From assembly GCF_011682235.2 (NCBI RefSeq), contig NZ_CP076718.1:2634767-2698766 (forward strand): a stretch of 64,000 bases of DNA. Reading direction: 5' to 3'. Source of the stretch: Rhodocaloribacter litoris. GTDB taxonomy: Bacteria; Bacteroidota; Rhodothermia; Rhodothermales; ISCAR-4553. Positions 1-64,000 of this stretch are shown one piece after another; within the stretch, counting starts at the first letter, position 1; every line of letters begins with the position of its first letter. Under the pieces are notes generated by a model. That model was given only the letters and a program-made list of their open reading frames with translations. It did no database searches and was not told the DNA's origin. The translations under genes were made by a program, and so were the position numbers.

Positions 1-2845
1 CATCCCGCCCGAGCTCATCGGCAAGACGGGCATCTCGCAGGTGATGACCATCACCTCGACGTACGACCACCGGGTCATCCAGGGCGCCGAGAGCGGGGCC
101 TTCCTCCAGTACATCGAAGAACTGCTCCTGGGCGAGCACGGCTTCTACGGCGAAATCTTCGGCCAGCTCGGTATCCCCTACCAGCCCTACCGCTTCGACC
201 GGGACAACACCCCGCAGGTGGGCCGGGCCGGCGGGGAAGGCTCGATGGAGATGATCCATAAGCAGGCCCGTGTGCTCCAGCTCATCCGGGCCTACCGGGT
301 GCGCGGCCACCTGCAGGCCGACGTCAACCCGCTCGGCTACGAGTGGGTCTATCACCCCGAGCTCGACCCGGCCCGCTACGGCCTGACCATCTGGGACCTC
401 GACCGGGAGTTCGTCACCGGCGGCCTCGGCGGCGCGGACGTGCTGCCCCTGCGCGAGATCCTCGACATCCTCCGGCAGACCTACACCCGCAAGGTCGGCA
501 TCGAGTTCATGCACATCTCCGACCCCGACGAGCGGCGGTGGCTGCAGGAGCGCATCGAGCCGGTGCGCGGCGTCGAGCCGATCTCGAAGGCGGCCAAGCA
601 CCGGATGCTGCAGAAGCTCAACGCCGCCGAAGCCTTCGAGACGTTCCTCCACACCAAGTACATCGGGCACAAGCGGTTCTCGCTCGAAGGGGCCGAGACG
701 CTCATCCCGATGCTGGACCGGCTGCTCTCCGACGCGGCCGACCAGGAGGTGCACGAGGTCGTCATCGGCATGGCGCACCGGGGCCGGCTCAACGTGCTGG
801 CCAACATCATGAACAAGCCCTACGAGGTGATCTTCTCCGAGTTCGAGGGCAACCTCGACCCGAACACGACGCAGGGCTCGGGCGACGTGAAGTACCACCT
901 GGGGGCACGGGGCGAGCACACGGCGCCCAGCGGGGCGAAGGTGAAGCTGACGCTGGCCTCGAACCCGAGCCACCTGGAGGCCGTCAACCCGGTGGTCGAG
1001 GGCATGGTACGGGCCAAGCAGGAGCTCCTGCGCGACGAACACGTCGACGCGCCCACCGGCGACTACCACGACGCCGTGATCCCCGTGCTCATCCACGGCG
1101 ACGCCGCCTTCGCCGGGCAGGGCGTCGTGGCCGAGACGCTCAACCTGAGCCAGCTTCCTGGCTACCGCACCGGCGGCACCATCCACATCGTCATCAACAA
1201 CCAGATCGGCTTCACCACCGGGCCGAAGGACGCGCGCAGCTCCACCTATGCCACCGACATCGCCCGGATGATCCAGGCCCCCATCTTCCACGTGAACGGG
1301 GACGACCCCGAAGCCTGCATCCGCGTGGCCCGGCTGGCCCTGGACTACCGCCAGGTCTTCAACAAGGACGTCGTCATCGACATGCTCTGCTACCGCGTCC
1401 GCGGGCACAACGAGGGCGACGAGCCGACCTACACCCAGCCCCTGCTTTATCGGAAGATCGAGGCCAAGCGGTCCGTGCGCAAGCTCTACACCGAGCTGCT
1501 GCTGCGCCGGGGCGAGATGAGCCCGGAGGACGCCGAGCACATGCTCGACGACTACCGGGACCGGCTCCAGGAAGCCTTCGACCGGGTGAAGGCCCTCGAA
1601 GCCGAGAAGGAGGGGGAGGCCCATCCCCCGCTTCGGAGCCCGTCCCCCGTCCCGGAGGACGACGTCGACACGCGGGCCCGGCGCGAGGACCTCGAGGCCG
1701 TCGTCCGCGCCCTGACCAACCTGCCCGAATCGTTCCACGTCCACAAGAAGCTGGACCGCCAGTTCCGCCGGAGGGAGAAAGTCTTCCACGAGGAGCGCAA
1801 GATCGACTGGGGCTTTGCCGAGGCGCTGGCCTTCGGCACGCTCCTGCTCGAAGGCACGAAGGTGCGCCTGAGCGGGCAGGACTCCCGGCGCGGCACCTTC
1901 AGCCACCGCCACGCCGTGCTCTACGACCAGGAGACGGGCGAGGAGTACATCCCGCTCAACCACATCCGTGAAGGCCAGGCCCTGCTGTCGATCTACGACA
2001 GCCTGCTCTCCGAGTATGCCGTCTGCGGCTTCGAGTACGGCTACTCCGTGGCCGCTCCGAAGGCCCTGGTGCTCTGGGAGGCCCAGTTCGGCGACTTCGC
2101 CAACGGCGCCCAGATCATCTTCGACCAGTTCCTCTCCGCCGCCGGGGAGAAATGGGGGCAGTACAGCAGCCTGGTGCTGCTCCTGCCGCACGGCTACGAA
2201 GGGCAGGGCCCCGAGCACTCGTCGGCCCGGCTGGAGCGGTTCCTCCAGCTCTGCGCCGAGGACAACATGATCGTGTGCAACCTCACCACGCCGGCCAACT
2301 ATTTCCACGCCCTGCGGCGCCAGGTGAAGCGCGCCGTCCGCCGGCCGCTGGTCGTGATGGCGCCCAAGAGCCTGCTGCGCCACCCGCTGGCCGTCTCGGA
2401 CCCGGACGCCTTCAGCGAGGACGGCTTCCACCCGCTCTACCCGGCCACGACCGACCCGGCCACCACCGAACGCCTGCTCTTCTGCAGCGGGAAAGTGTAC
2501 TACGACCTGCTGCAGGCCCTCGACGATCATCCGGAGCGCCGGGACCACGTGGCCATCGCCCGCCTGGAGCAGTTCTACCCGTTCCCGGCAGAGGCCGTCC
2601 GGGCCGAACTGGCGCGCTACCGGGACGTGAAGGAGGTCCTGTGGGTGCAGGAGGAGCCGGAGAACATGGGCGCCTGGTCGTTCCTGCGCCACCGGCTCGA
2701 CGCCCTGCTCGAAGCCCTGCACGGCGACTGCTCGCGGCGTGTTCGGTACGTGGGCCGGCCCGAGAGCGCCAGCCCGGCCACCGGCAGCGCCCACATCCAC
2801 CAGGAGGAACAGGAGGCGCTCATCCGCAAGGCGCTGGGGGTGTGA
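1..2845 (+). CDS. kgd: 2-oxoglutarate dehydrogenase E2-E1 fusion (Kgd-like), 5' truncated
   Basis: The reading frame is open from base 2, so the gene starts before the window. The first visible residues are the end of a 2-oxoacid dehydrogenase acyltransferase (E2) domain carrying its DHRVIQGAESG catalytic motif. A complete thiamine-diphosphate E1 part follows: the GMAHRGRLNVLAN block, the HGDAAFAGQGVVAE and VNNQIGFTT segments, the NGDDPEA motif, and a transketolase-like pyrimidine-binding and C-terminal domain ending in RKALGV. This E2-then-E1 order matches the mycobacterial multifunctional Kgd/SucA proteins rather than the stand-alone E. coli SucA. The enzyme decarboxylates 2-oxoglutarate in the TCA cycle and passes the succinyl group to lipoate. 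The family assignment is strong. Whether a full lipoyl E2 is fused upstream cannot be seen here. The next gene lies 86 bp downstream in DNA of different base composition. Confidence 0.95.
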   Translation, partial: IPPELIGKTGISQVMTITSTYDHRVIQGAESGAFLQYIEELLLGEHGFYGEIFGQLGIPYQPYRFDRDNTPQVGRAGGEGSMEMIHKQARVLQLIRAYRVRGHLQADVNPLGYEWVYHPELDPARYGLTIWDLDREFVTGGLGGADVLPLREILDILRQTYTRKVGIEFMHISDPDERRWLQERIEPVRGVEPISKAAKHRMLQKLNAAEAFETFLHTKYIGHKRFSLEGAETLIPMLDRLLSDAADQEVHEVVIGMAHRGRLNVLANIMNKPYEVIFSEFEGNLDPNTTQGSGDVKYHLGARGEHTAPSGAKVKLTLASNPSHLEAVNPVVEGMVRAKQELLRDEHVDAPTGDYHDAVIPVLIHGDAAFAGQGVVAETLNLSQLPGYRTGGTIHIVINNQIGFTTGPKDARSSTYATDIARMIQAPIFHVNGDDPEACIRVARLALDYRQVFNKDVVIDMLCYRVRGHNEGDEPTYTQPLLYRKIEAKRSVRKLYTELLLRRGEMSPEDAEHMLDDYRDRLQEAFDRVKALEAEKEGEAHPPLRSPSPVPEDDVDTRARREDLEAVVRALTNLPESFHVHKKLDRQFRRREKVFHEERKIDWGFAEALAFGTLLLEGTKVRLSGQDSRRGTFSHRHAVLYDQETGEEYIPLNHIREGQALLSIYDSLLSEYAVCGFEYGYSVAAPKALVLWEAQFGDFANGAQIIFDQFLSAAGEKWGQYSSLVLLLPHGYEGQGPEHSSARLERFLQLCAEDNMIVCNLTTPANYFHALRRQVKRAVRRPLVVMAPKSLLRHPLAVSDPDAFSEDGFHPLYPATTDPATTERLLFCSGKVYYDLLQALDDHPERRDHVAIARLEQFYPFPAEAVRAELARYRDVKEVLWVQEEPENMGAWSFLRHRLDALLEALHGDCSRRVRYVGRPESASPATGSAHIHQEEQEALIRKALGV

Positions 2846-2931
2846 GGGCTTTGTGTGCTGGAGCTTGGAGACGCGAATGTTTCGCCTTCATGTACCGGAT
2901 CGTAAATCCATCGTGACAACCCCGGAGCTAC

Positions 2932-3672
2932 ATGGCAGAGCCCAGGCATTTAGCCCGTGCACCGATCGTTGAGGCCGTCATTGAGCTTCGTGTGAAGCTG
3001 CCTGCCGCTTTTCAAGTGGAAGAATTTTTATCTCTGCAGGAAGTACTGGCAGAGAGATATCCTGAGGTTAAAAAAGTCCGGCGCTTTGAACACAGTTTTG
3101 GTGTAATTGGTGGAAAGCCGTTCATGGAAGAGAAGGATGAAGGCTTCCAGGCTTGTCGTTTTCAGTCAAGTGACGGAAGAAATGTGGCGCAATTCAGGAG
3201 GGATGGATTCTCCTTTAGTCGTTTAAAACCCTACACCCGATGGGAAGCTATTTACGCGGAGGCCATGGATCTCTGGGAACTTTATAAGACGAAGGCATCT
3301 CCGGAAGTCGTGACGCGCATTGCCGTACGATACATCAACCATGTTGAAATTCCACTTTTCGTTGAGCTCTCGGATTATTTAACTACAATGACGCTCGTGC
3401 CGGAACAGCTTCCCCAAGAAGTAACCGAGTTTCTGAACAGTATGGTCGTTTATGATAAGGAGTCAAGGGCCTCTGCTCGTATTACACAGGCTTTAGGGCC
3501 TGAGGTCACTCCAGGCCGGCGTCTAATAATCCTCGACATCGATGCATTTAAACGTGTAGAGCTTGAGGCCGATAGCCCGGATATACCTGACATTCTCGAG
3601 CAACTTCGCCAATTGAAGAACCGCATCTTTTTTGGTATTATCACCGAGAAAACAGCGAGTTTATACGAATGA
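2932..3672 (+). CDS. TIGR04255 family protein
   Basis: This 246-residue protein begins with the LARAPIVEAVIEL segment typical of the sporadically distributed TIGR04255 family, and its middle has the conserved VTRIAVRYINHVEIP block. The biochemical function of the family is not established. The gene and its two downstream neighbours are much richer in A+T than the flanking kgd and atpG genes, which suggests transfer. Its stop codon overlaps the next start (ATGA at 3669-3672), so the two genes are probably translationally coupled. No signal peptide or membrane segment is seen. The family call is based on remembered sequence patterns, and the role of the cassette is unknown. Confidence 0.75.
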   Translation: MAEPRHLARAPIVEAVIELRVKLPAAFQVEEFLSLQEVLAERYPEVKKVRRFEHSFGVIGGKPFMEEKDEGFQACRFQSSDGRNVAQFRRDGFSFSRLKPYTRWEAIYAEAMDLWELYKTKASPEVVTRIAVRYINHVEIPLFVELSDYLTTMTLVPEQLPQEVTEFLNSMVVYDKESRASARITQALGPEVTPGRRLIILDIDAFKRVELEADSPDIPDILEQLRQLKNRIFFGIITEKTASLYE

Positions 3673-4166
3673 GCGCGCTCACCCTACAGGGAACCGGACT
3701 GTCCGGGTACCAAACAAGTGCCGGTGTCAGCGAAGAGGCCCTTGAACTTCAGGATTGTTTCGCCGGCGTGCTGGACAGTCTGTTTCGAAACGTCACGCTT
3801 GGTGAACCATTGGAAAAAGCCCAGGAAAGTCTCGAAGAAATATTTGAGGACTGTTCAGTAGAGAATTGGGATGGTTATGGGGCGGCTGCCGTCAGCCTGG
3901 ATTCCTACCTTGAAGCCAGGCGGTTCTTGGGGTTACTTCCCATGACGTTTCCCATGCCGGATGTAACGGTAGAACCCGAGGGTGTGATAGCCTTCGAATG
4001 GTATAACGGGCCGAAGAGGGTCTTTGCTGTTGGGATAGGCCGTGATGGCTTATTGACGTATGCAGGTCTTTTTGGTATCAACAAGACCCATGGAACCGAG
4101 TACTTCGGCGATGAGATACCAGAGACCATATTGAATAATCTGCGACGACTATTTGCCAATTCCTGA
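3669..4166 (+). CDS. Conserved hypothetical protein of the TIGR04255 cassette
   Basis: This is a soluble-looking 165-residue protein that I cannot place in a functional family. The first 60 residues are acidic and helical in character. A conserved-looking core follows, starting with NWDGYGA near residue 67 and running through an EWYNGPKRVFAVGIGRDG segment. The start overlaps the stop of the TIGR04255 gene by four bases and the next gene follows after 9 bp, so the three genes form one compact operon. Its A+T-rich composition matches its two neighbours but not the chromosome around them. No catalytic motif, signal peptide or transmembrane helix is visible. Confidence 0.7.
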   Translation: MSALTLQGTGLSGYQTSAGVSEEALELQDCFAGVLDSLFRNVTLGEPLEKAQESLEEIFEDCSVENWDGYGAAAVSLDSYLEARRFLGLLPMTFPMPDVTVEPEGVIAFEWYNGPKRVFAVGIGRDGLLTYAGLFGINKTHGTEYFGDEIPETILNNLRRLFANS

Positions 4167-4175
4167 ACGTGTAAA

Positions 4176-4568
4176 GTGAGCACGTCGAAAACTCCGGGCG
4201 ATATTCCGCTGGCTCGCTTTCTGCTTCAGCGTTCCCATTTTGCCCCGGCAAACCATCGTGTGAAGTACAGTGCGTTTATGCCCAATCGAGACGGCGAAAC
4301 GTCTGTCTTTGATATACATGAATTGACGGAAACAGAGATCTGGGAGATGGGCCGCCGGTATGTCGCTGCGCCACAGGGCAGATCGTTGTGTGGTCGGGCA
4401 GACACTTTCGTATCCATCGTGGAAAATCTGGGGCTCATGGTGGACTTCGACGATCATCCTCCGCGACATGCCAACATCACGGGCTGGCCCCATGAAAAGT
4501 CGGCGCAGAAGCTGAAGGCCCTGGAGCTGGCCAGCAATGCCACCCTGAGGATCTACGAGTTGGGGTGA
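4176..4568 (+). CDS. Conserved hypothetical protein, third gene of the TIGR04255 cassette
   Basis: This 130-residue protein starts at a GTG 9 bp after the preceding gene. The first half reads like a small beta-rich domain (VKYSAFMP, then SVFDIHELTETEIWEMG). The second half carries FVSIVENLGLMVDFDDHPPRHANITGW, and the end is LRIYELG. I recognise this arrangement as one that recurs next to TIGR04255-type genes but know no function for it. The stop codon lies inside a perfect hairpin shared with the converging atpG gene. Base composition again differs from the chromosome, which supports an acquired three-gene unit. Confidence 0.65.
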   Translation: MSTSKTPGDIPLARFLLQRSHFAPANHRVKYSAFMPNRDGETSVFDIHELTETEIWEMGRRYVAAPQGRSLCGRADTFVSIVENLGLMVDFDDHPPRHANITGWPHEKSAQKLKALELASNATLRIYELG

Positions 4569-4578
4569 ACGTCACCCC
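4562..4578. terminator. Hairpin spanning two convergent stop codons
   Basis: GGGGTGA (4562-4568) and TCACCCC (4572-4578) form a perfect 7-bp stem with a 3-base loop. The left arm contains the TGA of the cassette's last gene, and the right arm contains the complement of the atpG stop. There is no T-tract, so it may be a weak bidirectional terminator or an mRNA end stabiliser. Confidence 0.45.
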
Positions 4579-5495
4579 TGTTCGAGCGCGTTGGCGCCGC
4601 TGACGATCTCGATGAGTTCCTTTGTGATGGCGTCCTGGCGGGCGCGGTTGTACTTGAGGCGCAGGTCACGGATCAATTCTTCGGCGTTCGTGGTGGCGTT
4701 GTCCATGGCCACCATGCGGGCGCCCTGCTCCGAGGCGTTCGACTCCAGCAGCACGCGCCAGAGCTGGTAGTTCAGATAGCGCGGTACCAGCTCGTCGAGG
4801 ATGGCGCGGGCGTCGGGCTCGAACAGGTAGTCCACCGCCAGGCCCTCTTTGAGCTCGGCCTGGTGCTCGATGGCCTGTTCCATCACCGGCGTCAGGAACT
4901 GCTCGCCCCGCAGCGGCAGAAAGGGCTCGACGATGCGGTTCTGCGAGATCGTGTTCTTGAACTCATTGTAGACGACCAGCACCTCGTCCCACCGGTCGGC
5001 CAGGTAGCCCTCCAGGATGAGGCGGACCACCTCCTGCGCCGTATGGAACGTGAGGTTGTCGAAGACGCCCCGGAAGTTGCCCACGAGCTGGTAGCCGCGC
5101 TTGGCGAAATGGTCGTGGCCCTTGCGGCCGACGCAGATCAGGTACAGGTTCCCCTGTGCCTGCAGTTCGGCGTACCGCTCTTCGATGGTCTGTTCGGCAA
5201 GCTTGATGATGTTCGCGTTGAAGGCCCCGGCCAGTCCCCGGTCCGCCGTGACCACGACGACGAGGGCCCCGTTGGTTTCCTCCCGCGGCAGGAACAGCGT
5301 GTGGGAGGTCGGGTCGATCTGGCTCTTGAGGTGGCTGATGATCTCGCCGAGCTTGTAGGCGTAGGGGCGGGTCCGGAAGATACGTTCCTGGGCCCGGCGC
5401 AGCTTGGCCGCGGCCACCATCTTCATGGCCCGTGTCACCTGCTGCGTGTTCTGAACTGAGGCGATCCGGTTCCGTATGTCGCGAAGGCTTGCCAT
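4572..5495 (-). CDS. atpG: F1F0 ATP synthase gamma subunit
   Basis: The product is 307 residues and begins MASLRDIRNRIASVQNTQQVTRAMKMVAAAK, the hallmark N-terminal helix of the rotary gamma subunit. The C-terminal helix has the ASEQGARMVAMDNATTNAEE signature. The gamma subunit forms the central shaft that couples proton flow to catalysis in the alpha3beta3 head. It is the last gene of the minus-strand atp operon, 139 bp after atpA. The beta and epsilon genes (atpD, atpC) are not in the window. They are expected elsewhere on the chromosome, as in other Bacteroidota-related genomes. Confidence 0.97.
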   Translation of the reverse strand: MASLRDIRNRIASVQNTQQVTRAMKMVAAAKLRRAQERIFRTRPYAYKLGEIISHLKSQIDPTSHTLFLPREETNGALVVVVTADRGLAGAFNANIIKLAEQTIEERYAELQAQGNLYLICVGRKGHDHFAKRGYQLVGNFRGVFDNLTFHTAQEVVRLILEGYLADRWDEVLVVYNEFKNTISQNRIVEPFLPLRGEQFLTPVMEQAIEHQAELKEGLAVDYLFEPDARAILDELVPRYLNYQLWRVLLESNASEQGARMVAMDNATTNAEELIRDLRLKYNRARQDAITKELIEIVSGANALEQG

Positions 5496-5580
5496 GACGT
5501 TCGGGTCTTAGGAGGCAGGTGTGGAGGTAGGCAGGTCGGCGGAGGTCGAAAGCGTGAGCCGCCCGCGGCCGGCTTCACGG

Positions 5581-5617
5581 GCGGGGCCGGCCCGGGCTGG
5601 AGCCCGCCCCGGCCCGC
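5581..5617 (-). other. GC-rich hairpin between atpA and atpG
   Basis: In the 139-bp atpA-atpG gap, GCGGGGCCGG...GGGCT pairs imperfectly with AGCCC...CCGGCCCGC around a two- or three-base loop. There is no T-tract. It probably acts as an intercistronic mRNA structure rather than a strong terminator. Confidence 0.4.
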
Positions 5618-5634
5618 TTACACCTGCACACGTT

Positions 5635-7224
<1,590 letters not shown>

Positions 7225-7281
7225 GGTTTTTTCTCTATGTGCTTGAAAAGATGATCGTCGGATGAAGGAAGCGGAAGCCGC

Positions 7282-7836
7282 TCAGTTGTTCAGAAAAGAG
7301 CCTCGTTCGAGCCGTGTGCGCAGCCGTTCGAGCTGGTGCCGGACGCTGCCGTCGTAGACGGTGTCGCCCAGGCGGATGACGACCCCGCCGATCAGGGCGG
7401 GGTCCTGTTCCAGGCGCAGGCGGACGCGGCGGCCCGTCATCCGCTCGAGCGCGGCCTGCAGCGCTTTTTGCTCCTCTGCACCCGGCGGCAGCGCCAGGCG
7501 CGCCTGTGCCTCGACGACGCCCTGCCGGGCGTCGCGCAGGGTGCGGTAGGCTTCCAGGATGGCCGGCAACAACGGCTCCCGGCGCTTTTCGACGAGCAGT
7601 TCCAGGAAGTGAAGCGTCACGGGGGCCACCCGTGCTTCGAACAGGGCCTGCACGACGGCCCGCTTCTTCTCGCGGGAGACGACGGGGCTCTGGAAGAAAA
7701 GCTGGAGCTGGCGCGAGCCGTCGAGGGTGTCCCGGAGCGTTGCCACGTCCGCATCGACCCGTTCGAGCAGGCCGGCCCGTTCGGCCTCCTCGAGGAGCGT
7801 CTGGGCGTAGCGCCGTGCTACGGTGATTTCGCTCAT
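7282..7836 (-). CDS. atpH: F1F0 ATP synthase delta subunit
   Basis: This is a 184-residue peripheral-stalk subunit. It starts MSEITVARRYAQTLLEEAE and ends with the conserved DPALIGGVVIRLGDTVYDGSVRHQLERL block. The reading frame extends further upstream, but that part is in the shadow of atpF. The ATG at 7836, immediately after the atpF stop (7838), matches the conserved N-terminus and the tight operon spacing. Delta (OSCP) holds the b-subunit stator to the top of F1. Confidence 0.95.
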   Translation of the reverse strand: MSEITVARRYAQTLLEEAERAGLLERVDADVATLRDTLDGSRQLQLFFQSPVVSREKKRAVVQALFEARVAPVTLHFLELLVEKRREPLLPAILEAYRTLRDARQGVVEAQARLALPPGAEEQKALQAALERMTGRRVRLRLEQDPALIGGVVIRLGDTVYDGSVRHQLERLRTRLERGSFLNN

Positions 7837-7837
7837 C

Positions 7838-8347
7838 TCAGTTCTTGGGAAGTTCGTCGATGAAGTTCTCGACGAGGCGTCGCTGGCGTGCGGGGTCCAG
7901 GTTCTCCTGCAGGATCTTCTCGGCGGCCCGGATGGCCAGCTCGGCCACCTCGGCGCGGAGCGTGTCGAGGGCGCTCTGCTTCTCGCGTTCGATCTCGGCG
8001 CGGGCCTGTTCCTGCATCTGCCGGAGCTGGGTGCGTGTCTTTTCGAGCTCCTCGGCGCGGAGCCGTTCGGCGGCCTCGCGGGCCTCGCGCAGGATGCGCT
8101 GGGCCTCCTGTTCCGCTTCCCGGCGGGCGCGGTCGTTGTCGGCCTGGATCTTCCGGGCCTCGGCCAGGGCCTCCTCGGCCCGTGCCATCGACTCCTCGAT
8201 CTTGCGCTCGCGGGCTTCCAGCGCCTGGGTGATCGGTCCCCAGGCAAAGCGGCGCAGGACGATGAGCAGCAGCAGGAAGGTGATGGTGATCCAGAAGATC
8301 AGGCCCGCGTTGGGCGAGAGGATGCCCGCTGCAAGGATGTATGCCAT
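7838..8347 (-). CDS. atpF: F1F0 ATP synthase b subunit
   Basis: The start at MAYILAAGILSPNAGLIFWITITF gives a 169-residue protein. It has one N-terminal membrane helix (about residues 12-32) followed by a long charged coiled coil (AWGPITQALEARERKIEESM...) and ends in FIDELPKN. This is the usual b-subunit architecture, with a single membrane anchor and a stator rod. An upstream in-frame start at 8455 would add 36 proline- and arginine-rich residues with no family resemblance, so I rejected it. The 173-bp gap to atpE contains a strong inverted repeat. Confidence 0.94.
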   Translation of the reverse strand: MAYILAAGILSPNAGLIFWITITFLLLLIVLRRFAWGPITQALEARERKIEESMARAEEALAEARKIQADNDRARREAEQEAQRILREAREAAERLRAEELEKTRTQLRQMQEQARAEIEREKQSALDTLRAEVAELAIRAAEKILQENLDPARQRRLVENFIDELPKN

Positions 8348-8417
8348 CGGTCTTGTCCGTTGGTGAGGTGGAGGGGAGGACGGCTCCCGGGCAGGGTCGC
8401 GTACCCCTTTGCACAGG

Positions 8418-8466
8418 GCAGCTCCTGAGCAGGCGTGGCGCCGGGGCCGGCCCACTCAGGAGCTGC
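8418..8466 (-). other. Strong stem-loop between atpE and atpF
   Basis: GCAGCTCCTGAG (8418-8429) and CTCAGGAGCTGC (8455-8466) are perfect 12-base inverted repeats around a GC-rich 25-base loop, immediately downstream of atpE in transcript order. There is no T-tract. A hairpin here could protect the atpE message from 3' decay or partly attenuate the downstream genes. This would fit the need for many c subunits per complex, but that role is inferred. Confidence 0.6.
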
Positions 8467-8520
8467 CGGCCCCGGACGGCGAGGCCGGCGTGCAAAGCGC
8501 TCCGCGGTGCCGGAAGGCGG

Positions 8521-8748
8521 TTACTTGATCGCCAGCAGCACGCAGATCACCAGACCGAAGAGGGCCACGCCTTCGATGAGGGCGGCCGCGATGATCATCG
8601 ACGTACGGATGTCGCCGGCGGCTTCCGGCTGGCGGGCCGAGCCTTCCATCGCCGGACCGGCCAGCCGGCCAATGCCGAGGCCCGCGCCGAGTGCCACGAG
8701 ACCGGCGCCGAGACCCGCGCCGAGGTATGCCAAAGCAGTCGGTTCCAT
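8521..8748 (-). CDS. atpE: F1F0 ATP synthase c subunit
   Basis: This 75-residue hairpin protein has two hydrophobic helices. The first has the glycine-rich LGAGLGAGLVALGAGLGIG repeat, and the polar loop GSARQPEA follows. The second helix carries the ion-binding carboxylate Glu59 in AALIEGVALFG. The c subunits form the rotor ring. The residue after the glutamate is glycine rather than serine, which argues for proton rather than sodium coupling; this is an inference from known Na+ motifs. The ATG at 8748 gives the standard length, and longer in-frame starts are not family-like. Confidence 0.96.
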   Translation of the reverse strand: MEPTALAYLGAGLGAGLVALGAGLGIGRLAGPAMEGSARQPEAAGDIRTSMIIAAALIEGVALFGLVICVLLAIK

Positions 8749-8806
8749 GTGTTTTCCTGTATCGTGAGGTTGGTTGGTGGTACGGGTTTGGGTTCTCGGG
8801 GAAGCA

Positions 8807-9985
8807 TCACGCGTGCTGGGACGCCGGCACCGGGGCCACCTGCCGCCCGGCCGGGATGGCAGGCTCACCGTCGCTTCCGGCAAGCAGCGGCGTGGGATGG
8901 TCCACCTCGGAAAGCGCCCGGAGACCGTGCTCCGCGTGCGCCTCATGGTGGTGATGCTCTTCCACGGCCATGCCGATGAAGAGGGCCGAGAGCATCGTGA
9001 AAATGTAGGCCTGGATGAAAGCGACGAGCAACTCCAGCAGGTAGATGAACAGCGAGAAGGCCACGCTTACCGGCGCCACCCCCACCCCGGCCCCCGTGCC
9101 GAACAGGCCCCGGAAGGTGAAGATCAGCCCGATCAGGCTCAGAATCACCAGGTGCCCGGCCGTCATGTTGGCGAAGAGACGGATGGCCAGCGCAAAAGGC
9201 TTCGTGAAGATACCCAGGATCTCGACGGGAATGAGGATGGGCTTGACGAACGTGGGCACCCCCGGCGGCCAGAAAATGTGCAGCCAGTAGTCCTTCGAAC
9301 CGCCGAACTGGGTCAGCAGGAAGGTGAAAGCGGCCAGTACCGCCGTGATCATCAGGTTCGAGGTGGCCGTTGCCCCGAAGGGGACCAGCCCCAGCAGGTT
9401 GCACGTCAGGATGAAGAAGAAGACGGAGAGCAGATAGGGCAGGTACCGGCCGGCCTTCTCGCCCAGGTTGGGCCGCGCGATCTCGTCGCGCACGAAGACG
9501 ATGAGGGTCTCGAAGAGGTTCTGGAAGATACCGCGCGGGGCCGTCTCTCGCCCGATCCCCCGCTGGTAACGCCGGGCCAGCGAGACGAAGATCAGCAGCA
9601 CGATGAGCGCCCCGATCCAGGCGAAGACGAGGTGCCGGGTAATGGAGAGGTCCACGACCAGTTCGCCTTCCGCCGGCACGATCACCGCGTCGAGATAGCT
9701 ACCGTGCCCGCCCGGATCGCCGCCCTCGGCCACATACCGGCCGGATTCCAGGGCCGCGTGCGTCGAGCCGAAGACATCGAAACCGAGGCGCCCGTCGGCC
9801 CGCCGGACGACGAAGAGGCGGGGCAATTCGGCCTTGCCGAACGGCGAGAAGTCGAGGTAATACCCGTCGGCGACGTGGTGCACGGGGTCCAGCTCTTCTT
9901 CCTCATGCTCTTGTGCCAGCGCGGCGGCGGGCAAGAGCAGCAGCGCCAGCGCGGCGAACGGCAGGCACAGGAAACGATGTATCAT
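8807..9985 (-). CDS. atpB: F1F0 ATP synthase a subunit with N-terminal secretory extension
   Basis: The C-terminal 250 residues form the multi-pass a subunit with the essential arginine helix (AIRLFANMTAGHLVILS) and the NLLGLVPFGATATSN segment. Ahead of them is a typical signal peptide (MIHRFLCLPFAALALLLLPAAALAQ) and about 90 residues of periplasmic sequence, as seen in Bacteroidota a subunits. The a subunit forms the proton half-channels against the c ring. I chose the ATG that starts the signal peptide. An ATG at 10051 overlaps the atpI stop as ATGA and would add 22 residues, so translational coupling could favour that start. The C-terminus is rich in histidine (EEHHHHEAHAEH). Confidence 0.93.
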   Translation of the reverse strand: MIHRFLCLPFAALALLLLPAAALAQEHEEEELDPVHHVADGYYLDFSPFGKAELPRLFVVRRADGRLGFDVFGSTHAALESGRYVAEGGDPGGHGSYLDAVIVPAEGELVVDLSITRHLVFAWIGALIVLLIFVSLARRYQRGIGRETAPRGIFQNLFETLIVFVRDEIARPNLGEKAGRYLPYLLSVFFFILTCNLLGLVPFGATATSNLMITAVLAAFTFLLTQFGGSKDYWLHIFWPPGVPTFVKPILIPVEILGIFTKPFALAIRLFANMTAGHLVILSLIGLIFTFRGLFGTGAGVGVAPVSVAFSLFIYLLELLVAFIQAYIFTMLSALFIGMAVEEHHHHEAHAEHGLRALSEVDHPTPLLAGSDGEPAIPAGRQVAPVPASQHA

Positions 9986-10047
9986 GCTTTCGTTGACAGC
10001 GTTGATCGCGAAGCGCTTTCTGCCGGTCTTTCTGCTCAAAAGCGCGC

Positions 10048-10353
10048 TCATGTTTCCGGCGGCTTCGGGGGCCGGGTACGATGCAAAACGTAGATCTCGA
10101 CGACGAGCACGACCACGAAGACGCCGAAGAACGCCCCGACGAAGGCCGGCACCCGAACCGGAGCCAGGATCACGATGAGGGTGATCGCCGACAGCGCCGC
10201 GAACAGGCGCACAACCAGTCCGCCCCAGACGAGAAGCAGAAACCGGTGCTTCGGAGCAGACAGGGCCCGCCGGTAGGTAAGGTAGCTGGCCCCGCCGTAG
10301 AGCAGTCCGATGCCCGCGCCCAGACCTATGCTAAGCCAGAGTTCTGCGGCCAT
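10048..10353 (-). CDS. AtpI/AtpR-like ATP synthase accessory membrane protein
   Basis: This is a small hydrophobic protein of 101 residues from the chosen ATG (MAAELWLSIGLGAGIGLLYGG), or 117 residues from 10401. It has three or four membrane helices, including FLLLVWGGLVVRLFAALSAITLIVILAP. The position directly ahead of atpB and behind atpZ is where the poorly conserved AtpI/AtpR assembly helpers lie. They are thought to assist c-ring assembly or Mg2+ handling. The sequence alone is weakly diagnostic, so the call rests partly on context. The stop overlaps a possible atpB start. Confidence 0.7.
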   Translation of the reverse strand: MAAELWLSIGLGAGIGLLYGGASYLTYRRALSAPKHRFLLLVWGGLVVRLFAALSAITLIVILAPVRVPAFVGAFFGVFVVVLVVEIYVLHRTRPPKPPET

Positions 10354-10525
10354 CACGATCGGGCGCGTGTAGGTCAGAAGGCTCGTCTTCCAAGACAGCA
10401 CGCAAAACTACGCAGAACAGCCTGTGGCGATCGATAACCCGTAGTGAATTATGAATGAAAGGACCGGCAATAGCAAGTGAAACGGGGTCGTATCGTTGAG
10501 ATGCGGAGAAGAAAACGGGCCGGCG

Positions 10526-10816
10526 TCAGGAGGGGGGATCGCCGCCCCGTTGCCGGCGCCGGCGTTCCCGTTCGGCCCGTGCCGTCATCTGGGCGCTGAT
10601 GCGGAAGATCTGGATGAAGATCGCCGCGATCCCGACCAGGGCGCCGGCGATGAGCAGCCACGGCGACGTGCCGAGGGTACGGTCGAGCAGGTAGCCGGCA
10701 CCGGTAAAGAACACCATGGTGAAGGCGAGCTGGAGGCCGAGGCCCACATAGGGCCCGGCCGCGCGCAGGCCGGCCCGCCAGTCACCGGTGGCACGCGGTT
10801 CAGGTGGCTCGTTCAT
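10526..10816 (-). CDS. atpZ: AtpZ-type ATP synthase accessory protein
   Basis: This 96-residue protein has two transmembrane helices. The first contains YVGLGLQLAFTMVFFTGAGYLLDRTLG and the second WLLIAGALVGIAAIFIQIFRI. This layout and the G(Y/F)xxDRxxG turn between the helices are characteristic of the AtpZ/AtpI family (putative F0F1-ATPase subunit). Such proteins assist F0 assembly or divalent ion import for the enzyme. The chosen start, MNEPPEPRATGD, overlaps the end of the bactofilin gene by 17 bases. An arginine-rich tail follows the last helix. Confidence 0.85.
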   Translation of the reverse strand: MNEPPEPRATGDWRAGLRAAGPYVGLGLQLAFTMVFFTGAGYLLDRTLGTSPWLLIAGALVGIAAIFIQIFRISAQMTARAERERRRRQRGGDPPS

Positions 10817-11261
10817 CCCGGGTCTTCTCGGCAGGGGGGCGGGCATCCCCGTTGCGTTTGAGCGTGGCGGCTTTTTCGGGGCTCAGCTGGCCCATCTTGC
10901 AGGTGCCATCGAACGTCGCGCCTTCCTCGACCACCAGACGCGCCGCCGTGACGTCGCCCTCGATGTGGGCCGACCCGCGGAGCACCAGGCGTTCCCGGAC
11001 CTGCACCTGTCCCTCGACGCGACCGGCCACGTCGGCGTTCGTGGCGGTGAGTTCTCCCTCGACGGTTCCTTCGGGGGCCACCAGCGCTTTGCCCTCGACG
11101 ATCAGCTTGCCCACGATCCGGCCGCTGACGCGCACGTCGCCGGAGGCCCGCAGCGTGCCTTCGAAGACCGTGCCCTCGCCGATCATGTTGATCTGCGCCG
11201 GGGAAGGGGTGTTGCCCTGTCGTGCCATCGGTTGTTCCTTGTTGTTGCTGAAGAGTGCCAT
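10800..11261 (-). CDS. Bactofilin family cytoskeletal protein
   Basis: The 153-residue protein has a central right-handed beta-helix of short repeats (GEGTVFEGTLRASGDVRVSG, then GKLIVEGKALVAPEGTVEGE and so on, residues about 28-120). It is flanked by disordered ends, and the tail ending PPAEKTRDERAT is charged. This is the bactofilin fold, which polymerises without nucleotides into filaments that position cell-wall enzymes. It sits 23 bp after an M23 peptidase gene, the pairing known from Helicobacter CcmA-Csd and similar shape systems. The start at MALFSNNKEQ is chosen because longer versions run into the peptidase gene. Confidence 0.9.
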   Translation of the reverse strand: MALFSNNKEQPMARQGNTPSPAQINMIGEGTVFEGTLRASGDVRVSGRIVGKLIVEGKALVAPEGTVEGELTATNADVAGRVEGQVQVRERLVLRGSAHIEGDVTAARLVVEEGATFDGTCKMGQLSPEKAATLKRNGDARPPAEKTRDERAT

Positions 11262-11283
11262 GGGGGGTGGAGGATGAGGGCGC

Positions 11284-12192
11284 TCAGAACCCGATGAAAT
11301 AGAGCCGGGGGTCCTGGGCCAGCCCGTTGTGCCAGAGTTCAAAGTGGAGGTGGGGCCCGGTGGTGATCTCGCCGGAGTTGCCGCTGAAGGCAATGGCTTC
11401 GCGGTCGCGCACGCGGTCCCCGACGCGCTTGAGCAGGCGCTGGTTGTGTTTGTAGACCGACACGTAGCCGTCGGCGTGCTGGACGGCGATGGTGAAGCCG
11501 CCTTCGTGCGTCCAGTCGGCAAAGATCACGTGTCCGTCTCCGACGGCCCGGACGACGCTGCCTTCTTCAACGGCGATGTCGAGGGCATAGTGCCCGGTGC
11601 GGGCGTCGAAGCCGCGGGTGGGGAAGCCGTCGACCGGCGGCAGCACCGGAAAGCGAAGCTGGGCGAGATAGCGTTCCCCGGCCGCCGCCGAGACGACCTG
11701 CACGGGGAGTGTGGTGGCAGGCAGGCGCTCGAGCGCCAGCGCGGGCTGGGTGTGGTCCTGCCAGTCCTTCGAAAGCGGATCGACGGCGACCTCGGCCAGC
11801 TCGCCGGCGACGGCGAAGGCGGGCTCCGGCGGGCGGTCCTGCCCGACGAGCGACGAATCCAGCGGGCCCAGCACGAGCGTGCGGAGCTGCTGCATGTAGC
11901 GCTGCTGCGCGGCCAGCGAATCCTGCAGGGCGGCCAGGCGCAACGCGTTCAGCCGCGCCGACCGCTGCATCTCGGCGGTGCCGTAGCCCGGCACCCATTC
12001 GCGCAACGGGGTCAAGACGAGCAGGGCCAGCAACAACAGGGTCAGTCCCAGAACCGTGGCCACCCACCCGAGCAGCAGCCGTCGCGGCTGAACCCGGTAG
12101 GAGCGCAGCGGCTCCAGGCCCGCCTCGTCCATCACCATCACCGTATAGGTGCCGTGCGGATCACGTATGAATTCGGATAGAAAGGAGAACAT
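11284..12192 (-). CDS. M23 family metallopeptidase, membrane anchored
   Basis: This 302-residue protein starts at MFSFLSEFIRDPHGTYTVMV. It has one membrane helix (about residues 41-62, LLLGWVATVLGLTLLLLALLVL), a coiled-coil stretch, and a C-terminal LytM/M23 domain. The zinc motifs are present: TGHYALDIAV (the H and D) and HLHFELW near the end. YVSVYKHNQ and SGNSGEITTGPHLHFE are the usual peptidase blocks. It likely cleaves peptidoglycan cross-links in the periplasm. It is the first gene of the minus-strand run, followed by bactofilin and then the atp genes, so wall-shape enzymes and ATP synthase may share a transcript. Confidence 0.9.
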   Translation of the reverse strand: MFSFLSEFIRDPHGTYTVMVMDEAGLEPLRSYRVQPRRLLLGWVATVLGLTLLLLALLVLTPLREWVPGYGTAEMQRSARLNALRLAALQDSLAAQQRYMQQLRTLVLGPLDSSLVGQDRPPEPAFAVAGELAEVAVDPLSKDWQDHTQPALALERLPATTLPVQVVSAAAGERYLAQLRFPVLPPVDGFPTRGFDARTGHYALDIAVEEGSVVRAVGDGHVIFADWTHEGGFTIAVQHADGYVSVYKHNQRLLKRVGDRVRDREAIAFSGNSGEITTGPHLHFELWHNGLAQDPRLYFIGF

Positions 12193-12285
12193 GCCCGGGC
12201 AACCGAAGTAGAGGGGTGTCACCGGCGCACAACGTGCCCACCGCAAGGCGGGTTCCGTTGGGTCTTCCCGGCGACGTCACGCCGG

Positions 12286-12314
12286 TTGACTTTGCCCCGT
12301 GCCGGATGTAAATT
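12286..12314 (+). promoter_or_regulatory. Sigma-70-type promoter of rpsT
   Basis: The -35 box TTGACT (12286-12291) and -10 box TAAATT (12309-12314) are separated by exactly 17 bp. They lie in the divergent gap between the M23 peptidase and rpsT. The predicted transcription start is near 12321, about 40 bp before the rpsT start codon. Confidence 0.65.
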
Positions 12315-12360
12315 CTTGGAATTTCGCTCCTGCCGAAAACCTTCAGAGATCGATCCAGCC

Positions 12361-12615
12361 ATGCCTCAACACAAATCTGCGATCAAGCGCACACGGCAGA
12401 ACGCCCGGCGGCGGGCCCGCAACCGGCTGCACCGGAGCAAGATGCGCACCCTGATCAAGAAACTCCGGACCCTGGAAGACCGCGCGCAGGCCGAGCGCCT
12501 GCTCAATGAGGTCAAGGCGTACCTCGACCGGCTGGCGAGCCGGGGCATCATCCACAAGAACAAGGCGGCCAACTATAAGAGCAAGCTCGAGAAAAAGGTC
12601 CACGCACTCGGATAG
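12361..12615 (+). CDS. rpsT: 30S ribosomal protein S20
   Basis: This is an 84-residue, strongly basic protein starting MPQHKSAIKRTRQNARRRARNR and ending KNKAANYKSKLEKKVHALG, a full-length S20. It binds 16S rRNA in the body of the small subunit. The chosen ATG gives the conserved N-terminus; an upstream in-frame start would add 25 unrelated residues. A clear promoter precedes it and a hairpin with a T-run follows, so it is probably monocistronic. Confidence 0.97.
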   Translation: MPQHKSAIKRTRQNARRRARNRLHRSKMRTLIKKLRTLEDRAQAERLLNEVKAYLDRLASRGIIHKNKAANYKSKLEKKVHALG

Positions 12616-12654
12616 CGCCGGGCGCGGCCGGCCGGCATGCCTTCGCCCCCGAAA

Positions 12655-12691
12655 CGCCTGTTTCTCTCGCAGAGGCGGGCTTTTCTTTTTT
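12655..12691 (+). terminator. Rho-independent terminator after rpsT
   Basis: CGCCTG pairs with CAGAGGCG (one bulge) across a short loop. It is followed by a run reading TTTTCTTTTTT, about 40 bp after the rpsT stop. Confidence 0.65.
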
Positions 12692-12840
12692 GGGGCGGCT
12701 TTGAGGATCTTGCCGGCATTGCTCGGATATTAAACATCCACACGTCCGAGGCGGGGTGTGGAGAATTTGCGGCAAGTTTGTGTATCTTCTGCCAAGAGCC
12801 GGAAAAACCTTCTTTTTTCACCTTACTTAAAAGAGTTTAT

Positions 12841-12857
12841 CGGCGAGTATATCGCCG
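12841..12857 (+). other. 5' UTR hairpin ahead of the PKD lipoprotein gene
   Basis: CGGCGA and TCGCCG form a 6-bp stem with loop GTATA, 45 bp before the start codon. The surrounding 200 bp are AT-rich compared with the genes. I could not find a convincing promoter pair in it. Confidence 0.35.
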
Positions 12858-12902
12858 ACTCAAACCGGACATCGACCGTTTAACCCTCCCTTACCGTACG
12901 AC

Positions 12903-13847
12903 ATGAAAAGCCAGACCACGTTTCCGCTTGTTGCCGCGGTGCTGTTCGCGCTGAGCGCCCTGGGCATGATCGGCTGCCGCAGCGTCCCCGTCGAGGTGCT
13001 GTCCGTAAACGGCCCGGACAGCCTGCAGACCAACCAGGCCGGTACCTTCACGGCCACCATCAACGAAGCCGAAGCCAAGAAGCCGATCACGACCACCTGG
13101 AACTTCGGCGACAATACCACGGCGGAAGGTACCACGGCCACGCACAGCTACAGCCAGCCGGGTAACTACACGGTCACCTTCACGGCGACCAACCGCGGTG
13201 GCCGGTCCTCCGATTCGGAGACCCTGCGCGTCGTCGTCGTCAACCCGCCCGTGCCCGCGCAGATCACCTCCCTCTCGGCGGACAACATGAACCCGGACAC
13301 CCGCACGGCCGTGCGGTTCCAGGCCAGCGTCCGCGGGGATCAGCCGCTCTCGTACAACTGGAGCTTCGGCGACGGCGGCACCAGCACCGACGCCTCGCCG
13401 ACGCACACCTTCAGCAACCCCGGCACCTACACCGTCACGCTCAACGTGCGCAACCGGCACGGCTCGGACTCGCGCACGCTGACGCTCAACGTGCGCCTCT
13501 ACGAGGCGGCCATCTGCCGGGAGATCACGGAGATGAACGCGGCCTTCTTCGACCGCAACAGCAGCGTGTTGACCGAAGCCGCCCGCGCGGCCCTGCAGGA
13601 CAACCTGGACATCCTGAGCGAGTGCCCGAACCTGAACGTCCGCGTCGAGGGCTTCGCGGCCCCCGGCGAGCGTAACGCCCAGCAGCTCTCGACCGACCGC
13701 GCCCGCGCCGTCGAGCAGTTCTACACGCAGGGCGGTATCCCGGCCAGCCGCATCGTGGCCCAGGGCCGCGGCCGCGTCACCGGCATCACCAGCAAGAAGG
13801 AAGGCACGAGCCAGTACCGCCGCGCCGACACCATCCCGGTCCGGTAA
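12903..13847 (+). CDS. Outer-membrane lipoprotein with two PKD domains and an OmpA-like domain
   Basis: The 314-residue protein has a lipoprotein signal peptide ending at LGMIGC, with the lipidated Cys at residue 25. Two PKD/immunoglobulin-like domains follow, marked by WNFGDN near residue 65 and WSFGDGG near 158, each with a Y(T/S)VT strand. The C-terminal 100 residues resemble OmpA/Pal peptidoglycan-binding domains (FFDRNSSVLTEAARAAL, LNVRVEGFAAPGERNAQQLSTDRA, GIPASRIVAQGRG). It probably links the outer membrane to the cell wall. The OmpA part ends with SQYRRADTIPVR. The gene is probably single, with a terminator after it. Confidence 0.9.
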   Translation: MKSQTTFPLVAAVLFALSALGMIGCRSVPVEVLSVNGPDSLQTNQAGTFTATINEAEAKKPITTTWNFGDNTTAEGTTATHSYSQPGNYTVTFTATNRGGRSSDSETLRVVVVNPPVPAQITSLSADNMNPDTRTAVRFQASVRGDQPLSYNWSFGDGGTSTDASPTHTFSNPGTYTVTLNVRNRHGSDSRTLTLNVRLYEAAICREITEMNAAFFDRNSSVLTEAARAALQDNLDILSECPNLNVRVEGFAAPGERNAQQLSTDRARAVEQFYTQGGIPASRIVAQGRGRVTGITSKKEGTSQYRRADTIPVR

Positions 13848-13873
13848 TCCCGGTCATCGGCCTTCAGATTACG

Positions 13874-13907
13874 GGCGGGCCTGCCTCCGGGCGGGCCCGC
13901 CTTTTCT
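13874..13907 (+). terminator. Rho-independent terminator after the PKD/OmpA gene
   Basis: GGCGGGCC (13874-13881) and GGCCCGCC (13894-13901) form a perfect 8-bp stem followed by TTTTCT. Confidence 0.75.
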
Positions 13908-13998
13908 ATGCTTGACGGTGCGGCAGGGCTATCCGAACCTCTCCACGTGCTTCCTCGTTTGCCTCCCGTCTCCGGCACCGCTCAACCCCGATGCGCTC

Positions 13999-14988
13999 AT
14001 GCCCGGCTTCGACGAACAGGCCCAGGCCCGGCTCGCCCGGGCCCTGAAGCAAGAGGCCGCCCGGCTCGGCTTCGATGCGTGCGGCATCGCCCGGGCCGAG
14101 CGCCTCGACGAGGAAGCCCGCCGCCTCGAACAGTGGCTTGCCCGGGGCTACCACGGCACGATGTACTGGATGGAACGCCACTTCGACAAGCGCACCGACC
14201 CCCGCCGGCTCGTCGACGGCGCCCGCTCGGTCATCTCGGTGCTGCACAACTATTACCAGCCCGTCGAACAGCCGCAGCGGCCCACGGCCGGCAAGATCAG
14301 CCGCTATGCCTGGGGCGACGACTACCACGAGGTGATGAAAGAAAAGCTCTACCGGCTCTATGCCTGGCTGGACGAGCAGGCCGGCGGCATCCACGGACGG
14401 GCTTTCGTGGACTCGGCCCCGGTCATGGACAAAGCCTGGGCCCGGCGCAGCGGCCTCGGCTGGATCGGCAAGCACACCAACCTCATCAACCGCTCGCTCG
14501 GCTCCTACTTCTTTCTCGGCGAGCTGATCGTGGACGTCCCCCTGCCCCCGGACGGTCCCGTGCCCGACTACTGCGGCACCTGCACCCGCTGCCTCGACGC
14601 CTGCCCCACCGACGCCATCGTGCAGCCCTACGTGGTCGACGCCAACCGCTGCATCTCGTACCTGACGATCGAACACCGGGGCGACGACATCCCGGAAGAC
14701 CTCCGGCCCGGCATGGGCACCTGGATCTTCGGCTGCGACGTGTGCCAGGATGTCTGCCCCTGGAACAAGTTCAAGCGCCCGGCGAGCGAGCCGCGTTACG
14801 CCCCGCGTCCCGGCCTCACGGATACGGAACTGCGCGAGTGGGTCGAGCTGGACCTGGAGGAATTCCGCCGGCGTTTTCGCAAAAGCCCCGTCAAGCGGGC
14901 CAAACTGGAGGGGTTTCTGCGCAACGTGCGCATCGCGCTGGAGAACGCGGCCGATGCGGGGGAAACCCCGTCTGGTCCCGCGTCATAG
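13999..14988 (+). CDS. queG: Epoxyqueuosine reductase
   Basis: QueG reduces epoxyqueuosine to queuosine in tRNA, using cobalamin and two [4Fe-4S] clusters. The 329-residue product has the ferredoxin-type cysteines at 192, 195, 198 and 202 (CGTCTRCLDAC) and at 218, 246, 249 and 253 (CDVCQDVCPWN). It also has the FVDSAPVMDK segment with the catalytic Asp near residue 138, and GLGWIGKHTNLI. The chosen ATG (MPGFDEQAQARL) gives normal length. A GTG at 13912 would add 29 residues overlapping the terminator zone. Confidence 0.95.
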   Translation: MPGFDEQAQARLARALKQEAARLGFDACGIARAERLDEEARRLEQWLARGYHGTMYWMERHFDKRTDPRRLVDGARSVISVLHNYYQPVEQPQRPTAGKISRYAWGDDYHEVMKEKLYRLYAWLDEQAGGIHGRAFVDSAPVMDKAWARRSGLGWIGKHTNLINRSLGSYFFLGELIVDVPLPPDGPVPDYCGTCTRCLDACPTDAIVQPYVVDANRCISYLTIEHRGDDIPEDLRPGMGTWIFGCDVCQDVCPWNKFKRPASEPRYAPRPGLTDTELREWVELDLEEFRRRFRKSPVKRAKLEGFLRNVRIALENAADAGETPSGPAS

Positions 14989-15016
14989 CGGCCGGGCCGG
15001 CCCGTGGTTTCGCGCA

Positions 15017-17404
15017 CTACCGGTCGCCGGCGGGCAGGAACACGCGGAAGGTGGTGCCTTTTCCCTTCTCGCTCTCGACCTCGATGCGGCCGCCGAGCCG
15101 GTCGAGCAGGCGCTTGACCAGGGCCAGGCCAAGCCCGGTGCCCTCGAAGCGGCGGTTGCGCCAGTCTTCCTCCTGCGTGAAGGGGGTGAAGAGCCGGTCG
15201 AGGTAGTCTCGGGCCATGCCCACGCCGGTATCGCTCACCTCGACCAGGACCTCCCGCTCCAGCCGGCGGGTGCGGACCGTGACGCCGCCGGATTCGGTGA
15301 ACTTGAGCGCGTTCGAGAAGAGGTTGCGGAAGATCTGTTCGATGCGTCGCGCATCGCCCAGGACGACGGGGGCGTCCGGGGCGAAGTGGCGATGCACGGT
15401 GAGGTTTTTCCGGGCGGCCCGGGACGTCAGGTCGTCGAGCAGGGGGTGAAGTAGGGCATGCAGGTCCAGCGGTACCCGTTCGAGGGGGAGCCCGCCCAGC
15501 TCCATGTTCGAGAGGTCGAAGAGGTCGTTGACGAGGCCCAGCAGGTGGTCGGCCCGGTCCCGGATGGCCTCGGCGAACTCGTGTACCTCGGGGGGCAGTT
15601 CGGTACCGCATTCCTTCAGCTCGGCGGCCAGCAGTTCGGCGAAGCCATGGACGGCGCCCAGCGGGGTGCGGATCTCGTGGCTCATCGTGGCGATGAAGGC
15701 CGTCTTGAGCCGGCTGGCACGTTCGGCCTCCTGCTTGGCCTGCACGAGCAGCTCTTCGGCCTGTTTTTGCTCCGTCACGTCGGTGAGGATACCGCTGACG
15801 GTGACGTGCCCGGCGGCGTCGCGGAGGGGGGTGCCGTGCTCGCGCAGCCAGCGGAGGCTCCCGTCCCGGTGCCGGATGCGATAGATGACGCGGCTTTCGT
15901 GCCCGCTCCGGAGTCGTTCGTCGTGGGCGCGGACGTGTGCCCGGTCGTCGGGGTGGACCAGGGCTTCACTCCAGTCCAGGGACGTCTCGCCGTGTGCGAG
16001 CAGGGCGGCCGGCTCGTATCCGACGAGTGCTTCTACCTGCGGGGTGATGAAGACGTACCGGCGCGTTCCCGTTTCGGAGAAGGTGAAGTGGAAGAGGGCA
16101 TCGTCGATGGTCGAGAGGGTCAGCCGGTAGCGGCTATCGACCTGCACCCAGGTCCACAGCGTCTCGAAGACCTCGACGAGTTGCTCGATGCACGCGCGCT
16201 CGGTGTCCGACCAGGCCGCCTGCCTGCCTTCGACCCGTTCGAGCAGCACGAAGCCGGCCCTCCGTCCGGTCTCGTAAAAGGGGATCCAGAGGGCTTCGGC
16301 GGCGCCGGTGAGGTGCAGCAACACCCGGGTCTCGGGGGTCCCGGCGTGGGCGTGGATCGACCGGGGCGCGGCAGGCGGTGCGGGCTCCCGGAGCGGGGCG
16401 ATCTCGCGATGGCGCACGACGAGCGGGTCCGGCCGGTGGTCTCCGGCGCTCCATACGGTCCGGCTCGCACAGTAGTCGTCGACGGTGTTGTGCACGAGGA
16501 TATGGGCGCGGTCGGCCCCGCAGGCCCGGCCCAGCATGGCGGCCGCCGCCCGCAGGAACGGGGTCTCTTCGGGATGTGCCAGGGCGGCGGAGCGGAGCTC
16601 GGCCTCGGCCCGGGCATAGCGGTCGTGCAACGACAGGGTTTCTTGCTGCTCCCTGGTGCGGGTTACGTCCTCGACCATCAACACGCCGCCGACGATGCAG
16701 CCGTCCGGGTTACGAATCGGGGACCCGTGCACGAGCAGGTGGCGCACCCCGCCCCCGGCAGGCCGGAGGAACGACACCTCGGCGCCGTGGAAGGCTTCGC
16801 CCGCCGAGAGGAGGGCCTTCACACGGCCCCGGAGCCGCGCGTCCAGCCCCGGCATGTCGAAGAGGTTCAGGCCGATCCAGGCATCCTCGGCGCGCTCGCC
16901 GACGAGTTGCCGGAACGGGTGGTTTTCGAACGTCACCGTTCCGTCGGCGTCGAGGTGGAGCAGGCCCAGCGGGCTTTGTTCGAGAAACGTTCGGTTGAGC
17001 AATTCGCTCTGAAAAAGGGCTTCCTGCAGTTCGTGCCGGGCCGTTGCGTCGAGGACGAGCCCGGCGAGGGTGTGCTCTTCGGCGAAGAGATGCCACTCGG
17101 CCGCACGGAGGTGCCGGTCCCGTGTGAAGAAGCGCACCGTCACGGTGGCCGCACCGGCGTTCAGGGCCGCCTGCCGGGCCTGTTGCAAACGGCTTCGATC
17201 CTCCGGAAGGCTTACCTCGTCCCAGAACGCCCGGCCGGTCACCTCTGCCGCCGTATACCCCGTCAGCCGGTGTACGGCGGGGCTGGCATAGACCACGGTC
17301 CCGTCGGCCCGCATGTGCAGGACGACCACCGGTGCTTTCTCAAGAAGAGACCGGAGATCGACCGGCGCTTCCCCGGTCGTCTCATTTTTGTTCGGATAAC
17401 CCAT
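15017..17404 (-). CDS. Multi-PAS/GAF sensor histidine kinase
   Basis: This 795-residue cytoplasmic sensor has no membrane segments. In order it holds a PAS domain (from about 20, VVVLHMRADGTVVYASPAVHRLTGY), a second PAS domain (LLHLDADGTVTFENHPF), and a GAF-like domain (ACGADRAHILVHNTVDDY...). A third PAS/PAC follows (ALFHFTFSETGTRRYVFITP to VSGILTDVTEQ), then HisKA with the phospho-acceptor in MSHEIRTPLGAVHGF. HATPase_c is last, with NLFSNALKFT, DTGVGMA and GTGLGLALV. It autophosphorylates on histidine in response to an unknown cytoplasmic cue. No response regulator is adjacent. The start MGYPNKNE is chosen because the frame upstream is the shadow of the MFS gene. Confidence 0.9.
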   Translation of the reverse strand: MGYPNKNETTGEAPVDLRSLLEKAPVVVLHMRADGTVVYASPAVHRLTGYTAAEVTGRAFWDEVSLPEDRSRLQQARQAALNAGAATVTVRFFTRDRHLRAAEWHLFAEEHTLAGLVLDATARHELQEALFQSELLNRTFLEQSPLGLLHLDADGTVTFENHPFRQLVGERAEDAWIGLNLFDMPGLDARLRGRVKALLSAGEAFHGAEVSFLRPAGGGVRHLLVHGSPIRNPDGCIVGGVLMVEDVTRTREQQETLSLHDRYARAEAELRSAALAHPEETPFLRAAAAMLGRACGADRAHILVHNTVDDYCASRTVWSAGDHRPDPLVVRHREIAPLREPAPPAAPRSIHAHAGTPETRVLLHLTGAAEALWIPFYETGRRAGFVLLERVEGRQAAWSDTERACIEQLVEVFETLWTWVQVDSRYRLTLSTIDDALFHFTFSETGTRRYVFITPQVEALVGYEPAALLAHGETSLDWSEALVHPDDRAHVRAHDERLRSGHESRVIYRIRHRDGSLRWLREHGTPLRDAAGHVTVSGILTDVTEQKQAEELLVQAKQEAERASRLKTAFIATMSHEIRTPLGAVHGFAELLAAELKECGTELPPEVHEFAEAIRDRADHLLGLVNDLFDLSNMELGGLPLERVPLDLHALLHPLLDDLTSRAARKNLTVHRHFAPDAPVVLGDARRIEQIFRNLFSNALKFTESGGVTVRTRRLEREVLVEVSDTGVGMARDYLDRLFTPFTQEEDWRNRRFEGTGLGLALVKRLLDRLGGRIEVESEKGKGTTFRVFLPAGDR

Positions 17405-17675
17405 CGGCAGCCAGCCCTTCGTTTGACACAGGCCGACCCTGCACAGATCGTTCCATTCGCCCGGAAGTACGCCGGGCCGCCTCCGGGTATGGGGCGAGCA
17501 GCCTCCGGGCAAGGCGATGCATCCGGCTGCCGTCCCCGCCCGGCGGCGTCTTCGAAGGCGGGGCCGGACCGGAGGGAGACGAAGATTTTTCTGGCGTTTT
17601 CGGGTTCGAAGGGGCGATTTTTCCACCCGTAGCCGTGGTCTCCCGGCCCCTTGCCCCGGGACGCGGTCGCACGTC

Positions 17676-18968
17676 TCAGCGGGTAACGCCCGTCCGTTGC
17701 TCGTGCGGCACGATGCCCGCCAGCCAGCCGAGCCCGCAGAGTACCTGGAACGCGGCGAAGGTGAGGAAGCCCCCGCGCAGGTCGAGCAGGCCGGCTTCGA
17801 GCAGGAGGCTGGCGGTGAGGATGCTCGCCGTGTCGGCGAGCATGACGAGCAGCCACTCGGTGGCGAAGACCCGTCCCCGGTACCGGTCGACGGTGCGTTC
17901 CTGGAGCAGGACGGTCGAGAGCACCCAGTTGGCGCCGCTGGTGGCATGGGCGGCGACGACGAAGACGGCCACGGCGTAGGTCCACGGCAGGCCGCCCACG
18001 AGGCCGTAGCACAGCCCGCTGAAGGTGATACAGGCGCCGATGAGGACGGGCCAGCGCCGCCGGTCCCGGAAGAAGGCGCGGGCCAGCACCGGTCCCACAC
18101 CCGTGCCGAAGCCGCGCGCGGCGAACAGCACGCCGATGCCCACCGACGTGGCCCCGGGCGTGAGCGTCTCGCCCAGCAGGGTGAGCATGTAGACGAGCGC
18201 TCCGCCGGCCGCAGCCCACGTTCCCTTCGCCAGGGCGATCCGGGCCACGGGCGGGTGGGTGCGCAGGTAGCGCCATCCCTCCGCGATTTTGCCGAACGCC
18301 GCCCGCACGGGCAACTTCGTCCCCTCCTCCGTATCCTGGGGGATAACCGTCCGGTAGATGAAAAAGGCGGAGACGAGGTAGGTGAGGCTGTCCAGGACGA
18401 AGACGGCCTTCAGGCCCAGCCAGGCTGCCGCGAAGCCGCCCAGCGCGGCTCCCAGCGTCAGCAGCGCCGACCAGGTGGCGGACATGAGCGCGTTGGCCGT
18501 CAGCAGCTCGCGCGGCGTCGTGATGTTGGGGATCGAGGCGCTCTGCGCCGGGGGGAACACCGAGCCGATGACCACCTGCAGCGCCGTCAGCACGTAGACC
18601 AGGTACACTTCCCCCGGCTCGTCGACGAGCAGGAAGCCGAGCACGACCACCGCTCGCAGCAGGTCCGAGGCGATCATCACCCGGCGGCGGCTGAACCGGT
18701 CCACGAGGACGCCGGCCAGGGGTGAGGCCAGCGCCCACGGCAGCATCTTCGTGATGAACACGGCCCCGAGCGCCAGCGGCGAGCCCGTCAGCTCGCTCAC
18801 CAGCGTATAGAGCGCAATGGTGTTGAACCAGTCGCCCAGGAGCGAGACCACGTTGCCGATCCACAGCCGCCGGAAGTGGACGTTGTCCCGGATGAGTTCC
18901 ACGTACCCGGCCGGTGCGCCCGGCGGCGGGGACTCGGCCGGGGTCGCCTCCATCGGGGGTTTGCTCAT
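17676..18968 (-). CDS. MFS transporter, MFS_3 (enterobactin exporter-like) type
   Basis: This 430-residue protein has about twelve hydrophobic helices. The N-terminal WIGNVVSLLGDWFNTIALY and the loop DRFSRRRVMIASDLLRA are typical of the MFS_3 group that includes EntS-type exporters. Substrate cannot be read from sequence. The gene starts 28 bp after lysS on the same strand, so the two are probably cotranscribed. A 271-bp gap without clear signals separates it from the downstream kinase. Confidence 0.88.
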   Translation of the reverse strand: MSKPPMEATPAESPPPGAPAGYVELIRDNVHFRRLWIGNVVSLLGDWFNTIALYTLVSELTGSPLALGAVFITKMLPWALASPLAGVLVDRFSRRRVMIASDLLRAVVVLGFLLVDEPGEVYLVYVLTALQVVIGSVFPPAQSASIPNITTPRELLTANALMSATWSALLTLGAALGGFAAAWLGLKAVFVLDSLTYLVSAFFIYRTVIPQDTEEGTKLPVRAAFGKIAEGWRYLRTHPPVARIALAKGTWAAAGGALVYMLTLLGETLTPGATSVGIGVLFAARGFGTGVGPVLARAFFRDRRRWPVLIGACITFSGLCYGLVGGLPWTYAVAVFVVAAHATSGANWVLSTVLLQERTVDRYRGRVFATEWLLVMLADTASILTASLLLEAGLLDLRGGFLTFAAFQVLCGLGWLAGIVPHEQRTGVTR

Positions 18969-18996
18969 GGTCGGTGGTCCGGCAGCCCGGCGCCGG

Positions 18997-20565
18997 TCAT
19001 TGCTCCGTGGCGTCCGCTTCGGCCCGTGTCTCCGCGGTGGCGGGCTGCTCGGGGCGCAACAGGGGGAAGAGGATGACGTCGCGGATGGAGGGCTGGTCGG
19101 TCATGATCATCGCCAGGCGGTCGATGCCCACCCCCAGGCCGGCCGTCGGGGGCATGCCGTACTCGAGGGCGCGGAGGAAGTCCTCGTCGAGTTGCATGGC
19201 CTCCTCGTCGCCGCCGGCGCGCAGGCGGGCCTGCTCCAGGAACCGCGCCCGCTGGTCCTCCGGGTCGTTCAGCTCGCTGAAGGCATTGCAGATCTCCTTC
19301 GCGTTGCAGATGACCTCGAAGCGCTCCACCAGGCCGGGCTTCGAGCGGTGCCGCTTGGCCAGCGGGCTCAGCTCCACCGGGTAGTCGATGACGAAGGTGG
19401 GCTGGATCAGCTTCGGCTCCACGAACGCCCCGAAGATCTCGTCGATGATCTTGCCGCTGCCCATCGTGTCGTCGATCTCCAGCCTCAGCCCCTCGGCGAT
19501 GGCGGCCAGCTCGTCGCGGCTCTTGCCGTAGAGGTCGTGGCCCGTCTCCTTCTCGATGGCCTCCAGCATCGGGATGCGCGGCCAGGGACGGCGGAACGAG
19601 ATCGTTTGCCCGCCCACGGTCACCTCGGGCGTGCCGTGGAGCGTCACGGCCACGTGCTCGAGCATCTCCTCCACCAGGTCCATCATCCAGTGGTAGTCCT
19701 TGTAGGCCACGTAGAGCTCCAGCATGGTGAACTCCGGGTTGTGGAACCGGCTGAGGCCCTCGTTCCGGAAGTCCTTGGCGATCTCGTAGACCCCTTCGAA
19801 CCCGCCCACGATGAGCCGCTTCAGGTACAGCTCGTCGGCGATGCGGAGGTAGAGGTCGAGCCCGAGCGCGTTGTGGTGGGTGATGAAGGGCCGGGCCGAG
19901 GCACCGCCGTAGACGGGCTGCAGCACGGGCGTCTCCACCTCCAGGTAGCCGCGCTCGTCGAGGAAGCGGCGGAGGGTGGTGATCATCTGCGCCCGCTTCC
20001 GGAAGACGTCGCGCACCTCGGGGTTGACGATCAGGTCCACGTAACGCTGGCGGTACCGGAATTCCTTGTCCGTCACCTCGTTGTAGATCTTCCCCTCGGC
20101 CTCCTTCACCACGGGCAGCGGCCGCAGCGCCTTCGCCAGCAGCTCCAGCCGCCCGGCGTGCACCGACACCTCGCCCATCTTCGTGCGGAAGACGAACCCT
20201 TCCACCCCCACGATGTCGCCGATGTCGAGCAGCTTCTTGAAGACCTGGTTGTAGAAGCCCTCGGGCAGGTCGTCGCGGCGGACGTAGACCTGGATCTGCC
20301 CGGTGGCGTCCTGCAGGTGGAAAAAGGCGGCCTTGCCCATGACCCGTTTGGACATGATCCGCCCGGCGATGGAGACGCGGAACGGTTCCGGAGCGGTGCC
20401 GTCCTCGCCGGGCTGGTGGCGGGCGTCGTCGAACTGCGCCAGGATCTCGGCGGCGCGGGCCGTCACGTCCCAGGCGTACGGGTACGGGTTGATGCCGAGC
20501 TCTTCGAGCATCGTGCGCTCTTCGCGGCGCCGGCGTTCCTGTTCGGAGAGCGGTCGGTCGGTCAT
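18997..20565 (-). CDS. lysS: Lysyl-tRNA synthetase, class II
   Basis: The 522-residue enzyme starts [30 protein letters not shown]. An N-terminal OB-fold tRNA-binding domain ([26 protein letters not shown]) precedes the class II catalytic core. The core has motif 2 ([19 protein letters not shown]) and motif 3 ([12 protein letters not shown]). It charges tRNA-Lys. Length is normal plus a 20-residue C-terminal tail. An upstream in-frame start would add 30 residues without family similarity. A 266-bp non-coding stretch (20566-20831) upstream should hold its promoter; no clear boxes were found. Confidence 0.97.
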
Positions 20566-20831
20566 GGGTCTGCGCGGTCGGAGGTCAGCAAAACAAAAGG
20601 ACGCAGCCCGGACGCGGGGACGAGCGGGCGTCCCGTCCGGGCCACGTCCTGCCAAAGATAACGGTTACGTGCCAGGGTGTGCCGCGGATTGCCGGTTGTT
20701 TTTTTGCGAAACCGGTGTTTTGCCGGGCGTAGGGCGTCTCGCGCGGGATGCGGTCTCGTCTTGCCGGGGCCTGCGCGGCCCGGCGTTTCGAGCCGGACGG
20801 TCGCGGTCGCCGCAGTCCGTGCCCGGCGGAG

Positions 20832-21647
20832 TCATCCGGCCGGCTTCGGCGGGTAGTCCGGCAGGGGTCGGACGGTCATCTCGACGCGTTCGAGCGGCTG
20901 GTCGCCGAGGGCGGGATGGGCGGGCCGGCCCTGGCTTTTCGGTGTGGGGGTGGTGGCGATGCGGTCGAGCACGTCGAAGCCTTCGACGACCTCGCCGAAG
21001 ACGGTGTACTGCATGTCCAGGAAGGGGGCGCTGCCGTCGCGGAGGTAGGCGGTGCGGGCCGCGTCCGAGAAGCGGAAGTCCGGGTTGTTCGTGGCCGTTC
21101 GGATCTGGGCCTCCATCTGTGCCAGCATTGTTTCGTCGATCGGGTTGGTGCCGTGGACGATATAGAACTGGCTGCCGCTGGAGCGCCGCTCGGGGTTGAC
21201 GTGGTCGCCCTGCCGGGCCGTGGCCAGGGCGCCGCGCTTGTGGTAGAAGCGGGGGTGGAACTCGGCCGGGAGGGTGTAGCCCGGGCCGCCCTGCCCGTCG
21301 TTGTAGGGGTCGTCGTCTTTCGAGTTGGGGTCGCCGCCCTGGATCATGAAGCCCGCGATGACGCGGTGAAACGTGGTGCCGTCGTAGAACCCCCGGGCCA
21401 CCAGCTTCTTGAAGTTGTCGCGGTGGAGGGGGGTCTCGTCGTAGAGGCGGACGACCATGCGGCCGTAGCGCGTTGCGATCTCGTAGTAGTTCGTCTCGGG
21501 CAGGTCGAGCGTGTCGGCTTCGGCGGTCATGCGGGGGTCTGGCGGGGTGGTGTGCTCGGAGGTTTCGGCCGGCGCCTCGCGCCCCGTCTCGCAGGCCAGG
21601 AGCAGGGCCAGCGGCACCAGCCAGGCGAAAGCACGTCGGGCGGTCAT
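20832..21647 (-). CDS. Cyclophilin-type peptidyl-prolyl isomerase lipoprotein
   Basis: The 271-residue protein begins with a lipoprotein signal (FAWLVPLALLLAC, lipidated Cys19) and a Pro/Thr-rich linker. The cyclophilin domain has NFKKLVARGFYDGTTFHRVIAGFMIQGGDP and SSGSQFYIVHG, containing the active-site Arg, Phe and Gln residues. A stretch of about 30 residues (residues ~170-200) is inserted before the final FGEVVEGFDVLDRIA strand. It likely catalyses proline isomerisation during folding of periplasmic or outer-membrane proteins. The 78-bp gap to the next upstream gene suggests separate transcription or loose coupling. Confidence 0.92.
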   Translation of the reverse strand: MTARRAFAWLVPLALLLACETGREAPAETSEHTTPPDPRMTAEADTLDLPETNYYEIATRYGRMVVRLYDETPLHRDNFKKLVARGFYDGTTFHRVIAGFMIQGGDPNSKDDDPYNDGQGGPGYTLPAEFHPRFYHKRGALATARQGDHVNPERRSSGSQFYIVHGTNPIDETMLAQMEAQIRTATNNPDFRFSDAARTAYLRDGSAPFLDMQYTVFGEVVEGFDVLDRIATTPTPKSQGRPAHPALGDQPLERVEMTVRPLPDYPPKPAG

Positions 21648-21725
21648 GGTTCGGTTACCGTGTTGCGCAGTCTTTTTTTTGGCGATTGAAGCATGGCAGG
21701 TTTTCGGCCGGGGTGACGCCGGTGC

Positions 21726-22127
21726 CTACGTCCCGTGTCCTACGCCGGCCTCGTCCAGGAACTCGTCGAAGTAGCGGAGGATGGCCAGACGGAGGAGTTT
21801 TTCCTGGGTTTCGACGTCGAGGTCGGGCAGGGGGCGGGTACGTTCCCAGATCCAGAAGCCGTCGTCGTTCATCCCGACGCGCTCGTAGAGCCCCAGCGTT
21901 TCGAAGACGCAGTAGGTGCCTTCCATGATGAGGCTCTGCTTGCGGTCCCGGTCCAGGTCGGGCTGGTAGCCGCTGCCGTGGGCCTGGATGCCGATGAGGA
22001 AGAGGACGGCCTCGATGGTGGCGGGGCGACCGAAGCGCCGCTGCATCCAGGCGTCGAGGTGTTGCCAGCGGGTCTCCACCTCGGCGGCGTCGGTGGCGAG
22101 CAGGGCTTCGATGTGATCGTCCGTCAT
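21726..22127 (-). CDS. Conserved hypothetical protein
   Basis: I do not recognise a function. The 133-residue protein looks soluble and helical. It has a segment RFGRPATIEAVLFLIGIQAHGSG, then DRKQSLIMEGTYCVFETLGLY, then a tryptophan-rich FWIWERT. Its start overlaps the stop of the upstream gene by four bases (22124-22127), so the two are translationally coupled. Confidence 0.7.
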   Translation of the reverse strand: MTDDHIEALLATDAAEVETRWQHLDAWMQRRFGRPATIEAVLFLIGIQAHGSGYQPDLDRDRKQSLIMEGTYCVFETLGLYERVGMNDDGFWIWERTRPLPDLDVETQEKLLRLAILRYFDEFLDEAGVGHGT

Positions 22128-22732
22128 GACGACATCCAGTGCGCGGCTTCGGCCAGCAGGGCGTGTTCATGGCGGCGGAGCAGCCGCATGGCGAGGCTGC
22201 CCAGGAGCCGGGCGGGATGCCCGCGCGGGCGCCCGGCGACGACGGCGGCGATCTGCTTCACGCCGGCCTCGATGGCCTGCAGGGCTTCGGCCAGGGCGAA
22301 CCACCACAGGCTCTCGCCCGCCGGTTCCGCACGCGCACGCGGCTTCAGGGCCAGCATCTTGCGGCCCGGGTCTTGCAGGGCCTTCTCCAGCGTGGCCGAG
22401 AAGGCGTCGAGGCCGGCTATCATGCCGGTGAGCTTCTCGCGTTGTGCCAGCGACATGGCCGAAGCGGCCACAGTCTGTTCGGACCGGCGGATGCGCGCCA
22501 GCACCTGCAGGATCGTCACGATGACGGACTGCCCGGTCGCATCGCCGAGCCGGCCTTCTTCGGCCAGCAGGCGGGCGCGATCCGCTTCGGGGCAGGCCGG
22601 CGGGTCGAGGGTTGCCTCCGGTGTCCGGGTGGTGGACTGCCCGGCTTCGGGCAACCCGTCCGGAAGCGTCACACGTCCAAATCTATGGGAAAAACGTCGG
22701 GGTCTCCAGGTGAACGGCGTATCGTCGTCCAT
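22124..22732 (-). CDS. Hypothetical protein, coupled to the downstream gene
   Basis: From the ATG at 22732 (MDDDTPFTWRPRRFSHRFG) the product is 202 residues; an ATG 42 bp upstream is possible. The first third is Pro/Thr-rich and probably disordered. The rest is helical, with SVIVTILQVLARIRRSEQT and a Trp-Trp pair in GESLWWFALAEALQAIEAG. No known domain is recognised. It shares an ATGA overlap with the downstream 133-residue protein, suggesting a functional pair. Confidence 0.65.
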   Translation of the reverse strand: MDDDTPFTWRPRRFSHRFGRVTLPDGLPEAGQSTTRTPEATLDPPACPEADRARLLAEEGRLGDATGQSVIVTILQVLARIRRSEQTVAASAMSLAQREKLTGMIAGLDAFSATLEKALQDPGRKMLALKPRARAEPAGESLWWFALAEALQAIEAGVKQIAAVVAGRPRGHPARLLGSLAMRLLRRHEHALLAEAAHWMSS

Positions 22733-22814
22733 GCATAACCCTTTGTTTGTTCGACTTTTTGTTGGGCGGACCACCTACCCCGAGGCGTGCATAAGGTTCC
22801 TCAGGGCGGGGGTG

Positions 22815-23741
22815 CTAGGGATCCAGAAGCGGGTCGCCGGGTGGGTCGAGGGCGGCGTGCAGCAGGTCGAGCAGGGACCGGGCGTCTTCGGGGTTGAGCC
22901 GGCCGCTGCGCACGGCCACGCGGACGGTTTCGCCGGTCAGGGCCGCGTAGACGGGCAGCAGGTGGGGCAGGTCCTGGTGGAGGGCCTGCAGGTGGCGGCG
23001 CACCGTCTCGCGGTCGCCCCGGGCCACAGGGCCGGTGAGGGCCTCCTCCGGCAGCCGATCGGCCAGGTTACGCCAGGTTCCTTCGACCAGGGGTTGCAAC
23101 ATCGCGCGGGCGGTGGGGCGGTCGAAGCCGGCGCCGGCGAGCACCTCGGCGGCGAGCGCCATCAGGGTGACGAGAAAGTTCGAGGCGAGGGTGGCGGCCA
23201 GGTGGTAGCGGGGGCCGGCTCCGGCGGGGATCGTCACGGGACGAGCGCCCAGGCCGGTCGCCAGGCGTTCGCCGAAGGCGCGGGCCGCCGGCCGGCCTTC
23301 CAGCCCCACGTAGATGCCGTCGAACCGCTCGGGCGGGCTGCCGGGAGGGAAGGACTGGAGCGGGTGGAAGCGGAGGGTGAGGGCGCCGCGCCGGGCCAGG
23401 GGGGCCAGGGCTTCGCTGGAGCGGGTGCCGGAGGTGTGGGCGACCACCGTGCCCGCCCAGTCGCGTGGGAGCCGGGACAGGGCTTCGACCAGGGGCGCCA
23501 GCGCGTCGTCGGGAACGCAGCACAGGACGACCTCCACGTCCCCGGGCAGGTCGTCGAGCGGGGTGGCGACGGCGCCCACGCGGGCGGCCAGGCGACGTGC
23601 CGACACCCCGGAACGGCTCACGACGGCGCGAACCGTATAGCCGCATGCGGCCAGGCGCAGGCCGAGGGCCGTACCCAGGCCCCCCGCTCCGATCAGGGCG
23701 AAGCGGGGCGAGGCGTTCGTTGCGTGGTCGTGCTGCGTCAC
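22815..23741 (-). CDS. Rossmann-like/DUF2520 domain protein
   Basis: This 308-residue protein has an N-terminal NAD(P)-binding Rossmann fold (FALIGAGGLGTALGLRLAACGY, glycine motif at residues 17-22). The C-terminal helical domain matches DUF2520, with the LTLRFHPLQSFPPG and HLAATLASNFLVTLMALA blocks. Proteins of this architecture resemble ketopantoate or pyrroline-5-carboxylate reductases, but their substrate is unknown. It precedes the Memo-family gene by 48 bp and may share its transcript. Confidence 0.85.
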   Translation of the reverse strand: MTQHDHATNASPRFALIGAGGLGTALGLRLAACGYTVRAVVSRSGVSARRLAARVGAVATPLDDLPGDVEVVLCCVPDDALAPLVEALSRLPRDWAGTVVAHTSGTRSSEALAPLARRGALTLRFHPLQSFPPGSPPERFDGIYVGLEGRPAARAFGERLATGLGARPVTIPAGAGPRYHLAATLASNFLVTLMALAAEVLAGAGFDRPTARAMLQPLVEGTWRNLADRLPEEALTGPVARGDRETVRRHLQALHQDLPHLLPVYAALTGETVRVAVRSGRLNPEDARSLLDLLHAALDPPGDPLLDP

Positions 23742-23789
23742 GACGGGTCTCGCAGGATGTGCGGGTCGCTCGACGTCCGAAAGCCGGGT

Positions 23790-24611
23790 CTACCGCCGGT
23801 CGCGCCCGCCGCCGGTCGCGATGACGGCCCCGAGGAAGCCCGGCCGGTCTTCGGCGGGGGGCTGCAATGCCACGATCTCCGCCGTCAGGTTGGCCCGCCG
23901 GTGCAGGGCTGCCAGCACCGCCACCAGCACGGCGCCTTTGCCCTGCATCAGCACCTGCTCGCTGTTGAGCAGTTGCATCAGCCGGGAGACGTCCAGCGCC
24001 CTGAGGGCCTCCTCGAACCGGTTTAGCGCCTCCGGTGCGGCCGCCAGCACGTTCGCGCAGGCGACGACCAGCGTGCGCTGGTTGTAGGACACTTCGCCGA
24101 TGGCATAGCCGAGCTCCCGGCACATCTCTGGCGTCTCTTCACCCATCACCACCGGAACGATGTCGAACGCGGGCAGCATCAACTGCAGAAACGGCAACTG
24201 CACGTCGATGCCGTCGACGTGAAAGTGGCCGGTGTCGTCGAGGAAGATGTCGTCTTCCTCGTCGCAGAGCTCGTTTCGCACCTTGTCGTTGACCCGCAGC
24301 GCGCCGAGCGGGGTCTGGTACGTGTCGACGCGGCAGATCGTCATGCGGCGAAACGGGCCGGTGTGGCTGGGCGCGACCAGGATGACCGTGTCGTATCTCC
24401 GGTTTTCGAGCGTTTTGTACACGGTCGCTGCGATGGCGCCGCCGCTCACCAGGTTGGCATCGGGCACGATCAGCGCCTGGATGTCGCCCGCGATGGCGGG
24501 CGGGGAGGCGGCTTGCAGGAGCTCTTCGAGCTGCTGCCGGAGCGGCCGGGGCTGCGTGGCGTAGACAGCACTTTCGTGGTGGTGCATGGGAACGCGCAGG
24601 GGGAAGCTCAC
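23790..24611 (-). CDS. Memo-family (AmmeMemoRadiSam protein B) homologue with degenerate active site
   Basis: The 273-residue protein follows the Memo fold throughout: ALIVPDANLVSGGAIAATVY, APSHTGPF, then VDGIDVQLPFLQLMLP and VVPVVMGEE. Most metal and redox residues of Memo are changed. The usual PHAGY histidine is Asp (PDANL), the EHS histidine motif is DGID, the late histidine segment reads CANVLAA, and the usual cysteine block reads QGKGAVLVAV. Only the APSH histidine remains. Memo proteins bind copper or iron and accompany a radical SAM protein and an AMMECR1 protein, neither of which is visible here. This copy may be structural or have another ligand. Confidence 0.8.
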   Translation of the reverse strand: MSFPLRVPMHHHESAVYATQPRPLRQQLEELLQAASPPAIAGDIQALIVPDANLVSGGAIAATVYKTLENRRYDTVILVAPSHTGPFRRMTICRVDTYQTPLGALRVNDKVRNELCDEEDDIFLDDTGHFHVDGIDVQLPFLQLMLPAFDIVPVVMGEETPEMCRELGYAIGEVSYNQRTLVVACANVLAAAPEALNRFEEALRALDVSRLMQLLNSEQVLMQGKGAVLVAVLAALHRRANLTAEIVALQPPAEDRPGFLGAVIATGGGRDRR

Positions 24612-24668
24612 AGGGGACGGGGCCGGTCAGGCCCGGGATGATTCAACCGGGAAACCCGGGTCGAGGTT

Positions 24669-25433
24669 TTAGGAAGGAAGGGGGGGCCCGGGAACGATGG
24701 GGGTTCCCGTGGGGGAGGGGGCGTCGGTCATTCCGGCGGTGGTTGCCAGGCGTTCGAGCAGCGCCACGAGGCCGTTCTGTTGCCGGAGGGCGTCGACGAA
24801 GGCGTGCACGTCCGTCTGGTACTCGGGGCGCCATTCGAGCGTGGCCAGTACGGGGGTCGGGGCGGCCAGTTCGCGCAGGGCTTCGGGGTTGAGGGATTCG
24901 GCGAAGCCGTCGCCATACTGCCCGTAGCCGTTGAGCACGAAGCCGAGCGGCTGCACGCCCATCACCAGCATCATCCGATGGGTGAGCATGCAATGGTTGA
25001 GGGTGCCGCGTCCCGAGCGCCCGATGATGATCGACGGCAGTTCGAAATCCTTGAGCAGGTCGATCATGTCGTAGCGCCGGGCGATGGGGACGAGCACCCC
25101 GCCGCCCTCGACGACGACGAACTTGCCCTGGGCCCGCAACGCGTGATAGGCGTCGAGCACCAGGCGCAGGTTCACCGGCCTGCCCTCGACCTGGCTGGCG
25201 ACGTAGGGTGCCGCCGGGGTCTCGTACGTGACGGGCATCAGCAGCCGGCGTGGCTCCCGCACGCCGATCTGGCGAAGCAGGGCGGTCGCACTTTCGACCG
25301 AGCCGCCCGTCAGGATCGGCGTCATCATCGTGGCGTCGACCCCCATCTCCCGGAGCAGGGCCACGATGCCCACCCCGATCAGGGTTTTACCTACACCCCG
25401 GGCCGTACCCACCAGAAAGAGCCCGTCTGCCAT
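24669..25433 (-). CDS. bioD: Dethiobiotin synthetase family protein
   Basis: The 254-residue P-loop protein has the dethiobiotin synthetase motif GTARGVGKT at residues 9-17, a TPILTG loop, the central VVVEGGGVLVPI segment, and the base-recognition PLGFVLNGYG. BioD closes the ureido ring of biotin from 7,8-diaminononanoate, CO2 and ATP. No other biotin gene is adjacent. The C-terminus carries a proline-rich tail of about 20 residues. Members with cobyrinic-acid-synthase-like specificity exist, so the exact substrate is probable rather than certain. Confidence 0.85.
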   Translation of the reverse strand: MADGLFLVGTARGVGKTLIGVGIVALLREMGVDATMMTPILTGGSVESATALLRQIGVREPRRLLMPVTYETPAAPYVASQVEGRPVNLRLVLDAYHALRAQGKFVVVEGGGVLVPIARRYDMIDLLKDFELPSIIIGRSGRGTLNHCMLTHRMMLVMGVQPLGFVLNGYGQYGDGFAESLNPEALRELAAPTPVLATLEWRPEYQTDVHAFVDALRQQNGLVALLERLATTAGMTDAPSPTGTPIVPGPPLPS

Positions 25434-25566
25434 GGTACGCCTGCGTCTCGCTGCGCCGAAATGAGCCGAACTGCCGGCAGGTCAAAGTAGGACGTCCCGG
25501 GACAATCATCAAGCCGGGTGGAGCGAAGTGTGCGCGAATCGCAGGCCGGCGGCCGGTCCGGGATCG

Positions 25567-25902
25567 TCAGGAAGGCGGGATGATCAGACGGACCGTCTCG
25601 CCGGGGAAGACGGTGATTTCCTCGTCCAGGAGCAGCCGGTTGCTTCCGATCGGATCGGCCAGGAAGCGGAGGGTGCTGCCGCCGCGTACGAGGTCGTCCG
25701 GCAGGGTGAAGACCTGGCGTCGCGATCCGGTCACGATGCCGAGCCGGACCCGCTGCGCACCCCGCAGCACGTAGAGGGTTATGTCCAGAAAGTGGCGGTT
25801 GTCCACCTCCACAAAGGCTTCGTCCCGCCGGTTGTCGTCCGTGCGACCGTGCAGGCACCCGGCGACGATCAGCCCCAGCAACCCGTAGAGCACGTAGCGC
25901 AT
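25567..25902 (-). CDS. Small lipoprotein of unknown function
   Basis: Starting at MRYVLYGLLGLIVAGC gives a 111-residue lipoprotein with its lipidated Cys at residue 16. The mature part is beta-rich (AFVEVDNRHFLDITLYVLRGAQRVRLGIV) and ends in a PEGA-like turn (FPGETVRLIIPPS). An upstream in-frame ATG would add 58 residues and bury the lipobox, so I rejected it. Function is unknown. It diverges from the GMC gene starting at 26081. Confidence 0.7.
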   Translation of the reverse strand: MRYVLYGLLGLIVAGCLHGRTDDNRRDEAFVEVDNRHFLDITLYVLRGAQRVRLGIVTGSRRQVFTLPDDLVRGGSTLRFLADPIGSNRLLLDEEITVFPGETVRLIIPPS

Positions 25903-26080
25903 GACCCACCTTCCGATGCGAGGGGAACGGACCGCTCGTTTCCCCACAGGGGTATAGAAGGACACGGCCCGTTTGTTTCGCCGGGGCCCGGCCGGCGAAT
26001 TAAACTTTTCTTTTGATGTTTTCCTCGCCACACCGGAAATTGCCCGTGTCTCCTCCAACTCTTTACACGCAGGCAAACGT

Positions 26081-27814
26081 ATGCCATACCTTCAGCAAAC
26101 GAAAGTCTACGACGTGTGCATCGTCGGGTCCGGGGCGGGCGGCGGTATGGCGGCCCGCATCCTCACCGAAGCCGGCGCGGAGGTGGTGATGCTCGAAGCC
26201 GGGCCCATGTGGGACGCCGCGAAAGACGGTCACATGTTCACCTGGAACTACGAGTCGATGCGCCGGGGAGCCGCCACCGACGAGAAGCCCTTCGGGGAGT
26301 TCGACGGCTGCATCGGTGGCTGGGAGATCGAGGGCGAGCCCTACACCCATGCCGAGGGCACGACGTGGGACTGGTTCCGCGCCCGGATGCTCGGGGGGCG
26401 CACCAACCACTGGGGCCGTATCTCCCTGCGCTTCGGCCCGGACGACTTCCGCCGACGTTCGCTCGACGGGGCCGGCGACGACTGGCCCATCACCTACGAC
26501 GAGCTCAAGCCGTACTACGACCGCCTCGACCGCATGGTCGGTCTCTTCGGCTCGGTCGAGAACATCTACAACGAGCCCGACGGCCTCTTCCTCCCGCCGC
26601 CGAAGCCGCGCTGCTACGAGCTGCTGGTGATGAAAGGCTGCGAGCGGCTGGGCATTCCGGTGATTCCCTCGCGTCTCTCGATCCTGACGCGCCCGATGCA
26701 TGGCCGCCCGGCCTGCCACTACTGCGGGCAGTGCGGGCGCGGGTGCGGGGTGCACGCCAACTTTTCCTCTCCGTCGGTGCTGTTGCCGCCGGCGCTGGCC
26801 ACCGGGCGGCTCACGATCATCCCGCACGCCATGGCCCGCGAGGTGCTCACCGACACCGAAGGGCTGGCCACGGGCGTCTCGTACGTCGACACACAGACCC
26901 TGCAGGAGCACCAGGTGCGGGCCCGCATCGTGGTGCTGGCCGCCAGCGCCTGCGAGACGGCCCGCCTGCTGCTCAACTCGAAGTCGCCCCGCCACCCGAA
27001 CGGCCTGGCCAACTCGAGCGATCTCGTCGGCAAGTACCTGATGGACTCGACCGGGAGCGACGCCGCCGGCTTCATCCCGCAGCTCGTCGACATGCCGCCG
27101 CACAACGAGGACGGCGTCGGCGGGATGCACATCTACATCCCCTGGTGGCTGGAGAAGGCGCGGCTCCCGTTCCGGCGCGGCTACCACATCGAGGTCTGGG
27201 GCGGGCGCGGCATGCCCGCCTATGGCTTCGGCAGCGGCATCCACCGGCTCAACGGCCGCCTGCCCGGGCCGGACGGCCGGCCGCGCCCGCGCGGCGGCGG
27301 CGGCTACGGCGCTACGCTCAAGGACGACTACCGCCGGCTCTATGGCGCCGTCATCGGCTTCTCGGGGCGCGGCGAGATGATCGCCCGGAAGGAGAACTAC
27401 TGCGAGATCGACCCGGACGTGGTGGACAAGTACGGCATCCCGGTGCTGCGCTTCCACGTCACCTGGAGCGACGAGGAGTATGCCCAGATCAAGCACTTCC
27501 AGGAGACGGCCCGCGAGATCATCGAGGCCATGGGCGGCATCCCGCTCGGCGACATGCCGGGGAAGGAGGAAGGCTACGGCATCCTCGCGCCCGGCCGCAT
27601 CATCCACGAGGTCGGCACCACCCGCATGGGAAACGACCCGAAGACGTCCGTCCTCAACGCCTACTGCCAGGCCCACGACGTGAAGAACCTCTTCGTCGCC
27701 GACGCCGGCCCGTTCGTCTCGCAGGCCCACAAAAACCCGACGTGGACGATCATGGCGCTGGCCATGCGCACGGCCGAGTACATCGCCGCGGAGCGCAACC
27801 GGGGCAACCTGTGA
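26081..27814 (+). CDS. GMC-family FAD dehydrogenase with four-cysteine cluster motif
   Basis: This 577-residue flavoprotein has the FAD dinucleotide motif IVGSGAGGGMAARIL at residues 14-28. It also has a GMC C-terminal domain with HEVGTTRMG and a final AGPFVSQAHKNPTWTIMAL, which contains the His/Asn pair. It belongs to the membrane-associated sugar or alcohol dehydrogenase branch. Cys212, 215, 218 and 222 (CHYCGQCGRGC) have exactly ferredoxin spacing, and may hold an Fe-S cluster like those reported in FAD-dependent glucose dehydrogenases. No own export signal is visible. It probably crosses the membrane with the Tat-targeted subunit encoded next. Electron acceptor and substrate are unknown. 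Confidence 0.93.
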   Translation: MPYLQQTKVYDVCIVGSGAGGGMAARILTEAGAEVVMLEAGPMWDAAKDGHMFTWNYESMRRGAATDEKPFGEFDGCIGGWEIEGEPYTHAEGTTWDWFRARMLGGRTNHWGRISLRFGPDDFRRRSLDGAGDDWPITYDELKPYYDRLDRMVGLFGSVENIYNEPDGLFLPPPKPRCYELLVMKGCERLGIPVIPSRLSILTRPMHGRPACHYCGQCGRGCGVHANFSSPSVLLPPALATGRLTIIPHAMAREVLTDTEGLATGVSYVDTQTLQEHQVRARIVVLAASACETARLLLNSKSPRHPNGLANSSDLVGKYLMDSTGSDAAGFIPQLVDMPPHNEDGVGGMHIYIPWWLEKARLPFRRGYHIEVWGGRGMPAYGFGSGIHRLNGRLPGPDGRPRPRGGGGYGATLKDDYRRLYGAVIGFSGRGEMIARKENYCEIDPDVVDKYGIPVLRFHVTWSDEEYAQIKHFQETAREIIEAMGGIPLGDMPGKEEGYGILAPGRIIHEVGTTRMGNDPKTSVLNAYCQAHDVKNLFVADAGPFVSQAHKNPTWTIMALAMRTAEYIAAERNRGNL

Positions 27815-27860
27815 GGGCCGGGAAAACAGCCAGGCCCTGGCTGTCCAACGAGCCAACGGC

Positions 27861-27888
27861 CAACGTTAAACGCTCAACGTTAAACGCT
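27861..27888. repeat. 14-bp tandem direct repeat
   Basis: CAACGTTAAACGCT occurs twice head to tail just before the start of the dehydrogenase subunit 3 gene. It may be slippage or a short regulatory repeat. A similar micro-repeat of CAATCTT units lies at 37541-37561 ahead of the iron transporter ATPase. Confidence 0.6.
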
Positions 27889-27896
27889 CAACACAC

Positions 27897-28493
27897 ATGA
27901 ACCGACGCGAATCGCTCAAGCTGATGGCCGTGGCCTCGCTGGGGGCCGGGCTGGCCGGGTGTACGGAGGCGGACCTCCGGCGGGCCCGGGACGAGGTGGA
28001 CCGGCAGATGGCCGACGGCGGGCTGGCGAACTACACGCCCCAGTTCTTCACACCGCACGAGTACGAAACGGTGAAGGTGCTGGCCGACCTGATCATCCCG
28101 GCCGACGGACGCTCCGGCAGCGCCACCGACGCGGGCGTGCATGCCTTCATCGACTTCACCGTCTGGGACCGGCCGGCCCTGCAGACGCCCGTGCGCGGGG
28201 GCCTGCGCTGGCTCGACTACCAGTGCCACAAGCGCTTCGGCCGGACGTTCCTCGACTGCACCGACGCCGAGCGCACCGAACTGCTCGACCTGATCGCCTA
28301 TCCCGACGTCGCCCCGGCCGACATGAGCCAGGGCGTGCGCTTCTTCAACCTGTTCCGCGACCTGACGGCCTCCGGCTTCTGGTCGAGCAAGATGGGCGTG
28401 GAGGATCTCCAGTACATGGGCAACGTGCCGCGCGGCGAATGGCCCGGCTGCCCGCAGGAAGCCCTTGATCACCTCGGCGTGCAGTACACCTGA
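27897..28493 (+). CDS. Gluconate 2-dehydrogenase subunit 3 family protein
   Basis: The 198-residue protein starts MNRRESLKLMAVASLGAGLAGC. This is a twin-arginine signal with a lipobox-like LAGC, so the mature protein is probably a Tat-exported lipoprotein. The core FFTPHEYETVKVLADLIIPADGRSGSATDAGVHAFIDF is the signature of the Gluconate_2-dh3 family, the small subunit that hitchhikes GMC dehydrogenases to the periplasm. It follows the GMC gene by 82 bp and surely forms a complex with its product. No cytochrome c subunit lies next to them. Confidence 0.92.
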   Translation: MNRRESLKLMAVASLGAGLAGCTEADLRRARDEVDRQMADGGLANYTPQFFTPHEYETVKVLADLIIPADGRSGSATDAGVHAFIDFTVWDRPALQTPVRGGLRWLDYQCHKRFGRTFLDCTDAERTELLDLIAYPDVAPADMSQGVRFFNLFRDLTASGFWSSKMGVEDLQYMGNVPRGEWPGCPQEALDHLGVQYT

Positions 28494-28530
28494 CCCGGCG
28501 TGCCGTTCGTATTCCCTCCGGGCACCTTTG

Positions 28531-28567
28531 CCGGCGCCGCGCGTTTGCGGGGCCGGTGCATCTTTTT
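28531..28567 (+). terminator. Terminator of the GMC dehydrogenase operon
   Basis: CCGGCGCCGC (28531-28540) and GCGGGGCCGG (28547-28556) pair at nine of ten positions around GCGTTT. The stem is followed by TGCATCTTTTT. Confidence 0.6.
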
Positions 28568-28670
28568 CGGCCCTGGTTACGTCGAAACGCATCTCTCCCC
28601 GGGGCGTTGGAAACGCTTCCGAATCATTGTGCCTGTTCGAACAGTGCTCATGTCCAATCCCGTAAAGCTC

Positions 28671-31055
28671 ATGAACCGTCTCTGTACGCTCTACCTTGCG
28701 CTTTTTCTGCTCGCCGGCTTCGCGGCGCAGGCCCAGACCCTGCGCTCGGAGGAGGCCGGTGATCCGGCCCGCCGCGGCTTCGGCGGGGCCGTGGCCGCCG
28801 GGAACGACGAGGTCTTCGTCGGCGAACCCATGAACACGGCCACGCCCGGCTATACCTACGTCTTCCGCCGCAACGAGGACGGCACCTGGAGCGAGGCGGC
28901 CCGCCTCGAAGCCTCCGACGCCGTGGAAGGGGACCGCTTCGGCGCCGCGCTGGCCCTCGACGGGAACCACCTGCTCGTCGGGGCGCCCAACCAGAACCAA
29001 GGGGCCGGCGCCGCCTACGTCTTCCGCCGTGACGCCGCCGGCAACTGGACCGAAGTCGCCCGCCTGGCCATCGCAGACGGCGGAAGCTTCGGCGGGGCCG
29101 TCGCCCTCAGCGGGGACGTCGCCTTCATCGGGGCGGAAGGCTATCAGGACGACACCGGCGCGGTCTTCGTTTTTCGCCGCTCCGGCGACGCCTGGGTGCC
29201 GCAGGACACCCTGACCGGTGAAGCGCCCGGCGGTCACTTCGGCGCCGCGCTGGCCCTCGACGGCGACCTGGCGCTCGTCGGGGCGCCCCGGCAGGAAGAC
29301 AACCTCGGCGCCGTCTACTTCTTCCGGTTCGAGAACGGCACCTGGACGGCCGGAGGGCGCCTGCCCGCCGACGGGCTCGAAGGCGATGCCCGCTTCGGGT
29401 CGAGCATCGGCCTGCAGGACGGCTATGCCCTCGTCGGGGCACCGCGCTTCCAGCGCTTCTCCGGCACGGTGCTCGAGTATGCCTTCGATGCGGAAGAGGG
29501 AACCTGGGTCCGGCAGGGGATGCTCGTCCCCTTCGATGCCGCTCCGCAGACCCGCTTCGGCACGGCCGTGGACGTCGACGGGGACGAGGTGTGGGTCGGC
29601 GGCCCGGGCGCCGATCGCTTCTCCGGCGCCGTGTACCGCTTCGAGCGCGATCCCCGGACCGGCACCTGGAGGCGGGTCCACAAGCTCAAAAGCGACGAGG
29701 CCGGCAACGGTGACTTCTTCGCCGCCACCCTCGATGTGCGCGGCAACCTGGCCGTCGTCGGCAGCGTCGGCGACGACGGCGGCGAGGGCACGGCCACCGT
29801 CTTCGAACGGGACGCGCAGGGACAGTGGCACCAGCAGGCCATCATCTTCAGCGAGGTCGCCAGCTTCGCCTCGATCACCGGCGGGCAGGTGAACTGCAGC
29901 GACGGCGCCGCCGCCGACTTCGGCTGCGGTAACGTGGACCTGCTCTCGTTCCTCTCCGTCAAGGACATCGGTGGCGGGCGCGGCACCCACCTGAACGACG
30001 TCTGGGGCTGGACTGACCCCGAGACGGGCCGCGAGTACGCCCTCGTCGGCCGGAACGACGGCACCTCCTTCGTCGACATCTCCGACCCCGTCAACCCCGT
30101 TTACCTGGGTGACCTGCCCCTGCACGAGGGCGCCCGTCCGGCCGCCTGGCGGGACATCAAGGTCTACCGGAACCACGCCTTCATCGTGGCCGACGGCGCC
30201 GGGCCGCACGGCATGCAGGTCTTCGACCTGACCCGCCTCCGGAGCGTCGAGAACCCGCCCGTCACCTTCACCGAGGACGCCCACTACGACCGCATCAACA
30301 GCGCGCACAACATCGTCATCAACGAGGAGACGGGCTTCGCCTACACGGTGGGAGGCAGCATGGGCGGCGAGACGTGCGGCGGCGGCCTGCACATGATCGA
30401 CCTCCGCGAGCCGAAGAACCCGCAGTTCGCCGGCTGCTTCAGCCACACGGGCACGGGCCGGCAGGGCACCGGGTACACGCACGACGCGCAGTGCGTCGTC
30501 TACCGGGGGCCGGATGCCGAGCATCGCGGCAAGGAGATCTGCTTCGGGGCGAACGAGACGGCCCTCTCCATCGCCGACGTGACGGACAAGGCCAACCCGA
30601 AAGCGCTCTCGCAGGCCTCCTACCCGAACGTGGGCTACACCCATCAGGGCTGGCTGACCGAGGACCAGCACTACTTCTACGTCAACGACGAGCTGGATGA
30701 GTTGCAGGGCAAGGTCGCGGGCACGCGCACGCTCATCTGGGACGTCTCCGACCTGGACGACCCGCAGCTGCTGCGCGAGTATGTTTCGGAGAACAAGGCC
30801 AGCGACCACAACCTCTACATCCGGGGCAACCTGATGTACCAGTCGAACTACGTCGCCGGCCTGCGCATCTTTGACATCACCAACCGGGAGAACCCGGCGC
30901 TGGTGGGACATTTCGACACGGTGCCCTACGGCGAAGATGCACCGGGCTTCAACGGCTCCTGGAGCAACTACCCCTTCTTCAAGAGCGGTACCATCGTCGT
31001 GACCAGCATGCGCGAAGGGGTCTTCATGCTGAAGAAGAAAGACGTGGATCTCTGA
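28671..31055 (+). CDS. Secreted choice-of-anchor B protein with FG-GAP-like propeller
   Basis: Starting at MNRLCTLYLALFLLAGFAAQAQ, the signal peptide is followed by about 770 mature residues. The N-terminal half has six or seven repeats of the type FGAALALDGDLALVGAP(R), an FG-GAP/integrin-like beta-propeller. The C-terminal half (from FASITGGQVNCSDG, with LNDVWGWTD, YALVGRNDGTSFVDISDP and INSAHNIVINEETGFAYTVGG) matches the choice-of-anchor B family with LVIVD-type repeats. It is an extracellular or surface protein of unknown ligand. It ends LKKKDVDL without a recognisable sorting tail. A longer in-frame start at 28500 would put a hydrophilic extension ahead of the signal. Confidence 0.88.
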   Translation: MNRLCTLYLALFLLAGFAAQAQTLRSEEAGDPARRGFGGAVAAGNDEVFVGEPMNTATPGYTYVFRRNEDGTWSEAARLEASDAVEGDRFGAALALDGNHLLVGAPNQNQGAGAAYVFRRDAAGNWTEVARLAIADGGSFGGAVALSGDVAFIGAEGYQDDTGAVFVFRRSGDAWVPQDTLTGEAPGGHFGAALALDGDLALVGAPRQEDNLGAVYFFRFENGTWTAGGRLPADGLEGDARFGSSIGLQDGYALVGAPRFQRFSGTVLEYAFDAEEGTWVRQGMLVPFDAAPQTRFGTAVDVDGDEVWVGGPGADRFSGAVYRFERDPRTGTWRRVHKLKSDEAGNGDFFAATLDVRGNLAVVGSVGDDGGEGTATVFERDAQGQWHQQAIIFSEVASFASITGGQVNCSDGAAADFGCGNVDLLSFLSVKDIGGGRGTHLNDVWGWTDPETGREYALVGRNDGTSFVDISDPVNPVYLGDLPLHEGARPAAWRDIKVYRNHAFIVADGAGPHGMQVFDLTRLRSVENPPVTFTEDAHYDRINSAHNIVINEETGFAYTVGGSMGGETCGGGLHMIDLREPKNPQFAGCFSHTGTGRQGTGYTHDAQCVVYRGPDAEHRGKEICFGANETALSIADVTDKANPKALSQASYPNVGYTHQGWLTEDQHYFYVNDELDELQGKVAGTRTLIWDVSDLDDPQLLREYVSENKASDHNLYIRGNLMYQSNYVAGLRIFDITNRENPALVGHFDTVPYGEDAPGFNGSWSNYPFFKSGTIVVTSMREGVFMLKKKDVDL

Positions 31056-31081
31056 GCGAGCCACACGGCATGCACGAGAAG

Positions 31082-31115
31082 GAAGGCGCGGAGGCCTCAC
31101 CTCCGCGCCTTCTTT
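31082..31115. terminator. Strong terminator, probably bidirectional
   Basis: GAAGGCGCGGAGG and CCTCCGCGCCTTC form a perfect 13-bp stem (31082-31094 / 31100-31112) with loop CCTCA. It lies between the convergent choice-of-anchor B and RoxA-like genes. It is followed by TTT on the plus strand. Confidence 0.8.
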
Positions 31116-31171
31116 CGTATACCGGCGTCCCGGAATGCCTGTGCACGGTTCACGGCCGGTCGACGCTGCGG

Positions 31172-32338
31172 TCAGGCTTCCGCCACCAGGACCCCGCGCT
31201 CGATCAGCGTGGTGAGGATCGTCATGAAGGCCCGGTCGCCGAAGTGGGGGGCGAGGGTGGTGGCGTCGAGCGGTTCGGTGCCGGTGAGCAGCCAGGCCGC
31301 CTCGGTGGAGACGGTGTAGGTTTCGCCGGCGACGAAGAGGGCGGCGGTGCCGTCGGAATGGGGGATGAAGGCGAGTTCGGAGAGGGCCCGCCGGCGCAGG
31401 CGCCCGCCCGCCCGCAGCACCTCGATCACTTCCTCCGGGGTGATGGGTTCCTCGTCCGCCACGTCGTCTTCGAGGTAAGCCGCGCCGCGCTTCGGGGTGG
31501 TGATGAAACGCCCGAACCATTCGTCGAGGGCCTGGTCGTCCCGGACGAGTTCGCGGAGCACGGCCCGCACGTAGGCGCGTACCTCGGGACCGAGCATGCC
31601 CGGGTGGACCGGGGGCGTGAGGTCCGGGTCGCTGTAGCGTTGCCGGGCGTCGAGCCGGGTGAGCCGGTCTTCGAGGAAGCCGGTGACGAGGTCGAGGGGG
31701 CCCGGCGCGCGGAAGCCGACCGAGAAGGTCATGCAGTCGCCCAGGGCAACGCCCTCGTGCGGGATGCGGGGCGGGAGGTAGAGCAGGTCGCCCGGTTCGA
31801 GGACCCACTCGGCGTCCGGCTCGAAGTTGGCCAGGATGCGCACGTCGAGGTCGGGTACGAGGTGTTCCTCTTCGACGGGTTCGTGATGGATGCGCCAGCG
31901 TCGTCGCCCCAGCCCCTGCACCAGGAAGACGTCGTACTGGTCGACGTGCGGCCCGACGCCGCCGCCCTCCGGGGCGAAGCTCACCATGACGTCGTCGATG
32001 CGCCAGTTCGGGAGGAAGCGGAAACGGTCCCGCAGCGCCGCGACGGCCGGGACGTAGCGGTCCACCTCCTGCACGAGCAGCGTCCAGTGCGTCGGCGGCA
32101 GCCGCTCGAAATCCTCGGGCTCGAACGGGCCGTGGCGGAGTTCCCACGGATACGCCCCGCCCTTTTCGAGGATGAGCCGGGACTCGACCATCTCCTCGCA
32201 GGCCAGTGCTGCCAGTTCGTCCGGCCCGATGGGCGCGGTGAAGCCGGGCAGGGCCCCCCGGACCAGAAGCGGCTTCTTCTGCCAGTATTCGCGAAGGAAC
32301 GCGGCCGGTGTGAGGCCGCCCAGGAGCGTGTCGGGCAT
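31172..32338 (-). CDS. RoxA-like JmjC ribosomal oxygenase
   Basis: The 388-residue protein begins LTPAAFLREYWQKKPLLVRGALPG, the standard entry into bacterial JmjC proteins of the YcfD/RoxA group. The iron triad is intact: His131 and Asp133 (GPHVDQYDVFLVQ) and His194 (LPPRIPHEG). The C-terminal winged-helix part (ALSELAFIPH...) is as expected. RoxA hydroxylates an arginine of ribosomal protein L16 using Fe(II) and 2-oxoglutarate. The target here is inferred from the family. Confidence 0.9.
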   Translation of the reverse strand: MPDTLLGGLTPAAFLREYWQKKPLLVRGALPGFTAPIGPDELAALACEEMVESRLILEKGGAYPWELRHGPFEPEDFERLPPTHWTLLVQEVDRYVPAVAALRDRFRFLPNWRIDDVMVSFAPEGGGVGPHVDQYDVFLVQGLGRRRWRIHHEPVEEEHLVPDLDVRILANFEPDAEWVLEPGDLLYLPPRIPHEGVALGDCMTFSVGFRAPGPLDLVTGFLEDRLTRLDARQRYSDPDLTPPVHPGMLGPEVRAYVRAVLRELVRDDQALDEWFGRFITTPKRGAAYLEDDVADEEPITPEEVIEVLRAGGRLRRRALSELAFIPHSDGTAALFVAGETYTVSTEAAWLLTGTEPLDATTLAPHFGDRAFMTILTTLIERGVLVAEA

Positions 32339-32437
32339 GTCGGATTGCGGGTTGGGGAGGATGGGTTCTCGGCCGGCGACGTCGCCCGCATCGGCGCGGC
32401 GACGGCTTTTCGGCCCCCCGGCCGGCCTTCGCGGGGA

Positions 32438-32605
32438 TCAGCACCCGATGACCAGCCAGCCGAGGGCCAGGAGCACCATGAGCACCGCCGCCAGCTTCAC
32501 CCCCCGCTTCTGCACGGGGAACTCGTAGCCGCAGTACGGGCACACCTCCGCCGTCGCCTCGACGTCGAGGGCGCAGGCGGGGCACTCTTTCTGCTTATCG
32601 GCCAT
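32438..32605 (-). CDS. Small zinc-ribbon membrane protein
   Basis: I translated this 55-residue frame directly. It starts MADKQKECPACALD, with a CPAC...CPYC zinc-ribbon (Cys8, 11, 22 and 25), and ends in one transmembrane helix (VKLAAVLMVLLALGWLVIGC). The residue pattern and composition look genuinely coding. It lies about 100 bp upstream of the RoxA-like gene on the same strand and may be cotranscribed with it. Function is unknown; such zinc ribbons are often recruitment or rubredoxin-like modules. Confidence 0.7.
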   Translation of the reverse strand: MADKQKECPACALDVEATAEVCPYCGYEFPVQKRGVKLAAVLMVLLALGWLVIGC

Positions 32606-32814
32606 ACCGGGAGCGAGGAAAAGCGCGAAAGCACCTCGTTAACGCCGGTGCAGGCGATGCGTTCTGCCGGGGCGGGGCGTCCGGCAGCCCGCCCAGGGTA
32701 CCGTTCCCCGCCGGGGGCCGACTGCCACGCCGCGCCCGAACCGGCCTCCTCCCGCACAAACGATGGGCCGCTTCGCGCCTATGCTCCATATCCTGGCTCA
32801 ACCCGGCGCTCGCC

Positions 32815-33285
32815 ATGGAAACCCGGCAGGACCCCCTGGCCGCCTACCTCGCCCTCGAAGCCGAGTCGGACACTATAGCGGAGGTCATTTTTATTGAGGG
32901 CATAGCTGCTTAGCGAACGGCCCACTGTAGCCGCGGATCTGGACGCGTTGCGCGTCCCGTTAGCCCGGGCTGCCCACCTGTAGCCGCGGATCTGGACGCG
33001 TTGCGCGTCCCGTCGGTCCGGGCTTTCCTGTGGGCCAGGGGGCGCACCCGTGAAGGGTGCGGCTACATCGCGCTGCACACCGACGCCTTCAATAGCATGG
33101 ACCAACGCTATAAGCACGAGTTCTGGCACGGCGAGATCGTGGCGATGGCCGGAGCCGGCCTCCATCACAACCGGATCACCGCCAGCACGGCGCGAGCCCT
33201 TGGTAATCGGCCCGGCTCACGAGAAAGGGTGCAGGATGGCAAGCGCAGGAAGCCCGCGCGCTTTAGGGCTATGTTGGCCGTGTAG
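32815..33285 (+). pseudogene. Uma2-family gene interrupted by a MITE and truncated
   Basis: The left piece (32815-32875) encodes METRQDPLAAYLALEAESD and the right piece (from 33111) encodes KHEFWHGEIVAMAGAGLHHNR. Removing the element at 32876-33110 and one TA copy joins them in frame as ESD-T-KHEFWHGEI. This is the usual N-terminus of Uma2 (DUF820) restriction-endonuclease-fold proteins. After TARALG the sequence departs from the family and stops at 33283, so the 3' part is lost as well. The gene is certainly inactive. Confidence 0.8.
32876..33110 (+). mobile_element. MITE copy A, inserted in the Uma2 gene
   Basis: This 235-bp element is bounded by imperfect inverted ends (TAGCGGAGGTCAT... 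and ...GGACCAACGCTA) and flanked by a TA on each side, the duplicated target. Inside are the palindromes GGACGCG-TTG-CGCGTCC and GCACCC-GTGAA-GGGTGC, framed by GTAGCCGC and GCGGCTAC. A block of about 53 bp is duplicated in this copy (repeats begin at 32925 and 32978), which accounts for its extra length over copies B and C. No transposase is encoded. TA targeting suggests mobilisation by an IS630/Tc1-like enzyme, which is an inference. Confidence 0.8.
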
Positions 33286-33800
33286 GGCCGCGTTGGCCGT
33301 GTTACACGGCCCTTGCGGCCGGACGGCCCCATGAGATAGCCCATGTGGGAGGAATGCGCCTCTACTCAAAGCACAACCTCCTGTCTGAGAGCCGGAACTT
33401 TTGCAACGACACATGGAAAAACATTTTGGCGGTCGGGCAGACCGTAGCCGAACTGGACGCGTAACGCGTCCGATCGTTCGGCCATGCCTGTGGAGACAGT
33501 GTAAGACCAACCGGACGCGTCATGCGTCCGCTGGCTTTCATCAGCGAAGGCGACTGTCCTCGACGCGTACGCGTCGACATGAAGCAGGAATCCCACGTGC
33601 CCAGAGCCGTGGGAGTGTCAATGCCTGTCATCGGGCGAAACGCAGGGTTGCCGGCGAGACGGGCAGGGTGCCGCGCAGGCCGTGTAGCCGCGGGCTTCAG
33701 CCCGGGTCTGCCGGTGCGACCGGTGGACGTGTCCGTGTGGAGCCTGTACCGAGCAAGACCGGGGGGATTGCGCCGGTGAGCGAGCGTGGGCTCGACGAAC
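33286..33800. repeat. Mosaic of REP-like palindromic repeats
   Basis: This non-coding stretch carries several palindromes: GGCCGTGT-T-ACACGGCC (near 33294-33312), GGACGCGT-AACGCGTCC (near 33453), GGACGCG-TCA-TGCGTCC (near 33513), TCGACGCGTACGCGTCGA (near 33561) and GTAGCCGCGGGCTTCAGCCCG (near 33686). Diverged copies of the same units recur at 55545-55610 and 57215-57375, some in inverse orientation. A short minus-strand reading frame here (33366-33596) looks fortuitous. Confidence 0.65.
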
Positions 33801-33819
33801 TCCCGGGCCGTGAACGGGC

Positions 33820-34740
33820 TCAGCGGTACCGCTCGCTCCCCGGGGCCGGCTGCCACGGGGTGTCCGGCTCGAAGTGCTCCCAGAGCAGGCGGGAGACGTC
33901 GCGCAGGAGGACGAAGCCCTCGTTGTCGTGGTCCCAGCTGGTGTCTTCCTGGTTCTTGGTGATGACGGCGAAGACGTAGTCGCCGTGGGGGGCGTTGACG
34001 AGGGCGACCTCGGAGCGCGACCGGCTGACGGCGCCCTGCTTGGAGGCGGCCTGTACCGTCGGCGGGAGTTGCGAGAGGGCCTCGTCGTCCCAGTAGGTGC
34101 GCGTGAGGGTGCGGTACATCTCCTCGCTGGCGGCGGGGCTGACGGCCCGGCCCTCGCGGATCATCACCAGCAGTTCGGCGATTTCCCGGGGGGTGGTTTG
34201 GCCCCAGCCGTAGCGCTCCCGGGCGGCCTCGCGGCCGGGCGTGCGCGAGTTGACCCGCGTGTGCTCGAAGCCGTGCGCCGCCAGCCAGGCGTTGATGGCC
34301 GTGCCGGTGCCGCAGAGGTGTTGCAGCCACAGGCTCGCCGTGTTGTCGCTCATCGTGAGCATCAGCATCACCATCTTGCTCAGGGCGATCTTTTCGCCGT
34401 CTTTGAAGGAGCCCAGGAGGTCCACGCCGGGGTAGCGGAGCGAGTCGCGGTAGACGAGTTCCTGCTGGTAGGCGAGCTCGCCCCGCTCGATGGCGTCGAA
34501 CGTCTTGATCAGGATGGGCACCTTGATCAGGCTGGCCGTGGGGAAGAGCGTGTCGGCGTGGATCGCGGCGTACCGGCCCGTGGGCAGGTGGCGGACGTAG
34601 ACGCCGGCATCGCCCCGAAAGCCTTCGACGAGCCGTTCGAGGCGGGCCTGGAGCAGGGTGTCCGGGACGGACTGGGCCCGGACAAGGCCGGGCAGGAGGA
34701 GCAGGGCGAGGAGCCCGGCCCGAAGACGCTTCAGGGACAT
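33820..34740 (-). CDS. Secreted class A beta-lactamase-like serine hydrolase
   Basis: The 306-residue protein starts MSLKRLRAGLLALLLLPGLVRAQ, a signal peptide. It keeps the serine active site SLIK (Ser70, Lys73) and SDN (131-133) of the class A penicillin-recognising fold, plus a YGWGQTTPREIAELL segment. The usual ExxLN of the omega loop is not visible, and the KTG triad is KQG. Efficient beta-lactam hydrolysis is therefore doubtful. A peptidoglycan peptidase or other hydrolase role is as likely. It is divergent from the iron transporter operon across a 120-bp intergenic region. Confidence 0.82.
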   Translation of the reverse strand: MSLKRLRAGLLALLLLPGLVRAQSVPDTLLQARLERLVEGFRGDAGVYVRHLPTGRYAAIHADTLFPTASLIKVPILIKTFDAIERGELAYQQELVYRDSLRYPGVDLLGSFKDGEKIALSKMVMLMLTMSDNTASLWLQHLCGTGTAINAWLAAHGFEHTRVNSRTPGREAARERYGWGQTTPREIAELLVMIREGRAVSPAASEEMYRTLTRTYWDDEALSQLPPTVQAASKQGAVSRSRSEVALVNAPHGDYVFAVITKNQEDTSWDHDNEGFVLLRDVSRLLWEHFEPDTPWQPAPGSERYR

Positions 34741-34812
34741 GGGATGCTCCGAAAGGGAAATGTGGAGTTTTGACGATTTCGTGGGCCGGGTGTGAAGCTC
34801 CGGCATTTCCTG

Positions 34813-34829
34813 TTTAGATTCAATCTAAA
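34813..34829 (+). promoter_or_regulatory. DtxR/IdeR/MntR-like operator palindrome
   Basis: TTTAGATT-C-AATCTAAA is a perfect 17-bp palindrome, 31 bp before the start codon of the ferric-binding lipoprotein. Its TTTAG...CTAAA ends resemble operators of the DtxR family of iron/manganese repressors. The position suggests iron-dependent repression of the transporter. The matching repressor gene is not in the window. Confidence 0.6.
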
Positions 34830-34860
34830 GATTTTTCCCCCACACCAACCCTCCCTCACC

Positions 34861-35865
34861 ATGAAATCCGGTTTCTTTGCCCTGGTCCTGGTGCTGCTCC
34901 TTGCCGGCTGCGAGTCGTCTCCGCCACAGGCGCTGGTCATCTACTCCGGCCGGAGCCAGGCGCTCGTCGAGCCGCTCGTCGAACGGTTCAAGGCCCAGAC
35001 GGGCCTGCCCGTCGAGGTCCGTTTCGGGCGGGATGCGGAGCTGCTGGCCGCCCTGCAGGAGGAAGGCGCGCAGAGCCCGGCCGACCTCTTCTGGGCCAAC
35101 ACGACCGGGGCGCTCGGGGCGGCGAGCAACGCGAACCTGCTCGTCGCGCTGCCCGACTCCATCCTGGAGAAGCCGGCCTCCTTCCAGCCGTCGAGCGGCC
35201 TGTGGGCACCCGCCACCGTCCGCTTCCGCGTTCTCGCCTACAACACCGAGGCCCTGACCGAGGACGACCTGCCGGCTTCGGTCCTGGACCTGCCGCAGAT
35301 GGAAACCCTGCGCGGGCGCATCGGCTGGACGCCGACGTATTCGAGCTTCCAGGATTTTGTGACGGCGCTGCGGCTGCTCGAGGGCGAGGAGGCGGCGCGG
35401 GCCTGGCTGGAGGGCCTCCAGGCGCTGGAGCCCAAGGCCTATCCCTCCAACACGCCGATGATCCAGGCGCTGGCCGCCGGTGAGATCGACGTGGCGCTGA
35501 CGAACCACTACTACGTGCTCCGCCTGACGCAGGGGGCCGCCGAGGGCGAGGCGCCGCCCGTCGCCCTCTACCATTTCGCGCCCGGCGACGTCGGCAACCT
35601 CGCGCTCGTCACGGGCGCCGGCGTGCTCGCCACCAGCGACAACACGGAGGCCGCGTTGCGTTTTCTCAGCTTCCTGCTCTCGGAACAGGCCCAGGCCTTC
35701 GCCGCGACGGAGGTCTACGAGTACCCGGTGGTTTCCGGCGTCGCGGTCCCGTCCTATCTCCTTTCGATGCCGGAGGCCCTGGCCCTCAGCCCGCAGTTCG
35801 ACTTCGAGCGGCTGCGCGAGCTGGATGCGACGCTCAACCTGATGCGGGAAGTGGGGCTGTTGTAG
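34861..35865 (+). CDS. Ferric iron ABC transporter substrate-binding lipoprotein
   Basis: The 334-residue protein has a lipoprotein signal (MKSGFFALVLVLLLAGC, Cys17). The mature start ALVIYSGRSQALVEPLVERFKAQTGLPVEVRFG is typical of FbpA/FutA ferric-binding proteins, as is the TNHYYVLRL segment with its paired Tyr residues. It captures Fe(III) outside the cytoplasmic membrane for the permease encoded next. The chosen ATG gives the lipobox at the right position; a GTG at 34792 would add a non-signal extension. The operon order binding protein-permease-ATPase is complete. Confidence 0.92.
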   Translation: MKSGFFALVLVLLLAGCESSPPQALVIYSGRSQALVEPLVERFKAQTGLPVEVRFGRDAELLAALQEEGAQSPADLFWANTTGALGAASNANLLVALPDSILEKPASFQPSSGLWAPATVRFRVLAYNTEALTEDDLPASVLDLPQMETLRGRIGWTPTYSSFQDFVTALRLLEGEEAARAWLEGLQALEPKAYPSNTPMIQALAAGEIDVALTNHYYVLRLTQGAAEGEAPPVALYHFAPGDVGNLALVTGAGVLATSDNTEAALRFLSFLLSEQAQAFAATEVYEYPVVSGVAVPSYLLSMPEALALSPQFDFERLRELDATLNLMREVGLL

Positions 35866-35908
35866 CGGTTGAAAGGATGATACGGAGGGCGGAAGCGAGG
35901 ACACCCGT

Positions 35909-37492
35909 ATGAACCGACTTCTGTCCTTCGACCTGCGCACGGCGGCGTTCTTTCTCCTGCCGGCTCTGCTGGTCCTGGCCGGGGTGCTGGTGCCGCTCGC
36001 GTACCTGCTCATCCGGGCGTTCGAGGCGGATGCGGAGCTACTGCGCACGCTGGTGCTGCGCCGGCGCAACGCGGTCCTGCTGGGCAACACGCTGCTGCTG
36101 GCGGCCGGGGTGCTGGCCCTCGGCACGGCGCTCGCCTTCCCGCTGGCGTGGCTGACGACGCGGACCCGGCTGCGGGGCCGGCGCGTGCTGGCGGTCGTGG
36201 GCGTGCTGCCGCTGGCCGTTCCGGGCTATGTGATGGCCTATGCGCTGCTGGGCGCGACGGGCGGCAACGGGCTGCTGGCCGCCGTGGCCGGGCTGACGCT
36301 GCCGCGTCCCGGCGGCTACACCGGGGCGCTGCTGGCGCTCGGCCTCACGCTCTATCCCTACCTTTTCCTGAACCTGCGGGCGGCGCTGCTCGGGCTGGAC
36401 GCCTCGGTAGAGGAGGCGGCGCGGGCGCTCGGCTACACGAACCGGCAGGTCTTCCTCCGTGTGATCCTGCCGCAGCTCCGGCCGGCGTTCCTGGCGGGCG
36501 GCCTGCTCATCGGCCTGCACGTGCTGGGCGATTTCGGCGTCGTCTCGCTGATGCGCTACGAGACGTTCAGCTACGCGCTCTACCTGCAGTATGCGGCGGC
36601 GTTCGACCGGGTCTATGCGGCCTGGCTGGCGCTGATGCTGCTGGCGCTTACCGGGGCGCTGCTGGTGCTGGAGGCCCGGCTGCTGCGGGGCCGGCGGTTC
36701 CACCGGGCCGGAGCGGGCGGGACGCGGCAGGCCCGTGCGGTGTCGATGGGCGGCTGGACGGTCCCGGCCTACGCCTTTGCCGCGTTGCTGAGCCTGGCGG
36801 CCGTCGGACTTCCGGTGGGAACGGCCCTGTTCTGGATGATGCGGGACGCCGGGGCGGCGGCCGGGTGGACGGCGCTGGCGGGGGCGCTGGGGGCGTCCGT
36901 GACCGCCTCCGTGCCGGCGGCGGTGCTGGCCGGTGCGCTGGCCCTGCCGCTGGCCTACCGGAGCGTCCGCCGGCCCTCGCCGGCTGCGCGCGTGCTGGAG
37001 CGCGTCGCCTACCTGGGCTACGCGACGCCGCCGCTGGCCTTCGCGCTGGCGTTCATCTTCTTCACGCTGCGGACCGCTCCGGTCCTCTACCAGACGCTCG
37101 CGCTGCTGGTGATCGCCTACGCGCTGCACTTCCTCGCCGAAGCCATCGGGCCGGTGCGGAGTGCGCTCTACCAGGCCTCGCCCCGGCTGGAGGAGGCCGC
37201 CCGCGCCCTCGGCCGAAAGCCGCTGCAGGCGTTCTTCACCGCTACGTTCCCCCTGCTGCGGCGCGGCCTGCTGGTCAGCATCGCCTTCGTGTTCCTCTCG
37301 GCCATGAAGGAGCTGCCCATCACGTTCCTGCTCTCGCCCATCGGGTTCGAGACGCTGGCGCTGGGCGTCTGGGGCGCCGCCAACGAGGCCCTCTTCGGCC
37401 GCGCCGCGCCCTATGCCCTGCTCATCATGCTGTTCTCCGCGGCTTTCGTCGGGCTGCTCCTGGCCGAACGGGACGAACTACGCGCCGGCTGA
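35909..37492 (+). CDS. Ferric iron ABC transporter permease (FbpB-like)
   Basis: This 527-residue membrane protein has two homologous halves. Each carries a binding-protein-dependent permease domain with its EAA loop (VEEAARALGYTNRQVFLRVILPQLRPA and LEEAARALGRKPLQAFFTATFPLLRRG). About twelve helices are visible. The fused two-domain layout is standard for FbpB/SfuB iron permeases. It starts 43 bp after the binding-protein gene. Confidence 0.93.
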   Translation: MNRLLSFDLRTAAFFLLPALLVLAGVLVPLAYLLIRAFEADAELLRTLVLRRRNAVLLGNTLLLAAGVLALGTALAFPLAWLTTRTRLRGRRVLAVVGVLPLAVPGYVMAYALLGATGGNGLLAAVAGLTLPRPGGYTGALLALGLTLYPYLFLNLRAALLGLDASVEEAARALGYTNRQVFLRVILPQLRPAFLAGGLLIGLHVLGDFGVVSLMRYETFSYALYLQYAAAFDRVYAAWLALMLLALTGALLVLEARLLRGRRFHRAGAGGTRQARAVSMGGWTVPAYAFAALLSLAAVGLPVGTALFWMMRDAGAAAGWTALAGALGASVTASVPAAVLAGALALPLAYRSVRRPSPAARVLERVAYLGYATPPLAFALAFIFFTLRTAPVLYQTLALLVIAYALHFLAEAIGPVRSALYQASPRLEEAARALGRKPLQAFFTATFPLLRRGLLVSIAFVFLSAMKELPITFLLSPIGFETLALGVWGAANEALFGRAAPYALLIMLFSAAFVGLLLAERDELRAG

Positions 37493-37575
37493 GGCGTTAG
37501 CGCCTCGCAATCCGGAGGCGTGAACGTCCATTTGCAATCTTCAATCTTCAATTTGCAATCTTACTCTTCTATCTC

Positions 37576-38640
37576 ATGTCCCCGGTCCTGTCCATTCGTG
37601 CTCTGACGAAGCGGTTCGACCCGGCAGCCCCGCCGGCGGTCGACGCCGTGGACCTGGACGTGGCCGAGGGGGAGATCGTGGCGCTGCTGGGACCGAGTGG
37701 GTGCGGCAAGACGACGACGCTCCGGCTCGTCGCCGGCTTCGAGCGGGCCGACGCCGGCACGATCACGGTGGCGGGACGCCTGTTCTCGGAGGGGCCCCGG
37801 CGGCTCGTTCCGCCCGAGCGGCGCGGCCTCGGTATCGTCTTTCAGGACTACGCCCTCTTCCCGCATCTGACCGTCCTCGAGAACGTGCGCTTCGGCCTGC
37901 AGGCGCTCCCCCGGGCCGAACGTACGGAGCGCGCCCGCGAGGCGCTCCGCCTGGTGGGCCTGGCCGGGTATGAGGACCGCCGTCCCCACACCCTCTCCGG
38001 CGGGCAGCAGCAGCGCGTCGCCATCGCCCGCTCGCTGGCCCCCGCCCCCCGCCTGCTTCTCCTCGACGAGCCCTTCTCGAACCTCGACGCACTCCTCCGC
38101 CAGACCACCCGCGAGGAGATCCGCGCCGTGCTCAAACGGGCGGGCATGACGGCCGTGCTCGTGACGCACGACCAGGAGGAGGCCCTCTCGTTCGCCGACC
38201 GCGTGGCCGTCATGCGGCAGGGGCGGATCGAGCAGGTCGGCACCCCCGAGCAGGTCTATTACGAACCCCGCACCCTGTTCGTGGCGCAGTTCCTGGGGCG
38301 GACGAACCTGCTGCTGGCCGAGGCACACGGCACCGAAGCCCGGACGCCGCTGGGGCGCGTGGCACTCTCCCGGCCCGCCCACGGCCACGTGCTCGTCGCA
38401 CTCCGGCCCGAGCACCTGACGCTCGACGTGCCCGAGCCCGGCCTGCCCGCCGGCGAGGTCGTCGCCCGCGAGTTCAAGGGGCACGACATCACCTTCCGCG
38501 TCCGCCTCGACGGCGCCGAGTATCTCGTCCACACCCACAACCGCATGGCGTTCCGCCCCGGCGACGCCGTGCGCGTGCGCCCGCTCGAAGCCGCCGTCGT
38601 GCTCGAAGGGCAGGGGGCGGTGCCGGCTCCGGCCGGCTGA
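37576..38640 (+). CDS. Ferric iron ABC transporter ATP-binding protein (FbpC-like)
   Basis: The 354-residue ATPase has Walker A GPSGCGKT at residues 39-46, the signature LSGGQQQRVAIARSL, Walker B LLLLDEPFSNLDA, and the H-loop LVTHDQEEA. A C-terminal TOBE domain follows (HVLVALRPEHLTLDV...). It powers the permease encoded 83 bp upstream. The gap contains a CAATCTT micro-repeat. The stop is followed after 8 bp by the convergent proA stop. Confidence 0.93.
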   Translation: MSPVLSIRALTKRFDPAAPPAVDAVDLDVAEGEIVALLGPSGCGKTTTLRLVAGFERADAGTITVAGRLFSEGPRRLVPPERRGLGIVFQDYALFPHLTVLENVRFGLQALPRAERTERAREALRLVGLAGYEDRRPHTLSGGQQQRVAIARSLAPAPRLLLLDEPFSNLDALLRQTTREEIRAVLKRAGMTAVLVTHDQEEALSFADRVAVMRQGRIEQVGTPEQVYYEPRTLFVAQFLGRTNLLLAEAHGTEARTPLGRVALSRPAHGHVLVALRPEHLTLDVPEPGLPAGEVVAREFKGHDITFRVRLDGAEYLVHTHNRMAFRPGDAVRVRPLEAAVVLEGQGAVPAPAG

Positions 38641-38648
38641 GGCGCGCG

Positions 38649-39923
38649 TCAGGTCACCGGGTGGCGCGTCTGGCCCTCGCCCATGACGACGAACTTGCGC
38701 GTGGTGAGGGCTTCGAGGCCCATCGGGCCGTAGGCGTGGAGCTTGGTCGTGGAGATGCCGATCTCGGCGCCGAGGCCGAGCTCGCCGCCGTCGGAGAAGC
38801 GGGAGGAGGCGTTGACGAGGACGACGGAGGCGTCCACCTCGCGGAGGAAGCGGCGGGCGCGGCCCAGGTGGGTGGTGGCGATGACCTCGGTGTGGTTCGA
38901 GCCGTAGCGGGCGATGTGGTCGAGCGCCGCCTCGAAGTCGGGCACCACGCGCACGGCCAGGATGAGGGCCAGGTACTCGGCGTGGTAGTCGTCCTCGGTG
39001 GCGGGTGTCACGCCGGGCAGGAGCGCCTGCGTCCGGGGGCAGCCCCGCAGTTCGACGCCCCGCGCGCGGAGCGCATCGGCGGCCCGGGGCAGGAACGCCC
39101 CGGCGACGGCCTCGTGCACCAGCAGCGTCTCCAGCGCATTGCACACACCGGGGCGCGACGTCTTGCCGTCGATGAGCAGGCGCAGGGCCACGTCGAGGTC
39201 GGCGGCGTCGTCCACGTACAGGTGGCAGACGCCCTTGTAGTGCTTGATGACGGGGATGCGGCTGTGCTCGTCCACGTAGCGGATGAGCCCTTCCCCGCCG
39301 CGCGGGATGACCAGGTCGATGTACCGGTTCATCGTGAGCAGCTCGGCGATGGCGGCGCGGTCGGTGGTGGGCAGCAGCGTGATGGCGGCCGTGGGGATCC
39401 CCTCGCGCGCCAGGCCCCGGTGGAGCGCCGCGGCCACGGCCTGGTTCGAGTGAAACGCCTCGGAGCCGCCGCGCAGCACCACCGCGTTGCCCGCCTTCAG
39501 GCACAGCCCGGCGGCGTCGGACGTGACGTTCGGGCGGGCCTCGTAGATCATGGCGATGACGCCCAGGGGGATGCGCATGTAGCCCACCTCGATGCCGTTG
39601 GGCCGCCGCCACATCGCCGTGATCTCGCCGACGGGGTCGTTGAACGAGGCGACCTCGCGGAGGGCCCGGGCCATCCCCGCCAGGCGCTCCGGTGTGAGCG
39701 TGAGGCGGTCGATCATCGCGTCGGAGAGGCCGCGCGCGCGGGCGGCGTCCACGTCGCGGGCGTTGGCGGCCAGGATCTCGACTTCGGCGGCGAGGAGTTC
39801 GTCCGCCATCGCGTGCAGGGCGCGATCCTTGGCGGCGGTGGACAGGTTGGCCACCTGCCGGGCGGCGTCGCGGCAGGCCCGCACGAGGGTTTCGAGGTCG
39901 GTCGTGACGGTCGTTTCGGTCAT
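38649..39923 (-). CDS. proA: Gamma-glutamyl phosphate reductase
   Basis: The 424-residue aldehyde-dehydrogenase-like enzyme has the catalytic cysteine in [15 protein letters not shown], the nucleotide segment [11 protein letters not shown], and the [12 protein letters not shown] block of ProA. It reduces glutamyl-5-phosphate to the semialdehyde in proline synthesis. Its start overlaps the proB stop as ATGA (39920-39923), so the two are coupled. Length is normal. Confidence 0.97.
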
Positions 39924-41098
39924 GGTTCGTGGGGTTCTGGCGTGTCCGGCCGGTTCGGTACGGGGTCGAGGAGGACGAGGTCGTCCCGGTGGATGATGAC
40001 CTCGCGCGTGACGTAGCCGAGGCGCGTTTCGATCTCGGCGCTCTGGCAGCCCCGGATGCGGCGCAGCTCATGGTCGCCGTACTGGCTCAGGCCCTTGGCG
40101 ACGGGCTCGTCGGTGCCGTTGCGGCGGCAGACGACCAGCACGGCGTCGCCGGCCTCGAAGCGCCCCTCGACGTCGACGATGCCGGAGGGCAGCAGCGAGG
40201 CGCCGCGTGTGCGGAGGGCCTCGGCCGCGCCGTCGTCCACCACCAGGCGGCCGGCCTCGGGGAGCGTGTGCATCAGCCAGTGCTTGCGGGCGGCCAGGGG
40301 CGTCTGCTGCCGGCGAAAGAGGGTGCCGCGGACGGTGCCGGCGAGCAGCCCGTCGAAGTGGGCACCCACGGTGCCGTTGACGATGAGGGTGTCGATGCCG
40401 CGGGCGGTGGCCTTGGCGGCGGCCTCGACCTTGGTGCGCATGCCGCCGGTGGCCATCGGCCCGCCCGCCCCGCCGGCCCGCGCCAGGACGGCGTCGTCGA
40501 TGCGGGCGACCTCCGGGATGAGACGGGCCGCCGGATGCGTGCGGGGGTCGGCCTCGAAGAGCCCGTCGACGTCGCTGCAGATGATGAGCAGGTCGGCCCC
40601 GGCGAGTACGGCCACGTGGGCGGCCAGGTTGTCGTTATCCCCCACCTTGAGCTCCTCGACGGCCACCGTGTCGTTCTCGTTGACGATGGGGAGGGTGCCG
40701 CGTCGCAGCAGCTCGGCCAGCGTGTTGCGGGCGTTGACGAAACGGCGGCGGTCGGCGAAGTCGTCGTAGGTGAGCAGGAGCTGGGCGCAGGGCACGTCGA
40801 AGAGGCGCTGCCAGAGGGCCATGAGCAGGGGCTGCCCGACGGCCGCCAGCGCCTGTTTTTCAGGGATGGAACGCGGCCGGCGCGCCCGGTCGGCCAGCGC
40901 CCCGCGCCCGGCGGCCACGGCGCCCGACGAGACGAGGATGAGCTCGCGGCCCTGCCGGCGGCTCTCGGCGATGAAGCGGGCCAGCGGCAGGAGGTAGCGG
41001 GTGCTGCACCGCCCCTCCGGGGCCACGAGCGTGCTTCCCACCTTGACGACGGCCCGCCGCCAGGCCGGCACCGCTATGGCGTCTGAGGACACACGCAT
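39920..41098 (-). CDS. proB: Glutamate 5-kinase
   Basis: The chosen ATG ([25 protein letters not shown]) gives 392 residues. The amino-acid-kinase domain has [33 protein letters not shown] and [13 protein letters not shown]-terminal PUA domain ([20 protein letters not shown]) follows. It phosphorylates glutamate, the feedback-controlled first step of proline synthesis. An upstream in-frame ATG at 41209 would start before the predicted promoter, so the shorter form is preferred. Confidence 0.96.
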
Positions 41099-41138
41099 CC
41101 GTTCGACCGACGTGGCTTGTGTAAAAGGCAGGAGAAAC

Positions 41139-41167
41139 AGTATACGTGGCGTCCCCACCTTTGCCAA
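41139..41167 (-). promoter_or_regulatory. Sigma-70-type promoter of proBA
   Basis: Read on the minus strand, TTGGCA (41167-41162) and TATACT (41144-41139) are 17 bp apart. Each box matches the consensus at five of six positions. The predicted start is near 41132, about 34 bp before the proB ATG. Confidence 0.7.
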
Positions 41168-41220
41168 GCCGGCGGCTGCACCGGAAGCGCTTCGGCCGGA
41201 TTTTCTCACGAAAAAGTGAC

Positions 41221-41236
41221 AGGGGCGTGGTTCAGG
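41221..41236 (+). repeat. 16-bp direct repeat, left copy
   Basis: AGGGGCGTGGTTCAGG here is repeated exactly at 55697-55712. The two copies lie just outside the MITEs that flank the CRISPR-Cas island and could mark a former recombination site. No other role is visible. The rest of 41168-41345 holds nothing I recognise. Confidence 0.45.
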
Positions 41237-41345
41237 GCTTGCACCGGGCGGTACGTCATCCGAATGCCCGATATGAGCCGGGGGCGGGCGCCGGGCCCGC
41301 CGTGGTGACAGACCTGCAGGATGGAGGAGTGACGGAGGTCAGGTA

Positions 41346-41528
41346 TAGCAGAGGTCATTGTTAATGAGGGCATGGCTGCTCTTAGCGAACGGCGCACGTG
41401 TAGCCGCGGATCTGGACGCGTTGCGCGTCCCGTCAGCCCGGGCGCGCCGGCGGACAGGGGCGCACCCGTGAAGGGTGCGGCTACATCACTCTTGGCAACG
41501 ACGCCTTCAAGGTCTATGACCCCTGCTA
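41346..41528 (+). mobile_element. MITE copy B, at the distal end of the CRISPR array
   Basis: This 183-bp element has ends TAGCAGAGGTCAT and ATGACCCCTGCTA and is flanked by TA on both sides (41344-41345, 41529-41530). The interior matches copy A: GTAGCCGCGG, GGACGCG-TTG-CGCGTCC, GCACCC-GTGAA-GGGTGC, GCGGCTAC. It ends six bases before the first CRISPR repeat. It has the same orientation as copy A and the opposite orientation to copy C. Confidence 0.8.
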
Positions 41529-41534
41529 TACCCT

Positions 41535-44500
41535 GTTTCAATACCTAAAAGGTGCGATTAAAAGCTGAATTCAACGGTGGCTCGTTGAATTCAACGATTC
41601 GTTTCAATACCTAAAAGGTGCGATTAAAAGATCTCGGGTAAGAAGTTCATGGTCGAGGCAGCACCGTTTCAATACCTAAAAGGTGCGATTAAAAGCTGCT
41701 CTTGGGTTTTGCCGCTTCCACCACCGCCTCTGGTTTCAATACCTAAAAGGTGCGATTAAAAGGCCCGCGTGCTCATGTTCTTGTACGGGCTCCGCTTGAG
41801 TTTCAATACCTAAAAGGTGCGATTAAAAGCTGCGTGAGGCGGCCCTGCTGGCAGGGCACACGCAGGTTTCAATACCTAAAAGGTGCGATTAAAAGGCCCA
41901 TCCAGCAGGTCACCCTCGCCAACCCCCTCTGTTTCAATACCTAAAAGGTGCGATTAAAAGGGCTACAGCGGCACCATCACCAGCGTCATCCTCACCGTTT
42001 CAATACCTAAAAGGTGCGATTAAAAGATCCTGCTGACCCTGGCCGAACCCCATGCGGTTCATGTTTCAATACCTAAAAGGTGCGATTAAAAGGGCTACAG
42101 CGGCACCATCACCAGCGTCATCCTCACCGTTTCAATACCTAAAAGGTGCGATTAAAAGGGACTCGGAGGAACCAACCTGTCTTCAGCAATAGAAGGTTTC
42201 AATACCTAAAAGGTGCGATTAAAAGGCCCTCCTTGGCCTCCTGCGCCATCTGGAGGCACGTCATCGTTTCAATACCTAAAAGGTGCGATTAAAAGTGTGC
42301 TCGGGGTCGGCGTGCGTGCCGTCGTACACGGTTTCAATACCTAAAAGGTGCGATTAAAAGTCAAGCGGGCCCGTCTGATCGCAGAAAAGGCCGACGTGGT
42401 TTCAATACCTAAAAGGTGCGATTAAAAGTCCGCCCCCCGACTTTGCTCCCCCCCCTTTTTTTTATCGTTTCAATACCTAAAAGGTGCGATTAAAAGCATC
42501 CCACTCGACGCCATCACCGATTCGCCGTATCAAACAGTTTCAATACCTAAAAGGTGCGATTAAAAGGAGGCCGTCGCGGGCGCCGAGGCTCATGTATTCG
42601 AGTTTCAATACCTAAAAGGTGCGATTAAAAGGAAGCTCTATGAACCCGGCAACGATCTCTTCCTCCCTGTTTCAATACCTAAAAGGTGCGATTAAAAGCC
42701 GTCCAGGACTACCGCGCCGCCGCCCGCTACGAGAGTTTCAATACCTAAAAGGTGCGATTAAAAGTCTCCAGATTCTGCCGTGCTCACCACCTTGTCCCAG
42801 GGTTTCAATACCTAAAAGGTGCGATTAAAAGTTGCCAGATACCAGAACAGGCAGGTGCGCGCCACACGTTTCAATACCTAAAAGGTGCGATTAAAAGTTG
42901 AGCAGAGGGTGGTGGCGCTACCCCGCAACATGCGTTTCAATACCTAAAAGGTGCGATTAAAAGCGGATAACGTGTCCCAGCGCCTCGTCGAACTGCTGCC
43001 GTTTCAATACCTAAAAGGTGCGATTAAAAGCTGGCGCGCCGCGCCAACGACATTTTCAACCAGGAGTGTTTCAATACCTAAAAGGTGCGATTAAAAGCCC
43101 CGGCGTCCGCGTTGGTGCGGATCTGGTACGCCAGTTTCAATACCTAAAAGGTGCGATTAAAAGCGGCCTGGCTGCGTGCCGGGCTAGGGCGTGCCGAGGA
43201 GTTTCAATACCTAAAAGGTGCGATTAAAAGTGCTGGCGGCCGCCCTGGAGGACTCGGGACTGTTCTGTTTCAATACCTAAAAGGTGCGATTAAAAGCCGA
43301 TGTACACGTCAAAATCCGTGCTCGCGTAGACCAGGTTTCAATACCTAAAAGGTGCGATTAAAAGCTGCAAGAGGCCATGCAGCGCGATGACGCCACGCTG
43401 GGTTTCAATACCTAAAAGGTGCGATTAAAAGTGTGAGACGGGTATGACCGAGGAGGAGGCCGAGGAAGCGTTTCAATACCTAAAAGGTGCGATTAAAAGT
43501 GTGAGACGGGTATGACCGAGGAGGAGGCCGAGGAAGCGTTTCAATACCTAAAAGGTGCGATTAAAAGCTACTGCCGGCCTCGTCGAGCAGGTTGTCTACG
43601 CCCTGTTTCAATACCTAAAAGGTGCGATTAAAAGGCGTCCCGCGCATCCTGCCCGTACGCCCCCGTGTCGTGTTTCAATACCTAAAAGGTGCGATTAAAA
43701 GCAGCACCTCGGCACAGCTCATCGTCCCTGTCTGCGTCCGTTTCAATACCTAAAAGGTGCGATTAAAAGACGTGCGCCGTACCCGTAGCGTCCGAGATGC
43801 GGCCTAGTTTCAATACCTAAAAGGTGCGATTAAAAGCTGGGACCGGTTCGAGCCGGGCTCCCTGGGCGAGATCGTGTTTCAATACCTAAAAGGTGCGATT
43901 AAAAGCCACCTACATCGACGCGGGCGGCGTCGTGAAGACGGTGGCCTCGTTTCAATACCTAAAAGGTGCGATTAAAAGCCCACGGCGTGCGCCTACCGCG
44001 ACGCCCGCCTCCTCGTTTCAATACCTAAAAGGTGCGATTAAAAGGGCGTCCCGTGGCGCAGGGGGCTGCCCAGGTTGAACGTTTCAATACCTAAAAGGTG
44101 CGATTAAAAGCCGCAACACCGACCCTGCCAGCCCGCTCGTCGCTATGTTTCAATACCTAAAAGGTGCGATTAAAAGTCGCCTGCGCCCCTCCTCGACGCG
44201 CACCATGTAACGTTTCAATACCTAAAAGGTGCGATTAAAAGGTTCGTGGCGGCCTGCGCATCCTGGCTGCGCCGCCCGTTTCAATACCTAAAAGGTGCGA
44301 TTAAAAGCGTCGTTGGCGACGCGGTAGATGGTGTACTTCGAGAGTTTCAATACCTAAAAGGTGCGATTAAAAGCCGGCGGCGAGGCCCCGCCCGAGCAGG
44401 GCGGCGTCGTTTCAATACCTAAAAGGTGCGATTAAAAGTCTCAGTTTGGTACGAACGAATGTGACGTCAGCCAGCCGTGTTTCAATACCTAAAAGGTGCG

Positions 44501-45441
44501 ATTAAAAGCCTCGACGACCGCCTGAGGCGATCCACCGGAGGGTAGTTTCAATACCTAAAAGGTGCGATTAAAAGCCCCGTCACGGACCACATGCTGCCCC
44601 ACGAGACGGGTTTCAATACCTAAAAGGTGCGATTAAAAGCTCCTGCCCCGCGTCAGCATCACTCCCGAGTTTTTCGTTTCAATACCTAAAAGGTGCGATT
44701 AAAAGCCGAGGGCACGATCTCCCTGGCCCAGCCATTCACGCGTTTCAATACCTAAAAGGTGCGATTAAAAGCGGTCTCCGCGATGGCCTCGGCATCCTCG
44801 CGGGCCCGCGTTTCAATACCTAAAAGGTGCGATTAAAAGCGCATCGCCCGGCTGCACGCCCGCATCGCCAACATCGTTTCAATACCTAAAAGGTGCGATT
44901 AAAAGAGGAGCCACAGGCCGGAGAGGCGTACCGGCGATCCCGGTTTCAATACCTAAAAGGTGCGATTAAAAGGCGGCATCGCGGACTACATCCGCCGCGT
45001 CACGCACAGTTTCAATACCTAAAAGGTGCGATTAAAAGGGGTCAGGACCGGCCCGTGGGGGACATCGACACGCAGGCGTTTCAATACCTAAAAGGTGCGA
45101 TTAAAAGACGGGCGGCCCACGTTTTTCAAGAGCTGGGTTCCCGTTTCAATACCTAAAAGGTGCGATTAAAAGTCGACGAGGGCGTCGATGACGGCGAGGG
45201 CCTGCCCCGGTTTCAATACCTAAAAGGTGCGATTAAAAGCTCGAGCTGTGGGACGAGGAGCATGAGATCATCACCGTTTCAATACCTAAAAGGTGCGATT
45301 AAAAGTCGCATGGTCGTCCGGCACAAGAGCGAAACCCTGGAAAGTTTCAATACCTAAAAGGTGCGATTAAAAGTGGCGACGACGAGGCCGACGACCTCGT
45401 CCGCGTCATCGGTTTCAATACCTAAAAGGTGCGATTAAAAG
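41535..45441 (-). CRISPR. CRISPR array, 59 repeats and 58 spacers, type I-B
   Basis: I counted 59 copies of a 30-bp repeat that on the plus strand begins GTTTCAATACC and ends GCGATTAAAAG. All copies I read are identical, including both terminal ones. Spacers are about 35-39 bp. The reverse complement ends in ATTGAAAC, the 8-base 5' handle usual for Cas6-processed type I crRNAs. Together with the promoter at 45478-45506, this places the leader on the right and transcription leftward. Spacers 7 and 9 (41961-41996, 42093-42128) are identical, as are adjacent spacers 29 and 30 (43432-43469, 43500-43537). The spacer at 42429-42466 is nearly homopolymeric. Short frames read across the array are meaningless. 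Confidence 0.98.
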
Positions 45442-45701
45442 TCCGCGGTTCAAAGAGCAAAAACACGCCTCTTGATGAAAATAGGCGGCTTTTGGTACAA
45501 TGTCAAGGTATCTGTCGTCGTCGGCCTCCGGTTATCCGAAAATCCCGGGACTCCGACGACTCTTTCCAAGTATTTGTTTGTAAAACACTTGGATTGAGGG
45601 GCATGCCCGAGATTCCTTCCTTGAGGCATTAATCCTCAAGCCGTGGCCCGGTGGACGACGACCCTGTTTTTAGTGTATCTTTAATAAAAACAGAATACTG
45701 A
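45442..45701. promoter_or_regulatory. CRISPR leader and divergent cas2 upstream region
   Basis: These 260 bp are non-coding and AT-richer than their surroundings. They separate the array, which is read leftward, from cas2, which is read rightward. Two inverted repeats are visible: CTTGAGG-CATTAAT-CCTCAAG (45620-45640) and CTGTTTTTA...TAAAAACAG (45664-45693). The latter ends 8 bp before the cas2 ATG. They may be regulator sites or adaptation-complex signals. Confidence 0.75.
45478..45506 (-). promoter_or_regulatory. Promoter of the CRISPR array
   Basis: On the minus strand, a perfect TTGACA (45506-45501) is followed after 17 bp by TATTTT (45483-45478). Transcription would start near 45471 and enter the first repeat about 30 bases later. 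Confidence 0.8.
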
Positions 45702-45968
45702 ATGCCATATTACATTGCCGTCTACGACATTAACGTACGACGTGTCGCCAAGATGCTCAAGCTTTTCCGGCGCTATCTGACCTGGGTGCAGCGCTCTGTC
45801 TTCGAAGGCGAGTTGACCGAAGCCCAGTTCCGTCGCTTGCAGCATGAAGTCAGGCGGCTCATGAATCCCGAAGAAGACGTGGTCATTTTCTATGAGCTGC
45901 GCGACGTGCGCTACAGCCGCCGCCTGGTGCTGGGCACCGAACAGGGCCACCGCGACCGGTTCCTCTGA
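45702..45968 (+). CDS. cas2: CRISPR-associated endoribonuclease/adaptation protein Cas2
   Basis: The 88-residue ferredoxin-fold protein starts MPYYIAVYDINVRRVAKMLK, with the conserved Asp in YDI. It continues with YLTWVQRSVFEGELTEAQF and VIFYELRDVRYSRRLVLG. Cas2 dimers bridge Cas1 in the spacer-integration complex. Unusually, it is on the strand opposite to all other cas genes here. It converges on cas1, and the two stop codons abut exactly in the palindrome TGATCA (45966-45971). It must be expressed from its own promoter in the leader region. No clear Shine-Dalgarno is seen. Confidence 0.96.
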   Translation: MPYYIAVYDINVRRVAKMLKLFRRYLTWVQRSVFEGELTEAQFRRLQHEVRRLMNPEEDVVIFYELRDVRYSRRLVLGTEQGHRDRFL

Positions 45969-47051
45969 TCACCACCACATGTGCAGACCCTGATAGGGCT
46001 CGTTCTTCGGGTCCAGCAGGTGCCGGATCAGCTTGTAGCATTCCAGCCGGATCAGGCGCTCATAGCTGACGTGTCGCTCCAGACGGCGGTGATGAACCGT
46101 CTGGCGCAATCGTTCATCCCAGTACCGGACGAAAATCCGCCGTCCCGCTTCTTTCAGATACACCCCGCCCAGTCGCTCTTCAAAGTGCCGGGGAGTCACC
46201 TCACCGGTTTTGACCAGCCGAAAGATGGCGCGATCGACCAGGATAGGCTTGAAGATCTCGGACAGGTCCAGCGCCAGCGAAAAGCGCCGCGCGCCCGGCT
46301 CGTGCAGATAGGAGATGGTCGGATCCAGCGCCGTGCGGTGAATCTGGCGAAGGGTGGTCGTGTAGCAGAGGCTGTTGCCGAAGCTGATCAGTGCGTTGAT
46401 CTCGTTGGAGGGCGGCCGCCGCTCGCGCTTTTCGAAGACAAAGGCTTCGCCGGGTCCGTCGGACAGAATCGCCGGCCAGACGCCGTAGTAGGCGTCTCGG
46501 CTGCGTCCTTCGATCCCCATCAGTTCGGAAATTTTCTCGGCGGACCTGAGCTGGGCGCGCTCCTGCTCGATGGTGGCGATGGCGGCGGAGACGGTCTCCC
46601 GGCGCGTCCCTTCCAGACGATTGACATAGTACCGCAGCACGCGCAGCAGGTTGTAGGTGGCCGCCTCCACGATGGCCCGCGCCAGATAAAGCCGCCGCTT
46701 CGTTCGCACATAGTGCAGGACCTGTTCGATACGCAGCCGCCCGCTGTGCAGGTGGTCGCGCGGGATGTAGGTGCCCGTGTAGTTGCCGTAGTAGTCGTAG
46801 AAGTGCGCCGGAATGTCGTGGCGTGCCAGAAACGTGAGCAGTTTTGAGTTCAGATCGACCTCGCCGAAGAAATACAGGCTTTCAATCTGCTCGACCGGAA
46901 AGGGGATGCGTTCGCCGCTGGGCGTGCCCGATGGCTCGCCCGTCTCGTCCTGGTCGTCCGGGATGCGCTCGCCGGCGGCTTTTTCGAAGAAGAGCGTGTT
47001 CTGTCGCCGGCGCAGGCGCCCGCTGGAGAAAATGTAGTAGGGACGCTTCAT
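45969..47051 (-). CDS. cas1: CRISPR-associated integrase Cas1 (type I-B)
   Basis: The 360-residue protein starts MKRPYYIFSSGRLRRRQNTLFFE, the I-B form of Cas1. Active-site residues are visible: Glu181 (GIEGRSRDAYY), His250 (TISYLHEPGARRFSLALDL) and acidic Asp262/Glu265. Cas1 integrates new spacers with Cas2. The N-terminal domain contains a hydrophilic insertion rich in Asp, Glu and Gly at about residues 30-47, longer than I would expect. It is the last gene of the minus-strand cas operon. Its ATG overlaps the stop of the small exonuclease-like remnant. Confidence 0.97.
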   Translation of the reverse strand: MKRPYYIFSSGRLRRRQNTLFFEKAAGERIPDDQDETGEPSGTPSGERIPFPVEQIESLYFFGEVDLNSKLLTFLARHDIPAHFYDYYGNYTGTYIPRDHLHSGRLRIEQVLHYVRTKRRLYLARAIVEAATYNLLRVLRYYVNRLEGTRRETVSAAIATIEQERAQLRSAEKISELMGIEGRSRDAYYGVWPAILSDGPGEAFVFEKRERRPPSNEINALISFGNSLCYTTTLRQIHRTALDPTISYLHEPGARRFSLALDLSEIFKPILVDRAIFRLVKTGEVTPRHFEERLGGVYLKEAGRRIFVRYWDERLRQTVHHRRLERHVSYERLIRLECYKLIRHLLDPKNEPYQGLHMWW

Positions 47052-47167
47052 CGTTCAGGGGGCTGACATTCGCGGGGAAGCAGCGAAAGCAGCCGGGCAA
47101 AGCAGGTCAGCGTTGCCGCGACGTCGGCTGCGCAGTAGCGGCGCACGCCTTCGATCACCCGAAGCAC
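47048..47167 (-). pseudogene. C-terminal remnant of an RNase H-like 3'-5' exonuclease
   Basis: This frame sits between cas4 and cas1 and overlaps both (from a GTG within cas4 to a TGA that overlaps the cas1 ATG). It reads VIEGVRRYCAADVAATLTCF and continues ARLLSLLPRECQ. The YC-x2-DV-x2-T pattern is the last motif of DnaQ/PolB-type 3'-5' exonucleases. All upstream exonuclease motifs are absent, so if real it is a decayed gene whose body has been replaced by cas4. The family link is inferred from about 20 residues. It might instead be a fortuitous 39-residue frame. Confidence 0.4.
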
Positions 47168-47697
47168 AATTCCTCATACGCACATTTTTTGCAGAAGCGG
47201 CGGTTTTCGAGGCGAGGTGGTGGGGTGGGTAGGGCAGCCGTCTGATGCAGCTCCTGCACGAGCGTGCGCAACCGGGCTTCTTCGTCTGCGGTGAGCGTGA
47301 CGGCTTCGGTGCGGCGCTGGCGGGGAAAGTTGAGCTGGCCTTCGAAGGGACGACCGTCGGGCCGCGTCACACCCCGGAGCTTGAGCAACCACAGGTAGAA
47401 GCGGAGTTGCCAGCGGTGCGCTTCGAGGCCGGAGGGACTCCGTTTCGTCTCATGGAGTACGCCGTCGCGCAGCTCGGCCCAGTCGATGCGTCCGGCCAGC
47501 CGGAGCCCTTCGTGGCCTTCCACTTCCACATTCACGTGCTGCAGCTCGTCGGCATAGGTGGTCTCGTCCAGCAGGCGTCCCAGCGCCACGGCCTCCGACT
47601 CCTGCTCCATCCAGAGCCCATGCACGGCCAGCCACGCCTTGCGCCGACAGAGCACAAAGTAGTTCACCAGCGTGCCGGTGATGGAAAGCTCAGGCAT
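47155..47697 (-). CDS. cas4: CRISPR-associated exonuclease Cas4
   Basis: The 180-residue protein has the Cas4 hallmarks. A first cysteine lies in YFVLCRRKAWL (residue 17) and a C-terminal cysteine trio in RFCKKCAYEELCFG, together holding a 4Fe-4S cluster. The RecB-type nuclease motifs are GRIDWAEL, HETKRS (ExK) and QLRFYLWLL (QxxxY). Cas4 trims prespacers and selects the PAM for Cas1-Cas2. It lies 33 bp after cas3 and is separated from cas1 by the 103-bp remnant region. Confidence 0.96.
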   Translation of the reverse strand: MPELSITGTLVNYFVLCRRKAWLAVHGLWMEQESEAVALGRLLDETTYADELQHVNVEVEGHEGLRLAGRIDWAELRDGVLHETKRSPSGLEAHRWQLRFYLWLLKLRGVTRPDGRPFEGQLNFPRQRRTEAVTLTADEEARLRTLVQELHQTAALPTPPPRLENRRFCKKCAYEELCFG

Positions 47698-47730
47698 GGT
47701 CCCTTCCTTGCGCCCAGCGTCTGTTCAGAT

Positions 47731-50106
47731 TCACAGCATAAACGATGCGGTATCATTTCTGATGTCTGGCTGTAGCCCCAGACAGGGATCGTACTTGCAG
47801 TCGGCCACCCACACCCGGTACTCCTGCAACCGCGTCACTGCATTCTGCTGACGCAGGGCATGAAAGCGTCCCTGCGAAATCGGCACGAGCAGCCCGTAGG
47901 CTTCGACATACTCCCCGCGTTCGGCTCGTCGCAAGAACGCCTCCTGGAGCTGCAGCGGAAGCACTTCGTAGCCATCAAACAGCGCATCGAACTGATCCTC
48001 CAGGTTCGGATCCGACTCAAAAGCCACCAGGTGTTCCGGACCGGCTACCGCTTCGTAGGAAGAACGGCCACGCGCCACCTCCTGTTGAAGCGACGGTACT
48101 TCGAGCTCGTACACCGCATCCAGCCATGCGCCAATCGTTGCCTCATCGATCATCTGTCCATCAAACCGTTCGAGGTGCGCCACCGTGCGACGCATCAGCG
48201 CTTCCTGGCGATACGGCCAGGTCCAGTCCATGGCTTCTGTCATCACAAAAACGGGACGCTCTTTGAAATGTCGCCGGCGGTTTACCCGCCCGAAACGCTG
48301 CACCAGCGCTTCCAGAGGGGCCGGATCGGTGTAGATCGTATCGAAATCGACATCCAGGCTCACCTCCACGACCTGTGTGGCCACCACCACGAAGCCGCCC
48401 TGACGTGGCTGTCGATCGACCCGCGCCTGCAAGACGGCCTCTCGCTGCAGCCGATCTTCGGCCGTAAATCGGCTGTGCACCAGCAGCACCGGATCGTGCT
48501 CGGGATCACAACTTTGCGGCCACGGGCTGTTCAACCGTACAGCCAGCGCTTCGGCGAGCTGCTGCGCAGCGGCTACCAGGTTGGTTACGACCAGCACGGC
48601 CTCACCCTGCTGCACACGCCGAACGATCTCGTCCAGAACGTGCCCATCCGCCAGCTTTCCTTTTTTCAGAAAAAGGCGATGGCGACAGAATTGCTTGTAC
48701 AGCTGACTGTCGGCCGACTGCCAGACAACCTTCAGTTCCCGCTCCAGCAAGTCGCGCAGCCAGGAAGGCATGGTAGCCGTCATTACGGCCAGGCGCACGT
48801 CAAAATGCTGTTGCAACATAGAAAACAGTCCCAGTAGCAGCCCGAGCCGAAAGGGTTCGTAGCCGTGAATTTCATCGACGATCAGATGGGCTCCCTGGAG
48901 CATGGCCCACTGCCCTTCGTAGCCTGGCAATCGGAAAGCCGCCCGCAGTAACTGATATGGTGTGGCCAGCAAGACGGGCTGCTGATGCAAGCGCCCCAGC
49001 GCCTTGAATCGCTGCGCCTGCTGATAGGCCACCACCTGCTCGGTAACCTCGTCGCGAATCAGCTCCCGGTAAACCGCCTGGACGGCCCGGCTATGCAGCA
49101 GCGCCACATCATCCCTGTTCAGGCCATATTTATCGACGAAACGCTGATACATCGCATTCAGGCTGGCCTGGTATGGAAGCAGATAGCATACAGCGCCCCG
49201 GCGGCCTTCCTGAAGCTGACGGCGCGCCCAGAGCAATGCCGCTTCCGTTTTTCCGCTTCCGGTAGGCGCGGCCAGCAGCAGCGAGCCCACATGCTCGGCG
49301 GCCGTTTGTTGATGCGTGTACCAGCCGGATCGGCTGGACGGCAACGCCTTCGCAACGCCGTCCAGATCAGGCGCCTTCAACGGGGGAGCCTGCGCACTGG
49401 CGAGGCGATCGGCCTGCAGCATGAGGCCGCGTACAAACAGCGCCTGCCGCCGACGCTGCCATGCGTACCGGCGCTCCCTGCGTGCAGGCCGACGCTGGCT
49501 CCGAAAGTACTGGCGATAACAGGCAAGCGCCTTCCGAATACGATCCGGCCCATTGCTCAGCAACACCGGCACGTCATTGAGCAGCACGTGAAGCGAGGGC
49601 GCCTGCACGTTCAGGCGCTCTGCCGAGACTATCCCGGGCCATTCCTCAGCAGTCCAATGGGCCAGCGCCTCTAACCTTTTTTGATCCATTTCCAGCCAGC
49701 GCTCATCGATGCCGCTGTCGGCCGGATCTTCCACTTCGATGTACTGGCGGGCCAGCACCGGGTAATCCCGATGGTGGGCGGCCACGGCGGCCACCGCCAG
49801 CGGATAGCGCAGGTCGTCTGCCGGCAAGAGCCAGTCCAGAAACGCCAGCGAGAGCATCTCGTGGCGGTAGTTCCATTTTTCTCCGCTCTGGAGCATTTCC
49901 TGGAATCCCCGGGCAGCCTTGCCGAAATCGTGCACCCAGGCGGCGGCAAACAGCGCGTCCCAGAGGCCGGGCAGTTCCAGCTTCTCCTCCAGATCGGGCA
50001 TGCGCTCGCGCAGCTGCCGCAACCGCGCCACCACCTGCCGGGTATGGGCCGGGAGCGACTCCCCGCCCCGGGCTGCGCTTTTCGCCAGCAGGTCTTCCGC
50101 TTCCAT
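47731..50106 (-). CDS. cas3: CRISPR-associated nuclease-helicase Cas3
   Basis: The start MEAEDLLAKSAARGGESL gives 791 residues. The N-terminal HD nuclease has His21, His59-Asp60 with Lys63 (WVHDFGKAARGFQ) and His111-112 (VAAHHRDYP). The SF2 helicase follows, with Walker A APTGSGKTEA near 280-289, DEIH (LIVDEIHGYEP), the MTATMP motif, and VVEVSLDVDFDTIYTD...QRFGRVNRR. Cas3 is recruited by Cascade to unwind and degrade target DNA. HD and helicase are fused in one protein. A longer in-frame start at 50343 would run 79 residues back into cas5 and was rejected. Confidence 0.97.
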   Translation of the reverse strand: MEAEDLLAKSAARGGESLPAHTRQVVARLRQLRERMPDLEEKLELPGLWDALFAAAWVHDFGKAARGFQEMLQSGEKWNYRHEMLSLAFLDWLLPADDLRYPLAVAAVAAHHRDYPVLARQYIEVEDPADSGIDERWLEMDQKRLEALAHWTAEEWPGIVSAERLNVQAPSLHVLLNDVPVLLSNGPDRIRKALACYRQYFRSQRRPARRERRYAWQRRRQALFVRGLMLQADRLASAQAPPLKAPDLDGVAKALPSSRSGWYTHQQTAAEHVGSLLLAAPTGSGKTEAALLWARRQLQEGRRGAVCYLLPYQASLNAMYQRFVDKYGLNRDDVALLHSRAVQAVYRELIRDEVTEQVVAYQQAQRFKALGRLHQQPVLLATPYQLLRAAFRLPGYEGQWAMLQGAHLIVDEIHGYEPFRLGLLLGLFSMLQQHFDVRLAVMTATMPSWLRDLLERELKVVWQSADSQLYKQFCRHRLFLKKGKLADGHVLDEIVRRVQQGEAVLVVTNLVAAAQQLAEALAVRLNSPWPQSCDPEHDPVLLVHSRFTAEDRLQREAVLQARVDRQPRQGGFVVVATQVVEVSLDVDFDTIYTDPAPLEALVQRFGRVNRRRHFKERPVFVMTEAMDWTWPYRQEALMRRTVAHLERFDGQMIDEATIGAWLDAVYELEVPSLQQEVARGRSSYEAVAGPEHLVAFESDPNLEDQFDALFDGYEVLPLQLQEAFLRRAERGEYVEAYGLLVPISQGRFHALRQQNAVTRLQEYRVWVADCKYDPCLGLQPDIRNDTASFML

Positions 50107-50111
50107 ACAGC

Positions 50112-50822
50112 TTAACGGAACGCGTGGAAATAGAGCAAATGCGGTTCGTTTGAACCTGGCGCTTCTGTCCAGCACGGTTCCGGCGCGTCCGACTCCAGAT
50201 GGACCGGTGCATCCAGTGCCAGAAACCAGTCCCACGCCACCTGATGCCGGCTTCTCGGGGTAATGAAGCGCGGCATATAGAAAGCAGGAGCCAGCGGTGC
50301 CTTTTCCCGAAAGCTTACCGGAAGCAGTCCGGGCACCAGCCATCCTCTACGCGCGGCGTGCAGCCTCACTCGTTCGACCCGTCGTACGCTGACCAGCTCC
50401 TGAGAGCGGCCCAGCGTCAGGATATAGCAGGGGTTGCGAAATGCCCGGTAAAGTGCCTCCAGTTCGTCCCCGGTCACGTACAGCGTAAGTCGAGGATGCA
50501 CCAGCCACTCACGCGGAAGAATGTTGCTTGTCGCTTCCAGATTCTTCCGGGCGGCTTCGCCACGCGTGGCCGTATTGGGTTGAACAAACCAGATTGTCTC
50601 CACATCGTCCACCCGATGACGCGCGCACTCAAACCGGTAGGCAAACTGTAGTGCCTCCGGATCCGGGAAACGCCCCAGCGCCGCGCTGATCAGGCCGTAG
50701 ATCGTAGAGGGCGGCGGCATGGGGTAGGTGGGCTGGCGGCCGATCAGAAAATGCGGATGGCGAAACGACGCGACCGGACCCGCCAGATCAACTTTGACCG
50801 CTTCCAGGCGAGCTTCGTTCAT
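50112..50822 (-). CDS. cas5: CRISPR-associated protein Cas5 (type I-B)
   Basis: The 236-residue RAMP protein has the Cas5 N-terminal signature VKVDLAGPVASFRHPHFLIGRQPTYPMPPPSTIYGLISAALG. Cas5 caps the 5' handle of crRNA within Cascade. The ATG at 50822 overlaps the cas7 stop as ATGA, which I prefer over an ATG nine bases upstream. It is followed directly by cas3. Confidence 0.93.
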   Translation of the reverse strand: MNEARLEAVKVDLAGPVASFRHPHFLIGRQPTYPMPPPSTIYGLISAALGRFPDPEALQFAYRFECARHRVDDVETIWFVQPNTATRGEAARKNLEATSNILPREWLVHPRLTLYVTGDELEALYRAFRNPCYILTLGRSQELVSVRRVERVRLHAARRGWLVPGLLPVSFREKAPLAPAFYMPRFITPRSRHQVAWDWFLALDAPVHLESDAPEPCWTEAPGSNEPHLLYFHAFR

Positions 50823-51886
50823 GCCAGCCATTCCGGATGACGTTCCAGTTCTTCAGCAAGCCGCGCAAAAACCCGGCGGGGATGTCCCAGTACCACGCCA
50901 TGGGGATAGGCCTGCTGTAGCGTCTCCAGGTTCTGTTCCAGCTCCTGACGCCCCTCCGACGCATACCCTTCCACCCAGCCGATGTACAGCGGCGACAGAA
51001 TCTGGTCGCCCCAGACCTCACCGATTTCCTGAAAAGCCTCCAGTACGGGCCGCGCCAGTCCCTGGCGATCTCCGTCGATCGTGTAGTAGAACGGATTGTT
51101 ACCGCCCCGCACGACGGCCATGATCACCACCACCGGATTCACATCCGTGTAGTGCAACGCATGCTTGGCGCCCCCGTCCACCACCGGCATGGCCGAAAGC
51201 AATGCGCGAATACGCTGCAGACGCACTTCGTCCGGAAGCCGATAGGCCCGGTTGGCCTCATCGTGCGCCAGGCCTCGCGTCTCGGCCAGCTGGCGCCGCA
51301 CCTCATCCAGATTCAAAAAGCCGGTGCGGTTTTCGTAGGTGAACACGCCGATTTGCCCGAGGTCGATGGAAAACATACCCTTGAGCGACGTGCGATAGAA
51401 CTGGTGTTCGTGCGGGACCGGATCGCCCTCATGACGGCTCATGGTCCCGAAATCCTGCACGAGCTCATCGCTTATGGCCACCAGCGTCCCTACCCGGAAG
51501 GGCGAAACGCGCGTCACCGTCTCTTTCGTCTCGGTGGCGTCTGCGAAGGCCGCCCGACTGTCCGCGGCTTCCACACTTTTGCCCGGCGCACGCATGTAGC
51601 CAAACACGTCGTCGTCGGCATACTCGATGGGATTCGCGTCCGTGTAGGCCACCTTTTTCTCCCGGAAGATGGGCGCGACGGTCCATCCCTCAGGTTGCAG
51701 TTGTTCCAGCGTACGCCGCAGCCAGTAGCGGTAGGCCTGGGCCGACACGTACGGATAGCTCCGGCCGTTAATGCGAAGCGCTTTGACCACCACAGCGTTT
51801 TCTGTGGTGTTTCCGGGCTGCATACCCGCGTTGTTCAGCGCCGAGGCCGGCGCGTGAATCACCTGGATCCCAGCAATGAATGCCAT
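50819..51886 (-). CDS. cas7: CRISPR-associated protein Cas7 (Cst2/DevR family)
   Basis: The 355-residue protein contains blocks typical of the Cst2/DevR branch of Cas7: SALNNAGMQPGNTTENAVVVKAL, RINGRSYPYVSAQAYRYWLRRTL and VRVSPFRVGTLVA-like segments. Cas7 forms the helical backbone of the Cascade complex along the crRNA. It begins 18 bp after cas8 and overlaps the cas5 start. The Cst2-type Cas7 with a Cst1-like large subunit defines the Tneap variety of subtype I-B. Confidence 0.94.
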   Translation of the reverse strand: MAFIAGIQVIHAPASALNNAGMQPGNTTENAVVVKALRINGRSYPYVSAQAYRYWLRRTLEQLQPEGWTVAPIFREKKVAYTDANPIEYADDDVFGYMRAPGKSVEAADSRAAFADATETKETVTRVSPFRVGTLVAISDELVQDFGTMSRHEGDPVPHEHQFYRTSLKGMFSIDLGQIGVFTYENRTGFLNLDEVRRQLAETRGLAHDEANRAYRLPDEVRLQRIRALLSAMPVVDGGAKHALHYTDVNPVVVIMAVVRGGNNPFYYTIDGDRQGLARPVLEAFQEIGEVWGDQILSPLYIGWVEGYASEGRQELEQNLETLQQAYPHGVVLGHPRRVFARLAEELERHPEWLA

Positions 51887-51904
51887 GGCACTTACCTGTT
51901 TTGG

Positions 51905-53392
51905 TTACGCTTCTTCTGTTTCTTCGTCGGGGATCTCTTCCAGCAACTCGGGTGCTCCCGCGAAAAATCCGGCCTGATGCAACTGCTCCAGCACGCGAAT
52001 GCGAACCAGATCGCGCACCAGACGCCAGTCGGTCCGCGGAAAGCCCTCGCCTTCCTCGAACAGAAGCAGGTAGTCGTCGAAGGTGAGCAACAGCTGGTTG
52101 GTCCGGCGCAGCCGCTCCCGGATTGCCCGGATCAAAAGCGCCCGAAAAGCGCCATAGGCGTCGGTTCCGGAGACCAGCCCCATCAGTTGCCGGTACAGCC
52201 GGCGATCGTTGTTCGCCTGAATCTCGTGGGCCAGCTCGTCGGCCAGTCGGCGGATGGTTTCGATACGTTCCGGTGTCATCGCAGGCATCAGTTCGGTTAA
52301 AAACAGTTCAACCAGTGGCCAGATGTCGGTGTCTTCCGTGCGAAAGTCCTGACGTTGCCCTGTTCGGTTCAGGGCAAAACGTAGAAAGATGCGCCGGATA
52401 AAACCGGCGGCTTCGTCCGGCAACGCCGGCAACAGCTCGTACACGTCGTTGCGGGCCTGCAGGCGTTCGTCATCGGAAAGCGGCGCGCCCTGCTTTTTCC
52501 TGCCCTGCGGGATCGCCTGCTCATAGGCACCATCTCTGGGACGGCGCCAGAACGCCTGCACCAGCGCTTTCCATCGGGGGCGATGCGCTGCAGCTTCGGC
52601 CCGGGCCAGAAAGCGATTGACCAGCGGACGCACTGTGTAGATGTCCACAGATGGGCCATTACCGCTGTTGGAAAGATGGTACAGGGTGACCCCGGAGAGA
52701 CGATCCGTAGCAGCAAAACGGTGAGCTCCGGCTGGCCCGAACACTTCTTCCAGGGCTTCCAGCAGACGCGTACGGGGCGCTTTACGATCTTTCCAGGCAC
52801 CACCCGCCCGCAGCAGCGCCAGTTCTCGGTCCAGCGTTTCTTTCCAGTATTCGCACAGATCGAGCAGCAACTCCGGATCGTCGGCGCCCACGATCATGGC
52901 GCGTCCACTGACGATCGGAGCGACGCGCGGAAGCGACAGCACACATCCCAGCGCCAGTGCCGAAAGCGGAAGTTCGGAGCGACCGTTTGGATAGAAGTTG
53001 AGCTGCTGCTGCCCCATCAGCATCGGGAAAAGATCCCGGGCGGCCCGAACTACGGCGGGCCTCTCCGGGAAGAATGTGCAGGGTTCAGGAAGCAAGGGAT
53101 CGGCTTTTCTAGCACTGTCAAATGTATTGCGGATTTTCTGCGCTCGTTCTTCTGGTTTTTTGGACCACGAAGGATTGTCAAATGCATTCAGCGTAAACAG
53201 AATAGAGCACGGCTTCTGTAAAAGTTTGTCCAGATAGTCCCGCTCCAGCTCGTCCATCCATTGCACCCACTGATCCTGCGTGACCTCTTCGGGTCGGTCG
53301 TTGCCGGTCGCCAGCACGACGGCGGCCACGCCCATGTCGATCAGCGCGTGACCGGTCCAGCGGAGTCCTACGGATGTTGTTTCGTGTGCCAT
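51905..53392 (-). CDS. cas8b1: CRISPR-associated large subunit Cas8b1 (Cst1)
   Basis: The 495-residue protein begins SVGLRWTGHALIDMGVAAVVLATG. It contains LPEPCTFFPERPAVVRAARDLFPMLMGQQQLNFYPNGRSELPLSALALGC in overlapping blocks, as in Cst1-type large subunits. The large subunit recognises the PAM and helps open target DNA. The C-terminal end is acidic (EEIPDEETEEA). The identification rests on the Cst1-like N-terminal motif and on position between cas6 and cas7. Large subunits are poorly conserved, so subtype is slightly less certain than family. Confidence 0.88.
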   Translation of the reverse strand: MAHETTSVGLRWTGHALIDMGVAAVVLATGNDRPEEVTQDQWVQWMDELERDYLDKLLQKPCSILFTLNAFDNPSWSKKPEERAQKIRNTFDSARKADPLLPEPCTFFPERPAVVRAARDLFPMLMGQQQLNFYPNGRSELPLSALALGCVLSLPRVAPIVSGRAMIVGADDPELLLDLCEYWKETLDRELALLRAGGAWKDRKAPRTRLLEALEEVFGPAGAHRFAATDRLSGVTLYHLSNSGNGPSVDIYTVRPLVNRFLARAEAAAHRPRWKALVQAFWRRPRDGAYEQAIPQGRKKQGAPLSDDERLQARNDVYELLPALPDEAAGFIRRIFLRFALNRTGQRQDFRTEDTDIWPLVELFLTELMPAMTPERIETIRRLADELAHEIQANNDRRLYRQLMGLVSGTDAYGAFRALLIRAIRERLRRTNQLLLTFDDYLLLFEEGEGFPRTDWRLVRDLVRIRVLEQLHQAGFFAGAPELLEEIPDEETEEA

Positions 53393-53401
53393 GACGCTCT
53401 T

Positions 53402-54124
53402 TCAGGCTTGCATTTGCCGGGAAACCCGGGATTGCCGTCGATCCATCCGATCCAGCGGCTCGCCCAGGGCACCGAAGCCGCAGCCGGTGAGCTCGCCCGC
53501 GCCCACCAGCCAGGCAAACTGCACGGCCTCGGGCGGTCCTTCGACGATCACCGGACACAGGCTGCCCCGGTGGTCGATCCCCTTGATGCGCACAAGCTTG
53601 GTCTTGGCCCCGCGGTAGCGCCGATCGAAACGCATGGTGGCCTGCGGCGCCAGATGGCCCAGCCCGGCCGCCACCAGCTTGCGACGCAGCACGCGCGTGA
53701 GCACCTCGTCGGCCGCCTCGTCCTCCCAGGTCAGGTAGTCCCGCCCGCCGTCGGCGCGCACGCGCCGCGCCACGACCGGACTCTCCACGCGAAACACGGC
53801 CCGCTGGCCGAACGACGGCACCGGTAGCGTCTGCACGCTGGCCACGGCCATCCCGGCGATCACGGTCGGGTCCCGGAAAATTCCCCGCACCAGCCGCTCC
53901 ACCGGCTCGCCCTCGTAGAAACTGAGCGTCCAGAACGCTCCCTTCGGGAAGTGCAGTCCGCCTCTCCCCATGCGTCCCCCCTGCAGCCAGCCAAAGCTGT
54001 AGAGACTCAGGCTATCGTGCCAGTCGTTCTGTCCCAGCCAGCGGTGCAACACGCCCGCCAGCCGGTAGGGATAGGTGAACGGCACCGGCTCACAGGACGG
54101 CGTCAACAGCAGTCGTAAACGCAT
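53402..54124 (-). CDS. cas6: crRNA-processing endoribonuclease Cas6
   Basis: The 240-residue RAMP protein starts MRLRLLLTPSCEPVPFTYPYRLAGVLHRWLG, with a candidate catalytic His27. It ends with the glycine-rich Cas6 loop GAGELTGCGFGALGEP. Cas6 cuts the repeat RNA eight bases before each spacer, consistent with the ATTGAAAC handle of this array. It starts 12 bp after the WYL regulator gene and ends 9 bp before cas8. Confidence 0.95.
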   Translation of the reverse strand: MRLRLLLTPSCEPVPFTYPYRLAGVLHRWLGQNDWHDSLSLYSFGWLQGGRMGRGGLHFPKGAFWTLSFYEGEPVERLVRGIFRDPTVIAGMAVASVQTLPVPSFGQRAVFRVESPVVARRVRADGGRDYLTWEDEAADEVLTRVLRRKLVAAGLGHLAPQATMRFDRRYRGAKTKLVRIKGIDHRGSLCPVIVEGPPEAVQFAWLVGAGELTGCGFGALGEPLDRMDRRQSRVSRQMQA

Positions 54125-54136
54125 GGGCTCCTCCGT

Positions 54137-55180
54137 TCAGTGGGTTTTCGCGTCGCGTAAGGGTGAAGGTTGATCGTACACCCCGACACCGTAGCGTTCG
54201 GCCATGCGCCGGGCCTCGCTGGCGATGCGATGACGCAGCACGGGCGGGCCGATCACCTCGCATTCGGCTCCGTAGCTGAGCACCCAGCGGGCCACGTCGG
54301 CGAGCCCGGTCACCTGCAGGTGCACGTCCAGCGATCCGTCCGGACGCTCCACGAGCACCTGGCTCGGATGCCACTGCTCCTCCCGGATCCAGCGGGCCTG
54401 ATAGGGCGAAAAGCGCAGGTGGACGGCATAGGTGCGTTCGTCCCGGTGCATGCCGAAGGCCGGCCCCAGGTAGGCCTCCAGGTCGAAGTCCGGCCGCCGC
54501 GCGAAGGTCCCCTGGCGCAACTCCAGATGCCGGATGCGGTCGATACGAAAGTCGCGCATGGCCTGCCGCAGCCGACAGTAGGCCACCAGGTACCAGCGGC
54601 TCTGGTGCGCTACGAGGGCATAGGGCTCCACGTCGCGCTCGGTCAGCGCGTCCGCGTAGTTGGCATAGTAGTGCAAGTGCACCACGCGCTGCTCGGCCGC
54701 CGCCCGACGCAATTCGTCCAGATAGCGCAGCGGGGTGCGCGGCCGCGGTCCCATCTCGAAGCGCAGCGTACGCGTGAGCGTGTCGGGATCGACGTGAATG
54801 GGCTCGGGCAGATGCGCCGCCAGTCGCTCGACGGCCGCCTCCAGCAGGGCGGCGTCCGGCGTATCGCCAAAGGCCTCCAGCGCCAGCCGGGCCACCAGAA
54901 ACGCCGCCAGCTCGGCCCGATCCAGCGCAATCAGCGGCAGGTTTTCGGTGAAAGGCTCCTCCAGGTAATACGTCTGGCGACGGCGATCATAGGCCACCGG
55001 CACGCCCAGCCGACACAGGTACTCGATGTCGCTGGCGATCGTGCGCCGGGACACCTCGAAGTGCCGGGCCGCCCGCGTGGTGGTCAGTGGACGGCCGCTG
55101 CGCAGCCACTCCAGCAGCCGCTGCAACCGCAGAATCTGCGGCCCGCGAAGCGAACGGCCTCCGGTTGCTCGTTCAGCCAT
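54137..55180 (-). CDS. WYL-domain transcriptional regulator heading the cas operon
   Basis: The 347-residue protein has an N-terminal helix-turn-helix of the DeoR/HTH_11 type (TTRAARHFEVSRRTIASDIEYLCRLG, residues about 33-60). A WYL domain follows (VEPYALVAHQSRWYLVAYCRLRQAMRDFRIDRI, residues about 185-220) and then a WCX-like C-terminal domain. WYL proteins bind nucleic-acid or nucleotide ligands and often control phage-defence genes. It lies directly ahead of cas6 on the same strand, so it probably regulates its own operon. Confidence 0.93.
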   Translation of the reverse strand: MAERATGGRSLRGPQILRLQRLLEWLRSGRPLTTTRAARHFEVSRRTIASDIEYLCRLGVPVAYDRRRQTYYLEEPFTENLPLIALDRAELAAFLVARLALEAFGDTPDAALLEAAVERLAAHLPEPIHVDPDTLTRTLRFEMGPRPRTPLRYLDELRRAAAEQRVVHLHYYANYADALTERDVEPYALVAHQSRWYLVAYCRLRQAMRDFRIDRIRHLELRQGTFARRPDFDLEAYLGPAFGMHRDERTYAVHLRFSPYQARWIREEQWHPSQVLVERPDGSLDVHLQVTGLADVARWVLSYGAECEVIGPPVLRHRIASEARRMAERYGVGVYDQPSPLRDAKTH

Positions 55181-55217
55181 GCATCCGGTGGGTCATGCAG
55201 AGGAACGACGCTAAAAT

Positions 55218-55223
55218 ATTATA
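55218..55223 (-). promoter_or_regulatory. Probable -10 box of the WYL-cas operon
   Basis: A perfect TATAAT on the minus strand lies 38 bp before the WYL start codon. No good -35 box is found at 16-18 bp, which would suit a promoter needing activation. A TATACT lies slightly further upstream as an alternative. Confidence 0.4.
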
Positions 55224-55301
55224 GACACCGTGCAGTATAGCTTCATAACCTCTGTAGGGAAAAAATTTTTTAGCTAAGCATGATGAAACGAACTGGTGGT
55301 A

Positions 55302-55489
55302 TAGCGGAGATCAATGCTATTGAAGGTGTCGTTGTGCAGCGCGATGTAGCCGCACCCTTCACGGGTGCGCCCCTTGGCCCGCAGGAGAGCTTGGGCTGAC
55401 GGGACGCGCAACGCGTCCAGATCCGCGGCTACGCGATGGGTTCGATTCGCTAAGGGCAGCCATGCCCTCAATAACCATGACCTCTGCTA
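55302..55489 (-). mobile_element. MITE copy C, upstream of the cas operon
   Basis: This 188-bp element begins TAGCGGAGATCAAT and ends ATGACCTCTGCTA, and is flanked by TA at 55300-55301 and 55490-55491. The interior is the reverse complement of copies A and B: GTAGCCGCACCC-TTCAC-GGGTGCG first, then GGACGCG-CAA-CGCGTCC and CCGCGGCTAC. It lies 121 bp upstream of the WYL gene, so it could also affect its expression. Confidence 0.8.
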
Positions 55490-55491
55490 TA

Positions 55492-55950
55492 TAGCGCGGG
55501 TCGAACTCTTTGTGGGCGCGCTCTGCCCGGAGGCCGGATTGACGGGACACAAAGGCCGTAAGGGCCGTGTAGCACGGCCTACGTGGCCAAACCCGCGGCT
55601 ACGTGGCGGGGACGGACCGCTATCGATCCCACTTGCGGCCACCACACCATCACATACAGGGGGAGCGGCAGGTTGGCCCCGGGTGGTTCATGCACGAGGG
55701 GCGTGGTTCAGGATGACGGGCTGTTTTCAGGAGGGACCCTGCCAGGGCCGGTGGGAGCGGGCGGATGCGTGGATGCCGTGCAGAAACCAGGCGATGCTGT
55801 TTGCCATTGATAGATCACATCGGGCCGTTGGCCCCTCCGGTTGACCGACCACCGCTGTGAGCGCGTGCCGGGCGTGGAAAAAGGCGTCCCCGTGTACCCA
55901 CCTGGCCCCGGGGTGCTATTTTGGTGTGTTCAGAAACGAACGGAGCAGGT
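55492..55950. repeat. Non-coding region with palindromic repeats
   Basis: No gene is visible. GGCCGTGTAGCACGGCC (near 55567) and GTAGCCGCGG-type ends recur in inverse relation to those at 33286-33330. The right copy of the 16-bp repeat AGGGGCGTGGTTCAGG lies at 55697-55712. The last 40 bp hold the start region of the next gene. Confidence 0.55.
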
Positions 55951-57129
55951 ATGCGCGGTGTGACAGGGTTGCTGATCGGCCTGCTGCTGGCCGCACCGGT
56001 GACCGGCCAGCCCGACCGGCTCTACTGGGTCGATGCCGGTACGGATGTGATTCAGCGGGCCGATCTGGAGGGGGTGAACCGGGAGTCCGTGGTTGTCTTT
56101 CCCGGCGGGCGCAGCGGGGTCATCCCCTTCGCGCTGGATTCCCGGGCCGGCCGGCTCTACTGGATCGACCCCGCCACACACACCCTGCACCGGGCCCGTC
56201 TCGACGGCACACAGCCCGAGACCCTCATCCACGGCGGCCTCTCCGACGCCGTCGACCTCGTGGTGGACGGGCCGGGCGGCCGGCTCTACTGGTCCGCCGG
56301 CGATGCGATTCACCGCGCGGCGCTCGACGGGACCGGCGCCGAAATCTTTCTCCGCTTTCATCCCGACCGGATCGGTCCCCTCGCGCTCGATCCGGTGCGC
56401 GGCCAGCTCTACTGGGTGCGCACCCGCGAAGAAAACGCTGTCGTCGACGTGCGGGTCCAGCGGGCCAACCTGGACGGTACGGGGGTGGAGGATGTGCTGC
56501 CGGCGGGGCTGCTCAACCCGACGGCCCTGGTGGTGGACGCGGTGAACGGCTGGCTCTACTGGGCGGACCTTGGGGCGGCAGGACGGGGCACCATCCGGCG
56601 GGCCCGTCTCGACGGCACGAACGTGGAAACCCTCGTGCCGGAGACGGCCTTCATCGCGCCGTGGGGGCTGGCGCTCGATGTCCCGCGCGGCCGGCTCTAC
56701 TGGTCCGACAACGGCGGCAGCGCCGGCGCCATCCGTCGCGCCGGCCTGGCCGGCGGTAGCGCCGTCGAGACGGTCATCTCCCTGGGCCTGCTTTTCCCGA
56801 CCCGCCTCGCCCTCGACGTGCACGAGGGGGCTACGGGCCGCGAGGAGGCGTCCGTAGCCGGGCCGCCGGTCCCGCTGTCGGCACCCCACCCCAATCCCTT
56901 CGGGACGACGACCCGCTTCGCGCTGACGCCGCCGCGAACCGGATACGTGACGCTCGACGTCTTCGACGGGCTCGGCCGGCACGTGGGGCGGCTGTTCGCC
57001 GGTGCCCTGCCGGCGGGAACGGCCCGTTCCTTCACCTTCGACGCCGCCTCCCTGCCGCCGGGGCTCTATACGATCCGGGCGACGGGACCGGGCTATCAGG
57101 CAAGCCGCCGCGTCGTGCGGGTGCGCTGA
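55951..57129 (+). CDS. Secreted six-repeat YWTD propeller protein with C-terminal sorting domain
   Basis: The 392-residue protein starts MRGVTGLLIGLLLAAPVTGQ, a signal peptide. Six repeats with (R/Q/W)LYW motifs follow (RLYWVD, RLYWID, RLYWSA, QLYWVR, WLYWAD, RLYWSD), each with an RA(D/R/N)LDGT strand. This is the LDL-receptor class B pattern that closes a six-bladed propeller. The last 85 residues (APHPNPFGTTTRFALTPPRTG ... LPPGLYTIRATGPGY) are the Bacteroidota-type secretion sorting domain. The protein is probably exported by a type IX-like system and attached to the surface. Ligand unknown. A GTG at 55921 is an alternative start. Confidence 0.88.
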   Translation: MRGVTGLLIGLLLAAPVTGQPDRLYWVDAGTDVIQRADLEGVNRESVVVFPGGRSGVIPFALDSRAGRLYWIDPATHTLHRARLDGTQPETLIHGGLSDAVDLVVDGPGGRLYWSAGDAIHRAALDGTGAEIFLRFHPDRIGPLALDPVRGQLYWVRTREENAVVDVRVQRANLDGTGVEDVLPAGLLNPTALVVDAVNGWLYWADLGAAGRGTIRRARLDGTNVETLVPETAFIAPWGLALDVPRGRLYWSDNGGSAGAIRRAGLAGGSAVETVISLGLLFPTRLALDVHEGATGREEASVAGPPVPLSAPHPNPFGTTTRFALTPPRTGYVTLDVFDGLGRHVGRLFAGALPAGTARSFTFDAASLPPGLYTIRATGPGYQASRRVVRVR

Positions 57130-57460
57130 CGCGCTACGGCCGCGTGCCGGGGGCGGTGAGCCGCTCCATGTGCTGCGGGACGAGGTTGAGTTGAGCCTCC
57201 CCCGGATAAATCCGGGAGATTCCTGCTTCGTCTCGACGCGTACGCGTCGAGGACAGTAGCCCTGCCGATGTTCAGCAAAGGTTGGCGATATACGATCGCC
57301 TGTACACCGTCTCCACAGGCTGATACGGTCGCTCCGACCGCCAGCATAAGGCCGCGTGACGCGGCCGGGCGCGTCCAATTTGCCTGTGCCAGCCCCAACC
57401 GCTTTTTGTGTAAGAGGGCCGGAGGGAGCGGGAATGAAGCGCTTTTATTTTTCAATTTTC
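57130..57460. repeat. Non-coding region with a diverged copy of the palindromic mosaic
   Basis: GATTCCTGCTTC, TCGACGCGTACGCGTCGAGG and TGTACACCGTCTCCACAGGC-like segments (57215-57350) are diverged copies, in inverse orientation, of sequence at 33430-33600. No gene is seen. Two AANCGNTT octamers (57397-57404 and 57437-57444) resemble LacI-family operator cores. Confidence 0.55.
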
Positions 57461-57490
57461 TTGCCGGACAAAAGCCGTTATGCCTAAATT
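57461..57490 (+). promoter_or_regulatory. Probable promoter of the LacI-family regulator
   Basis: TTGCCG (57461-57466) and TAAATT (57485-57490) are 18 bp apart, 34 bp before the ATG. The -10 is identical to that proposed for rpsT. An AAGCGCTT site lies 17 bp upstream and could allow autoregulation. Confidence 0.45.
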
Positions 57491-57523
57491 TCCGCCCGGA
57501 CCTCACAGGACCTGTACGTGCGA

Positions 57524-58576
57524 ATGGCTCGAGACCGGGTTACGATTGCAGACGTGGCACACCGGGCCGGGGTGTCGGTCGGGACGGTTTCGGCGGTGTT
57601 GAACAACCGCCCGACGGTCCGGGAGCGCACGCGGCGACGCGTGCTGGCCGCCATCGACGAACTCGGATATCAGCCCTCGCCGTCGGCGCGGGCGCTGGCC
57701 GCCACACAGGGGGACGGCAACGTGTTCGAGCGGGCCATCGGGCTGATCATCAAGGAGGTGGACAACCCGTTCTACGCCGAGGTGGTCATCGGCGCGCAGG
57801 AATACCTTGCCGCCCGCGGGTACCTCTCGTTCGTGTGCACGTCGGAAGGGAGCTACGAGAAAGAGGGCGAGCTGCTGAAGGCCTTCCGTAACCGGTTCGT
57901 GCAGGGGGCCGTCATCGCCCCGATCCTGGATGCCCGGGCCGACCTGTCCCACCTGTTCATGCTGCGACGCGCCGAGTACCCGTTCGTGTTGCTGGAAGCC
58001 GTGCAGGGCCTGCCGGTGAACGTCGTCAGCGTCGACAACGTCAGGGCCGCACAGAGGGCCGCCGCCTACCTGCTTCAGGGCGGGCACGAGCGGATCGTGC
58101 ATTTCGCCGGACCGCCCTACACGCAGCACACGCGGGACCGCATCCTGGGTACGGAAAAAGCCTTCAGCCAGTCCCACCTTCGCTTCACGGACGACGTCAT
58201 CATTCCGGCCGGGGCACACCTGCACGACGGGTACGAGGCGGCCATGAAGTACTTCGGGGCGCGCCGGCGCCTGCGACCCACCGGCGTCACTTGCTTCAAC
58301 GACCTGGTGGCAATGGGGGTGCTGCGGGCGTTGCACGAACTGGGCATCCGTGTGCCCGACGAGGTATCCGTCGTCGGTTTCGACGACATCCCCCAGGCGG
58401 CCTATCTGTCCACCCCGCTGACGACCGTGCGTGTGCCCAAACGCGAGATGGGCGAGCGGGCCGCCGCGCTCCTGCTGGCGTGGATCGAGGCCCGGGATAA
58501 GGGAACGGCCGGTGCTCCCCGCCATATCGTGCTGGAAGCCGAGCTGGTCGAACGTGCTTCGACCCGCACGTGGTAG
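57524..58576 (+). CDS. LacI-family transcriptional regulator
   Basis: The 350-residue protein starts MARDRVTIADVAHRAGVSVGTVSAVLNNRPTVRERTRRRV, a complete LacI helix-turn-helix and hinge (residues 5-55, hinge LGYQPSPSARALA). A periplasmic-binding-protein-like sensor domain follows (IGLIIKEVDNPFYAEVVIGAQ, VVGFDDIPQAAYLSTPLTTVRV). Sugar ligand unknown. The TonB-dependent receptor downstream has a LacI-type operator just after its promoter, so that gene is the likely target. A GTG at 57518 is an alternative start. Confidence 0.94.
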   Translation: MARDRVTIADVAHRAGVSVGTVSAVLNNRPTVRERTRRRVLAAIDELGYQPSPSARALAATQGDGNVFERAIGLIIKEVDNPFYAEVVIGAQEYLAARGYLSFVCTSEGSYEKEGELLKAFRNRFVQGAVIAPILDARADLSHLFMLRRAEYPFVLLEAVQGLPVNVVSVDNVRAAQRAAAYLLQGGHERIVHFAGPPYTQHTRDRILGTEKAFSQSHLRFTDDVIIPAGAHLHDGYEAAMKYFGARRRLRPTGVTCFNDLVAMGVLRALHELGIRVPDEVSVVGFDDIPQAAYLSTPLTTVRVPKREMGERAAALLLAWIEARDKGTAGAPRHIVLEAELVERASTRTW

Positions 58577-58902
58577 GACCGGCACCGGCCGGCACGGCTA
58601 TTCCTTTCAACCTCACGGTGCTCCCGGCTGGCGGGATCTCTTCACATCCCTCTCCGCAAAGCGGGTATGCTGAACGGGGCCCGAAGGGCGAAGGCGAGGC
58701 CTCTGCCGCTCGTCTGGTGCGCCGATATCCCTGCATTTCCGGTCTGGTTGAAGTATTTCATCGTTTCATGGCCGGGCTCGTTTCATCGGGGGCGGGGCGC
58801 TGCCTGGCGCTTCTGCTTTCTCTGGCAGGTGAGGGAGCCATCAGGTCCGGCTTCCATTTTTTTTTGCCGGGAGGTAGATTTTAAGATAAAGTCATATTAT
58901 GA
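58577..58902. other. Non-coding region between the LacI gene and the receptor promoter
   Basis: I see no gene, RNA or repeat that I can support in this stretch. It becomes AT-rich after 58850 (a T-run at about 58858-58865), which could end the LacI transcript. Confidence 0.4.
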
Positions 58903-58965
58903 TTGACACACCCGCCCCGGGATTTTATTTTGAGCAAGAATGAAATTTGAACCGCTTCATTCTTG
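58903..58965 (+). promoter_or_regulatory. Promoter and LacI-type operator of the TonB-dependent receptor
   Basis: TTGACA (58903-58908) and TATTTT (58926-58931) are 17 bp apart, the same boxes as the CRISPR promoter. Just downstream is TGAACCGCTTCA (58948-58959), whose centre fits the LacI-family AANCGNTT pattern. A larger inverted repeat CAAGAATGAA / TTCATTCTTG (58935-58944 / 58956-58965) overlaps it. A repressor bound here would block early transcription. Confidence 0.65.
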
Positions 58966-59060
58966 TCGGTTACGTGGAATCCCTCGTAACGGGTGGTGAA
59001 GGATCGAGCGGGCGTGCAACGATCCCGGTTTTCGCCAGCAACACAGGCAAGACGAGCACC

Positions 59061-61838
59061 ATGATGATGAGACGGCTGTTCAGGCGGATCGCGCTGGTGG
59101 GGGTGCTGGGGACCCTGGCCGGTGCCGCGGTCGGTGCGGAGACGACCGGCAAGATCGCCGGGGTCGTCACCGAGGCCGCCACCGGGCAGCCCCTGCCGGG
59201 GGTGCAGATCGTCATCGAGGAGACCGGCCAGGGCACGGTCACCAACCTCGACGGCTACTACATGATCCTCAACGTTCGGCCCGGCACCTACACGCTGGTC
59301 TTCAAATACATCGGGTATGCCGACGTGCGGGTGACGAACGTGCAGGTGGAGCCGGACAAGACGACCACGCTCGACGTGCGGATGGAGGAGACGGTGATCG
59401 AGGGCGAGGAGGTCGTCGTGGTGGCGGAACGGCCCATCGTGCAGATGGACCGGACCACAACCACCGCGTTTGTGGGCGAGGAAGAGCTGGAAGCCCTGCC
59501 GGTGACCAACCTGGGGGAGGTGATCAACCAGCAGGCGGGCGTCGTCGACGGGCACTTCCGGGGCGGTCGCCTGGGCGAGGTCGCCTACCTGATCAACGGC
59601 GTGCCGATCAACAACCCCTACACCAACAGCGCGGCGCTGGAGGTGGAGAAAAACATGGTTTCGGCCCTGGAGGTCATCAGCGGGGTCTTCAACGCCGAGT
59701 ACGGCCAGGCCATGTCCGGGGTGGTGAACATCGTCACGAAAGGGGTGCCGCGCCGGTGGACCGGTTCGTTCGCGGTCGAGACGGGAGGGGTGGTCAGCAG
59801 CCGCGAGCTGGAATTCGTGCGGCGCCTGGCCGCTCCCGGCGCGGGCCTGCGCTATGATGACTTCACGTCGGAAACGGTTTCCTACACCGAGGCGGCCCGG
59901 TTCCCGGGCCAGCAGGACCTGCAGCTTTCGCTGGGCGGGCCCCTCTGGCGCGACCGGCTGGGCCTGCGCGTTACCGGGCGCTATCTCTACTCCGAGGGCC
60001 ACGTGATCGGGCGCCGGCTCTTCATGCCGTCGGACTCGTCGCAGAACCTGAGCGCCGGCAACCCCGAGACCTGGCTCATCGAATCCACCGGGGACCAGGC
60101 GTTCGTGCCCTCGCACATGCGGCGCTACTCGTTCAACGGCGCCCTGACCTACCAGCTCCTTCCCGGCGTGCGCCTCGAGTACAACCTGGTCTGGCAGGAC
60201 GCCACCGGGCGCAACATCACCCACCAGCAAAAATACGTGCCCGACGGCATCAACCGCTGGTACAACAGCAGCCAGCTGCACCTGTTCAGCGTACGCCTGA
60301 CGCCCAGCGCACGGTCGTTCGCCAACCTCAACTACAGCTACCTGCGCGACCGGGGCGCCTCGCGCCTGTACGACGTGCCGGAGGACTTCACGGAGACAGG
60401 CCTGCTGGACCGGCGCTACGTCTCTTCCCGGCTCAGCTCGCTCGAGGGCGGCAATGCCTTCGACGTGGGCGGCAACGACCTTTTCAATGCCCGCGACCGG
60501 ACCGTCACCCACACCTTCCTGGCCGACTACACGAACCAGATCAGCCGGGTCCACCAGATCAAGGCCGGCTTCTCGGCCCGGCTGCACCGGATCGACAACG
60601 GCAGCTACGGCATCGAGGTCAGCTCGCGCACGGGCTGGCTGCCCATGCCTTCGCCGGAACCCTTCGCCCGGGACACCCTGCGGGCCCGCCCCTACGAGCT
60701 GGCCGCCTACGTCCAGGACAAGATGGAATTCAAAAACCTGATCGTAAATGCCGGCCTCCGGTTCGATTATTTCGACCCCGACTATGAGATCCCTCTCGAC
60801 TGGACGCAGGCCAACCAGCGCTACATTCCCGTCATCGATGCGGACGGGCAGGCGACGGGCGACTCGCTCTACAACCGCCGCCCGGCGCGCGCCCGCTACC
60901 AGATCAGCCCGCGTCTCGGGATCGCCTTCCCCATCTCCGCCACCGGCGTCATCCGCTTCTCGGCCGGGCTGTTCTTCCAGGTGCCGCAGTTGAGCATCCT
61001 CTACACGAACCCCGAGTACGAGGTCAACCCGGCCGATGCCAGCACCTACTTCGGCAACCCCGCGCTGAACCCCGAACGCACCCTGCACTTCGAGGTGGGC
61101 CTGCAGCAGGGACTCACCGAAGACCTGGGCGTGGAGCTGACCCTCTTTGCCAAGGATATCCGGAACCTGACGGGGGTGGAGATCCAGCGCGACGTGCGCA
61201 CGACCACCAACTTCGTCCGCTACATCAACCGGGACGTGGGCGCTACCCGGGGCATCACGTTCTCCCTCTACCAGCGCCCGGGCGGGCCCGTCACCTGGGA
61301 CCTCGACTACACGCTGCAGTTCGCCGGGGGCACCTCGTCGGATCCGGACGAGGCCTTCCAGCGCTACCAGAGCGGCGAGGAGGCCATCCTGTCGCTGGTG
61401 CGGCTGGACTGGGACCGGCGGCACGTGCTCAACGCCAGCATCACGGTCCATCCCGGCAAGGCCCTTTCCCTGACACTCTTCGGGCGGTATCAGACCGGCA
61501 CCCCGTACACCACCATCCGCCGCTTCATCCGTTCCTACATCAAAAACAACGCGGATCGTCCCAGCGGCTTCATCACGGACCTGCGCCTCTACCTGCGCCC
61601 CCCGGTGCTCGACGAACGGCTGCGGCTGATCCTGCAGGTGGACAACCTCTTCGACGCCATGATTCACTACGGCGTCTACGAAGATACCGGCCGGGGCGAC
61701 GAGTCGGTCACCAAAGAACAGTTCGAACGCACGGGAACGCAGCCGGGCGGGGTCAACAGCCTCGACGAGTACTTCTTCCGTCAGAGCTGGTTTTCCGCAC
61801 CCCGGCAGGTCTACTTCGGGCTTCGGTATGATTTCTAG
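59061..61838 (+). CDS. TonB-dependent outer-membrane receptor with carboxypeptidase-like N-domain
   Basis: Starting at MMMRRLFRRIALVGVLG gives 925 residues with a signal peptide ending near AAVGAE. A CarboxypepD_reg-like domain follows (KIAGVVTEAATGQPLPGVQIVIEETGQGTVTNLDGYY, residues about 30-115). The TonB plug comes next (EVINQQAGVVDGHFRGGRLGEVAYLINGVPINNPYTNSAALEVEKNMVSALEVISGVFNAEYGQAMSGVVNIVTK, in blocks), then a 22-strand-type barrel. The end RQVYFGLRYDF carries the terminal Phe needed for barrel assembly. It imports a ligand under LacI control, perhaps a carbohydrate. It is followed after two bases by the next gene. Confidence 0.94.
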   Translation: MMMRRLFRRIALVGVLGTLAGAAVGAETTGKIAGVVTEAATGQPLPGVQIVIEETGQGTVTNLDGYYMILNVRPGTYTLVFKYIGYADVRVTNVQVEPDKTTTLDVRMEETVIEGEEVVVVAERPIVQMDRTTTTAFVGEEELEALPVTNLGEVINQQAGVVDGHFRGGRLGEVAYLINGVPINNPYTNSAALEVEKNMVSALEVISGVFNAEYGQAMSGVVNIVTKGVPRRWTGSFAVETGGVVSSRELEFVRRLAAPGAGLRYDDFTSETVSYTEAARFPGQQDLQLSLGGPLWRDRLGLRVTGRYLYSEGHVIGRRLFMPSDSSQNLSAGNPETWLIESTGDQAFVPSHMRRYSFNGALTYQLLPGVRLEYNLVWQDATGRNITHQQKYVPDGINRWYNSSQLHLFSVRLTPSARSFANLNYSYLRDRGASRLYDVPEDFTETGLLDRRYVSSRLSSLEGGNAFDVGGNDLFNARDRTVTHTFLADYTNQISRVHQIKAGFSARLHRIDNGSYGIEVSSRTGWLPMPSPEPFARDTLRARPYELAAYVQDKMEFKNLIVNAGLRFDYFDPDYEIPLDWTQANQRYIPVIDADGQATGDSLYNRRPARARYQISPRLGIAFPISATGVIRFSAGLFFQVPQLSILYTNPEYEVNPADASTYFGNPALNPERTLHFEVGLQQGLTEDLGVELTLFAKDIRNLTGVEIQRDVRTTTNFVRYINRDVGATRGITFSLYQRPGGPVTWDLDYTLQFAGGTSSDPDEAFQRYQSGEEAILSLVRLDWDRRHVLNASITVHPGKALSLTLFGRYQTGTPYTTIRRFIRSYIKNNADRPSGFITDLRLYLRPPVLDERLRLILQVDNLFDAMIHYGVYEDTGRGDESVTKEQFERTGTQPGGVNSLDEYFFRQSWFSAPRQVYFGLRYDF

Positions 61839-61839
61839 G

Positions 61840-64000
61840 ATGTACAGCAAGGTGTTACGTGGTATGACGCGGCGCCGGCGGCGCGCCGGCCTGCTGGCCC
61901 TGATGCTCGGGTGGGCCGTGGCCGTGCAGGCCCAGGAGGGCACGACCATCCCGCCCGAATACCGGGGAACTGAGGATGCCGTGGCACGCGGCGTCCTCAA
62001 CGGCAACCTGATCGAGACGAACTACCGCAACCACGGCGAGATGGCCCGCTGGAACGATATGCCCTGGGGGGTCTGGCCCAAGACGATCGGCGGGCGCCAC
62101 ATCGACGGCGTCGGCGTGGTGGTCGCCGGCCTGGTGCGGGGCGAGCGGGCCAAGTGGAGCCGGGCGCCCTACAACTTCTGGCCGGCCGGCACGCCGGACA
62201 CGCTGCTCAACCCCGTCAGCATCCACTACCGCTCGGCCGGGACGAAGGTCAACCCCGCCGACGGCCGCGTCTGGGGCTGGCTGCCGCTCCCGGGCTTCCA
62301 CAACCCCTTCCGGCGGGACCCCATCACCGGCCAGCGACAACCCGTGCCGGCCCTCAGCACCGACCCGGCTTCCTGGCCCTCGTTCTGGCCGGACAAGCTC
62401 AGCGAGCCGGACGATCCCGGGTGGGCCGGCCGGTGGAACGGCATGTTCGGCAAGGGGGTGTTCAACGCCGACCAGGAGAGCTTCTACGTGATGGACGACC
62501 TCGCCGACGGGGAGTACCTGATCGACCCGGTGACGCGCCGCCCCAACAGCGCCTACGGTATCTATTACCCGGACCCCGCCGACTCGACCCGGGGCGGCAT
62601 CGGCCTGCAGGTCGGCGTGCGCCTGCTCCAGTGGGGCAACATCCTGGCCGAGGACGTGATGTTCATGATCTATCGCATCACGAACCTGGGGCAGACGCGT
62701 TTCGGCGAGGTGCTCGCCGACGTGCCCGGCCAGCCGCGGACCGGCCTCTACTTCACCCAGGTGGTGGACTATGGCCTGGGCAACGAGGAGACGGACGAGA
62801 GCGCTGCCTTCAACCCGCAGATCGACGTGGCCTACGGCTGGGATCACGACGGCATCGGCCAGCACATGACGGGCGGCACCTACCGGCTCGGCTATACGGG
62901 ATTTGCCTTTCTGGAAAGCCCGGCCAACGACCACGACGCCCTCGACAACGACGAGGACGGCATCCGCGACGAGGGGCGCTTCGGCGGCCCCGGCGTCCTG
63001 ATCGAAGGACAGGACGCCATCCGCGCCTACGTCGAGGCCAACTACGACCTGGCGCTCTTCGAGCAGCACTACGGCCCCCTGGAGCAGCGCCCTGCCTACC
63101 GCGCCGGCCGCTGGTGGACCGGCGACGAGGACCTGGACTGGATCGGCTTCGACGACGCCAACAACAACGGCCTCTGTGACCCCGGCGAGCTGGTCAACGA
63201 CGACGTCGGCCGGGACGGCCAGCACCCCTTCGACCTGGACTACAGCGGCCCGGATACCGGCGAGTGCGACGGCATCCCCACCCCCGGCGAGCCCAACTTC
63301 GACCAGCTCGACGTCGACGAGAGCGACCAGATCGGCCTGACCGGCTTCCACCTGGGCACCCGCCCCTTCTACGAGGCCGGCGACAACCTCCGGGACGACA
63401 CCTGGATGTGGGCCCGTATCCGGGAGTCCCAGTTCGCCCTGGGCCAGGAACCCCGGCAGCTGGTGGCCAACGTCGAGCCGTTCCTGAACTTCAGCTCCGG
63501 CCCCGTCGAGCTCGGTCCCAACGAAACCGACTTCTTCTCGCTCGGCTGGATCTTTGGCGAGGACGAGCAGGACTTCTTCAAAAACCGGCAGACCGTCCAG
63601 CAGATCTACAACGCCGACTACCGCTTCGCGCAGCCGCCCATCATGCCCACGCTCAAGGCCGAGGCGGGGGACGGCTACGTGGTCCTCTCCTGGGACACGC
63701 TCGCGCTGGCCAGCTTCGACCGCTTCACGCAGCAGTTCGACTTCGAGGGCTTCAAACTGTACAAGGGCACCGACCCGCTGCTCTCGGATGCCCGTGTGAT
63801 CACCAACGCCAGCGGGATCCCCACCTTCTACAAACCCCTGGCCCAGTGGGACCTGGTCAACGAGCATGCGGGCAATGTGCCGGTGCTGGAGAACACCGCC
63901 TTCTACAACCTGGGGAGCAACACGGGGTTGCAGTTCAGCTACATCGACCGTGACGTCATCAACGGCAAGACCTACTACTACGCCCTGGTGGCCTACGACC
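61840..64000 (+). CDS. Large secreted protein of unknown function, 3' truncated by window end
   Basis: I translated this frame from the ATG that follows the receptor stop after one base. It is open to the end of the window (at least 720 residues). The N-terminus MYSKVLRGMTRRRRRAGLLA and following LMLGWAVAVQAQ form a signal peptide. The mature part has RWNDMPWGVWPKTIGGRH, GLQVGVRLLQWGNILAEDV, Asp/Asn-rich DNDEDG-type turns, and late fibronectin-like strands (YVVLSWDTLAL). It resembles large surface proteins encoded after TonB receptors in Bacteroidota and relatives, often ending in a sorting domain. The end is not visible here. Tight coupling to the receptor suggests joint function at the outer membrane. 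Confidence 0.8.
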   Translation, partial: MYSKVLRGMTRRRRRAGLLALMLGWAVAVQAQEGTTIPPEYRGTEDAVARGVLNGNLIETNYRNHGEMARWNDMPWGVWPKTIGGRHIDGVGVVVAGLVRGERAKWSRAPYNFWPAGTPDTLLNPVSIHYRSAGTKVNPADGRVWGWLPLPGFHNPFRRDPITGQRQPVPALSTDPASWPSFWPDKLSEPDDPGWAGRWNGMFGKGVFNADQESFYVMDDLADGEYLIDPVTRRPNSAYGIYYPDPADSTRGGIGLQVGVRLLQWGNILAEDVMFMIYRITNLGQTRFGEVLADVPGQPRTGLYFTQVVDYGLGNEETDESAAFNPQIDVAYGWDHDGIGQHMTGGTYRLGYTGFAFLESPANDHDALDNDEDGIRDEGRFGGPGVLIEGQDAIRAYVEANYDLALFEQHYGPLEQRPAYRAGRWWTGDEDLDWIGFDDANNNGLCDPGELVNDDVGRDGQHPFDLDYSGPDTGECDGIPTPGEPNFDQLDVDESDQIGLTGFHLGTRPFYEAGDNLRDDTWMWARIRESQFALGQEPRQLVANVEPFLNFSSGPVELGPNETDFFSLGWIFGEDEQDFFKNRQTVQQIYNADYRFAQPPIMPTLKAEAGDGYVVLSWDTLALASFDRFTQQFDFEGFKLYKGTDPLLSDARVITNASGIPTFYKPLAQWDLVNEHAGNVPVLENTAFYNLGSNTGLQFSYIDRDVINGKTYYYALVAYD

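Follow-up and report, generated by a model that had tools for sequence, protein, structure and literature searches.

To our knowledge, the routes by which complete CRISPR-Cas loci pass from one bacterium to a distant one are mostly unknown, because their ends and their vehicles are rarely visible. Among the described systems, a bla PER-1 integron of Acinetobacter johnsonii is truncated at both ends by the same 439-bp MITE, and the authors infer that the MITE mobilised it (PMC3934969). At CRISPR-Cas loci, insertions of IS elements and MITEs have been reported inside cas genes, which were inactivated by them (PMC10359306). The locus analysed here, which is bracketed by two MITEs, lies in a stretch of 64,000 nucleotides from Rhodocaloribacter litoris (contig NZ_CP076718.1), hereafter called the window. 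It is a clear case of a recent transfer between families, in which the donor genus was identified and the edges are readable to tens of bases.

Organization of the type I-B locus

The following features were assigned in the window (strand in brackets; supporting family models are given where used):

41346..41528 (+): MITE copy 1, 183 bp, TAGC...GCTA, flanked by TA, at the array's trailer end
41529..41534: 6-bp spacer TACCCT separating MITE 1 from the first intact repeat, with no degenerate terminal repeat
41535..45441 (-): CRISPR array, 59 identical 30-nt repeats and 58 spacers
45442..45701: leader and cas2 upstream region, located between array and cas2 like the leaders of Rhodothermus, with which it has motifs in common
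45702..45968 (+): cas2 (TIGR01573), on the strand opposite to the other cas genes, as in Rhodothermus
45969..47051 (-): cas1, type I-B (TIGR03641)
47052..47155 (-): 3' remnant (~103 bp) of an exonuclease-like gene between cas1 and cas4, intact in Rhodothermus G017 (PF10108)
47155..47697 (-): cas4 (TIGR00372)
47731..50343 (-): cas3 ORF (TIGR01587 and TIGR01596)
50112..50831 (-): cas5b (TIGR01895, TIGR02593, PDLC01197)
50819..51886 (-): cas7, Cst2/DevR (TIGR02585)
51905..53392 (-): cas8b (PDLC01387, E 3e-84)
53402..54124 (-): cas6 (TIGR01877, PDLC02101)
54137..55180 (-): WYL-domain regulator (PF13280, PF25583, PDLC01457)
55302..55489 (-): MITE copy 2, 188 bp, in the orientation opposite to copy 1 and 121 bp upstream of the regulator start (55180)

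With cas1, cas2, cas3, cas4, cas5b, cas6, cas7b and cas8b next to a CRISPR array, the locus belongs to type I-B, and all cas genes read open. The true start of cas3 is probably located further in than the start of the ORF, because the first ~230 bp of the latter overlap cas5. Judged from the gene families, the locus would be an ordinary adaptive immune system, with spacer uptake by Cas1-Cas2-Cas4, crRNA processing by Cas6 and interference by Cascade together with Cas3.

The array is present once in the genome. It is probably transcribed leftwards, since the reverse-complemented repeat terminates in ATTGAAAC and the leader is found at the right; MITE 1 would accordingly be placed at the old, trailer end. 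The trailer-most spacer (41565-41600) contains a long inverted repeat, GTTGAATTCAAC..., whose hairpin, taken with the neighbouring repeat, resembles a terminator followed by a T-run on the probably transcribed strand. Inside the MITE itself, no terminator-like site was found by which its hairpins might end the array transcript. Spacers 7 and 9 (41961-41996 and 42093-42128) are identical, as are spacers 29 and 30. The searches gave no Rfam matches and no plasmid or phage matches.

Relationship to the Rhodothermus loci

Relatives of Cas8 were found in 7 of 114 genomes of the order, namely in the genome under study and in six Rhodothermus genomes. The closest locus is compared over the following segment:

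47155..55271 (-): effector module, 94.1% DNA identity to Rhodothermus G017 over 8.1 kb

The rpoB genes of the same two genomes have a DNA identity of 81.5%, and synonymous divergence is 0.10-0.22 for the effector genes versus 0.57 for rpoB. In the trees, the effector module and the cas1-cas2 module both branch inside Rhodothermus, and the effector copy groups with G017 to the exclusion of G046. Within Rhodothermus, the identity of G017 and G046 is 89.3% for the block and 89.2% for the chromosomal flank; this equal divergence indicates vertical descent of the block inside that genus. Horizontal gain of the complete type I-B locus from within Rhodothermus, across families of one order, is thus well supported by the sequence comparisons. 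The first-pass annotation had suggested that the MITE pair may form the ends of a composite mobile unit, or recombination sites for gain, loss or inversion of the locus in one piece; a gain in one piece is borne out by the trees and by the contrast with rpoB.

Synonymous divergence from G017 is 0.53-0.77 for cas1-cas2, compared with the much lower values of the effector genes. From this unequal divergence, the locus is a mosaic with its joint at the cas1-cas4 border, the cas1-cas2 part, likewise nested inside Rhodothermus, being older than the effector module. At the joint, G017 carries the intact exonuclease-like gene and then type III-A genes, whereas the window keeps the 103-bp remnant, the scar of a deletion.

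At the right edge, the match to G017 stops about 30 bp short of MITE 2, at an A/T tract where the similarity to every other Rhodothermus locus fades as well. Since the Rhodothermus loci themselves diverge from each other at this tract, except for G017 and G046, whose next genes are in common, the right end may be no more than the point where conservation naturally stops. The array at the left edge has no degenerate repeat; its last repeat, 6 bp from MITE 1, is intact. For this reason, the left end may be a breakpoint at which the array was truncated next to MITE 1, and not a complete trailer that adjoins a MITE. The search for an empty proB site in G001 showed that the gene adjoining proB differs there, and matches to the YWTD gene were no more than weak or partial.

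The MITE pair and its family

MITE 1 aligned over the full length with the reverse complement of MITE 2 (score 246.5, versus 92 in the same orientation), with ~80% of the positions identical. Both copies start with TAGC, end with GCTA and are flanked by TA, at the inner and outer ends alike. This agrees with the first-pass annotation, which had described two inverted copies with the same ends and TA flanks around the CRISPR-Cas locus. It had also been correct in stating that the pair encloses nothing else: solely the array, cas2, cas1, cas4, cas3, cas5, cas7, cas8b, cas6 and the WYL regulator lie between the MITEs, with gaps of 6 bp on the array side and 121 bp on the regulator side. The lower GC content noted for the cas genes was reproduced (cas block 62.7%, left flank 68.0%, right flank 66.8%); the GC content of the array is 51.3%.

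A full copy has the form TATAGCGGAGGTCATGGTTATTGAGGGC ... GCCTTCAATAGCATGGACCAACGCTATA; its core consists of two GTAG-hairpin units in inverted arrangement, and nearly all full copies have TA on both sides. The element is classified as a MITE by its length (<200 bp), lack of coding sequence, terminal inverted repeats and multiple copies. BLAST yielded 59 pieces, which are spread over about 40 places of the 4.5-Mb genome, and the terminal-repeat motif matched 56 times there (reversed control, 0 matches); the number of MITE loci in the genome is about 40-50. A profile search of 0.82 Mb, part of which had been picked around known copies, detected 21 MITE loci including further degenerate copies, and 20 of the 21 are situated in intergenic gaps; for density estimates, a contiguous block of 0.4 Mb was used instead. 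In this block, three pairs of MITEs 3-14 kb apart were observed versus 1.6 expected (P(3 or more)=0.18). In the tree of copies, MITE 1 groups with L003, L004 and L005 and MITE 2 with L023 and L035, which places the bracketing copies in different subgroups.

Outside this genome, the MITE was represented among the 114 genomes of the order by one full copy in G008 and a short fragment in G038, and none was found in the seven Rhodothermus genomes searched. The G008 copy (L031/L200, 1346310), from another family, has flanking sequence in common with the locus L029/L199 of the genome under study (G000 3834718); the two loci would go back either to an old insertion common to both genomes or to the transfer of a segment.

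Search for a transposase

Twelve DDE_3 genes were found in the genome. They include two IS630-type families, the elements of which start with TAGCGCTAC or CTAGTGCTG; their terminal repeats are unlike those of the MITE and have at most TAGCG, plus TA, in common with it. A transposase that targets TA and has matching inverted ends, for which a search had been proposed in the first-pass annotation, was not found in the genome when the DDE_3 family was searched. MITEs can persist after the loss of their partner transposase, and the TA flanks suggest that these MITEs were moved by a transposase of the IS630 type. One long candidate for an autonomous partner, retrieved by its ends (G000 1824505-1826331, L190), was rejected, as it consists of two MITEs around ordinary genes. 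One of these two copies has no GTAG-hairpin core; the core may have been inserted on its own, or this copy may have lost it. A RAYT transposase (PF01797) was considered as an explanation of the core and was rejected, PF01797 being absent.

Origin of the bracket

Probably, transfer from Rhodothermus was followed by two independent MITE insertions at the edges, and the MITEs were not the vehicle. The type I-B locus passed horizontally from a Rhodothermus lineage to a bacterium of a different family within the order, and two resident, TA-targeting, IS630-like MITEs would have inserted later, independently of each other, into its non-coding edges. The bracket would then result from insertions surviving solely in non-coding DNA; as little of it exists inside the array and the gene cluster, surviving insertions near the locus tend to the edges. 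Independent insertion is favoured because no such MITE was found in the donor genus, the family is numerous and almost always intergenic, the two copies belong to different subgroups, no matching transposase was found and pairs occur at random frequency. The first-pass annotation had itself named chance flanking by a numerous family as the counter-argument to its proposal, and the MITEs are largely numerous enough for chance pairs, given their 40-50 or so loci and the lack of an excess of pairs. Yet chance bracketing of this locus, which was chosen after the fact, has a p-value of 0.0017-0.0039 under a null model resting on a home-made, rough gene caller.

It is very unlikely that the MITE pair forms a composite transposon or a set of recombination sites which brought the locus here or can still excise or invert it. 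The inverted copies do lie no farther than 6 and about 30 bp from the edges of a block that is foreign, the array appears truncated at MITE 1, and a MITE-bracketed mobile unit has a reported precedent in the Acinetobacter integron (PMC3934969). However, instead of two near-identical end copies, as expected for a MITE-bounded composite transposon, copies from different subgroups were found that are only ~80% alike, and a unit with its MITEs was seen neither in the donor (seven Rhodothermus genomes) nor at a second site, the array of this genome being single. A transposase with the same ends was not found in the DDE_3 family, the resident IS630-type copies matching in TAGCG and TA only, and pairs this close are common in the genome. 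The TA flanks at the outer ends carry no information here, since almost all copies are flanked by TA. The role ascribed earlier to the pair, as composite-unit ends or recombination sites, is therefore not upheld, and MITEs at both edges are by themselves no evidence of a vehicle; they might conceivably have a later part in rearranging the locus. Entry of the block by homologous recombination between MITEs already present in the gap from proB to the YWTD gene is hardly credible. The terminal branches of the two MITEs (0.03 and 0.06) are about half the synonymous divergence of the block from G017, by which an earlier presence is possible, but these lengths come from about 185 sites and are too noisy to date insertion against transfer. 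Furthermore, the incoming DNA would have needed MITEs, of which the Rhodothermus genomes have none.

Outside the MITEs, a direct repeat was noticed:

41221..41236 (+): 16-bp direct repeat AGGGGCGTGGTTCAGG, left copy, just outside MITE 1
55697..55712 (+): 16-bp direct repeat AGGGGCGTGGTTCAGG, right copy, just outside MITE 2, exact and in the same orientation

Insertion of an island at these repeats, by site-specific or short-homology recombination, with the MITEs as passengers or later arrivals, is unlikely. In its favour, the 16-mer is exact, in one orientation and without further copies (≤ 2 mismatches) in 0.86 Mb of the 4.5-Mb genome, and random pairs of regions at equal distance shared a 16-mer or longer in just 0.07% of 20,000 trials (empirical p 7e-4). 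Direct repeats at the borders are also what att sites of an integrative element would look like. Against it, the repeat was noticed after the fact, and neither of the accompanying features of such an element was present: the window contains no tRNA that could serve as attachment gene, and the ORFs between the repeats include no integrase. The stretches from repeat to MITE are host-like in GC and have no match to the Rhodothermus flanks, and an empty site is not known, the proB neighbourhood of G001 being different. The repeat could be a real insertion scar and is offered as a lead, not as a finding. It is decidedly unlikely that the MITE pair or the outer 16-bp repeats mark a moving unit, that is, a Rhodothermus-derived locus that an IS630-type transposase acting in trans, or short-repeat recombination, has mobilised inside the recipient lineage.

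Comparison with known systems

The type I-B loci of Rhodothermus (G017, G046, G045 and relatives) have the same gene order as the locus in the window, cas2 on the opposite strand, and a related repeat and leader. They differ in several respects: G017 has type III-A genes between cas1 and cas4, which are lacking in the window; the arrays of G003 and G017 end in a degenerate trailer repeat, whereas the array in the window does not; and MITEs are found at both edges in the window only, the Rhodothermus genomes searched having none. The MITE resembles IS630-family MITEs in its TA flanks, its TAGC start, its short imperfect terminal inverted repeats, its non-coding sequence and its length below 200 bp. 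From the IS630-type elements with a DDE_3 gene resident in this genome, it differs in its terminal repeats.

As in the cases of PMC10359306, transposable elements including MITEs are associated with a CRISPR-Cas locus, but there they are inserted inside cas genes, while the cas genes here are open. In the bla PER-1 integron of A. johnsonii (PMC3934969), several genes are likewise enclosed by two MITEs; the same MITE stands at both of its ends, whereas the two copies described here differ at ~20% of their positions and bracket a locus whose donor genus is without the MITE.
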